Below are positions 1 through 45,196 of a stretch of 45,196 nucleotides of DNA, one piece after another; position 1 is the first letter of the stretch; the number at the start of each line of letters is the position of its first letter. This stretch comes from Alphaproteobacteria bacterium (lineage in GTDB: Bacteria > Pseudomonadota > Alphaproteobacteria > SMXQ01), in NCBI GenBank assembly GCA_009380075.1, contig WHSO01000023.1, positions 1-45,196 of the forward strand. The letters are read 5' to 3'. The translations under genes were made by a program, and so were the position numbers. The notes under the pieces were generated by a model. That model ran no database searches, had not been told where the DNA came from, and worked only from the letters and a program-made list of their open reading frames with translations.

Positions 1-1
1 C

Positions 2-793
2 GGCCGCATCCGGGCCGAGGGCGCACTCGTCAACTCGCGGGCGACCTACCGCGCGGTGGTCGGCGACATGCCCGGCACCCTGGTGCGGCCGACGGAGACC
101 CTGAACCTGCCCGCGAACGAGACCGAAACGCAGAACCAGGCGGAAAACCGCAACCCCGATGTCCTGCGGGCACGGCATAGCGCCGAAGCCGCCCGCCACA
201 ACATCCAGCTTGTCCGCGGCGAATTGCTGCCGAGCGTCTCCCTGACCGGCGGCTTATCGAAGGAGGAAGATACCCCCTCCCGCGGCACCGAGCGCGATAC
301 GGCCTCGCTCGTAGCGCAGATGACGGTCCCCCTCTACCAGGCCGGCGACGTCTATTCGCGCCTGCGTGCCGCCAAGGAGATCATGGCCCAGCGCCAGGAG
401 GATTTCGACGACGCCCGGCGCAGGGCGCTCGAGAACGCTTCCAACGCCTGGAACACGTTGCAGACGGCCCGCGCCGCGGTCGTCTCCCTGCAGGCGCAGA
501 TCCGGGCAAATGAAATCGCCCTCGAAGGGGTGGAGAGGGAGGCCCTGGTCGGCTCCCGCACCGTCCTCGACGTGCTGGACGCGGAACAGGCCCTCCTGGA
601 TTCCAGGGTCAGCCTGATCGCTGCCCAACGTGACGAGGTGGTGGCGCGCTTCGCCCTGCTGGCCGCCATCGGCACCCTGACGGCGCGGGATCTCAAGCTG
701 AACGTGGAATTTTATGACCCGGAACGGAATTATCACGACGTCCGGGATCAGTGGTTCGGGGCCGATAAACCGACGACCCGGACCACACCTTAG
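2..793 (+). CDS. tolC: TolC-family outer-membrane efflux protein, 3' part only
   Basis: This is the C-terminal part (263 codons) of a gene that begins before the window. The frame is open from base 2 and ends at TAG 791-793. The early segment reading SRATYRAVVGDMPGTL is typical of TolC-type proteins, as are the long amphipathic helices, the TLQTARAAVVSLQAQIRANE stretch and the 'GSRTVLDVLDAEQALLDSRV' motif of the second repeat. TolC proteins are trimeric outer-membrane channels with a periplasmic alpha-barrel; they serve RND or ABC efflux pumps and type I secretion. The next gene is popZ, 145 bp downstream, followed by valS, an order I recognise from other alphaproteobacteria. The substrate and partner pump cannot be judged from this fragment. 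Family assignment is firm; the true start is outside the window. Confidence 0.9.
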   Translation, partial: GRIRAEGALVNSRATYRAVVGDMPGTLVRPTETLNLPANETETQNQAENRNPDVLRARHSAEAARHNIQLVRGELLPSVSLTGGLSKEEDTPSRGTERDTASLVAQMTVPLYQAGDVYSRLRAAKEIMAQRQEDFDDARRRALENASNAWNTLQTARAAVVSLQAQIRANEIALEGVEREALVGSRTVLDVLDAEQALLDSRVSLIAAQRDEVVARFALLAAIGTLTARDLKLNVEFYDPERNYHDVRDQWFGADKPTTRTTP

Positions 794-938
794 GTTAAAA
801 TCAGAGGATAAGTATCGTAACTCTTTACGTTGGCTTGGTTAATTTGTTAGATTGATGCGGGACGTAAATGATAACGCCGTTGGCACGGATTGCGCCGGCA
901 AGGATCCAGTGTGACCTCGGGGGAGCCCGGACTAAACA

Positions 939-1832
939 ATGAGCAACGAAAAGTCCCATCACGAGCCGACAATGGAAGAAATCCTGTCTTCCATTCGTCG
1001 AATCATATCGGAAAACGACGACGGTGAGATCAAGCCCGTGAACAAGCCGAATGCCCAGGACCTGAAGGCCCGGACCACGGCCGACAACGACGATGACGAC
1101 GACGTGCTCGACCTGACCGATATCGTGACGGACGACTACCCTTCGAACGAGGCTGCCAAGGCGGCACCGCCTTCGTCGCCGCCGGCCGCGCCAAAACCTG
1201 CCTCGTCGCCGGCGTCGGTGGCCGCCGCCAGGCCGGCGTCCCCGTCACCATCTCCATCGGCCGCGGCTGCGCCGAAGCCGGCCGCACCTTCGTCGCCGCC
1301 CCCGTCCGCGGCTGCGCCCAGGCCGGCCGCGCCTTCGATACCGCCGCCGGCCACGCCGAAGCCTGCCGCACCCCTGACATCGCCTTCCGCTGCCACGCCC
1401 AAGCCGGCAGCGCCGCTGACCTCGCCGGCCGTCGCCGCATCCAGGCCGGCGGTTTCCCCACCGCCACCGGCCGCACCACGCCCGGCGGCGCCACCATCCC
1501 AACAAGCGGCCCCGTCCAAACCGGCAGCGCCGCCATCGCCGGAGGTTGTCATGCCTGATTCACGATCCTCGTCCCAGGACGATCCTCTCGTCTCCGGCTC
1601 CGTCGCGGCGGCTTCCACCGCCGCCCTTGGGCGCCTGGCCCAGACCGTCAATCGCGATCCCGGCTCCGTCGGCAACTTTTCGCTCGGCGCGGGGACGACC
1701 CTCGAGGACATGGTCCGGGACATGGTCCGGCCCATGCTGAAGGAGTGGCTTGACGCCAATCTCGGGCCCCTCGTCGAGCGCATGGTCAAGCGGGAGATCG
1801 AGCGGATGGTGCGCCGGGCCGAGGACGACTAG
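939..1832 (+). CDS. popZ: PopZ-type polar organising protein (DUF2497)
   Basis: 297 residues with the three-part PopZ architecture. Residues about 10-26 form the conserved N-terminal helix (PTMEEILSSIRRIISEND) that binds client proteins. Residues about 70-205 are an acidic then Pro/Ala-rich disordered linker. Residues about 250-297 form the C-terminal helical oligomerisation region (LEDMVRDMVRPMLKEWLDAN and a basic tail). In Caulobacter PopZ self-assembles at the cell pole and anchors the parS/ParB centromere and cell-cycle regulators. The ATG is preceded by GGGGGAG about 12 bases upstream. The 145-bp gap before it has an AT-rich stretch (about 790-875) that probably carries the promoter, but no convincing -35/-10 pair was seen. 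Followed by valS after 90 bp. The linker is unusually long and built from repeated Ala-Pro-Lys/Arg-Pro-Ala-Ala-Pro units. Confidence 0.9.
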   Translation: MSNEKSHHEPTMEEILSSIRRIISENDDGEIKPVNKPNAQDLKARTTADNDDDDDVLDLTDIVTDDYPSNEAAKAAPPSSPPAAPKPASSPASVAAARPASPSPSPSAAAAPKPAAPSSPPPSAAAPRPAAPSIPPPATPKPAAPLTSPSAATPKPAAPLTSPAVAASRPAVSPPPPAAPRPAAPPSQQAAPSKPAAPPSPEVVMPDSRSSSQDDPLVSGSVAAASTAALGRLAQTVNRDPGSVGNFSLGAGTTLEDMVRDMVRPMLKEWLDANLGPLVERMVKREIERMVRRAEDD

Positions 1833-1922
1833 GGCTTAATCTCCCGGGTTCAGGCTTTCCAGCGCCGTTCGCGCCCGGCCCGGTTTGGGACGGGCGCAAG
1901 CCCAACAGATCAGGGACCAGCG

Positions 1923-4604
1923 ATGCTGGACAAGACCTATCGGCCCAAAGAGGTCGAGGAAAAACATTACGCCGCGTGGGAATCGTCGGGGGCCTTTGCC
2001 TCCGATCCCGGTTCGGCGCGCCTTCCCTATACCATCATGATGCCGCCGCCCAACGTCACGGGCAGCCTGCACATGGGCCACGCGCTGACCTTCACCCTGC
2101 AGGACATCCTCACCCGCTTCATGCGCATGCAGGGTCGGGACGCCCTGTGGCAGCCGGGCACCGACCACGCCGGCATCGCTACCCAGATGGTGGTGGAGCG
2201 GCAACTCGGGGAAAAAGGCATATTCCTCGACCGCGGCCAGCAGGCTCCCCACAACCAGGCCTTGATCGGGCGCGAGGACTTCGTCGCCAGGGTCTGGGAA
2301 TGGAAGGGCGAAAGTGGGAACACGATCACCCGCCAGCTCCGCCGTCTCGGCACCTCGCCGGACTGGGCGCGCGAGCGTTTCACCCTCGATGAGGGCCTCT
2401 CTGCGGCGGTGCGCAAGGTCTTCGTCCAGCTTTACCGGGAGGGGCTGATCTACCGCGATCAGCGGCTGGTCAACTGGGACACCAGGCTGCAGACGGCGGT
2501 GAGCGACCTCGAGGTCCAGCAGGTCGAGGTCAAGGGCCGGCTATGGCACTTCAAGTACCCCGTGGAAAGCCTTGAAAATACGTACATAATGATCGCCACG
2601 ACCCGGCCGGAAACGATGCTGGGAGACAGCGGCGTCGCGGTCCATCCCGACGACGAGCGCTACCGTGCACTGGTCGGCAAACACGTGATCCTCCCCATCG
2701 TCGGGCGCCGCATTCCGATCGTTGCCGACGACTACGCCGACCCCGAAACCGGAACCGGCGCGGTCAAGATCACCCCCGCCCACGACTTCAACGACTTCGA
2801 GGTCGGCCGCCGCCACGGCCTGGCGGCCATCAACATCCTCGATTCCGAGGGCCGTCTCAACGACGCGGTTCCCGAGGGCTGGGGCGGCCTCGACCGCGAG
2901 GTCGCACGCGACCGCGTGGTGGCCGAAATGGAGCGGCTGAGGCTCCTTGACAAGGTCGAGGATCACGTCCATGCCGTGCCGCACGGCGACCGCTCCGGCA
3001 CGGTGCTGGAACCGTGGCTGACGGACCAGTGGTACGTCGACGCTGCGACCCTGGCCCGGCCCGCCATCGAGGCGGTCGAACGCGGGACGACCCGGTTCGT
3101 GCCCAGGCACTGGGAAAACACCTATTTCGAATGGATGCGCAACATCCAGCCATGGTGCATTTCGCGCCAGTTGTGGTGGGGCCACCAGATCCCGGCGTGG
3201 TACGGCCCCGACGGCCATGTCTTCGTCGCCGAGACCGAGGACGAGGCCGCCGCCGAGGCCGCCACACATTACGGCAAGGCGACGGCGCTGGCACGCGACC
3301 CGGACGTGCTCGACACCTGGTTCTCGTCGGCGCTGTGGCCGTTCTCGACCCTCGGCTGGCCCGAGCAGACGCCGTACCTCAAACGCTATTACCCGACCGA
3401 CGTGCTGGTCACCGGGTTCGATATCATCTTCTTCTGGGTCGCCCGCATGATGATGATGGGCCTGCATTTCATGGGCGACGTGCCGTTCCGCGACGTTTAC
3501 ATCCACGCCCTGGTGCGGGACGAGCGCGGCCAGAAGATGTCGAAGTCCAAGGGCAACATCATCGACCCGCTCGACCTCATCGATACCTACGGGGCTGATG
3601 CCCTGCGCTTCACCCTTGCCGCGCTGGCGGCCCAGGGACGGGACATCAAGCTGGCCGAGCCCCGGGTCGAGGGCTACCGCAACTTCGCCACCAAGCTGTG
3701 GAACGCGGCGCGCTTCGCCGAAATGAACGGCTGCGTCTGGGCGGAGGGATTCGATCCGTCCGCCAACACGCTGCAGGTCAACCGCTGGATCGTCACCGAA
3801 CTGGCGGAACGGTCGGAACAGGTTGTCCGCGCGGTGGAGGAGTACAAGTTCAACGACGCCGCCGGCGCGCTCTACCATTTCACCTGGGGCACGTTCTGCG
3901 ACTGGTACCTCGAATTCATCAAGCCGGTGCTGGCCGAAGGCGATAGCGCGGCCCAGGCCGAAACCCGTGCCACCTGCGCCTGGGTGCTGGGACAGACCCT
4001 GCACATGCTGCATCCGTTCATGCCCTTCATCACCGAGGAGCTGTGGGCGAACCTGACGACGGGGAAGGGCGGCCGGCTCATTTCCGCCGCATGGCCCGAG
4101 GTGCCCGCTGCCGCCCGCGACGCTGGCGCGCGCGACGAGATGGACTGGGTGGTGCGCCTGATTTCCGGGATTCGCGCCGTGCGGGCGGAGATGAACGTGC
4201 CCGCCGCGGCTAAGATTCCTCTCGTTGTGAAAGACGGAAGTGCGCGCACGAAAGAACGCCTGTCGAAGCATCGGACGGCGATCGAGCGGCTCGCCCGTAT
4301 CGAAGGGGTGACCGAACTGTCCGGCCCCGTTCCCAAGGGCGCGGTCTCCAGCGTGCTCGACGAGGCGACACTGATCCTGCCGCTCACGGGGATCGTCGAC
4401 CTCGAGGCGGAAAAGGTCCGGCTCGCGAGGGAGATCGCCAAGGCCGACAGCGAAATCGGCAAGATCGAGAAGAAGCTCGGCAATCCCGGCTTCCTCGCCA
4501 AGGCGCCCGAAGAGGTGGTGGAAGAGAACCGCGAGCGCATGGACGAATACGCCGCCCAGAAGCAGAAACTGTCCGAGGCCCTGGCGCGGCTGGCCGACGC
4601 CTGA
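1923..4604 (+). CDS. valS: Valyl-tRNA synthetase
   Basis: 893-residue class Ia aminoacyl-tRNA synthetase that charges tRNA-Val in the cytoplasm. The HIGH-type signature is HMGH at residues 50-53 inside [15 protein letters not shown]. The KMSKS loop is at 538-542. Between them lies the CP1 editing domain, which hydrolyses mischarged Thr-tRNA ([11 protein letters not shown] motif near residue 225). The C-terminal 65 residues form the coiled-coil tRNA-binding arm ([20 protein letters not shown]). Length is close to the family norm for alphaproteobacteria. The ATG at 1923 opens directly on the conserved [13 protein letters not shown] motif. A short AT-rich run of uncommon codons occurs at 2571-2591, just before the editing-domain motif. 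Confidence 0.98.
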
Positions 4605-4914
4605 CCGCCCAGCGCGATCCCGCAAAAGCGCGAACACCGGAGTCTCAAAGTTGCGATTCATTCGCAAATTTTCGCCGCCTGTCACTTCGCCGTGACATCG
4701 GCCAAATCCGCGTGACAGGGGCGGCGGGCGGGAGTACCGTTTTCAACGGAACAACGGGTAAACCGGACCGATCGCCTGGGAGACGGAAGTAGCGCGGGCC
4801 ATCGTTCCTGCGGTTTCACGTCCAACCACTTCGACATCCCCTGCCATCGGCCCGTGCCCCCTGGAAGCGCGAGCAATTCCGTTCGCGGGTCGTCAACTTG
4901 ATGGGAGGCGAGCC
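4605..4914. other. Intergenic region valS to molybdenum hydroxylase
   Basis: 310 bp without a convincing gene. It holds a small inverted repeat, TGTCAC at 4680-4685 and GTGACA at 4692-4697 with a 6-base TTCGCC loop, and a further GTGACA nearby at 4712-4717. This could be an operator half-site set or a weak stem-loop after valS. No T-tract follows. The promoter for the downstream two-gene operon should lie here, but I could not identify it. Confidence 0.4.
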
Positions 4915-5367
4915 TTGGTCGCATTCACCCTCAACGGCAAGTCGGTTTCGGTCGAAGCCGACGACAACACCCCGCTCCTGTGGGTGTTGCGGGATCATCT
5001 CAATCTCACCGGCACGAAATACGGCTGCGGCGCCGGCTTGTGCGGTGCCTGCACGGTGCACGTCAACGGCGCGGCGGTGAAGGCCTGCCAGACCGAGGCG
5101 GCCACCATCAAGGGTGCCAAGGTCGTCACCATCGAGGGCCTGTCGCCGAAATCGAACCACAAGCTGCAGAAGGCCTGGATCGCCGAGCAGGTGCCCCAGT
5201 GCGGCTACTGCCAGTCGGGGCAGATCATGAAGGCGGCGGAGCTGCTGGCCCGCAACCCGAAGCCGAACCGCGCCCAGATCGTCGCCCATATGGACGGCAA
5301 CATCTGCCGCTGCGGCACCTACAACCGCATCATCGCCGCCATCCAACGCGCTTCGCAGGAGGCCTGA
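4915..5367 (+). CDS. (2Fe-2S)-binding subunit of a xanthine-oxidase-family molybdenum hydroxylase
   Basis: 150 residues, the small iron-sulfur subunit of an isoquinoline 1-oxidoreductase/aldehyde-oxidase type enzyme. The N-terminal plant-type ferredoxin fold carries its cluster on C38, C43, C46 and C58 (CGAGLCGACTV). The C-terminal four-helix domain carries the second cluster on C96, C99, C131 and C133 (CGYCQSGQ and CRCGTYNR). These clusters pass electrons from the Mo cofactor of the partner subunit encoded 3 bp downstream. The start is TTG at 4915, chosen because GGGAGG lies just upstream and the protein then begins at the conserved beta strand (VAFTLNGKSVSV). No FAD subunit gene is adjacent, so the electron acceptor is probably a cytochrome or quinone encoded elsewhere. 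The substrate cannot be read from sequence. Confidence 0.93.
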   Translation: MVAFTLNGKSVSVEADDNTPLLWVLRDHLNLTGTKYGCGAGLCGACTVHVNGAAVKACQTEAATIKGAKVVTIEGLSPKSNHKLQKAWIAEQVPQCGYCQSGQIMKAAELLARNPKPNRAQIVAHMDGNICRCGTYNRIIAAIQRASQEA

Positions 5368-5369
5368 TC

Positions 5370-7556
5370 ATGACCGTTCTCCGCAAGATGGGTTCCGACA
5401 AGACCGGTCCCGAGATCTCCCGCCGCGGCTTCCTCGCCGGAAGCTCCGGCCTCACCTTCGCCGTCGTCTTCGCCGGCACCGGCGCCAGCCTCATGGGCCC
5501 GGCCCAGGCCTACGCCCAGCCCAGGGCGCTGTCGGCCTGGGTCGCCATCGGCGCCGACAACCGCATCGTCATCCAGACCCCCGCGGCCGAGATGGGGCAG
5601 GGCTCGATGACCGGCGTGCCACTGGCGCTGGCCGAGGAGCTCGATGCCGACTGGTCGAAGGTCACGCTCGACTTCGCACCGTCCGAGGCCGAGACCTACG
5701 GCTACAACGTGCGCGGATCGAAAAGCATGGCCATCGTCGGCTCGCGCGCGGTGCAGATGTACTACAACGACGTCCGCATCGCCGGCGCCCAGGTGCGCCG
5801 GGTGCTGCTCGACGCCGCCGCAGCGAAATGGAAGGTTCCGGTTTCCGAACTGAAGACCGAACCCAGCGTCGTTATCCATGGCCCCAGCGGGCGGCGGATG
5901 ACCTACGGCCAGATCGCCGCTTTTGCCACGGCGCCGAAAGTTCTGCCGAAGATCGGCAAGGACGACCTCAAGAAGCCGGCCCAGTTCCGCCTCATCGGCA
6001 ATACCAGGATGCAGCGCCGCGACATCCCGGCCAAGGTCAACGGCACCGCGCAGTTCGCCATGGACGTGCGCGTGCCGGGCATGGTCTACGCGACCACGGT
6101 GCATGCACCGACCGTCAACGCCACGCCCGTGAGCTGGAACGCCGACAAGGTCGCGGGGATGAAGGACATCCTCGGCACGGTCAAGCTGCCCAAGGGCGTC
6201 GCCATCGTCGGGCGTACCTTCGAGGCGGTGCGCGCGGCACGGGACCAGCTCGAGGTCAAGTGGAAGGCGGGCAAGTCCCGCACCTTCGACTCCGAGCCCG
6301 AGCTCGAGACCGCCTATGCCAAGGTGGCGATGGATCCGAAGGCCAAGACCTCGAAGGTCGCCGCACGCGGCGACGTGAAGAAGGCGCTGGCGGGTGGGGC
6401 CAAGAAGTTCCGCGCCGACTTCCGCGCCGACTTCGCCTATCACGCCCAGATGGAACCGCTCAACGCCGTCGTCCGGTTCAGCCCGGACGGCAAGAGCGTC
6501 GAGGTCTGGGACGGCACCCAGTCGCCCGACCGCTGCCGTGAAACCGTCGCCAAGGCCATCGGCTTCAAGGTCGAGCAGGTGACCCACCACCAGTGCTATC
6601 TCGGCGGCGGGTTCGGCCGGCGGTCGCTGGCCGATTACGCGGCCGAGGCGGCCCTCGTCGCCCGTGAGGCCATGCGCCCGGTCAAGCTGATCTGGACGCG
6701 CGAGGAGGACGTCGCCTACGGCATGTTCCGTCCGCAGAACTACCAGTGCATGGAAGCGGCGATGGATTCGTCGGGCAAGGTCGTGGCCTGGGAGCACTGC
6801 ATCGTCGGCGACGGGCGCAACCTCGTCACCGGCGGCATGAAGATCCCGTACTACCAGATCGCCAACCAGCTCCAGGAGCTGCGCGGCACCTCCCACGGCC
6901 TGCGCCTCAAGCACTGGCGGGCGGTCGCCCATCCGTTCAACATCTTCGCCATCGAAAGCTTCGTCGACGAGATGGCGGCGGCGGAGGGCATGGACCCGAT
7001 CGAGTTCCGTCTCAAGCGGATGTCGCCGACACCCAAGCTCGCCAAGACCTTCGAGATGGTGCGCGAGATGTCGGAGTGGAGCAAGAAGCGGCCCGAGGGT
7101 CGCGCGCTCGGCGTGTCGCTCAGTGAACGCTCGGGATCGCTCGGCGCCGGCGTCGCCGAAATCTCCCTCGACAAGTCGACCGGCAAGATCAAGGTCCACA
7201 AGACCTGGATGGCAGTGGACGGCGGCACCATCGTGCTGCCCGACGGCGCCAGGGCGAACATCGAGAGCGGCATCAACTGGGGCATTTCCTCGATGCTGCA
7301 GGAGCGCGTGACGATCAAGAAGGGGGTTGTGGAGCAATCCAACTTCCATGACTACAACGTCATGCGCATGTCCGACGTGCCCGAGGAGATCCATATCGAG
7401 TTCGTCAAGAGCACCGGCAAGCCCACCGGGCTCGGCGAGATCGGCAATCCATGGCTCGGTGCGGCCATCGCCAACGCGGTCTTTTCCATGACCGGAAAGC
7501 GTCTGAGGCATGTTCCATTCACCCCCGAACGGGTGCTCGCCGCGCTCAAGGCCTGA
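5370..7556 (+). CDS. Molybdopterin-binding catalytic subunit, isoquinoline 1-oxidoreductase beta-like, Tat-exported
   Basis: 728 residues. ATG 5370 follows the stop of the Fe-S subunit by 2 bases. Residues 18-22 read RRGFL, a twin-arginine signal, followed by a hydrophobic stretch and an AQAYA-type cleavage region near 46-50, so the enzyme is probably periplasmic and exported folded with its small partner by the TatABC encoded at 24.9-26.4 kb. The Mo-cofactor motif GGGFGRR starts near residue 412, and the glutamate that acts as base in this family is probably E690 (GLGEIG). Such enzymes hydroxylate N-heteroaromatics or oxidise aldehydes using water. The usual PP after that Glu is replaced by NPW, so substrate is uncertain. 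No XdhC-type maturation factor or cytochrome gene is adjacent. A good intrinsic terminator follows at 7584-7609. Confidence 0.92.
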   Translation: MTVLRKMGSDKTGPEISRRGFLAGSSGLTFAVVFAGTGASLMGPAQAYAQPRALSAWVAIGADNRIVIQTPAAEMGQGSMTGVPLALAEELDADWSKVTLDFAPSEAETYGYNVRGSKSMAIVGSRAVQMYYNDVRIAGAQVRRVLLDAAAAKWKVPVSELKTEPSVVIHGPSGRRMTYGQIAAFATAPKVLPKIGKDDLKKPAQFRLIGNTRMQRRDIPAKVNGTAQFAMDVRVPGMVYATTVHAPTVNATPVSWNADKVAGMKDILGTVKLPKGVAIVGRTFEAVRAARDQLEVKWKAGKSRTFDSEPELETAYAKVAMDPKAKTSKVAARGDVKKALAGGAKKFRADFRADFAYHAQMEPLNAVVRFSPDGKSVEVWDGTQSPDRCRETVAKAIGFKVEQVTHHQCYLGGGFGRRSLADYAAEAALVAREAMRPVKLIWTREEDVAYGMFRPQNYQCMEAAMDSSGKVVAWEHCIVGDGRNLVTGGMKIPYYQIANQLQELRGTSHGLRLKHWRAVAHPFNIFAIESFVDEMAAAEGMDPIEFRLKRMSPTPKLAKTFEMVREMSEWSKKRPEGRALGVSLSERSGSLGAGVAEISLDKSTGKIKVHKTWMAVDGGTIVLPDGARANIESGINWGISSMLQERVTIKKGVVEQSNFHDYNVMRMSDVPEEIHIEFVKSTGKPTGLGEIGNPWLGAAIANAVFSMTGKRLRHVPFTPERVLAALKA

Positions 7557-7583
7557 ACCAACGCCTCAAAAGTCGTCGTCCTC

Positions 7584-7609
7584 GGGCCGCGGGGGTCACC
7601 TCGCGGCCC
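7584..7609 (+). terminator. Intrinsic terminator of the molybdenum hydroxylase operon
   Basis: Perfect 8-bp stem GGGCCGCG (7584-7591) with CGCGGCCC (7602-7609). It can be extended inwards to about 11 pairs with a 4-base loop. It is followed at once by ATTTTCTT. It lies 28 bases after the hydroxylase stop codon and upstream of ilvD on the same strand, so it should separate the two transcription units. Confidence 0.78.
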
Positions 7610-7763
7610 ATTTTCTTGCCCGTAACGGGGTTTCCAATGGGGTTAATCGTGCCGCAAGGACGCTTTGCGCGGCGATGCAGCGGCGGGTATTCTGCCCCCA
7701 GGTCGCATTCCGGCCCGCCTGCGCGGCCGAAGGCCCGCAAAAGCCCAGCCAGAGGAGCCATCC

Positions 7764-9503
7764 ATGCCCGAGGATGCCGGCAAGAACCGCCGCTTCGACA
7801 AGGCGAAACTGCCTTCGCGCCACACCACCGTCGGCGCCGAACACGCGCCCCATCGGTCCTATTACTACGCCATGGGGCTCACCGAGGAGGAGATCGACCG
7901 GCCCTTCGTCGGCGTCGCGACGTGCTGGAACGAGGCGGCACCGTGCAACATCGCGCTGTCGCGCCAGGCCCAATCGGCCAAGAAGGGCGTCCGCCACAGC
8001 GGCGGAACGGCGCGGGAATTCACCACCATCACCGTCACCGACGGCATCGCCATGGGCCACGAGGGCATGAAATCGTCGCTGGTGTCGCGCGAGGTCATCG
8101 CCGATTCGGTCGAGCTCACCATGCGCGGGCACTGCTACGACGCCCTCGTCGGCCTCGCCGGCTGCGACAAGTCGCTGCCCGGCATGATGATGGCGATGCT
8201 GCGCCTCAACGTGCCGAGCGTATTCATGTACGGTGGCACCATCCTGCCCGGCAAGTTCAAAGGCAAGGACGTGACCGTGGTCGACGTGTTCGAGGCCGTC
8301 GGCCAGCATGCGGCGGGCAACATGAGCGACGAGGACCTGCACGAGCTCGAATGCGTGGCCTGCCCGTCGGCGGGCTCCTGCGGCGGCCAGTTCACCGCCA
8401 ACACCATGGCCTGCGTGTCGGAAGCCATCGGCCTGGCGCTGCCCGGCTCCGCCGGCGCACCGGCACCGTACGAAAGCCGCGACGCCTATGCCGAAGCCTC
8501 CGGCAAGGCGGTGATGGACCTCCTGGAGAAGCGCATCCGCCCGCGCGACATCGTCACCCTCGCGGCGCTGCGCAATGCCGCCAAGGTGGTCGCGGCCACC
8601 GGCGGCTCGACCAACGCCGCGCTGCACCTGCCGGCGCTCGCGCACGAGGCAGGACTCACCTTCGACCTCGACGACGTGGCGAAAATTTTCAAGGAAACCC
8701 CTTACATCGCCGACCTGAAGCCGAGCGGGCGCTACGTCGCCAAGGACCTGTTCGACGTCGGCGGCGTGCCCGTGGTGATCAAGACCCTGCTCGACGCCGG
8801 CCTTCTCGACGGCTCGTGCCTGACCGTGACCGGCAGGACGCTGGCCGAGAACCACGCCGCCATCGTCTTCCCCAAGGACCAGGACGTGGTCCGCCCGGCG
8901 ACCAGCCCGATCACGCCCACCGGCGGCGTGGTCGGCCTCAAGGGCTCGCTCGCGCCCGACGGCGCCATCGTCAAGGTCGCAGCCATGAAGAAGCTCGACT
9001 TCACTGGCCGGGCGCGCTGCTTCGACTGCGAGGAGGACGCCTTCGCCGCCGTGGTCGAGGGCCGCATCCAGCCGGGCGACGTCATCGTCATCCGCTACGA
9101 GGGCCCCAGGGGCGGCCCCGGCATGCGCGAAATGCTGTCCACCACCGCGGCGCTCTACGGCCGCGGCATGGGCGATCAGGTGGCGCTGATCACCGACGGG
9201 CGGTTCTCCGGCGCGACGCGCGGCTTCTGTATCGGCCATGTCGGGCCGGAAGCGGCGGTCGGCGGCCCCATCGGCCTGCTGCGCGACGGCGACACCATCC
9301 GCATCGACGCGGCGAAGGGCACGCTGGATGTGGACCTGTCCGCAGCGGAGCTGGAAGCGCGGCGTAAGGCGTGGACGCCGCGCAAGAACAACTACCAGTC
9401 CGGCGTGCTGTGGAAATACGCCCAGCTCGTCGGTCCGGCCCACAAGGGCGCTGTGACGCACCCCGGCGCTGAGGCGGAGACGCATATGTACGCTGATATT
9501 TAG
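7764..9503 (+). CDS. ilvD: Dihydroxy-acid dehydratase
   Basis: 579 residues. It catalyses the third common step of valine, leucine and isoleucine synthesis: dehydration of 2,3-dihydroxy-isovalerate or -methylvalerate to the 2-oxo acids. Cluster cysteines are visible at C61 (WNEAAPC), C134 (AGCDKSLPG) and C206 ([16 protein letters not shown]). The C-terminal [22 protein letters not shown] block holds the active-site serine of the family. The start is ATG 7764, with AGAGGAG 7-12 bases upstream; a longer in-frame opening to 7665 lacks family similarity. The three-Cys arrangement fits either the [4Fe-4S] or the oxygen-stable [2Fe-2S] class; I cannot decide which. The gene stands alone, and its 3' end is followed by a palindromic repeat. 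Confidence 0.97.
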
Positions 9504-9530
9504 CGGGCCTGCGCCACAACCTTTAGATTC

Positions 9531-9613
9531 GTCATCGTCCTCCCCCGACTTGATCAGGGGATCATCCGGGCGATCCACCACATGGATGCCCCGCATGCGC
9601 GGGGCATGACGAT
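9531..9613. repeat. Palindromic intergenic repeat, copy A
   Basis: 83 bp related to a second copy at 43751-43830. The first 34 bases differ at only three positions and the last 15 are identical apart from one base. It contains two hairpins. The first is CCCC-type (9543-9560). The second, 9587-9608, is a fully symmetrical 22-bp palindrome built on ATGCCCCGC. It sits between the convergent ends of ilvD (stop 9503) and the DUF1499 gene (stop 9645), so it may serve as a bidirectional terminator or mRNA 3'-end stabiliser. Short palindromes of this general kind are widespread in alphaproteobacterial intergenic DNA. Confidence 0.8.
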
Positions 9614-9644
9614 CTAAAATTAGGGCGATACGCTCTATGCGCGA

Positions 9645-10400
9645 TCACTTCGCCGCAATCGCGGTCGCGATCTTGCGCACCCGGGCGGCGTTTGTGCCCG
9701 CCTCGCGCACCCCGACCCGCGAGGTCGAGCGGATGTCCACCTTCGACCCCGTGCCCCCGGGCGCCGCGGCGACGCGGACCACGACATCGTCCTTGAAGCC
9801 GAACCAGAAGGTGGTGGCCGTCGCCTCAATCCGTCCCGCGGATTTGTCCGCCGCGATGATCCGGAGACCGGTGCCCTTGACCGCCGCAAGCGCCTTATCG
9901 AACGCCGCCTCGGACGGCAGCGGCAGCATCACCGGCTTGATGTCCGGGTAGTTCTTGGCCTGGAGCGCTGCCTTGTCGGGGCTGTAGTCGGTGCTGTTGC
10001 GCGCCTTGTCTGCCGTGCGCACCGGGAGCATGGCGACGAAGGCGGGCGGATTCGTCATGTCGGTGGTGATGTCCGCAAGACGCGGGCTGGCCCGAAGCGC
10101 CATGCGCGTCTTGTAGGGGATCCAGGCCACCGCCGCGCCGAGCACCAGACCGACGAGCGCAAGGACCAGCGCGATGCGCGCCCCCTTCCACGACAGGGCT
10201 GCGCCGACCAGCGAAATGACCGCCGCCGTGGCGCCGACATACACGATCCATTCGAGGGCCGAAAATCCCTCGCGGTAGGTCCAAAACCCGAACCGGTTGC
10301 CGAGGCCGGAGCCCGCCGCAAGCACCGCTGCGACAAGGCCGAGCAGGAATCCCCCGACCGCAACCTTTCCACCGAAACCCAAACCCGATCTGCCGGCCAT
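9645..10400 (-). CDS. DUF1499 domain membrane protein
   Basis: 251 residues. Three hydrophobic segments occupy about residues 8-30, 46-68 and 74-95. A soluble DUF1499 domain (about 110-250) follows, ending in the typical '...WFGFKDDVVVRV...VDIRSTSRVG' block. The function of DUF1499 proteins is not established. The start at 10400 is chosen because GGGAGG lies 6 bases upstream; an in-frame extension to 10487 has no such signal and would overlap a less protein-like stretch. Transcribed leftwards after an MFS gene with 133 bp between them, and convergent with ilvD. The family call is good; the biological role is unknown. Confidence 0.85.
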   Translation of the reverse strand: MAGRSGLGFGGKVAVGGFLLGLVAAVLAAGSGLGNRFGFWTYREGFSALEWIVYVGATAAVISLVGAALSWKGARIALVLALVGLVLGAAVAWIPYKTRMALRASPRLADITTDMTNPPAFVAMLPVRTADKARNSTDYSPDKAALQAKNYPDIKPVMLPLPSEAAFDKALAAVKGTGLRIIAADKSAGRIEATATTFWFGFKDDVVVRVAAAPGGTGSKVDIRSTSRVGVREAGTNAARVRKIATAIAAK

Positions 10401-10533
10401 GACCGCCTCCCTGAAAGTGGCTGCCGCCCGATCCTCTGGCGTGTGGGATGGATGGTGACCCAAAGCGGTGCGCCAGTCCAGCAGCACCGATTCGGCGGGT
10501 CCGCCTATGCCTTTCGGCGTGGCCCGCGGACTT

Positions 10534-11799
10534 TCAGGAATTTTCGCCGGGGGGAATGATGGTCACCTCGGGTTGCGGTACGGCGCGCGGATCGAGGTCC
10601 ACCGCCGCCGGGGTCGCGGGTGCCATGGGAACGAAGCCGGAGCGCTCCGTCTCGGGCACCGGGGCGGCCTCCAGCGCCCGCCACACGGCGAAGCTGCCGA
10701 GGCCGCCCGCGGCGAGGCCGATCACCATGAACAGGCCGTCGGCGCCGATCACGCTCATGGCGTTGGTGGCGAAGATCGGCCCGAGCGTCGCCCCGGTGCC
10801 CGAAGCGAAGATCAGGCCGGCGCTCATGGTCACGGCCTCGCCCGGCGCCACGACGTCGTTGGCGTGGGCCACCGACAGGGGATAGAGCACAAAGGCGATC
10901 CCGCCGTAGAGCATGACGGCGCCGATGGCGGGTCCGGCGCCGAAGCGCGTGACGATCATCATCACCGCCGCGGCACCGACGACGGCATAGGCGACGGCGG
11001 CGATCATGCGCCGGCGGTCGACACGGTCCGACAGGCGCCCGATGGGAATCTGCAGCGCCAGCCCCGCCATCACACCGAGACCCATGAACAGGGCGATGTC
11101 CGGAGTATCGAGTCCGCGGGCGCGGGCGAACAGCGGCCCCGCCGCGATGAAGGCGGTGCCGATAAAGCCGGCGGCGAAGCAGCCGACGGTGCCGAGCGGC
11201 GACAGCCGCCACAGGCGGCGAAGGGAGGGGAGGTGCGGCGCCGGACGCTCCGGCTCGCCGATGCGCGTCGCCGCGACCGGCAGCAACGCGACAGTGAACA
11301 GGATGGCCGCGATGGAAAAGAGCTCGAAGCCGGACGGCTCCCCCGCCAGCAGCAGGAACTGGCCGCCGCCGAATCCGAGGTAGTTGACCATCATGTAGGA
11401 GCCGAGGATGCCGCCGCGCATCTCCGATGGCGTGCGGTGGTTGAGCCAGCTTTCGAGGATCATCGCGCAGCCGGCGAGGGCAACCCCCGTCGCCGCGCGG
11501 AACAGGAGCCAGGCCAGCGGATGGATCAACAACGGGTGGGCCAGCGTCGCCGCCGCCGCTACTGTCGCGAGGATGGCGAACAGGCGGATATGGCCGACCC
11601 GGTGGATGAGCCTGGGTATGACGAAGGGGCCGACGAGGAACCCGACCGCATGCGCCGACATGACCAGGCCGGTACTGGCCAGCGCGAAGCCTTCGCTCCC
11701 CATCCTGAGGACAAGCAGGGAATTGATCAGCCCGCTCGCCATCATCAGCAGGCCGAACCCGAGGAACAGCGCGGTGAGCTGGCGGAGATGGCGGTTCAT
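10534..11799 (-). CDS. MFS transporter, about 12 membrane segments
   Basis: 421 residues. The first membrane segment is LTALFLGFGLLMMASGLINSLL, followed by regularly spaced hydrophobic helices. An MFS cytoplasmic-loop motif appears mid-protein as GRLSDRVDRRRM (loop 8-9). The RATTGVALAG-like segment in helix 5 (RAATGVALAGCAMILESWLN) resembles the YcaD/UMF branch. The hydrophilic C-terminal tail is proline-rich (about 40 residues). The substrate is not deducible. It lies 19 bp downstream of xthA on the same strand, so the two may be co-transcribed, though no functional link is evident. Confidence 0.85.
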   Translation of the reverse strand: MNRHLRQLTALFLGFGLLMMASGLINSLLVLRMGSEGFALASTGLVMSAHAVGFLVGPFVIPRLIHRVGHIRLFAILATVAAAATLAHPLLIHPLAWLLFRAATGVALAGCAMILESWLNHRTPSEMRGGILGSYMMVNYLGFGGGQFLLLAGEPSGFELFSIAAILFTVALLPVAATRIGEPERPAPHLPSLRRLWRLSPLGTVGCFAAGFIGTAFIAAGPLFARARGLDTPDIALFMGLGVMAGLALQIPIGRLSDRVDRRRMIAAVAYAVVGAAAVMMIVTRFGAGPAIGAVMLYGGIAFVLYPLSVAHANDVVAPGEAVTMSAGLIFASGTGATLGPIFATNAMSVIGADGLFMVIGLAAGGLGSFAVWRALEAAPVPETERSGFVPMAPATPAAVDLDPRAVPQPEVTIIPPGENS

Positions 11800-11818
11800 G
11801 GCGGAGCCGCGCCGCGGG

Positions 11819-12604
11819 TCACGGCGTCAGGGTGCACCAGATCGGCGTGTGATCGGATGCCTTGGGCTTGCCGCGCGGGGCCGTGTCGATGTCGCAGGCC
11901 TCCAGCATGTCGGTCGCCTGCGGGCTGAGCAGCAGGTGGTCGATACGCAGGCCGAAACCCTTCTGCCAGGCGCCGCCCTGGTAGTCCCAGAAGGTGTAGC
12001 GCCCGATCTCCCGGTGCAGCGTCCGGTAGGCCTCGGTATAGCCGAGGTTGAGGATGGAACGGAACCTGCGCCGCACCTCCATGCGGAACAGGGCATCCTC
12101 ACGCCACCCGTCGGGGTCGTAGACGTCGCCGTCCTCGGGGATGACGTTGAAGTCGCCGGCCAGCACCACCGATTCCTCCAGCGCCAGCAGCTCCGCCGCA
12201 TGGTCGCGCAGGCGGTCCATCCAGCCGAGCTTGTAGGTGAACTTCTCGCTGTCGGCCGGATTGCCGTTGGGCAGGTAGATCGACGCGACGCGCACCATGC
12301 GCCCGCCGATATCCACCGCCACCTCGAGGTAGCGGGCCTGCTCGTCACCGTCCATGCCGGGAAGGTCTTCCCGAACGTCCTCGAGATTGCCGCGGGCCAG
12401 GATGGCGACGCCGTTGTACGTTTTTTGGCCGTGCACTGCGACCGAGTAGCCCGCGTCCTCGATCTCCAGGCGCGGAAAGGCGTCGCTCACGCATTTGATT
12501 TCCTGCAGGCAGACGATGTCGGGCTCCGCCGCCCGCAGCCAGTCGAGAACGTTGGGCAGGCGCGCCTTGACCGAATTGACGTTCCAGGTGGCGATCTTGG
12601 CCAA
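11819..12604 (-). CDS. xthA: Exodeoxyribonuclease III (AP endonuclease)
   Basis: 261 residues of the EEP endonuclease/exonuclease/phosphatase fold. The N-terminal WNVNS block, catalytic E35 (CLQEIKC), GDFNVIP and terminal D251-H252 (SDHTPIW) are all present, so activity at abasic sites and 3'-5' exonuclease activity are expected. I place the start at TTG 12604, giving LAKIATWNVNS, because AAGGAG lies 7-12 bases upstream and the family begins here. A longer in-frame reading to 12763 crosses one arm of the 270-bp inverted-repeat element and is not real. The MFS gene follows closely downstream. erpA lies upstream on the same strand beyond the repeat element. Confidence 0.95.
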   Translation of the reverse strand: MAKIATWNVNSVKARLPNVLDWLRAAEPDIVCLQEIKCVSDAFPRLEIEDAGYSVAVHGQKTYNGVAILARGNLEDVREDLPGMDGDEQARYLEVAVDIGGRMVRVASIYLPNGNPADSEKFTYKLGWMDRLRDHAAELLALEESVVLAGDFNVIPEDGDVYDPDGWREDALFRMEVRRRFRSILNLGYTEAYRTLHREIGRYTFWDYQGGAWQKGFGLRIDHLLLSPQATDMLEACDIDTAPRGKPKASDHTPIWCTLTP

Positions 12605-12674
12605 CGGCACTCCTTCAGGGATCCGGGGGCCGTCTCCAAAAACGGAAAGGCCCGCAGATGCGGGCCTCGACCCT

Positions 12675-12944
12675 AGAGCATATTTCCCTGGAATTGAACC
12701 AGCGCCGTTTGCCGAGCGGCGTGGCGATCCGCGCGGAGGACGGCGCCGCGCGATGTGCGACATCGGGCAAGCCGTTCGACAAAGCGGGCGCCCGCCGCTC
12801 GCAAACCCGGAGGGGCGGGCGCCTTCGCGCCAAATCCGTCGGGCACCGGCTCGGCCGTAGCCCCACTACGCCCGTCGCCGGACCCCTCGACCTTGTCCCG
12901 AAGGCGCTCCGGCGGAGCGATTCAATTCCAGGGAAATATGCTCT
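12675..12944. mobile_element. MITE-like element with 24-bp perfect terminal inverted repeats
   Basis: The left arm (12675-12698, beginning AGAGCATATT) and right arm (12921-12944) are exact reverse complements over 24 bases. The 222-bp interior is GC-rich and non-coding, with its own inverted repeat GGCGCCCGCC (12787-12796) / GGCGGGCGCC (12814-12823). The arms are AT-richer than the interior and flanks. No transposase and no obvious target-site duplication were found. The element fills the gap between the erpA stop and the xthA start, both on the minus strand. It could be a non-autonomous transposon relic or a dispersed palindromic repeat of alphaproteobacteria; copy number elsewhere would decide. 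Confidence 0.65.
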
Positions 12945-12964
12945 GGCAGGGGGAGGGAGCGCCG

Positions 12965-13315
12965 TCAGCCCACCGCGAACGAATTCCCGCAGCCGCAGGA
13001 TGAGGTTGCGTTGGGATTGCGCACGACGAAGGAGGAGCCGGTCATCTCCTCGACGTAGTCGACCTCGGCCCCGCCGAGGAGCCCGAGGGATACCTCATCC
13101 ACCAGCAGGGTCACGCCGTCACGCCCATAGGCGTTGTCGTCGGGGCGTTTCTCGTCGTCGAAGGAGAATCCGTAGGAATAGCCGGAGCAGCCGCCGCCCG
13201 AAACCGCGAGCCGCAGCATCATGTCCCTGTGTTCCGGCATGGCCTGGAGCTCCCGGATGCGCTGGGCGGCGCGCTCGGTCATGGTGATGGCGGGCAGGGT
13301 GGCGTTTTCGCTCAT
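12965..13315 (-). CDS. erpA: A-type iron-sulfur carrier/insertion protein (HesB/IscA/ErpA family)
   Basis: 116 residues. The three cysteines that bind iron or a cluster are C43 (GGGCSGYSYGF), C107 and C109 (SSCGCGNSF), the family pattern. Such proteins receive Fe-S clusters from IscU/SufB scaffolds and hand them to apo-enzymes; likely clients here include IlvD and respiratory proteins. The start at 13315 (MSENATLPAITMTERAAQRI) has GGAAGGA 7-13 bases upstream; an upstream in-frame extension is not family-like. Divergent from dgt, with about 200 bp between them, a pairing I associate with other alphaproteobacteria. The ErpA versus IscA label is less sure than the family. Confidence 0.93.
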   Translation of the reverse strand: MSENATLPAITMTERAAQRIRELQAMPEHRDMMLRLAVSGGGCSGYSYGFSFDDEKRPDDNAYGRDGVTLLVDEVSLGLLGGAEVDYVEEMTGSSFVVRNPNATSSCGCGNSFAVG

Positions 13316-13518
13316 AACAATCCTTCCGGGCGTGTGGTCCGGGGCGTCGGGCAGCACGTCGAATCCGGCCCCGGACCTTATCCTATCTGGGAATGATTTG
13401 CATTTTGTCAAACCCCGGGTTGGCGGGGACCGGCGCCGGCGCCCGGAAATCCGGGCCTAATCGGCAATTGCACGGGGTATTCCTGCGTGGGAGAGTCCCG
13501 CCGGGAGTACGAAAAACA

Positions 13519-14730
13519 ATGGCGTCGAACGTATCCAGCTCACAAAGGCAGTACGGGCCACGGCTGGCGCCCTATGCCTGCGATCCGGCCAAAAGCCGGG
13601 GGCGCCTTTACCCCGAAACCGAATCCCCGCCGCGGTCGTGCTACCAGAGGGACCGCGACCGGGTCATCCATTCCGCCGCCTTCCGCCGCCTCAAGCACAA
13701 GACCCAGGTCTTCGTCTATCACGAGGGCGATCACTACCGGACACGCCTGACGCATTCCATCGAGGTCAGCCAGATCGCGCGCTCGATCTCGCGTGCGCTC
13801 GGCCTCAACGAGGACCTGGCCGAGGCCCTGGCGCTGGGCCACGACCTCGGCCATACGCCGTTCGGCCATTGCGGCGAGGACGCGCTCGACGCCGCCATGC
13901 GCGATTACGGCGGCTTCGATCACAACGCCCAGACGCTGCGCATTCTCACGCACCTCGAGCACCGCTACGCCGCCTTCGACGGCCTCAACCTGACGTGGGA
14001 GACCCTGGAAGGGGTGGTCAAGCACAATGGACCGCTCATTCGCATGGATGAGGGCGCGCGCGGGACGATCCCCGAGGCCATCCTCGAGTTCGATGCGGAG
14101 TATCCCCTGGACCTTTCGACCTGGGCCTCGGCCGAGGCGCAGGTCGCGTCGCTGTCGGACGACATCGCCTACAACAATCACGATATCGACGACGGCCTCC
14201 GGGCCGGGCTGTTCGAGATCGAGGACCTGACCCCGGTGCCGCTTGCCGGGCCGGTCTTCGCCGCCGTCGCCGAGCGCTACCCCGGGCTCGACCGTAGCCG
14301 CAGCATCCACGAATCCGTGCGCCGGCTGATCAACGCCATGGTGTCGGACCTGCTGGCCGAATCCCGCACCCGGATCGAGGCGTCCGGGGCCCGCAGCCCC
14401 GACGAGATCCGCCACCGGAATCAGCCGGTCATTGCTTTTTCCGCCGCAATGACCGAAAACGACCGCGCGCTCAAGCGGTTCCTGTTCACCCGCATGTACC
14501 GCCACGACCGCGTCAAGGCGATGACCGAAGTCGGGCGGCGGGTGGTGCGGGACCTGTTCGACCTGTACTTGCCGCATCCCGAGCGGCTGCCCGAGGAATG
14601 GCGCGACGAAGCCGCGGGGCGGAGCAAGCGCGAGACCGCCCGCCTCGTGTGCGACTACATCGCCGGGATGACGGACCGGTATGCGCTCGACGAACACAGC
14701 CGCCTGATCGGCGGAATCGAAATTGCGTAA
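13519..14730 (+). CDS. dgt: Deoxyguanosinetriphosphate triphosphohydrolase-like protein
   Basis: 403 residues, HD-domain hydrolase of the dGTPase type-2 subfamily, which splits dNTPs to nucleoside and triphosphate. Metal ligands are visible: H79 (RLTHSIEVSQIAR), H108-D109 (LGHDLGHTPFGH), and a downstream D in SLSDDIAYNNHDIDDG. The N-terminal RDRDRVIHSAAFRRLKHKTQV block is diagnostic. I use ATG 13519 (GGGAG 12 bases upstream) rather than the in-frame start at 13393, which adds unrelated residues. It is the first gene of the long plus-strand core run; argS begins 9 bp after its stop. Confidence 0.95.
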   Translation: MASNVSSSQRQYGPRLAPYACDPAKSRGRLYPETESPPRSCYQRDRDRVIHSAAFRRLKHKTQVFVYHEGDHYRTRLTHSIEVSQIARSISRALGLNEDLAEALALGHDLGHTPFGHCGEDALDAAMRDYGGFDHNAQTLRILTHLEHRYAAFDGLNLTWETLEGVVKHNGPLIRMDEGARGTIPEAILEFDAEYPLDLSTWASAEAQVASLSDDIAYNNHDIDDGLRAGLFEIEDLTPVPLAGPVFAAVAERYPGLDRSRSIHESVRRLINAMVSDLLAESRTRIEASGARSPDEIRHRNQPVIAFSAAMTENDRALKRFLFTRMYRHDRVKAMTEVGRRVVRDLFDLYLPHPERLPEEWRDEAAGRSKRETARLVCDYIAGMTDRYALDEHSRLIGGIEIA

Positions 14731-14739
14731 CAGAGAAAA

Positions 14740-16491
14740 ATGAATTTATTCAGAGACTTTCAGTACGAAATTATCAAGGTAATTGAAGACCTGGAGCAGG
14801 AGGGCCTGCTGCCCCGGGGGCTCGACACCGCGCGGGTCGCCTGCGAGCCGCCGCGCGAAGCCGCCTACGGCGACGTGACCACCAACGTGGCCATGGTCCT
14901 GGCCAAGCCCGCCCAGCGGAACCCGCGGGAACTGGCGGCGCTGGTGGCCGAGCGCCTTGGCATCCATCACGCCGTCGAAAAGGCGATCGTCGCCGGGCCG
15001 GGGTTCATCAACCTGACGCTGGCGCGCACGTTCTGGCACGGGCGCCTGCGCGACGTTGTTGAGGCGGGCACCGCCTATGGCGATTCGACCGTCGGCGCCG
15101 GACGCGAGGTCAATGTCGAATACGTTTCGGCCAATCCCACGGGCCCGATGCACGTCGGCCATGCCCGCGGCGCCGTGGTCGGCGACGTGCTGGCGGCACT
15201 GCTGGCCAAGGCGGGCTTCGACGTCACCAAGGAGTACTACGTCAACGACGCCGGCGCCCAGGTGGACGTGCTCGCGCGCTCGCTCCATCTACGCTACCGC
15301 GAGGCCCTGGGCGAGACTATCGGCGCCGTTCCCGAGGGCCTCTACCCGGGCGAATACCTGAAGGAGGCGGGGCACGCGCTCGCCCGGCGCGACGGCGAAA
15401 AATGGCTCGGCGAGCCGGAGGACGTCTGGCTCGCGCCCCTGCGCGCCTTTGCCATAGACGCGATGATGACGATGATCTGCGACGACCTCGCCGCGCTTGG
15501 TGTCGTTCACGACGTCTTCTCGTCGGAGCGCGCGCTGGTCGAATCGGGACGCGTCGACGAAGCCTTCCGGTTGCTGGAGGACAGGGGCCTGATCTACACC
15601 GGCGTCCTCGACCCGCCCAAGGGGATGACGCCCGAGGACTGGGAGCCGCGCCCGCAGACCCTGTTCCGGTCCACCGAATTCGGCGACGACGTCGATCGGC
15701 CGCTGCGGAAATCCGATGGGACCTGGACGTATTTCGCCTCCGACGCGGCGTATCATCTCGACAAGTTCCGGCGCGGCTTCGCCATCATGATCGACGTCTG
15801 GGGCGCCGATCACGGCGGCTACGTGAAGCGCGTCGCCGCCGCCGTCAACGCCCTGACCGAGGGAAAGGGCGCGCTCGACGTCAAGCTGTGCCAGCTCGTA
15901 TCGCTCCTCGATGCGGGCGAGCCGGTGAAGATGTCTAAGCGCGCAGGCACCTTCGTCACCCTGAAGGAGGTGGTCGATGAAGTCGGCAAGGACGTGGTGC
16001 GTTTCATCATGCTGACGCGCTCCAACGACGCGACCCTAGACTTCGACCTCAGGAAGGCGGTGGAGCAGACCCGAGACAATCCGGTATTCTATGTCCAGTA
16101 CGCGCACGCCCGGGCATGCTCGGTCTTCCGCAACGCCGCGACGGAGATGCCGAACATCGCCACCGACGACAGCAGCCTGCTTAACGTTTCCCTCGACTCC
16201 TTGACCGCCGTGGAGGAGATTGATTTGATCCGGCTGATGGCAGGCTGGCCCCGGATCGTGGAAGGCGCCGCGGAAGCCCATGAGCCGCACCGCATTGCCT
16301 ATTATCTGCAGGAGCTGGCGGCGGCGTTCCATGGGTTGTGGAACAAGGGCAACGCCGATTCCGATGCCCGGTTCCTCGTTGCCGACGAAGCCAGGGCCGC
16401 GGCGCGTCTCGCGCTGGTTCGCGGCCTGCAACTGGTGATCGCTTCGGGGCTCCAGGTGCTCGGTGTCAAACCGGTTGAGGAGATGCATTGA
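14740..16491 (+). CDS. argS: Arginyl-tRNA synthetase
   Basis: 583 residues, class Ia synthetase for tRNA-Arg. The N-terminal Add-1 domain covers about 1-90, the HIGH motif is HVGH at 138-141 ([15 protein letters not shown]) and the KMSKS equivalent is KMSKR at 397-401. The C-terminal DALR anticodon-binding domain ends near ...[19 protein letters not shown]. The first 17 codons are AT-rich and use TTA, AGA, GTA and ATT, which are uncommon in this genome; low structure at the start may aid initiation, since only a weak AGAGA precedes the ATG. The stop overlaps the ATG of the SPOR gene (TGATG), indicating translational coupling. Confidence 0.97.
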
Positions 16492-17381
16492 TGCCATCCG
16501 ATCATGGACAGTACGAGCCACGACTCACGGCTCCGACGTTCGACGACGACGACCTCGACCTCGATCCGAGGATACGCCGCCGTCCACGGCGCAACCGCTG
16601 GCTCGCGGCCGTCGTCGCGCTGGCGGCACTGACCGGGTTCGCCGGCATCGCGTGGTATGCCACCAACAAGGGCCGGCAGAATCCCGGCGCGGTTGCCCCC
16701 CTCATCACCGCCGAACGTGATCCGGTCAAGGAACGTCCGGTGGAGCCGGGCGGCATGGACGTCCCCAACCGCAATCTCCAGGTCTTCAATCGCATGAACC
16801 CGGATGCCCAGCCACAGCGGGTCGAGCGCCTGCTACCGCCGGCGGAAGACCCCGTCGCCCGGCCGGCGCCGGAACCGGAAGTCGTCCCCCCCGCGGGTCC
16901 CCTGGTGCCCAATCCGCCGCCGTTGCAGTCGCGCGAGGAGCCCGCGACGCCCGCCGCACCCAAGGCGGACAAGACGGCGAAGGCGCCTCAACCGCCGCCC
17001 GTGCCTCCGACGACGTCCGCCGAAGTCACCAAGGTGCCCACGCCGGCAAAGGAAACCCCCGCGCCCGCCGCGGCCCCGAAGACCCCATCGTCGGCCGCGG
17101 CCGAATCGAAACAGAGCGCCGCCATCGCGCCCGGCGCCTGGCGCGTCCAGCTCGGCGCCGCCCGCGACGAGGCCCGGGCCAGGGCGGCGGCCCAGCGCGT
17201 CCAGAAGGCCAACAGCGACCTACTTGGCGCCCTGTCGACGGACATCGTGCGCGCCGACCTCGGCGCCAAGGGTATCTTCTACCGCATGCGGATGGGACCG
17301 CTCGCCGACCGCGCCGCCGCCGATGACCTGTGCCGCAAGCTCAAGGCGCGCAAGGTCGGTTGTCTCGTCGTCAAGCCCTGA
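16491..17381 (+). CDS. SPOR-domain inner-membrane protein
   Basis: 296 residues. A cytoplasmic N-terminus (about 35 residues) is followed by one membrane segment (RWLAAVVALAALTGFAGIAWY, about 38-58). A periplasmic Pro/Ala-rich spacer comes next, then a C-terminal SPOR domain (about 215-296, from PGAWRVQLGAARDEARARAA to KVGCLVVKP). SPOR domains bind denuded septal peptidoglycan, so a cell-division role is expected, in keeping with nagZ next door. The ATG at 16491 overlaps the argS stop by one base. A TTG one codon earlier is in frame but unlikely. The argS-SPOR-nagZ-scpAB order is conserved in alphaproteobacteria. Confidence 0.9.
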   Translation: MPSDHGQYEPRLTAPTFDDDDLDLDPRIRRRPRRNRWLAAVVALAALTGFAGIAWYATNKGRQNPGAVAPLITAERDPVKERPVEPGGMDVPNRNLQVFNRMNPDAQPQRVERLLPPAEDPVARPAPEPEVVPPAGPLVPNPPPLQSREEPATPAAPKADKTAKAPQPPPVPPTTSAEVTKVPTPAKETPAPAAAPKTPSSAAAESKQSAAIAPGAWRVQLGAARDEARARAAAQRVQKANSDLLGALSTDIVRADLGAKGIFYRMRMGPLADRAAADDLCRKLKARKVGCLVVKP

Positions 17382-17388
17382 GTCCCAC

Positions 17389-18423
17389 GTGCCCAGAGCC
17401 CTCATAGTCGGCATCGCGGGGACGCGGGTCGGCGCCAACGAATTCACTTTCATCAGGGAAGCCGATCCGCTCGGTTTCATCCTGTTCGCCCGCAACGTCG
17501 CCGCACGCGAACAGGTCATCGCCCTGGTCGAGGAACTGCGCGGCGCGGTCGGCCGCGCCGATGCCCCGGTCCTGATCGACCAGGAAGGGGGCCGGGTGGC
17601 GCGGCTGAGGCCGCCGCAATGGCGCGCAGCCCCCGCCGCGGCCGCGTTCGGCGCGCTGGCGCGCCTCAACCGCAACCACGGCCTGCGCGCCGCGACCCTG
17701 AATGCGCAGTTGATCGGCGCCGAGTTGGCGGCGCTTGGCATCACCGTTGATTGCGCCCCGGTCGCCGACGTTCCGGTCGCCGAGGCCGACCCGATCATCG
17801 GCGACCGTGCCTTCGACACCGCGCCGGAAGCTGTCGCCGCGCTTGCCGGCGCGTTCTGCGACGGCCTCGATGCGGCGGGTGTCCTGCCGGTGATCAAGCA
17901 CATCCCCGGCCACGGCCGCGCCACGGCGGACAGTCACAAGGACCTGCCGCGCGTCACCGCATCGCGCGCCGACCTGTCGGCGCAGGATTTCGTCCCGTTC
18001 CGGGCGCTGGCTCGCCGCACCGGCCCGCAGCCGTGGGCGATGACCGCCCATGTCGTCTACGAATGCTGCGACAAGGATGCGCCGGCGACGCTGTCGCACA
18101 CCGTGATCACCGACGTTATCCGCGGCGACATCGGCTTCGACGGCGTGATCATCTCCGACGACCTGTCGATGGATGCCTTGACCGGCCCCTATGACGCGCG
18201 CGCCGGCCATGCGCTCTCCGCCGGCTGCGACCTCGTGCTCCACTGCAACGGCAGGATCGAGGAAATGACGGGGGTGGCCGCCGGCTGCGGACCGGTCGGG
18301 GCGGAGACGGTGCTCAGGCTCGAGCGCTCCCTCGGCGCGCTCCGGCCCTCGGCGGCCTTTGACGTGGCGGCAGGAGTGGCGGAACTCGACGCGCTGATGG
18401 CGACGGTCCGGGGAGCGGCGTGA
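17389..18423 (+). CDS. nagZ: Beta-N-acetylhexosaminidase, peptidoglycan recycling
   Basis: 344 residues, glycoside hydrolase family 3 single-domain enzyme that removes GlcNAc from anhydro-muropeptides in the cytoplasm. The KHIPGHG motif is at 170-176, the mobile-loop Asp-His pair follows (ADSHKDLP, D181/H183), and the nucleophile is D257 in IISDDLSMDA. The start is GTG 17389, seven bases after the SPOR stop; the sequence then begins PRALIVGIAGTRVGANE as in relatives. No strong ribosome site is visible, so coupling to the upstream gene is likely. The stop overlaps the next ATG (TGATG). The same frame stays open far upstream but inside the SPOR gene, a shadow. Confidence 0.95.
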   Translation: MPRALIVGIAGTRVGANEFTFIREADPLGFILFARNVAAREQVIALVEELRGAVGRADAPVLIDQEGGRVARLRPPQWRAAPAAAAFGALARLNRNHGLRAATLNAQLIGAELAALGITVDCAPVADVPVAEADPIIGDRAFDTAPEAVAALAGAFCDGLDAAGVLPVIKHIPGHGRATADSHKDLPRVTASRADLSAQDFVPFRALARRTGPQPWAMTAHVVYECCDKDAPATLSHTVITDVIRGDIGFDGVIISDDLSMDALTGPYDARAGHALSAGCDLVLHCNGRIEEMTGVAAGCGPVGAETVLRLERSLGALRPSAAFDVAAGVAELDALMATVRGAA

Positions 18424-19115
18424 TGATGTCCGATCTCGGCCAGATGGCGATGGTCGCTTCGGTGTGGGTCATTCCGGTGATCCTCGCCATCACCCTGCAC
18501 GAAGCCGCTCACGGCTACGCCGCGCTCCGCTTCGGCGACGACACCGCGCTCCGCGCCGGGCGGGTCAGCATGAACCCGCTGCGCCATGTCGACCCGTTCG
18601 GCACGATCCTGCTGCCGGCGCTGCTGCTCCTGGTCCGCGCGCCGTTCCTGTTCGGCTACGCCAAGCCGGTACCGGTCGATTTTTCACGCCTCAACCACCC
18701 GCGCCGCGACATGGTCTGGGTCGCGGCGGCTGGACCGGGCATGAACATATTTCTTGCCGTGATTTCGGCGCTGCTCCTGCATGCCACTGTCTACGCCCCC
18801 GGATGGGCCGCAGAATGGCTCATCCTGAATCTCAATAATTCACTATTAATCAACGTTGTATTGGCTATTTTTAATATGATACCTTTGCCACCCCTCGACG
18901 GCGGCCGGGTCGCCGTCGGTGTGCTGCCGGACGCGATTGCCTTCCCGCTGGCGCGGCTGGAGCGGTACGGCCTCGTGATCCTGATCGGGGCGCTGTTCCT
19001 GCTGCCGTTCCTCGGTGCCCAGGTCGGGCTCGACCTCAATATTTTTCACTGGATCATCGGCGTCCCGGCCGGCGCCCTGATCGAACTCATCGCAACCCTC
19101 ACCGGACACGGTTAA
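18423..19115 (+). CDS. Site-2 protease family (M50) membrane metallopeptidase
   Basis: 230 residues, small M50 protease with zinc motif HEAAH (H26, E27, H30) in the first membrane helix and the second ligand motif NMIPLPPLDGGR near residues 154-165. About five to six hydrophobic helices; no PDZ domain. This compact subgroup sits beside scpAB in many bacteria, but its substrate is unknown to me. ATG 18423 overlaps the nagZ stop; ATG 18426 is an equal alternative. Bases 18826-18885 form a sharp AT-rich island of codons such as CTA, TTA, GTA, ATA and TCA that is unlike the rest of the gene. Confidence 0.92.
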   Translation: MMSDLGQMAMVASVWVIPVILAITLHEAAHGYAALRFGDDTALRAGRVSMNPLRHVDPFGTILLPALLLLVRAPFLFGYAKPVPVDFSRLNHPRRDMVWVAAAGPGMNIFLAVISALLLHATVYAPGWAAEWLILNLNNSLLINVVLAIFNMIPLPPLDGGRVAVGVLPDAIAFPLARLERYGLVILIGALFLLPFLGAQVGLDLNIFHWIIGVPAGALIELIATLTGHG

Positions 19116-19125
19116 TATACCGCCC

Positions 19126-19926
19126 ATGACGGATTTCGACGGCCCCAACGACGGCACTTACGACGGTATCGAACCGGCCGCGATCGTCGGCATCGAGGGT
19201 CAGTTGCTGCTCGATCTCGACGGCTTCGAAGGGCCGATCGACCTGCTGCTGTCGCTGGCGCGGGCGCAGAAGGTGGACCTGACCAAGATCTCAATCCTCG
19301 CTCTCGCCGACCAGTATCTGGCGTTCATCACCGCTGCCCAGCGCATCAGCCTGGAGATCGCCGCCGACTACCTCGTCATGGCGGCCTGGCTGGCCTACCT
19401 GAAGTCCCGCTTGCTGCTGCCCGAGGACGAGGAGGGGGAGCAGCCGAGCGGCGCCCAGATGGCCGAGGCGCTGGCGTTTCAGCTACGGCGTCTCGAATCG
19501 ATGCAGGAGGCGGGGGTACGCCTGTTCGCCCGGCCGCTCCTCGGCCGCGACGTGTTCCGCAACGGCACGCCCCAGGGTACCGAGGTTATCAAGGAGGCGG
19601 TGTTCGAACCGAGCCTGTACGAGTTGCTCCGGGCCTACGGCCAGATCCAGTCGCGCGGCACCGATTCGACCCTGCACATTGCCGCGCAGGAACTCTATTC
19701 GGTGGAAGAGGCGGTCGCACGCCTGCGCCGCCTGCTCGGCCGGATACCCGACTGGCAGAGTCTCGTGGCCTTCCTTCCCGAAGGGCTCAAGGATGGCATC
19801 CTCAAGCGCTCCGCCGTGGCCTCCACCTTCGTCGCGACCCTGGAGCTGGTGCGCCAGGGCCAGGCCGAGGTCCGCCAGGAAGGTCCCTTCCGTCCCATTT
19901 ACGTGCGTTCCCGCAAGAGTGAGTGA
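19126..19926 (+). CDS. scpA: Segregation and condensation protein A
   Basis: 266 residues, the kleisin of the Smc-ScpAB condensin complex. The N-terminal signature 'LDGFEGPIDLLLSLARAQKVDL' and 'LADQYLAFITAAQ' contact the Smc neck. The central linker (about 100-190) contacts ScpB. The C-terminal winged helix (about 190-255) contacts the Smc head and contains VEEAVARLRRLLGR. The gap to the M50 gene is 10 bp. scpB follows directly, with stop and start only about a dozen bases apart. ScpAB loops and compacts DNA during chromosome segregation, complementing PopZ encoded at the window's start. Confidence 0.95.
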   Translation: MTDFDGPNDGTYDGIEPAAIVGIEGQLLLDLDGFEGPIDLLLSLARAQKVDLTKISILALADQYLAFITAAQRISLEIAADYLVMAAWLAYLKSRLLLPEDEEGEQPSGAQMAEALAFQLRRLESMQEAGVRLFARPLLGRDVFRNGTPQGTEVIKEAVFEPSLYELLRAYGQIQSRGTDSTLHIAAQELYSVEEAVARLRRLLGRIPDWQSLVAFLPEGLKDGILKRSAVASTFVATLELVRQGQAEVRQEGPFRPIYVRSRKSE

Positions 19927-19938
19927 GTGATTGACCCG

Positions 19939-20670
19939 ATGAACGATACCGATTCACCCAAGGCTGAAGACAGCGACACCGGCGCCCAGCCGGCCGCCGT
20001 CGAACCGCATCACCTCCGACTGCTGGAAGCGATCCTGTTTTCGGCGGTGGAACCCCTGACCGAAGCGGAGATCGCCGAGCGCCTGCCCGACGGGGCGCCG
20101 GTTCCCGCCCTGCTTGCCGCGCTGGTGGAGTCCTACGCCAACCGCGGCATCACCCTGGTCAGCGCCGGCGGGCGCTGGTTCTTTCGCACCGCCGACGACC
20201 TAGTTGAGGAGCTGCGGGTCCACATGAAGGTGCCGCGGCGCCTGTCGCGCGCGGCGATGGAGACGCTCGCCATCGTCGCCTACCACCAGCCCGTCACCCG
20301 GGCCGAGATCGAGGAGATCCGCGGCGTCGGCCTGAGCCGGGGGACGCTTGACGCGTTGCTCGAAGCGGGCTGGATCGGCCCCAAGGGACGGCGGCGCACG
20401 GCCGGGCGTCCGGTGACCTGGGGCACCAGCAGCGGCTTCCTCGAAACCTTCGGGCTGGCCAGCATCGACGATCTGCCCGGGCTCGACGACCTGCGCGCCG
20501 CCGGCCTGCTCGACAAGCGGCCCGCCATCCAGATCACCGATATCCAGGGCGAGGAGAGTGAAGAAGACGAACCCCTCGCGGATGACGAGGAACTCCTCGA
20601 CATGGACCTGCCCGACGACGACGCGGCAGACGAAAACGACACGGAGAGGGACTCCGAGCGGCAGCCCTGA
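19939..20670 (+). CDS. scpB: Segregation and condensation protein B
   Basis: 243 residues from ATG 19939; GTG 19927 is in frame and would add MIDP, and neither has a strong ribosome site. Two winged-helix domains cover about 30-190, with the family blocks LLEAILFSAVEPLTEAEIAE and 'LSRAAMETLAIVAYHQPVTRAEIEEIRG'. The last 50 residues are highly acidic (DEEDEPLADDEELLDMD-like). ScpB dimers bind the ScpA kleisin and regulate Smc ATPase activity. The gene ends the uninterrupted core run; 227 bp follow before the iron transporter. Confidence 0.95.
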   Translation: MNDTDSPKAEDSDTGAQPAAVEPHHLRLLEAILFSAVEPLTEAEIAERLPDGAPVPALLAALVESYANRGITLVSAGGRWFFRTADDLVEELRVHMKVPRRLSRAAMETLAIVAYHQPVTRAEIEEIRGVGLSRGTLDALLEAGWIGPKGRRRTAGRPVTWGTSSGFLETFGLASIDDLPGLDDLRAAGLLDKRPAIQITDIQGEESEEDEPLADDEELLDMDLPDDDAADENDTERDSERQP

Positions 20671-20842
20671 CGGAACACCCGTTTTCGGGGACGGAAAGGT
20701 CATTCCGGATCGGGATCCAAAAACCCATATAGAAATTATGGATTAATCTTGCGCGGCTCCGGCGCCCGGGCCATATTTGCTGCGAGACGGCGTTTTCGAT
20801 TGCGGCAGGTGTGGCCGTCTGGTACATATCGGCAAATATGCA

Positions 20843-20861
20843 AATGCGATGCACTCTCATT
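20843..20861. promoter_or_regulatory. Fur-like operator upstream of fbpABC
   Basis: Read on the minus strand this 19-mer is AATGAGAGTGCATCGCATT. It matches 14 of 19 positions of a symmetrical AATGAGAATCATTCTCATT-type Fur site, with symmetrical ends (AATG...CATT). It lies 37-55 bases before the fbpA ATG, in an AT-rich patch suited to a promoter. Iron repression of fbpABC is the natural inference. An Irr or Mur/Fur variant regulator is possible in alphaproteobacteria. Confidence 0.5.
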
Positions 20862-20897
20862 CGCATAGGCCGAATAATCTCAAGGGAGCACACATCC

Positions 20898-21941
20898 ATG
20901 CCGCACTTCGCGCACAGAACCTTGCCCGTCATATTCGCCGCTCCGTTGATGCTGGGGATCACCGCCACCGTCCTGCCAGCCCACGCGGAAGAGGTCGTAA
21001 ACGTCTATTCGTCAAGACATTATCCCGTCGACAAGATCATCTACGGCAGCTTCGAGAAGGCCACGGGCATCCGTGTCAATATCGTTTCCGGTAACGTCAA
21101 CGCCCTGTTCGAGAGACTCAAGCGCGAGGGAAGCAACTCCCCGGCTGACGTGCTGATCACCGTGGATGCCGGCAATCTCGGCCGCGCCCAAGCCGCCGGA
21201 CTGTTCCAGCCGATGAAATCGGACGTGGTGGCAAAGGCGGTTCCGGCCCATCTGCGTGAGCCGAGCGGCCTGTGGACCGGGCTGACCCTTCGCGCCCGCG
21301 TCGTCATGTACGCCAAGGACCGGGTCAAGCCGTCGCAACTGTCGACCTACGAAGCGCTGGCCGATGCCAAGTGGAAGGGCAAGATCCTGGTGCGGTCGTC
21401 AAACCATATCTACAACCAGTCGCTCGTCGCGTCGCTGATCGCCGCTCACAGCGAGGCCGAGACGAATAAATGGGCGAAGGGCATCGTCGCCAATCTCGCG
21501 CGCAAGCCCAAGGGCGGCGACCGCGACCAGATCAAGGCCGTCGTGGCGGGCGAGGGCGACATCGCCATCTCCAACACGTACTATCTCGGCCTCCTGTCCT
21601 CCTCCAAGAGCGAGGCGGACCGGGCTGTCGCCCAGAAGGTCGGGGTGTTTTTCCCCAACCAGGACGGGCGCGGCACCCATGTCAATGTCTCCGGGGCGGG
21701 ACTGACCAAACACGCACCCCACAAGGCCAACGGCACCAAGCTGATCGAGCACCTCGTCAGCAAGGAGGTGCAGGAACTCGTCGCCAAGCACAACTACGAG
21801 TACCCCGTCCGTGAGGATGTCCAGTGGGCGCCGATCGTCGCCTCCTGGGGCAAGTTCAAGATGGACAAGCTCAACGTCGCCGAAATCGGTGCAAAAAACC
21901 CCGCAGCGGTGCGACTTCTTGATAAAGTGGGCTGGCGCTGA
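20898..21941 (+). CDS. fbpA: Ferric-iron ABC transporter, periplasmic binding protein
   Basis: 347 residues. A signal peptide spans about 1-30, with cleavage after ...LPAHA. The mature protein starts EEVVNVYSSRHYPVDK, the FutA/FbpA signature. The tyrosine pair Y228-Y229 (SNTYYLGLL) and the early Y/H residues are the expected Fe(III) ligands. It captures ferric iron in the periplasm and delivers it to the FbpBC permease encoded next. ATG 20898 has AAGGGAG 10-16 bases upstream; an in-frame opening from 20811 would bury the signal peptide and overlap the Fur-like site. Its base composition is slightly less GC-rich than the flanking core genes. Confidence 0.95.
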   Translation: MPHFAHRTLPVIFAAPLMLGITATVLPAHAEEVVNVYSSRHYPVDKIIYGSFEKATGIRVNIVSGNVNALFERLKREGSNSPADVLITVDAGNLGRAQAAGLFQPMKSDVVAKAVPAHLREPSGLWTGLTLRARVVMYAKDRVKPSQLSTYEALADAKWKGKILVRSSNHIYNQSLVASLIAAHSEAETNKWAKGIVANLARKPKGGDRDQIKAVVAGEGDIAISNTYYLGLLSSSKSEADRAVAQKVGVFFPNQDGRGTHVNVSGAGLTKHAPHKANGTKLIEHLVSKEVQELVAKHNYEYPVREDVQWAPIVASWGKFKMDKLNVAEIGAKNPAAVRLLDKVGWR

Positions 21942-21969
21942 TGGGCTGAACTTCATGGGAGACTGATCG

Positions 21970-23688
21970 CTGATCACCCAGCCGTTCCCTCTCGGAACAC
22001 CCCAACGGGCCGCGGACCGCCATAAACGGCGTTCGCGGCCCGATGCTTGGGCCCTGTTCGCCGTTACGGTCGCCGCGGTGGTCGCCATCCCCGTGGTGGT
22101 CGTACTCGCGCACGTCTTCGTCCCGACCGGGGACATCTGGCGCCATCTCGCCTCGACCGTGCTGCCCGCCTATGTCGCCAATTCGATCTGGCTGATGCTG
22201 GGGGTCGGAACGGGGACCCTGGTCATCGGCGTCGGCACGGCCTGGCTCGTCACCATGTGCCGCTTCCCCGGACGCCGCCTGTTTGAATGGGCCCTGCTGC
22301 TGCCGATGGCGGTACCTGCCTACGTCATCGCCTATACCTACACCGGCCTTCTCGACTACGCCGGGCCGGTCCAGGAGTCCCTCCGCGCGCTGACCGGCTG
22401 GGGCCGCAACGATTACTGGTTCCCCGAAGTCCGCAGCCTCGGCGGCGCCATCGCCATGCTGACCCTGGTGCTGTACCCCTACGTCTATCTTCTGTCGCGC
22501 GCCGCGTTCCTGGAGCAGTCGGTCTGCGTGTTCGAGGTCGCCCGCACGCTGGGCCGCTCGCCGATGCGAAGTTTCCTCTCCATTGCCCTGCCACTGGCGC
22601 GCCCGGCCATCGCCACCGGAGTCGCGCTCGCCCTGATGGAGACCCTCAACGACTTCGGCACGGTGCAGTATTTCGCCGTCGATACCTTCACGACCGGCAT
22701 CTTCCGCACCTGGTACGGGCTGGGGGAGGCGGCGGCGGCGGCGCAGCTTGCGGCCGTGCTGATGCTGTTCATCTTCGCCCTGGTGCTGGTAGAACGACTG
22801 TCGCGGGGCGGCGGCCGCGTGCATCACACCAGCCCCCGCTACCGGCAACTGCCGGGCTACCGGCTGGCCGGCGGACGCCGGGGGCTTGCCTTCCTTGCCT
22901 GCGCCGCGCCGGTCACCCTCGGCTTTCTCATTCCCGGCGGCATGCTCGCCTACTGGGCCGGGCTGACCGCGCCCGAGATGGTGGATGCCGATTTTTTGGC
23001 ACTGGCGCTCAATTCGTTCATTCTCGCCGCCCTGGCGGCGGCGCTGGCGGTGGCCATCGCGGTGACCATCGCCTACGGCCAGCGGACGCATCCGACGCGC
23101 CTGACCATCGGCGCCGCCCGCGTCGCGGCGATGGGCTACGCGGTGCCCGGTGCCGTGATCGCGGTCGGCGTGCTCATTCCCTTTGCCTGGGCCGACGGCG
23201 TGATCAACGACGCCGCCCGGCGGCTGGGGAGCGCGGAGCCGGGCCTGATCCTCTCCGGCACCATCGCCGCGGTGACCTTCGCCTATATCGTCCGCTTCCT
23301 CGCGGTCTCGCTGAACACGGTCGAGGCGTCGCTGGCCAAGATCACGCCGCACATGGACGATGCCGCCCGCACCCTGGGGCTCCGTCCCGGCCAGACCCTG
23401 TTCCGGGTGCACCTGCCGATCATGGGCGGCAGCCTGCTGACGGCCGGGCTCCTGGTGTTCGTCGACGTCATGAAGGAACTGCCGGCGACCCTGATCCTGC
23501 GCCCCTTCAACTTTGACACTTTGGCCATTCGGACCTATCAGTTGGCCTCGGATGAGCGCCTTGCCGATTCATCGAGCGCGGCACTTGCCATCGTTCTCGT
23601 CGGGATCGTCCCGGTGATCCTCCTCAGCCTCGCCATCGCGCGGTCGAGGCCGGGAACGGCGGCCGGCAGGGAGGACGAACGGCCGTGA
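21970..23688 (+). CDS. fbpB: Ferric-iron ABC transporter permease, probable CTG start
   Basis: About 572 residues, a fused double permease with about 12 membrane segments. Each half has an EAA-type loop that docks on the ATPase: ARTLGRSPMRSFLSIALPLA in the first half, AARTLGLRPGQTLFRVHLPI in the second. The first normal start codon in frame is GTG 22078, but that falls inside the first membrane helix (LFAVTVAAVVAIPVVVVLAHV). The frame is open back to the stop at 21964. GGGAGA at 21957-21962 sits 7 bases before CTG 21970, so I place the start there (ATC 21973 is another option). The stop overlaps the GTG of fbpC by 4 bases. Confidence 0.85.
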   Translation: MITQPFPLGTPQRAADRHKRRSRPDAWALFAVTVAAVVAIPVVVVLAHVFVPTGDIWRHLASTVLPAYVANSIWLMLGVGTGTLVIGVGTAWLVTMCRFPGRRLFEWALLLPMAVPAYVIAYTYTGLLDYAGPVQESLRALTGWGRNDYWFPEVRSLGGAIAMLTLVLYPYVYLLSRAAFLEQSVCVFEVARTLGRSPMRSFLSIALPLARPAIATGVALALMETLNDFGTVQYFAVDTFTTGIFRTWYGLGEAAAAAQLAAVLMLFIFALVLVERLSRGGGRVHHTSPRYRQLPGYRLAGGRRGLAFLACAAPVTLGFLIPGGMLAYWAGLTAPEMVDADFLALALNSFILAALAAALAVAIAVTIAYGQRTHPTRLTIGAARVAAMGYAVPGAVIAVGVLIPFAWADGVINDAARRLGSAEPGLILSGTIAAVTFAYIVRFLAVSLNTVEASLAKITPHMDDAARTLGLRPGQTLFRVHLPIMGGSLLTAGLLVFVDVMKELPATLILRPFNFDTLAIRTYQLASDERLADSSSAALAIVLVGIVPVILLSLAIARSRPGTAAGREDERP

Positions 23689-24776
23689 ACGGCGACAACG
23701 TTCTCGAATTCGAGTACGTCCACCACGCCTTCGAGGACGGCGTGATGGTGCTGCACGATATCAATCTCGCGATCCGTCCGGGGGAGATCTTCTGCCTGCT
23801 CGGCCCCTCGGGCTGCGGCAAGACGACGACGCTCCGGCTGGCGGCGGGGCTCGAGGAATGCCGGTACGGCCGCGTGCTGATCAACGGCAAAGTCGTGTCC
23901 GATGGCCGCGTTCACGTGCCCCCGGAAAAGCGCGGCGTCGGCCTCGTGTTCCAGGACACGGCCCTGTTCCCGCACCTTACCGTCGCCGGTAATGTCGGCT
24001 TCGGCCTGTCCGCGCTGGGCGAGGAGGCGCGCCGGGCGCGCGTCGTCGAAATACTGCGGCAGGTCGGCATGGACGGCTACGCCGACGCCTATCCCCATGT
24101 GCTGTCGGGCGGGCAGCAGCAGCGCGTGGCGCTCGCCCGCGCGCTGGCGCCCGATCCCAAACTCGTGCTGCTGGATGAACCGTTCTCGGGACTGGACGCA
24201 CAACTGCGCTCCATGATCCGCGAGGAGATGCTGGCCGTGCTGAAAAGCCAGGGCGCGACGGCGCTCGTCGTCACCCACGATCCGGAAGAGGCGATGTACG
24301 TCGCCGACCGTATCGCGATCATGAACCTCGGCCGCGTGGAGCAGGTGGGACGTCCGGGCGAGTTGTACTGCCATCCGGTCAACCCATTCGTTACCCGGTT
24401 CTTTTCGTCCACCAACCGGTTTTCCAGCCGCGTGACGGACGGCAAGGCGCGAACACCGTTCGGCCCGATCCCGGCGCCCGCGGGACTCGGCGAGGATTGC
24501 AAGGTCGAGGTGCTGATCCGGCCCGAGGCGCTGCGTATCGGTCCCGCCGGAAGTGCGCCGCGGCCCGGCGGAATCGGCGCGGTCGAGGCCCGCGTCGTCA
24601 CCGCCCGGATGCTCCGGCGCGCCGTGTTCATGCACCTTTGCGTCGGCGACTTCGACGGCACCCATGTTCACTTTCATGCCCGGGATCCCGGGCACCACAT
24701 GCCCGCCGAGGGCGAAATGGTGATGGTGACGCTGGATCCGGAACAGACCTTCGTGTTCAAGGCGCAGGAAACCTAG
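23685..24776 (+). CDS. fbpC: Ferric-iron ABC transporter ATP-binding protein
   Basis: 363 residues. The nucleotide-binding domain covers about 1-240: Walker A GPSGCGKTTT (40-49), signature LSGGQQQRVALARAL, Walker B LVLLDEPFSGLDAQLR and the switch His in VVTHDPEEA. The C-terminal TOBE-like domain (about 265-360) is the regulatory region of this transporter class. GTG start 23685 overlaps the fbpB stop (GTGA), so synthesis is coupled. It powers ferric-iron import with FbpA and FbpB. The operon ends here; tatA begins 113 bp later. Confidence 0.95.
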   Translation: MNGDNVLEFEYVHHAFEDGVMVLHDINLAIRPGEIFCLLGPSGCGKTTTLRLAAGLEECRYGRVLINGKVVSDGRVHVPPEKRGVGLVFQDTALFPHLTVAGNVGFGLSALGEEARRARVVEILRQVGMDGYADAYPHVLSGGQQQRVALARALAPDPKLVLLDEPFSGLDAQLRSMIREEMLAVLKSQGATALVVTHDPEEAMYVADRIAIMNLGRVEQVGRPGELYCHPVNPFVTRFFSSTNRFSSRVTDGKARTPFGPIPAPAGLGEDCKVEVLIRPEALRIGPAGSAPRPGGIGAVEARVVTARMLRRAVFMHLCVGDFDGTHVHFHARDPGHHMPAEGEMVMVTLDPEQTFVFKAQET

Positions 24777-24889
24777 GCGCCGCGGTCGCTTGCACCCCCT
24801 CGCGTTGCTCCGCCCCCCGGTTTCTGTCATGATCACCGCAAGTCTCACGCCCGGGCGAGCCCGGGCCAAACCCCTTCGAGGACATCCGC

Positions 24890-25111
24890 ATGAGCATCGG
24901 CGTTTGGCAGGTCATCCTTATCCTGGTCATCGTCCTCATCATATTCGGCGCCGGCAAGCTGCCGCGCGTCATGGGAGACGTCGCCAAGGGAATCAAGAAC
25001 TTCAAGTCCGGCCTTGCCGATCCGGACAAGGACTCCGCGGGCACCGACGGCGACAAGAAGACCATCGACGACGCGGCCACCAAGCCCGATTCGGAAACGA
25101 AGAAGGGCTGA
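24890..25111 (+). CDS. tatA: Sec-independent protein translocase TatA
   Basis: 73 residues. One N-terminal membrane helix (SIGVWQVILILVIVLIIFGA, 2-21) is followed by the hinge GAGKLPRVMGD and an amphipathic helix to about 44, then a charged tail. TatA oligomerises to let folded twin-arginine proteins through the inner membrane; the molybdenum hydroxylase at 5.4 kb is one candidate client. The 113-bp gap before it holds a possible promoter (TTGCTC at 24805, CATGAT at 24828, 17-base spacer), which is weak evidence. GAGG lies about 11-14 bases before the ATG. tatB follows after 49 bp. Confidence 0.95.
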   Translation: MSIGVWQVILILVIVLIIFGAGKLPRVMGDVAKGIKNFKSGLADPDKDSAGTDGDKKTIDDAATKPDSETKKG

Positions 25112-25160
25112 CCGGCGCGGCGCCCCGCTTGGCCGACTGCCTCCGACCGTGTGAACGTCC

Positions 25161-25568
25161 ATGCTAGACATCGGCTGGTCCGAAATGCTGCTGATCATCG
25201 TCGTGATGATCATCGTGATCGGACCCAAGGACCTGCCGCGCGCGCTCTATACCCTCGGCCAATGGGTCGGCAAGGTGCGCATGGTCGCGCGCCAGTTCCA
25301 GGATTCGATCGAGCAGATGGCGCATCAGAGCGGCATCGACGACGTACGCAAGGAAATCGAGGACGTCTCCAACTTCGACGTCGAGCGCGAGATGGAGAAG
25401 GCCGTCGACCCCAAGGGCGAGCTCGGCGAGGCCTTCAAGATCGAACCACCCGATTTCAATGCGCCGGCCGACGATAAGCCCCGTATCGAATCCGCACCGG
25501 CGGAGAAGAAAGACGCAGACAGGAAGGGCGATGCCGACCACCCCGCCGAAACGGAGAAGAAGGCGTGA
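25161..25568 (+). CDS. tatB: Sec-independent protein translocase TatB
   Basis: 135 residues. The N-terminal helix carries the family's acidic residue near position 8 (MLDIGWSEMLLIIVVMIIVIG), then the GPKDLPRALYTLGQWVGK hinge and amphipathic helix, a longer cytoplasmic helix than TatA, and a Lys/Asp/Ala-rich tail. TatB forms the twin-arginine receptor together with TatC. Its last codons overlap the GTG start of tatC by 4 bases. The tatABC-serS order is usual in alphaproteobacteria. Confidence 0.95.
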   Translation: MLDIGWSEMLLIIVVMIIVIGPKDLPRALYTLGQWVGKVRMVARQFQDSIEQMAHQSGIDDVRKEIEDVSNFDVEREMEKAVDPKGELGEAFKIEPPDFNAPADDKPRIESAPAEKKDADRKGDADHPAETEKKA

Positions 25569-26422
25569 GCGATCGTCCGCCCCCGGAAAACGAGCCCGAT
25601 CCGCCCGACGACGGGCCCGATATCCACGACGATGGCCTGTCGGATTCGCGCATGCCGCTGATGGAACACCTGATCGAGCTGCGCAACCGGCTGGTGTATT
25701 CGGTCGCCGCGCTCTTCGTCGCCTTCCTCGCCTGCTACGCCTTCGCCGAGGATATCTTCGCCTTCCTGGTGCAGCCGCTGGCCGACGTCTACCAGGGGCA
25801 GACCGGGCGGCGCATGATCTTCACCGCACTCTACGAAACCTTCTTCACCTACGTGAAGGTGGCCTTCTTCGCCGGCGCCTTCCTGTCCTTCCCGATCGTC
25901 GCCAGCCAGCTCTGGATGTTCATCGCGCCGGGGCTCTACAAGAAAGAAAGGCGTGCCTTCCTGCCGTTCCTGGTAGCAACGCCGGTCCTGTTCTTCCTCG
26001 GCGGCGCGCTGGTCTACTACATCATCTTTCCGCTTGCCTGGCAGTTCTTCGTCAGCTTCGAGACCACCGGTACGGCGGGCGGGCTGCCGATCCAGCTCGA
26101 GGCGAGGGTAGGGGAATACCTCTCCCTCGTCATGAAGCTGATCTTCGCGTTCGGCCTGTGTTTCCAGCTCCCCATCGCACTGACCCTGATGGGCCGGGTC
26201 GGAATCGTCACCTCCGACGGCCTCCGGCAGAAGCGAAAATACGCTATCGTCATCACCTTCATTGTCGCCGCGATCCTGACGCCGCCCGACGTCATCAGCC
26301 AGATCGGCCTCGCCATCCCTGTCCTGCTCCTCTACGAAATCTCGATCTACTCGGTGAAGCTGGTCGAGCGTCGGCGGATGCAGGCCGAACGCGAGGCCGA
26401 GGCGAGCGCCGGCGAAGAGTGA
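25565..26422 (+). CDS. tatC: Sec-independent protein translocase TatC
   Basis: 285 residues, six membrane helices. The conserved N-terminal MPLMEHLIELRNRLVYSVAA block starts at about residue 30, after an acidic extension of about 29 residues (PENEPDPPDDGPDIHDDG-like). The first periplasmic loop ...IFTALYETFFTYVKVAFFAG and the FGLCFQLPI helix are characteristic. TatC recognises the twin-arginine signal peptide. The GTG start overlaps the tatB stop. The downstream serS gene begins 76 bp later. Confidence 0.96.
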   Translation: MSDRPPPENEPDPPDDGPDIHDDGLSDSRMPLMEHLIELRNRLVYSVAALFVAFLACYAFAEDIFAFLVQPLADVYQGQTGRRMIFTALYETFFTYVKVAFFAGAFLSFPIVASQLWMFIAPGLYKKERRAFLPFLVATPVLFFLGGALVYYIIFPLAWQFFVSFETTGTAGGLPIQLEARVGEYLSLVMKLIFAFGLCFQLPIALTLMGRVGIVTSDGLRQKRKYAIVITFIVAAILTPPDVISQIGLAIPVLLLYEISIYSVKLVERRRMQAEREAEASAGEE

Positions 26423-26498
26423 TCCGGCGGCCCATTGCCTGTGGACGGGGCGGGGACGATTCCCTATGGTGAGCGCGCCTATCGCCCGGTGATCCTCG

Positions 26499-27818
<1,320 letters not shown>

Positions 27819-27828
27819 GGACCGCCGC

Positions 27829-28611
27829 GTGACCGCGCGCCCGGCACCGCTCGACCGCGCCCGCATCCTCGTCACCAACGATGACGGCATAGGCGCGCCG
27901 GGCCTGAAGGTGCTGGCGCGCATCGCCCGACGCCTGTCGCGCGATGTCTGGGTGGTGGCGCCGGAGATCGAGCAATCCGCCGCCAGCCATTCGCTGACCG
28001 TGCGCACGCCCCTGCGGGTGCACCGGCACGCGCCGCGCCGCTTCGCTGTCAGCGGCACGCCGACCGATTGCGTGCTGGTCGCAGTGGGGCAGATCCTGGC
28101 CGACCGGGCCCCCGACCTCGTGCTGTCGGGGATCAACCACGGCGGCAACCTGGCCGAGGACATCAATCATTCCGGCACCGTCGCCGCCGCCATGCAGGCC
28201 ACGGTCATGGGCATTCCCGGCATCGCGCTGAGCCAGATTGTCCAGCCCGACCGCCCGCCCAAATGGGCGACGGCGGAGCATTTCGCCCCGGTGATCATCC
28301 GCAAGCTCGCCGCGGCGCCGTGGCGGCGCGACGTGGTCATCAACGTCAACTTCCCCGACCGCGTTCATGGTGCCGTCACCGGCATCGAGGTCGTACGCCA
28401 GGGACGGCGGCGGCAGAGGGAACGGGTCACCGAGGCCTTCGATCCCTTCGGACGGCCCTATTACTGGATCGGCAGCCCGCGCAAGGAAGGTTCCGCCCGG
28501 GGCAACAGCGACATCGAGGCGACGGCCCGCGGCGCCGTGTCGGTGACACCGCTCGATCTCGACCTCACCGCCCGCGCCCAGGCCCGGGCGCTCGCCAGGG
28601 TGTTCTCATGA
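27829..28611 (+). CDS. surE: 5'-nucleotidase SurE
   Basis: 260 residues with a GTG start. Metal-binding D18-D19 (ILVTNDDGIGAPGL), the SASHSLTV-like block (AASHSLTVRTPLRV), SGTPTDCVLV and SGINHGGNLAEDINHSGTV are the SurE signatures. The enzyme dephosphorylates nucleoside 5'- and 3'-monophosphates and is linked to stationary-phase survival. The stop overlaps the pcm start (ATGA), the classic surE-pcm pairing. Confidence 0.96.
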   Translation: MTARPAPLDRARILVTNDDGIGAPGLKVLARIARRLSRDVWVVAPEIEQSAASHSLTVRTPLRVHRHAPRRFAVSGTPTDCVLVAVGQILADRAPDLVLSGINHGGNLAEDINHSGTVAAAMQATVMGIPGIALSQIVQPDRPPKWATAEHFAPVIIRKLAAAPWRRDVVINVNFPDRVHGAVTGIEVVRQGRRRQRERVTEAFDPFGRPYYWIGSPRKEGSARGNSDIEATARGAVSVTPLDLDLTARAQARALARVFS

Positions 28612-29267
28612 ACAGCGAACCGCGCCAGATCCGCCTGATCATGGAACTGCGCGGCGAGGGCGTGATCGACGCCGCCGTACTCGGCGCCATCGAGCGGACG
28701 GCGCGGGAGGAATTCGTGCCGCCGCAGTTCCGCGACCGGGCCTACGACAACACGGCGCTGCCCATCGGCGAGGGCCAGACCATCAGCCAGCCGCTCATCG
28801 TCGGGCTGATGACCCAGGCGCTCGAGGTCGGCCCGCGTCACAAGGTGCTGGAGATCGGCACCGGCTGCGGCTACCAGGCGGCGGTGCTGTCGAAACTGTG
28901 CCGGCGCGTCTATTCGATCGAGCGCCACAAGTCGCTTCTCGCCGAAACCAACAAGCGGTTGCAGCGCCTCGGCTACCACAACATCACCACCATCGCCGGG
29001 GACGGCACGCGCGGCTGGCCCGAACAGGCGCCCTTCGACCGCATCATCGTCACCGCCGCCGCCCGCGACGACGTGCCGCAGGCGTTCCTCGACCAGCTCG
29101 CGCCCGGTGGTATCCTCGTCATGCCGCTGGGCGCCACCACGTCCGACCAGCACGTCTGGCGCATACGCAAGGCGGCTGACGGCGCCATCACGCGGGAACG
29201 ACTCTGGCCCGTGCGTTTCGTGCCGTTGATCAAGGGCACGCCGGACTCAAAAGGCCGCGCCACCTGA
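28608..29267 (+). CDS. pcm: Protein-L-isoaspartate O-methyltransferase
   Basis: 219 residues. SAM motif I is VLEIGTGCGYQAAVLSKL, preceded by the family's GEGQTISQPLIVGLMTQAL; post-motif blocks are GDGTRGWPEQAPFDRIIVTAAA and LAPGGILVMPLG. It methylates isoaspartyl residues so that damaged proteins can be repaired. ATG 28608 overlaps the surE stop; the same frame is open further upstream only as a shadow within surE. nlpD follows, as in many proteobacteria (surE-pcm-nlpD). Confidence 0.96.
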   Translation: MNSEPRQIRLIMELRGEGVIDAAVLGAIERTAREEFVPPQFRDRAYDNTALPIGEGQTISQPLIVGLMTQALEVGPRHKVLEIGTGCGYQAAVLSKLCRRVYSIERHKSLLAETNKRLQRLGYHNITTIAGDGTRGWPEQAPFDRIIVTAAARDDVPQAFLDQLAPGGILVMPLGATTSDQHVWRIRKAADGAITRERLWPVRFVPLIKGTPDSKGRAT

Positions 29268-29332
29268 GTCGCGTTGTGCGCCGCACAACGGAAAACTTGA
29301 GCGCGCCCACGCACTCGGCTAGTGTCCCGACC

Positions 29333-30658
29333 ATGTCAGGTACCGAAGCAAGGGGGAACGGCCCGGTCCTCCGGGCACGAACGGTCGCCGTTGCGGCGCT
29401 GGTGGCGGGACTCGCGCTCACCGCCTGTGCGCGGCGCAGCCCGCCCGCGCCGGTAGTGGACCGCTCCGGCATCTACTACACCAGTCCCGCGACATCGACC
29501 GCCGCGACGGTGCGCGGCGCCGCCGGTACGGGGCCGACCGCGACGCAGCCCGTAGCCTTGGCGCCGGCCCGGAGCGGTAGGATCGAGAGCGCTCCGCTGG
29601 ATGCGCCGCAGAAGGCGGCACCGGATGGCACCGCGCCGCTCCAGCGTGCCGCCGTCCCGAGCGTCGGGCGCGACAGCTCGTCGCCGCCGGCGACCGGCAG
29701 CCTCGCCGACAGCCGGCCCGGCGTCACCACCGTGCGCAAGGGCGAAACGCTGTACGCCGTGTCCCGGCGCGAGAAGATTCCGCTCCGCGCCCTGATCGAC
29801 GCCAACGGCCTCAAGCCGCCTTACATCTTGCGCATCGGGCAGGAGCTGAAGCTGCCCGCGGTCAAGGTCTACGTCGTCGCCCGGGGCGATACGGTCTATG
29901 CGCTGTCCCGGCGCTTCGATGTCGGCATTCACGACGTGATCCGCGCCAACGCGCTCAAGGCGCCCGGCTTCGGCCTCCATGTCGGCCAGCGCCTGGTGCT
30001 GCCCGGAACGCCGTCGGCTCCGGCGCCGGTCACTGGCGTGGCGACTTCGGTACCTGACGTCACGACCGGCCCTGCCGCCGTCAGCCTGACGCCCGACCGT
30101 CTCGAGGCAACAGCCAGACCCACCGCGGTCGAGTCGCGGTCGGTCCAGGCGGCCGCGACGACAACGTCGGGCCCCACCGTGCAGGAACCGCCGCGGGAGA
30201 TCACCACGGCCAGCGTCGTCGTTCCGCCCAAGCCGCCGGAAGCGGAAATCCGGAACCCCAACGCGCGGCCGCCCCAGCGCGCGGGGCGCAAGTTCCTGTG
30301 GCCGATCCGGGGTAAGGTCGTGTCCGGATTCGGGTCCAAGGGAGGGGGTCTCTACAACGACGGCATCAATATTGCGGCCGAGAGCGGTGCCTTCGTCCGC
30401 GCCGCGGAGAACGGCATCGTCGCCTATGCCGGCAACGAGTTGCGCGGCTACGGCAACCTGCTGCTCATCCGCCACGCCGACGGCTGGATTTCGGCCTACG
30501 CCCACAACGGCGAATTCCTGGTGCGCCGGGGCCAGGTGGTGAAGCGCGGCCAGACCATCGCCCGGGTCGGCAATACCGGCGCCGTCGCCCAGCCGCAATT
30601 GCATTTCGAGCTGCGCCGGGGCCGCAAGGCAGTGGATCCGATCCGTCACCTGTCCTGA
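29333..30658 (+). CDS. nlpD: NlpD-type lipoprotein: two LysM domains and a degenerate M23 (LytM) domain
   Basis: 441 residues from ATG 29333. The signal peptide ends in the lipobox LALTAC, giving a lipid-anchored Cys near residue 32. LysM domains lie at about 124-166 (VRKGETLYAVSRREKIPLRA) and 170-215 (VYVVARGDTVYALSRRFDVG) and bind peptidoglycan. A Thr/Pro/Ala-rich spacer follows, then an M23 domain at about 320-438. In the M23 domain the usual HxGxD zinc motif is YNDGIN, so His and Asp ligands are missing. As with E. coli NlpD/EnvC, this points to an activator of septal amidases rather than a peptidase. A GTG at 29276 is in frame but would put 19 residues before the signal peptide. Confidence 0.88.
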   Translation: MSGTEARGNGPVLRARTVAVAALVAGLALTACARRSPPAPVVDRSGIYYTSPATSTAATVRGAAGTGPTATQPVALAPARSGRIESAPLDAPQKAAPDGTAPLQRAAVPSVGRDSSSPPATGSLADSRPGVTTVRKGETLYAVSRREKIPLRALIDANGLKPPYILRIGQELKLPAVKVYVVARGDTVYALSRRFDVGIHDVIRANALKAPGFGLHVGQRLVLPGTPSAPAPVTGVATSVPDVTTGPAAVSLTPDRLEATARPTAVESRSVQAAATTTSGPTVQEPPREITTASVVVPPKPPEAEIRNPNARPPQRAGRKFLWPIRGKVVSGFGSKGGGLYNDGINIAAESGAFVRAAENGIVAYAGNELRGYGNLLLIRHADGWISAYAHNGEFLVRRGQVVKRGQTIARVGNTGAVAQPQLHFELRRGRKAVDPIRHLS

Positions 30659-30687
30659 TCCGTCGCCCGCGGCAGGGACGGGCGGAA

Positions 30688-31572
30688 TTAACGGCCGCCG
30701 ATGTCGAGGGGCCGGCCCAGGCGTCCCGCCACGTCCTGGATGTACTGCCAGGCGACACGGCCGGAACGCGCTCCGCGGGTGACGGACCATTCCACCGCCC
30801 CAGCGCGAAGCTCTTCTATTCTTATCTTTAGCTTAAAGTACTTTGCATAAGTCTCTATAATATTGAAGAAAATATCCTGATCACAGGCGTGGAATCCGAG
30901 CCAAAGCCCGAACCGGTCCGAAAGCGATACCTTTTCCTCGACTGCTTCGGCGGGGTTGATCGCGGTGGAGCGCTCGTTCTCGATCATGTCGCGCGGCATC
31001 AGGTCGCGGCGGTTCGAAGTGGCGTAGAACAGGACGTTATCGGGGCGCCCCTCGATCCCGCCTTCGAGCAACGCCTTGAGCGACTTGAAGGTGGCGTCCT
31101 GGCCGTCGAAGGACAGATCGTCGCAGAACACGAGTGTACGGCGTCCGGCCTCGCGCAGCACGGCGAGCAGGCCGGGCAGGGCGGAAATGTCCACGCGATG
31201 GATTTCCACCAGGGCAAGACGGCCGGACTCCCTGACCCGGCCGAGGCGGTCGTTGACGGCGGCATGGACCGCCTTGACCAGCGACGACTTTCCCATGCCG
31301 CGCGCGCCCCACAGAAGCGCATTGTTGGCGGGCAGGCCGCGGGCGAAACGACGCGTGTTTTCGAACAGCAGGTCGCGTTGTTGATCGATCCCCTTGAGCA
31401 GTTCAAGCGGCAGCCGGTTGACCCGCGTGACCGGCTGCAGCCGCCCACTTTCCGCATGCCAGACGAAGGCGTCCGCGCCGGTGAGTGGCGCCGGCGCCGG
31501 TGCCGGCCGGGCGGTAGTTTCGAGCGCCTCCGCGATGCGGGTAAGGAGGGCCTTGAATTCGCTGTCGTCCAT
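30688..31572 (-). CDS. ATP-binding protein, DUF815 (AAA-type)
   Basis: 294 residues. The P-loop GARGMGKSSLVKAV lies at about residues 89-102, with Walker B-like LVFCDDLSF and sensor-like ATSNRRDLMPR. DUF815 proteins are AAA-fold ATPases of unknown role, often next to yajC-secDF as here. The start at 31572 (MDDSEFKALLTRIAEALE) fits the domain best; an in-frame ATG at 31656 would add 28 basic residues. Convergent with nlpD, with 29 bp between stops, and divergent from yajC. The C-terminal third includes an AT-rich island (about 30815-30880) with codons such as ATA, AGA and CTA that contrast with the rest. Confidence 0.88.
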   Translation of the reverse strand: MDDSEFKALLTRIAEALETTARPAPAPAPLTGADAFVWHAESGRLQPVTRVNRLPLELLKGIDQQRDLLFENTRRFARGLPANNALLWGARGMGKSSLVKAVHAAVNDRLGRVRESGRLALVEIHRVDISALPGLLAVLREAGRRTLVFCDDLSFDGQDATFKSLKALLEGGIEGRPDNVLFYATSNRRDLMPRDMIENERSTAINPAEAVEEKVSLSDRFGLWLGFHACDQDIFFNIIETYAKYFKLKIRIEELRAGAVEWSVTRGARSGRVAWQYIQDVAGRLGRPLDIGGR

Positions 31573-31765
31573 GCGGGGCGGGATCCTGTCGCGGGCGGCG
31601 TCGGGAGTGCGCAGAATGGCGCGGCTTTTTCGCCTAATCAAGGACTTAACGGACATCCGGGGGCAGGATTGATTTGCAACCGGGCGCGGGATGGCTATAT
31701 TCCGGCTAACTGCGCTGCCCCATCAAGTGCCGCGGCGGCAGAACATCACAGAACGGGAGACCCGT

Positions 31766-32131
31766 ATGCTCATTTCACCGGCCTATGCCCAGGCCGCCGG
31801 CGGCGCGCCAGGCGGCTTCGACATCATGACCATCGTGCCGCTGATCCTGATCTTCGTCGTGTTCTATTTCCTGCTGATCCGCCCGCAACAGAAGAAGGTG
31901 AAGGAACACCGCGAGATGGTGACCAACCTGCGCCGCGGCGACAGGATCGTGACCTCCGGCGGCATCATCGGCACGATCACCAAGGTGGTGAGCGAGGGCG
32001 AGTTGCAGCTCGAGATCGCCGACGGCGTGCGCGTGCGCTGCGCCCGCAGCATGGTGGCGAATCTCTACGCCCGCGGCGACGAAGCCGAGGCCGAGGTGGA
32101 CGAAAAGAAGCCCGCCAACGACAAGTCCTGA
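31766..32131 (+). CDS. yajC: Preprotein translocase subunit YajC
   Basis: 121 residues. A short N-terminus (MLISPAYAQAAGG) is followed by one membrane helix (IMTIVPLILIFVVFYFLLI) and the conserved RPQQKKVKEHREMVTNLRRGDRIVTSGGIIG block. The tail is acidic/Lys-rich. YajC associates with SecDF-YidC. The start at 31766 is supported by GGGAGA 9-14 bases upstream; a longer frame to 31691 is not family-like. secD begins 45 bp downstream. Confidence 0.95.
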   Translation: MLISPAYAQAAGGAPGGFDIMTIVPLILIFVVFYFLLIRPQQKKVKEHREMVTNLRRGDRIVTSGGIIGTITKVVSEGELQLEIADGVRVRCARSMVANLYARGDEAEAEVDEKKPANDKS

Positions 32132-32176
32132 CCCTGCCGTCGCTGTGTCCCGTTCCCTGGTGACCGAAGCCCGCCC

Positions 32177-33778
<1,602 letters not shown>

Positions 33779-33802
33779 GCGGGTCGAAAGGCATATCCAC
33801 CC

Positions 33803-34750
33803 ATGGCCTGGCTCCCGATCAAGCTCGTCCCGGACACCACGAGGTTCGACTTCGTGCGCTGGCGCAGGTTCTGGTTCTTCGTGACGGCGGGCTATGTCGC
33901 CCTCTCGCTCGGGTTCGTCGCCTTCCATGGCCTCAACCTCGGCATCGACTTCAAGGGCGGCATCCTGATGGAGGTCAAGACCAAGGGCCCGGCCGATATC
34001 GATACCATGCGCGGCAAGCTCGGCGGCCTCGGTCTCGGCGAGGTCGCGTTGCAGGGGTTCGGCGCGCCCGATGACGTGCTGATCCGCGTTCAGCGCCAGG
34101 AAGGCGGCGAAGCGGCCCAGCAGGCGGCGGTGGAAAAGGTCAAGGGAGCTCTGACCGACAACGTGGAGACCTATCGCCGGACCGAATTCGTCGGCCCCAA
34201 GGTCGGCGGCGAGTTGATCCGGGGCGGCATCATTGCCGTTATTGCATCGGTGCTGGCGATCGCCGCCTATGTGTGGTTCCGGTTCGAATGGCAGTTCGCC
34301 GTCGGCGCCATCGTCGCGCTTGCCCACGACGTGATCGGCACCTTCGGCCTGTTCTCCATCACCGGGCTCGAATTCAACCTGTCCTCGGTGGCGGCGATCC
34401 TGACCATCGCCGGATATTCCATCAACGACACGGTGGTGATTTTCGACCGCGTGCGCGAGAACCTGCGCAAGTATAAGTCGATGGACATCAAGGAGCTGAT
34501 CAACCTTTCGGTCAACGAGACCCTGGCGCGCACCATCATGACCTCTATGACGACGTTTCTCGCGGTGCTGGCGATCTTCCTGTTCGGCGGTCCGGTCATC
34601 CAGGGATTCAGCGCCGCCATGATCTTCGGTATCATCATCGGCACCTATTCGACGGTCTACGTGGCGTCGTCCATTCTCATCTACCTCAGCATCCGGGAAA
34701 GCATCTCGAGCGGCCAGGTCGGCGGCGCGACCGCCGCAAAGAAAGACTGA
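33803..34750 (+). CDS. secF: Protein translocase subunit SecF
   Basis: 315 residues, six membrane helices. The first helix FWFFVTAGYVALSLGFVAFH is followed by the SecF motif LGIDFKGGILMEVKT. The C-terminal half carries the YSINDTVVIFDRVRENLRKY block and the last helices. Works as a 1:1 complex with SecD. The next gene (Mth938/NDUFAF3-like) starts 29 bp downstream, the usual alphaproteobacterial arrangement. Confidence 0.97.
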   Translation: MAWLPIKLVPDTTRFDFVRWRRFWFFVTAGYVALSLGFVAFHGLNLGIDFKGGILMEVKTKGPADIDTMRGKLGGLGLGEVALQGFGAPDDVLIRVQRQEGGEAAQQAAVEKVKGALTDNVETYRRTEFVGPKVGGELIRGGIIAVIASVLAIAAYVWFRFEWQFAVGAIVALAHDVIGTFGLFSITGLEFNLSSVAAILTIAGYSINDTVVIFDRVRENLRKYKSMDIKELINLSVNETLARTIMTSMTTFLAVLAIFLFGGPVIQGFSAAMIFGIIIGTYSTVYVASSILIYLSIRESISSGQVGGATAAKKD

Positions 34751-34779
34751 CGCCGCACAGCACGCCAAAAGGGGACATC

Positions 34780-35157
34780 ATGGACCTGACCCGCGTGCCC
34801 CATGAAAGCCTCCCCAGCATCCGCGCCTATGGTGGCGGCGGCTTCCGCATTGCCGGCGCGCATTATACGAGTGCCGTACTGGTGCATCCGGGCGGCATCT
34901 GCCCGCTCGGCCTGGTCGACATGGTGGGCTTCGGCGCCGCCTTCGCCCGGGAGATCGCCGACCTCGCTCCGCGCCCGGACCTGCTTCTCGTCGGCACCGG
35001 CGAAACCATCGAGCCGCTCGCCGACGACGCCCTGGGCGTTCTCCGTGCCGCGGCCATCGCGGTCGAGACGATGGCGACCGGCCCCGCCTGCCGTACCTTC
35101 AACGTCCTGCTGGGGGAGGGACGGCGGGTTGCCGCCGTCCTGTTTCCGGTCGCCTGA
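34780..35157 (+). CDS. Mth938/NDUFAF3-like domain protein
   Basis: 125 residues, a single Mth938-type domain (about 8-123). The conserved core reads RPDLLLVGTGETIEPL, and the end is the characteristic CRTFNVLLGEGRRVAAVLFPV. The mitochondrial homologue NDUFAF3 is a complex I assembly factor, and bacterial relatives are known to lie beside secDF. That makes a role in assembly of a membrane respiratory complex plausible here; this is inference. A strong hairpin terminator follows at 35191-35212. Confidence 0.88.
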   Translation: MDLTRVPHESLPSIRAYGGGGFRIAGAHYTSAVLVHPGGICPLGLVDMVGFGAAFAREIADLAPRPDLLLVGTGETIEPLADDALGVLRAAAIAVETMATGPACRTFNVLLGEGRRVAAVLFPVA

Positions 35158-35190
35158 GCGAGTCGCCCACGACCGGTATCAAACGCAAAC

Positions 35191-35212
35191 GGGGCGTCCC
35201 GAAGGACGCCCC
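35191..35212 (-). terminator. Hairpin terminator between convergent genes
   Basis: Perfect 9-bp stem GGGGCGTCC (35191-35199) with GGACGCCCC (35204-35212). On the minus strand the loop is the stable TTCG tetraloop and is followed by GTTTGCGTTT, a moderately T-rich tail. It lies 30 bp past the stop of the PuuD-like gene and 33 bp past the stop of the NDUFAF3-like gene, so it probably serves both directions, better on the minus strand. Confidence 0.8.
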
Positions 35213-35242
35213 GCGCAACGTGGATGCGACTGTCAGGCGACG

Positions 35243-35752
35243 CTAGAACAGGTGCGGTCCCGCGACCATGGAGTAGGACATCGGGATCGACAGCATCGTG
35301 TTGGTGCGCGAGAACAGCATCGCCGTACGCGCCGATTTCGGCTTCTGGTCCGCCGGGCAATCGACGAGGCCAAGCGCCCGCTGCTGGTTCGGCCAGATCA
35401 CGAACCAGACGTTGAAGGCCATGATGAGGCCGAACCACATGCCGAAGCCGATCATCATCATCTTGGCGCCGCTGCCCTCAAGGCCGAGAGACAGCGCCTG
35501 GCCGATCCAGCCGAGCTGCCACGCCTGGATCAGCCCGAAGACGATGGTTGCCAGTGCCGCCCAGCGGAACCAGAAGAGAGCCGCCGGCGCGATCACCTTG
35601 CTGATCGCCGGCTTCTGCTCATCCGGGATTTTTCCCATGTTGGGAATCTGGACGAAGTTGAAGTACCACAGAAGGCCGATCCACATGATTCCGCTGACGA
35701 TGTGGAGCCAGCGGACCAGGAAGATCGCATAAGGATCCATTGCAAAGCCCAT
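35243..35752 (-). CDS. PuuD-like (DUF989) membrane protein without cytochrome domain
   Basis: 169 residues, four hydrophobic helices: about 8-32 (FLVRWLHIVSGIMWIGLLWYF), 50-75, 95-125 (MMMIGFGMWFGLIMAFNVWF) and a weak one near 145-165. It resembles the membrane part of urate hydroxylase PuuD, but is far shorter than full PuuD and has no CxxCH cytochrome c domain. H17 in WLHIVSG is a candidate haem ligand. Urate oxidation is therefore doubtful; a haem-binding membrane subunit is all that can be said. The start at 35752 has GAGGGGG 6-12 bases upstream. A 30-codon gene ends 16 bp before it on the same strand. Confidence 0.82.
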   Translation of the reverse strand: MGFAMDPYAIFLVRWLHIVSGIMWIGLLWYFNFVQIPNMGKIPDEQKPAISKVIAPAALFWFRWAALATIVFGLIQAWQLGWIGQALSLGLEGSGAKMMMIGFGMWFGLIMAFNVWFVIWPNQQRALGLVDCPADQKPKSARTAMLFSRTNTMLSIPMSYSMVAGPHLF

Positions 35753-35768
35753 TGTTTCCCCCTCTCAG

Positions 35769-35861
35769 CTAGAATGAATATCTGACGATCAAGGCCATCA
35801 CGATGGTGATGGCGATGCCCAGCAGAATGGTGTTCTGCAAACTCTCCAGAGGATTTTTCAT
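35769..35861 (-). CDS. 30-residue single-pass membrane protein
   Basis: Reading the minus strand from ATG 35861 to TAG gives 30 residues. A short polar start (MKNPLESLQN) is followed by the hydrophobic helix TILLGIAITIVMALIV (residues 11-26) and ends RYSF. GGGGAG lies 5-10 bases before the ATG, a strong ribosome site. The stop is 16 bp before the start of the PuuD-like gene, which has its own GAGGGGG, so the two look like one operon. Layout and composition resemble accessory small subunits of respiratory membrane complexes, but I do not recognise the family. No database comparison was possible. Confidence 0.65.
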   Translation of the reverse strand: MKNPLESLQNTILLGIAITIVMALIVRYSF

Positions 35862-36184
35862 TCCGCTCCCCTTCGCTGTATCGTTGACTTAGTATGATGC
35901 TGCTTCCCAGCCGCTATATATAGCAGATTTACCCACTGCGCAACTTGGCCATCCGGCCGACGCCGTTCCCCGGCCGAAACATCATCGCAAACTCGATCCC
36001 GCAATGCCTTCAGGACGGGCGCGCACCGGGCGTGACCTCGCGCGGGCCGCATGCGGAAGCGGTTGCCGCGACCGGGGCGTTTGCGCACAATCGAAGCGAT
36101 GAAGCAATCCGGGGGCGACGATGCCGGCAGTCGCGCCACGCGCATTCGACATGCAGCCGGGCGCCACGTATGAGGGGGAAAAGC
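35862..36184. other. Divergent intergenic region, small-membrane-protein operon and mscL
   Basis: 323 bp with no convincing gene. An AT-rich patch at 35880-35930 contains the perfect 12-bp palindrome GCTATATATAGC (35913-35924). It is 52 bases before the small-protein ATG on the minus strand, a position suited to a -10 element or an operator. Plus-strand frames open here in front of mscL, but they lack coding character and mscL has its own start signal. I see nothing else. Confidence 0.5.
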
Positions 36185-36616
36185 ATGCTTAAGGAATTCA
36201 AGGACTTCGCGATGCGCGGCAATGTCATCGACATGGCCGTCGGTATCATCATCGGAGCCGCATTCGGAAAGATCGTCGCATCCTTCGTCAAGGACATCAT
36301 CATGCCACCCATCGGACTGATGCTGGGCGGCGTGGATTTCTCCAGCCTGTTCGTCAACCTTTCAGGCAAGACCTACGCGACGCTTGCCGAGGCCGAGAAG
36401 GCGGGCGCGCCGACGTTGAACTACGGCCTGTTCATCAACACCGTCATCGACTTCGTGATCATTGCCTTCGCCATATTCATCGTGATCAAGCAGATGAACC
36501 GGCTCAAGAAGGCGCCGCCGCCGGCCGATCCGACCGAAAAGGATTGTCCCTATTGCCTGTCGAAGATTCCGATCAAGGCGACGAAATGCGCCCATTGCAC
36601 GTCTGAGGTCACCTAG
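36185..36616 (+). CDS. mscL: Large-conductance mechanosensitive channel with C-terminal zinc ribbon
   Basis: 143 residues. The N-terminal [20 protein letters not shown] segment is followed by TM1 ([20 protein letters not shown]), TM2 ([20 protein letters not shown], about 80-99) and the cytoplasmic helix start [12 protein letters not shown], all MscL hallmarks. The pore opens under membrane tension to release osmolytes. After the usual C-terminus a short zinc-ribbon-like end with CPYC (about 121-124) and CAHC (about 136-139) is added. ATG 36185 has GGGGG 8-12 bases upstream. A longer in-frame opening to 35945 is not protein-like. Confidence 0.95.
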
Positions 36617-36652
36617 CGATTCGCCACTCGATCGGTTGGACCATGCCGGGCG

Positions 36653-37534
36653 TCACGGCCTCGACAATAACGCCCGCATCATGGCGCGAAAGCGGATGAG
36701 GCGCTCCGCCAGCGCGCTGGGGGGACGCGGCGCCTCTTGCGTATCGGCCCGGGCCAGGGCGCGGATTTCGGCCCGCAGTTCCAGGACCTGCGCCGCCGCC
36801 GCCGCGCGCCGATGCCAGTCGGTGAAGCCCGCACCGATACCTTTAGCGTCGTCCATCAGGGTGTTGGCCTGGTCGAGGGCACGGCCAAGGACGGCCTTGA
36901 GCGCGGGTGAGCGCCTGTGGAATCCCAGGTCCGCGGGGACGCCGCGCGCCTCGGTGAACCAGCGCTGGGGCAGGTAGATGCGGCCGAGCCAGCGGTAGTG
37001 GCTCGACGCGCGATTTACGATCTCGACGATCTGCACGGCGATGGCGAGGGATTCCGCACCCTTCGCTGTCGCCTCGTCGGCACCGAGCAGGCGCGCAACC
37101 AGAGTCCCCGCCGGCGCCGCCGCGAAGCGGCACCAGGTCAGCAGGTCCGACCAGTCGCGATAACGCGTCTTGCGCAGGTCCTGCCCCGCCGCCTGCAGGA
37201 TATGCCACGCCGGGCGGGAATCGATGCCGCGCGCTGCGAGCAGCTCGGCCAGGGCAAGCGCGGGGACTTTCCAGGCGTCGTCGGCGGCGGCCGGCTCGAC
37301 GTCGGCGCCGAACGGCGCGGCAAGGGCGGCCAGCGCCGCTTCCTTGCGCTCCGGCGTGAGCGCGGGATGATCGGCCACGGCGCGCACGGCGGCAATGAAG
37401 CGAAACAGCACGGAAAGGTCGGCGCGCGCCGGTTCATCCAGGAAACGCCAGGCAATACAGGCCGTCCACGGTTCCGCCCCCTTGTCGGGAGGGATGGTCG
37501 GGGTAGAATCGGCGGTGGATGCGGCTTCGAACAT
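36653..37534 (-). CDS. Squalene/phytoene synthase-fold protein (HpnC-like), Asp-rich motifs lost
   Basis: 293 residues from ATG 37534; GTG 37573 is in frame. The helical trans-isoprenyl synthase fold is shown by ALTPERKEAALAAL, by 'RKTRYRDWSDLLTWCRFAAAPAGTLVARLLG', which matches the HpnC pattern, and by HYRWLGRIYLPQRWF. In active enzymes DDxAD occurs where this protein has VRAVADHP, and DDYRxLDRxYLP occurs where it has SHYRWLGRIYLP, so the Mg-diphosphate-binding aspartates are missing. It is probably a pseudoenzyme or has a non-synthase role. It is head-to-head with a second protein of the same superfamily, 60 bp away. There is no hpnDE or shc gene nearby. Confidence 0.75.
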   Translation of the reverse strand: MFEAASTADSTPTIPPDKGAEPWTACIAWRFLDEPARADLSVLFRFIAAVRAVADHPALTPERKEAALAALAAPFGADVEPAAADDAWKVPALALAELLAARGIDSRPAWHILQAAGQDLRKTRYRDWSDLLTWCRFAAAPAGTLVARLLGADEATAKGAESLAIAVQIVEIVNRASSHYRWLGRIYLPQRWFTEARGVPADLGFHRRSPALKAVLGRALDQANTLMDDAKGIGAGFTDWHRRAAAAAQVLELRAEIRALARADTQEAPRPPSALAERLIRFRAMMRALLSRP

Positions 37535-37594
37535 CCTCGAACTCGTGAGACGATGGGCAGAGAACCCGGACACCGGCGATTATATGGCCCGGAC

Positions 37595-38521
37595 ATGGAC
37601 ACGAACAGCACGCAAACCCAAACCGGCCGCAGCGGCGACGATGGCACCGTTGCCGTCGCCGCCTGTGCCGACACGGCGCGCGACCTCGACCGCGAACGCT
37701 GGCTCGCCGGCGCGCTGGCGCCGCGGAAGGCCCGCGACGACCTCGCCGTGCTGCTCGCCTTCAACGCCGAAGTGGCGAGGACGCGGGACGTGGTGTCGGA
37801 GGCGATCCTCGGCCGCATTCGGCTGGAATGGTGGCGGGATACGATCAGGACCGCGGCTGCGGCGAAGTCTGATCACACGCCGGACGACCCCGCGGTCGCG
37901 GCGGTGCTCGCCCATCCGGTGGCCGGCGGGTTGGCCCGGTTGCTGGGCCGGGGCGCGCTCGTGCCAGCACAACTCATCGCGCTGGTGGACGCGCGCGAAG
38001 CGGAACTCGACGACGCCGGTCCCGGCGATGTCGACGATTTCCTCGCCCGCATCGATGCCACGGCCGGCGCCCTCAACCGCGCGGCACTCCGGATTCTGGG
38101 CGTCGATACCGAGCCGGCGCGCGAGGCCTCCGATCACGCCGCCCGCGCCTATGGCATCGCCGGCCAGATGCGCGCCACCGCCATCAATGCCGCCCGCGGG
38201 CGGGTCGCCCTGCCACACGATCTGCTCGCCGCTCACGACGTGCCGGTATCGGCGCTGCGGGCGGGCAGCCCTCCACCGGGATTGGCGGCGGTGGCGCGGG
38301 AACTGGCCGGGCGGGCGCGCCGTCACCTCGTCGCGGCACGGAGCTTGCACCGCGAGGTCCCGGCGGCGGCACTGCCGGTGCTGGTCACCGTGCGATTCGC
38401 CCGCGGCCATCTTGCGCGCCTCGCGCACGTGGATTTCGACCTGTTTTCGAACCGGCTCGAACCCGCGCCGCTCGCGGCACCATTGGCCGTGCTGGGTACG
38501 ATGCTGACGGGCCGGTATTAG
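37595..38521 (+). CDS. Squalene/phytoene synthase-family protein, NDUFAF6-like
   Basis: 308 residues. The start of the domain, DRERWLAGALAPRKARDDLAVLLAFNAEVARTRDVVSEA (about residues 28-66, broken here only by normal family variation), and LGRIRLEWWRDTI are typical of alphaproteobacterial homologues of NDUFAF6, a mitochondrial complex I assembly factor. The second Asp-rich motif of true synthases is replaced by AYGIAGQMRATAINAARG, so prenyl-diphosphate condensation is unlikely. Relatives usually lie right after secDF and the NDUFAF3-like gene; here several genes intervene. ATG 37595 is the first start after the divergent gap, though no strong ribosome site precedes it. Confidence 0.8.
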   Translation: MDTNSTQTQTGRSGDDGTVAVAACADTARDLDRERWLAGALAPRKARDDLAVLLAFNAEVARTRDVVSEAILGRIRLEWWRDTIRTAAAAKSDHTPDDPAVAAVLAHPVAGGLARLLGRGALVPAQLIALVDAREAELDDAGPGDVDDFLARIDATAGALNRAALRILGVDTEPAREASDHAARAYGIAGQMRATAINAARGRVALPHDLLAAHDVPVSALRAGSPPPGLAAVARELAGRARRHLVAARSLHREVPAAALPVLVTVRFARGHLARLAHVDFDLFSNRLEPAPLAAPLAVLGTMLTGRY

Positions 38522-38528
38522 GGGGGCG

Positions 38529-38969
38529 CTAGTCCGGAAGGATCAGGCTGCCGTCGTCGGCCATGGCGAAGCCGGTGTTGTGCGCTACTTCCCACAGATT
38601 CCCTTCGGTGTCGGCGAAATAGCCGGTATAGCCGCCCCAGGATGCCTTCTGCGCAGGCCTGACGATGGTGCCGCCGGCCGCCTTGGCCTCGGCGAGCACG
38701 GCATCCACCTCGTCGGGGGTGCGGGTGTTGTACGCAAGGGCGACGCCGGCGAACCCCGGGTTCCCTTTCTCCGCATGGGGATCCTCGATGCCGGCATCCG
38801 CTGCGAGGTCGGCCCGAGGCCACAGCGCCAGCGCCATACTCCCCGTCTGGTAGAATACGACGCCCTCGGCGCCACGCACCGAACGCCGCCAGCCGAGCCG
38901 GTCGTAGAACGCCGCGGCGCGTTCGAGATCGCTGACGCCCAGAGTAACGAGACTGATGCGCTGGTCCAT
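38529..38969 (-). CDS. VOC (glyoxalase/bleomycin-resistance) family protein
   Basis: 146 residues with two beta-alpha-beta-beta-beta modules: the first begins ISLVTLGVSDLERAAAFYDRLGWRRS, the second ends GGYTGYFADTEGNLWEVAHN. The terminal Glu of NLWEV is a typical metal ligand of the fold. The reaction is unknown; members include glyoxalases, dioxygenases and resistance proteins. GGGGGAG lies 11-17 bases before the ATG. It is convergent with the NDUFAF6-like gene (7 bp apart). trmFO lies 27 bp beyond its start on the same strand, so the two are co-oriented and may share a transcript. Confidence 0.88.
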   Translation of the reverse strand: MDQRISLVTLGVSDLERAAAFYDRLGWRRSVRGAEGVVFYQTGSMALALWPRADLAADAGIEDPHAEKGNPGFAGVALAYNTRTPDEVDAVLAEAKAAGGTIVRPAQKASWGGYTGYFADTEGNLWEVAHNTGFAMADDGSLILPD

Positions 38970-38996
38970 AACGATATGTCTCCCCCAATGAAAGGA

Positions 38997-40409
38997 TTAT
39001 TCCGCCGCGCTGCGGCTGCCCGATGGTCCCCCAAGCCAACGCGCGAAATCGGCCCGCGCGCGGGTGGTATAGGCCGCCCGCCGCGCCTTGCCCCTGAGGG
39101 GACGGCCCCGGCCGTCCCGGAGGTCCACCTCCGGGAACAGGCCGAAATTCGCGTTCATGGGCTGGAACGTGGCGGCGGCAGCATCGCCCATGTGACCCTC
39201 GGTGATGTGGGTGAGCAGCGCCCCCATCGAGGTGGTGGCGGGCGGCGGGGCGAAAGCCTCACCCCGCGCCTCGGCAGCAGCGAAACAGCCGGCGAGGATG
39301 CCCATGGCCGCCGATTCGACGTAGCCCTCGACGCCGGTGATCTGCCCGGCGAAACGCAGCCTCGGCTCCGCCCTGAGGCGCAACGTGGCGTCCAGCAGCC
39401 GCGGCGAATTGAGGAAGGTATTGCGGTGGATGCCGCCGAGACGCGCGAAGCGCGCGTTCTCGAGGCCCGGAATGGTGCGGAAGATTCGCGTCTGTTCGCC
39501 GTGCTTCAGCTTGGTCTGGAAGCCGACCATGTTGTAGAGGGTGCCGAGCGCGTTGTCCTGGCGCAACTGGACCACGGCGAAGGGATACCGTCCGGTGCGC
39601 GGATCGGTCAGACCGACCGGCTTCATCGGTCCGAAGGCCAGCGTGCGCGGGCCGCGTGCCGCCATGACCTCGATCGGCAGGCAGCCCTCGAAGTAGGGCG
39701 TGTCCTTTTCCCAGTCCTTGAATTCGGTCTTCTCGCCAGCGTTGAGAGCGTCGACGAAGGCGAAGTACTGCGCCTCGCTCAGCGGGCAGTTGACATAGGC
39801 CGCCTTGTCACCGCCGGGGCCTTCCTTGTCGTAGCGCGACTGCATCCAGGCGATGGAGAAGTCGATGCTATCACGGTGGATGATGGGCGCGATGGCGTCG
39901 AAGAAGGCGAGGCTTTCGGCGCCGGTGAGCGCCCGGATCGCCTCGGCCAGCACCGGGGAGGTCAGCGGCCCGGTCGCGATCACGACCTCGTCCCAGTCGG
40001 ACGGGGGCAGGCCCGCGACTTCGCCGCGCGCAATCTGGATCAGGGGCTCCGCCTCGATCGCCGCGGTCACGGCGCGGGCGAAGCCCTCGCGGTCGACGGC
40101 GAGCGCGCCGCCCGCCGGCACCTGATGGCGGTCGGCCGTGGTCATCACCAGCGAGCCCAGGTCGCGCATTTCCGCGTGCAGCAGGCCGACCGCGTTGGTC
40201 GCGGCATCGTCGGAGCGGAACGAGTTGGAGCAGACGAGCTCGGCCAGGTCGGCGGTCTGGTGGGCAGGGGTCCTGGTCTCGGGCCGCATTTCGTGCAGCA
40301 CCACGGGCACGCCGCGCCGGGCCGCGGCCCAGGCCGCCTCGCAGCCGGCGAGCCCGCCGCCGATGACATGGAGGGGGGCGGGGGCCGTAGAACGAAAAGT
40401 CTTGCTCAT
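38997..40409 (-). CDS. trmFO: tRNA m5U54 methyltransferase, folate/FAD-dependent
   Basis: 470 residues. The FAD-binding motif [13 protein letters not shown] lies at about 15-27, with the family's VVLHEMRP. Two functional cysteines are visible: C60 ([11 protein letters not shown]) and C208 (AYVNCPLSE). The long [14 protein letters not shown] and [13 protein letters not shown] blocks are diagnostic. TrmFO uses methylene-tetrahydrofolate and FADH2 to form ribothymidine at position 54 of tRNA. The start at 40409 (MSKTFRST) precedes the FAD motif closely; an in-frame upstream start at 40451 is less likely. Confidence 0.96.
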
Positions 40410-40554
40410 GCCCCACAGAAGCCCGACGCAGCCCCTGCCGTCAAGGGGCACAAGACCAATCCGGATAGGTTCAAAGTTGCCAGTCGATCACGATAGCGAA
40501 GACGGTCCAAATTTCGCTGTTCTCAGTCAGCCCAATGACAAGTTCCCCATCGCA

Positions 40555-41019
40555 CTAGAGCGACTGCGCCACCTGTTCCATCTGCTGGATCATGATCCCC
40601 CAGCCTTCGAAAAACCCCATGTCTTCATGCTTCTTGCGATCGGCGTCATCCTTGTGAAGGCAGCGCGCCGTGTATCGGGTGCCGGCGCCTTCATCCGCCA
40701 AAATAAAAATGCCGGTCATGGCGAGCCACGGCGTTGCCGGGCGCCAACCGGCGACGAGCATCGACGTCCAGATGATCCGCTCCATCGGCACGATTTCCAG
40801 GAAGATTCCCGGATTGTCGCTTGTGCCGCCTTCCGGGCCACTCATGAACGTGTGAAATGCGCCGCCACTGCGGAATTCGAACGCGCGCACCTCGGTTACC
40901 CACGGCTTCGGGCACCACCATTCCTTGAGGATGTCCGGATCGGTCCAGGCCCGCCACACCTTCGCGCGCGGCGCGGCGACGAAGCGTACAATCTCAAGAT
41001 CCAAGCTTGTCCCACTCAT
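40555..41019 (-). CDS. SRPBCC (AHSA1-type) protein
   Basis: 154 residues, a START/Bet v1-like fold. The start LDLEIVRFVAAPRAKVWRAWTDPDILKEWW, the strand 'FEFRSGGAFHTFM' and the C-terminal helix GFFEGWGIMIQQMEQVAQ are the AHSA1 pattern. Such proteins bind hydrophobic small molecules in a cavity. ATG 41019 overlaps the end of the ArsR gene by 26 bp, and GGAGGAA precedes it, so the pair is one operon. Typically the ArsR partner controls this pair; the ligand is unknown. Confidence 0.9.
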   Translation of the reverse strand: MSGTSLDLEIVRFVAAPRAKVWRAWTDPDILKEWWCPKPWVTEVRAFEFRSGGAFHTFMSGPEGGTSDNPGIFLEIVPMERIIWTSMLVAGWRPATPWLAMTGIFILADEGAGTRYTARCLHKDDADRKKHEDMGFFEGWGIMIQQMEQVAQSL

Positions 41020-41347
41020 CTTCCGATTCCTCCTTCAGCAAGGCGTCCAAGCGATCAAAACGCGCCTCCCACAGCGCGCGTTGTTTGCTGAGCCAGGTTT
41101 GCGCCGCGTCGAGCCGTTTCGGCTCGATCCGGCAGGTTCGTATGCGGCCCGTCTTCGCGCTCTTCACGAGCCCGCTTTCTTCCAGAACCTTCAGGTGCTG
41201 AACGATGGACGGCAAGGATATCGGGAACGGCCTGGCCAGCTCGCTTACGCTGGCCGGCCCGCGCGCCAGACGCGCCACCATGGTACGTCGCGTCGGATCC
41301 GACAAGGCGGCGAACACGCGGTCGAGGGCCTGTGATTGCTTAGTCAT
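40994..41347 (-). CDS. ArsR-family transcriptional regulator
   Basis: 117 residues with a winged helix-turn-helix: RVFAALSDPTRRTMVARLA, recognition helix region SLPSIVQHLKVLEESGLV, then the wing RTCRIEP. No metal-binding CxC is present, so it belongs to the SRPBCC-associated branch rather than metal sensors. The start is ATG 41347; ATG 41362 in frame adds MILRH and lies inside one of two direct repeats that flank the presumed promoter. It probably represses its own operon with the SRPBCC gene. Confidence 0.9.
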   Translation of the reverse strand: MTKQSQALDRVFAALSDPTRRTMVARLARGPASVSELARPFPISLPSIVQHLKVLEESGLVKSAKTGRIRTCRIEPKRLDAAQTWLSKQRALWEARFDRLDALLKEESEDEWDKLGS

Positions 41348-41350
41348 ATG

Positions 41351-41410
41351 CCTAAGTATCACGGAGCATGAAGGAGAGCAATAAAAACTTTGTCTAATAC
41401 CTAAGTATCA
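41351..41410. promoter_or_regulatory. Direct repeats flanking the arsR promoter
   Basis: CCTAAGTATCA occurs exactly at 41351-41361 and again at 41400-41410. On the minus strand these are TGATACTTAGG, one just before the ArsR start and one 49 bp further upstream, with an AT-rich stretch (41380-41399) between. This fits an autoregulatory operator pair. The distal copy is also only 8 bases past the stop of the next gene. Confidence 0.5.
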
Positions 41411-41417
41411 GGCCCAG

Positions 41418-43409
41418 CTATTGCGCGGCAGCGGCCTGGCGGGACTTGGCGCGGGCGGCGGCGACGCGGACCTGCGCCGCCTCGACGATCATGCCGAGGA
41501 GATCGCCATAGGAATGCCCGGCGAACCCCGCCATGAGGTTGAACTTGCCGTCCCAGCACCAGCCGGGGTTGGGGTTCATCTCCAGCAGCTTGACCGTGCC
41601 GTTGGCGTCGGCGCGAAAATCGACGCGGGCGTAGTCGCGGCAGCCGAGCCGCTCGAACAGCTTGATCGAGGCGTCGATCATGCGCCGCTGCACGTCCTCG
41701 TCGGCACGGCTGGGGCGGTAGCGGATATCGGTCCAGTAGGGGCTTTCGGGATCCCACTTCGATTCGTAGGACAGGATCGGCGGCAGATCCTTCGGCAACG
41801 AGGAGTAGTCCACCTCGAGCACCGGGAACACGTTGAACCCGTCGCCGGGATTGCCGACGAGCCCGACCGAGTATTCCGGCCCGGTCAGGTATTCCTGGAC
41901 GAGGATCGGCCGGCCGCGGAAGGTCTCGCGCAGGTAATTGAGGTAACTCACCGCCTCCTCGAAGTTCCGCACCACCGACTTCTGAGTGATGCCGATGGAG
42001 CTGTCGCCGGTGGCCGGCTTGAGCAGCGCCGGAAACACCGACGGGATGGTCGCCGCCGTATCGTCGGGGGAGGTGTAAGTCTCGAGCGGCACCGGGATGC
42101 CCAACTCCTCCGCCACCGCGCGCACCAGGCTCTTGTCGTAGCACAGGCCGAGGCACGACGGCGCCGCGCCGGTATAGGGGATGTCGAGGAGCTCGAGGAT
42201 GGCGGGAACGTGCAGTTCCTTGAACGCGTCGTTGTTGAAGCCTTCGTCGCAGAGGTTGAGGACGAACTCCGGCCGCTTGTTGCGCAGGTCCTGGATCAGC
42301 GTCGCGTGGTTGTCGAGATACTCCCACTTGTAGCCGGGAAGCTGGTTGAGGGCCTCTTTCAGCTTGACGATAGTCGCCATGTCCTCCGCGTTGAACCGCC
42401 CGCCGAGCTTGACCGGGTCGGGCAGGCGGGGATCGCCCATCAGCACCGTGACGTTGGGATAGATCGGCCCCCGCGCCGAGCGCGGGGCGCGCGCCGGCGC
42501 CACCGCGGTGACGAAGAAGCGCCGCGACATCATGCCGAGGTCCTGGTTGCGCTCGGACTCGGTCTCGACCCCGTGATGGATGCGGACCTCGTGGAAGCCC
42601 GCGCCTTCCAGCAGCTTGGTGATCGACTCGGGATTGTAGAGGCGCTCGGCGTAGAACTGGTCGGCGATGACGCCCTTTTCGGCGTTGGTCACGACCTCGC
42701 GACAGACGAGGCGGGTGCCGTCGGCGGACAGCGCCCGTTCGCGGTTGACGAAATGGTCGCGGTCGATCCATTCCCACGACCGCGGCTCGAAATGGGTCTT
42801 GACCCAGTCGCCGTCGGTCAGGTCCAGCACCAGGGTGGCGCCGGAACGGGAGATGCGGCGGATGGCGGACAGGACCTCGGCGTCGTCCTCGGGCCGCTCG
42901 AAATAGCCGAAGGAATTACCGAGGATCAGCACCGCGTCGAAGCTCGCCTCCGGCAGGCGAACCTGGCGCGCATCGCCTTCCTTGAACACGATATCGAGGT
43001 TCTCGCGGCGCGCCCGGCGGCGGGCGAGGCGGACGAGGTAGCGAGAGCGGTCCATGCCTGTGACGTGGGTGAAACCCCGGCGCGCCAGTTCGATGGCATG
43101 GCGGCCCTGGCCGCAGCACAGGTCGAGGATACGGTCGCCGGGATCGAGCCCGGCGAAACGCAGAATTTCGTCCATCTCGCGCGAGGTGTTGCGGTTGTCT
43201 TCGACCACGTCGCCGTCGGTCTGCAGGTAGACCGCGTTGAACAGGGTGCGCCACCAGTCGTGGGGCAGATGGCGCTCGAGGTCGGACACGGGCCCGAGGG
43301 TACGCGGCACGCCCGGGCGGGGAGTGGCGCGGGGCCGCAAGGCCCGCGGTGGATTTCCGTTGGTACTCGGAGGCTGCGCGTTACCGGAACCGGAATCAGA
43401 ATTGGCCAT
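41418..43409 (-). CDS. Fusion of a class I SAM methyltransferase and a D-Ala-D-Ala ligase-like ATP-grasp
   Basis: 663 residues. A Pro/Arg-rich leader (about 1-45) precedes a methyltransferase (about 60-300) with SAM motif ILDLCCGQGRH (94-104) and TGMDRS. An ATP-grasp domain follows (about 320-640): K464 in LLKPATGDSSIG, E506 in VQEYLTGPEYSVG, D597 in RVDF, and E610/N612 in LEMNPNPG match nucleotide- and metal-binding positions of D-Ala ligases, so both halves look active. ATP-grasp ligases join a carboxylate to an amine or hydroxyl; a methylated peptide-like product is possible, but the substrate is unknown. The start is ATG 43409 with AAAGGG 7-12 bases upstream. No biosynthetic genes are adjacent. 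Confidence 0.85.
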   Translation of the reverse strand: MANSDSGSGNAQPPSTNGNPPRALRPRATPRPGVPRTLGPVSDLERHLPHDWWRTLFNAVYLQTDGDVVEDNRNTSREMDEILRFAGLDPGDRILDLCCGQGRHAIELARRGFTHVTGMDRSRYLVRLARRRARRENLDIVFKEGDARQVRLPEASFDAVLILGNSFGYFERPEDDAEVLSAIRRISRSGATLVLDLTDGDWVKTHFEPRSWEWIDRDHFVNRERALSADGTRLVCREVVTNAEKGVIADQFYAERLYNPESITKLLEGAGFHEVRIHHGVETESERNQDLGMMSRRFFVTAVAPARAPRSARGPIYPNVTVLMGDPRLPDPVKLGGRFNAEDMATIVKLKEALNQLPGYKWEYLDNHATLIQDLRNKRPEFVLNLCDEGFNNDAFKELHVPAILELLDIPYTGAAPSCLGLCYDKSLVRAVAEELGIPVPLETYTSPDDTAATIPSVFPALLKPATGDSSIGITQKSVVRNFEEAVSYLNYLRETFRGRPILVQEYLTGPEYSVGLVGNPGDGFNVFPVLEVDYSSLPKDLPPILSYESKWDPESPYWTDIRYRPSRADEDVQRRMIDASIKLFERLGCRDYARVDFRADANGTVKLLEMNPNPGWCWDGKFNLMAGFAGHSYGDLLGMIVEAAQVRVAAARAKSRQAAAAQ

Positions 43410-43843
43410 GACTGCCCTTTCTGCCTTTCGAAACATCGATCATGGGACCCGAGACCCGCGGCCGGCCCGATCGTGAGGCGCGCCGCAATTCTCTCCATGG
43501 CGGGCGGGCGGCGGCGGATGCTCTGTCTGCAGGTTGGCCGCGCATCCCGCGCGGTGTGGCCCCGGCCGCCGGGTCGTCCTCGTCCTCGCCCCCGAGGGAA
43601 TGGACCAACCGGCGTGCTGTCCGTTTCGCTCCGTTACGGAGTCGCGCGTAACTTGTCGCAGCCGCAACAAATTGCAAGGGGATTTTAAGGAATCGCCGCC
43701 GATTTGACGTAATCGGAAGCGCTTGTCGTCGCGAATAACCACTCCCCGTCGTCATCGCCCTCCCCCGACGTGATCGGGGGATCACCGGGCGATCCATCGA
43801 GATGCCCCGGACACGCCAGGGCATGACGATTATTGAGGGAGTC
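43410..43843. other. Intergenic region upstream of the fusion gene
   Basis: 434 bp between the fusion-gene start and the uvrA stop. It holds the palindromic repeat copy B (43751-43830) and an AT-richer stretch at 43650-43740 that could carry the promoter of the fusion gene, but no clear -35/-10 pair was seen. Short frames here lack coding character. Confidence 0.45.
43751..43830. repeat. Palindromic intergenic repeat, copy B
   Basis: 80 bp related to copy A at 9531-9613. The first hairpin is a perfect 7-bp stem, CCCCCGA (43762-43768) with TCGGGGG. The second is ATGCCC...GGGCAT (43802-43824) with inner mismatches. It begins 13 bases after the uvrA stop codon, again at a gene 3' end, like copy A. 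Confidence 0.8.
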
Positions 43844-45196
43844 TCAGGCGCTCCGTCTGCGTTTCGGCGCCTCAAGCAGCGGCGCGAGGTATTGCCCGGT
43901 GTAGCTCGCCGCCACGCCGGCCACCGCCTCCGGCGCGCCGGTGGCGACGACACGGCCGCCGCCGTCGCCGCCCTCGGGACCGAGGTCGATGAGCCAGTCG
44001 GCGGTCTTGATGACCTCGAGGTTGTGCTCGATCACCACCACCGTGTTGCCCTGGTCAACGAGGCGGTGCAGCACTTCCAGCAGCTTCTTCACGTCCTCGA
44101 AGTGGAGCCCGGTGGTCGGCTCGTCGAGGATGTAGAGCGTCCGCCCGGTGGAGCGGCGGGCGAGCTCCTTGGCGAGCTTGACGCGCTGGGCCTCGCCGCC
44201 CGAAAGAGTGGTCGCCTGCTGGCCGATGTGGATGTAGCCGAGGCCCACCTCGAACAGGGTTTCGAGCTTGCCGCGGATCGCGGGGACAGCCTTGAAGACC
44301 TCGATCCCTTCCTCCACTGTCAGGTTAAGAATATCCGATATATTCCTGTTCCTGTAGGTGATTTCTAGCGTCTCGCGGTTGTAGCGGCGGCCCTGGCATT
44401 CGTCGCACCGGACGTAGACGTCGGGCAGAAAGTGCATCTCGATCTTGATCACGCCGTCGCCCTGGCAGGCCTCGCAGCGCCCGCCCTTGACGTTGAACGA
44501 GAAGCGCCCCGGCTTGTAGCCCCGCGCCTTGGCCTCGGGCAGGCCGGCGAACCAGTCGCGGATCGGCGTGAAGGCGCCGGTGTAGGTCGCCGGATTCGAG
44601 CGCGGGGTGCGGCCGATGGGGGACTGATCGATGTCGATGATCTTGTCGATGAATTCCAGCCCGTCGATGCCGTCGTGGTCTCCCGGGTGCAGGCGAGCGC
44701 CCATAAGGCGGCGGGCCGCCGCCTTGTACAGGGTCTCCACCACCAGCGACGACTTGCCGCCGCCGGACACGCCGGTGACGCAGGTGAAGGTGCCGAGCGG
44801 AATATCCACCGTCACATCCGCAAGATTGTTGGCGCGCGCGCCGCGGATGGTGATCTTCTCGCCGCGCTTGCCGGCACGGCGGCGCACCGGCACCGCGATC
44901 GAGCGGGCGCCGGTCAGGTACTGGGCGGTGAGGCTTTCGGGCTCGGCCATGACGTCGTCCGGCAGGCCGGCGGCGACCACCCGCCCGCCGTGGACGCCGG
45001 CGCCCGGCCCCATGTCGATCAGGTAGTCGGCGGTGCGGATGGCTTCCTCATCGTGCTCCACCACCAGCACCGTATTGCCGAGGTTGCGCAGGCGCTTCAG
45101 GGTTTCCAGCAGGCGGGCGTTGTCGCGCTGGTGCAGGCCGATGGAGGGCTCGTCCAGCACGTAGAGCACGCCGGTGAGGCCCGAGCCGATCTGGGA
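43844..45196 (-). CDS. uvrA: Excinuclease ABC subunit A, C-terminal part only
   Basis: The last 450 codons; the 5' part lies beyond the window. The frame runs to the window edge with [20 protein letters not shown], i.e. the Walker B region of the first ATPase. Then come the second P-loop ([16 protein letters not shown]), the zinc finger (CEACQGDG and [10 protein letters not shown]), the signature [16 protein letters not shown] and the second Walker [17 protein letters not shown]. UvrA with UvrB recognises DNA damage for nucleotide-excision repair. Bases 44319-44369 form a short AT-rich island with AGG, ATA and CTA codons. Confidence 0.97.

Follow-up and report, generated by a model that had tools for sequence, protein, structure and literature searches.

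A widespread, uncatalogued family of single-helix membrane proteins carrying the motif K-x-P-x-[D/E]-S appears in two deep paralog groups to have been, ancestrally, a separate partner of the DUF989 core and to have been fused to it several times, and the five-helix unit formed by helix and core would be an uncharacterised enzyme of the membrane that roughly four in ten of the Alphaproteobacteria sampled possess; we put the probability of this reading as a whole at about 0.55. Its member in the window (the whole stretch of DNA analysed here, 45,196 nucleotides) is a 30-residue peptide that is very probably a single-helix subunit of the short DUF989 protein encoded just downstream, packing in trans on the four-helix core of that protein (Table 1).

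Table 1. Features of the small gene, its partner and their flanks in the window.
Feature	Position	Strand	Basis
Probable promoter -10 region, GCTATATATAGC	35913..35924	minus	AT-rich stretch conserved in relatives; with TTGCGC at 35943-35938, 17-nt spacer
Ribosome-binding site of the small ORF, AGGGGAGC	35865..35872	minus	Sequence; GGGGAG directly 5' of the ATG
30-aa single-helix small protein, MKNPLESLQNTILLGIAITIVMALIVRYSF	35769..35861	minus	ATG to TAG ORF; conserved frame and start, purifying selection, homology to fused N-terminal helix
Intergenic gap of 16 nt with ribosome-binding site of the second gene, CTGAGAGGGGGAAACA	35753..35768	minus	Sequence
Short DUF989 (PF06181 Urate_ox_N) membrane protein, 169 aa, four-helix core	35243..35752	minus	Pfam E 1.3e-11; AlphaFold2; class-wide relatives
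Probable intrinsic terminator behind the pair, TTCG loop on an 11-pair stem	35189..35214	minus	1 found, 0.6 expected in shuffles

The small ORF starts with an ATG at 35861 and ends after 30 codons with a TAG at 35771-35769, and the ribosome site of the partner, AGAGGGGG, lies inside the gap between the genes, ahead of the partner ATG at 35752. The GGGGAG site, the ATG and the stop 16 bp before the next gene, all named in a preliminary description of this DNA, are present, on the minus strand, which that description had left unstated; the single hydrophobic helix that it reported is there as well, with a measured length of about 15 residues (I12-V26) instead of about 16. In most split relatives, that is, those in which the helix is encoded separately, the ATG follows a purine-rich site; some low-GC ones are exceptions. 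The 30-aa peptide matched no curated Pfam or NCBIfam model up to E 10, its split-form relatives gave weak chance-level matches at most, and no description of the small gene was found in the open-access literature.

The peptide is encoded upstream of the same gene in 11 of the 11 genomes of the window's family, with start, length, frame and ribosome site recurring in every one. Between the window and six family relatives, the synonymous difference pS was 0.38-0.74 and the nonsynonymous difference pN 0.03-0.06, showing that the small ORF is under purifying selection. The preliminary description had proposed both comparisons, of frame and start and of synonymous and non-synonymous change, as checks, and both bear out its view of an uncatalogued but real small membrane protein. 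All 40 distinct split ORFs start with ATG and nearly all encode 26-34 residues; the split small proteins of two loci, L119 and L080, are longer (73 and 54 residues, respectively), with a long C-terminal tail rich in Ala, Pro, Thr and Glu.

The strongest evidence for a subunit comes from proteins in which the helix is not separate. A profile of the small protein matched the in-frame N-terminus of longer short-DUF989 proteins in other lineages, and after iteration of the profile a helix homologue was found directly before the core in 140 of 141 short-DUF989 loci, 88 times as an in-frame N-terminal segment and 52 times as a separate small ORF just upstream; this count includes some places fetched twice and, among the split loci, one (L054) that is probably a frameshift. 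Strong relatives of the core occur in 125 of the 289 genomes sampled across the class (126 copies), and 30 of these copies, in 17 family codes, are split while 96 have the fused length, a count made by hand by comparing open frames of core and helix matches and checked on the DNA for the fetched loci. In a phylum-wide sample the helix was again mostly in frame with the core. A helix-like match in one genome (G278) lies about 10 kb away from the core and was taken as chance. Conservation falls on the same positions whether the helix is separate or fused (L5, S7, L8, T11, G15 and a small residue at 19), and a test for conservation along one helical face was no more than suggestive in each set (p ~0.1). 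It is thus clear from these alignments that the separate small ORF and the N-terminal helix found in fused proteins are homologous, and because that helix is built into the neighbouring membrane protein in most relatives, the small ORF very likely encodes a genuine small subunit and is not a chance reading frame. The accessory-subunit role suggested earlier is likewise well supported by the comparison.

Two readings would deny the peptide a role of its own. The split could be a frameshift, an assembly error or the pseudogene remnant of a once fused gene, and one case, L054, a SAR11 contig with overlapping reading frames, does look like this and was left out. Among 43 distinct split stretches, however, the gaps between small ORF and core (mostly 3-33 nt) and the frame relations (19, 16 and 8 over the three frames) vary and most of the gaps hold a ribosome site, so that the split state is neither an assembly error nor a programmed frameshift, and for the window the explanation is refuted because all 11 genomes of the family have the same arrangement while their gaps, stops and ribosome sites are distinct; we leave it next to no probability. 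The other reading takes the short ORF, lying as it does immediately 5' of a gene, for a leader peptide or a translational-coupling element whose product itself has no function, but its amino acids are conserved while synonymous sites have strongly diverged, the homologous sequence is part of a larger protein in the fused relatives, and gap and frame vary freely, unlike in coupled overlaps, all of which makes this reading very improbable.

The partner had been described as a truncated PuuD-like protein, a label we do not retain: the 169-aa product is an intact short four-helix member of DUF989 with relatives of similar length. It scored 44.9 bits against PF06181 Urate_ox_N, above the Pfam gathering score of 26.9, and the family was matched by 48 of 48 aligned members. 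The AlphaFold2 monomer model of the window core has four long helices (pLDDT 90), compared with the eight transmembrane helices of PuuD, and the protein ends after the fourth core helix without the C-terminal cytochrome c domain with its CXXCH. One histidine alone is invariant in the core. A short four-helix DUF989 group is noted in the accessible text of Doniselli 2015 (PMC4562309), where its helices are said to correspond to PuuD helices I, II, V and VI.

The AlphaFold2 monomer model of a natural fused relative is a confident five-helix protein (pLDDT 92, pTM 0.83) in which helix 1 spans residues 8-30. In the split form, both genes would be carried on one transcript and translated from separate ribosome sites, the small helix and the core would insert into the membrane separately, and the small helix would then pack in trans on the four helices of the core, so that the two chains together form the five-helix unit which in most relatives is a single polypeptide. 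The separate helix would thereby supply in trans what the fused version supplies in cis, and may be needed for the stability or correct insertion of the core, whose first helix would be N-outside. Since helix I of PuuD is predicted to be N-outside in the accessible text of PMC4562309, the small helix should by homology run from inside to outside.

Which of the two states came first is a separate matter. On the tree of the cores the state has to change about ten times, two or three of these changes being forced by well-supported branches, and a single split clade within the orthologs was not rejected (AU p 0.199), so that repeated conversion there rests on the preference of the tree and on retention of the motif. 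Split orthologs show the motif K-x-P-x-[D/E]-S strongly (P4 in 81%, E or D at position 6 in 91%) and fused orthologs weakly (P4 in 9%), and it is common to the split orthologs (MKNPLES) and the split deep paralogs (MKLPHDS, MKTPLDS). A motif shared by the split forms of both deep paralogs but missing from most fused forms makes it probable that the gene was separate at first and fused later, a polarity that depends on a short motif, the tree by itself not deciding it. Four fused proteins (L128, L131, L149 and L236) keep the motif in whole or in part and look like recent fusions. The opposite history, in which the same subunit descends from an ancestral fused gene that was split at least once between helix 1 and the core, would fit the fused forms being the majority and occurring in other classes of the phylum, as well as the single split clade that the test did not reject; it is harder to reconcile with a motif common to split orthologs and deep paralogs yet absent from most fused forms, and with the four fused proteins that retain it, as expected of recent fusions, and we regard it as rather unlikely.

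Ancestral separation, our preferred polarity, draws on a deep paralog group that is about 32-40% identical to the window core and sits in pqqADE-puuD-serC clusters, the pqq genes being confirmed in part of these loci. Seven of its loci encode the helix, with K-L-P-H-D-S or K-T-P-L-D-S, as a separate ORF, one has it fused to the core, and one (L116) has no such helix. In L115, at 3859-3963 (+), corresponding to 31067-31171 of the Acidibrevibacterium plasmid NZ_CP029178.1, the small ORF MLPHDSLVGTLLAGVVLTMVLAVVAHVLASSSGL lies between pqqE and the PuuD-like gene of such a cluster. This ORF is homologous to the small protein of the window and is not in the gene table used for that plasmid, a table known to be incomplete. 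On the minus strand of L146 (G026:C90:5500-13500), a second, shorter helix copy, MKTPLDSVAGTVLCGLALTALLVVV, was seen beside an acyl-CoA-dehydrogenase-like gene; it adjoins an intact helix copy in a pqqE-puuD-serC cluster and looks like a partial duplication of the helix.

As to what the five-helix unit does, kinship with the membrane domain of PuuD hints at a redox or haem-related role in the membrane, which we offer as a tentative guess. That the pair oxidises urate as PuuD does is suggested by the match of the core to PF06181, but the partner has no cytochrome c domain, and the accessible text of Doniselli 2015 (PMC4562309) gives short DUF989 genes as lacking cytochrome c and having a gene context different from that of PuuD. 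Moreover, a search of the genome of the window, which is 97.4% complete, found neither of the families that act next in the urate pathway, hydroxyisourate hydrolase (PF00576) and OHCU decarboxylase (PF09349), while the controls were positive; urate oxidation by the pair is therefore unlikely, and we give it only a very small chance. An identity with the protoporphyrinogen oxidase HemJ (PF03653) was also rejected: the core has no Pfam match to it, the genome has a distinct HemJ gene, and comparison of the core with the HemJ profile gave an insignificant 20-column match around one shared histidine. Single-sequence and profile searches of the PDB gave no sequence match. The best Foldseek match had an E of 0.6, and the matches from VIA-align, at Z 10-12.7, were b-type cytochromes and de novo bundles, values not informative for helical bundles; in the comparison with the cytochrome b6 / b561 fold, the best natural membrane matches (Z 10.0-11.8) also lay below the informative level. 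The haem or respiratory module raised in the preliminary description is conjectural, given a fold similarity no closer than that between helical bundles and the one invariant histidine of the core. A PHROGs match at E 0.15 was taken as chance.

The flanking signals in the preliminary description hold up in part. The AT-rich palindrome upstream is present, but the window contains 24 perfect 12-bp palindromes, so that GCTATATATAGC is not special as a palindrome. tgctatatatag is conserved at the same distance in L083, L084 and L086, and more weakly in L085, L087 and L089; because the outer symmetry is lost in these relatives while the stretch itself is kept, GCTATATATAGC is better read as a promoter -10 region, and probably is one, although a consensus scan did not report a promoter there. 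An operator was rejected, the AT-rich core being kept in relatives and the symmetry not. The TTCG-loop hairpin downstream of the pair is likewise real, but as a terminator it is weak by itself, since shuffled sequences give 0.6 such sites. Rfam had no match near the pair.

Of 81 loci, 66 have a secD/secF-like cluster in the neighbourhood, mostly on the opposite strand, and in the window the translations downstream of the pair, on the other strand, read as a Mth938-like gene and secD-secF. The pair is flanked, at 32177-35157 (+) and about 37600-38518 (+), by genes for SecD, SecF, a Mth938 protein (NDUFAF3-like) and a squalene/phytoene-synthase-like protein (NDUFAF6-like). NDUFAF3 and NDUFAF6 are complex I assembly factors. 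A gene for the mechanosensitive channel MscL lies upstream of the pair and divergent from it (36185-36616, +).

If the subunit reading is right, a membrane protein common in Alphaproteobacteria has a likely subunit that gene catalogues overlook, and a short DUF989 core expressed alone from a species with the split form is probably an incomplete protein. The split and fused forms that occur in nature would make a clean system in which to study why such a helix stays separate or gets fused. The partner belongs to the short DUF989 group of Doniselli 2015 (PMC4562309), whose accessible text does not describe the extra N-terminal helix or a separate gene for it. Clusters of the pqqAED-puuD-serC-pyrD type, which have been described in Hyphomicrobium and for which a role in oxygen-independent PQQ synthesis has been proposed (PMC12423496), resemble the window in having a core paralog and, as found here, the same helix as an unlisted small ORF, but differ in neighbourhood and proposed role, the window copy lying beside secDF; the separate helix would add a missing part to the related pqqADE-puuD-serC clusters.

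With one membrane-spanning helix encoded beside its partner, the peptide fits the type of single-helix small subunit known from subunit IIa and CydX. CydX of cytochrome bd oxidase, as presented in the accessible text of PMC6005532, is likewise a small hydrophobic single-helix component of a membrane enzyme, but its function is experimentally established, and we claim no sequence relation to it. Another parallel is subunit IIa of the ba3-type cytochrome oxidases (CbaD/CoxIIa; PMC3128077), a single-helix peptide of 34-41 residues that is often unannotated, is encoded just upstream of its partner and is believed to take the place of a helix that other versions of that partner contain; it belongs to another protein family and has been shown experimentally. 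The authors of that work saw no sequence similarity between subunit IIa and the fused helix, whereas the separate and fused helices compared here are clearly homologous. Judged by its alignments, the family described here is a new one among the single-helix subunits encoded beside their partners, in which separate and fused forms both exist and their homology is clearly recognisable.
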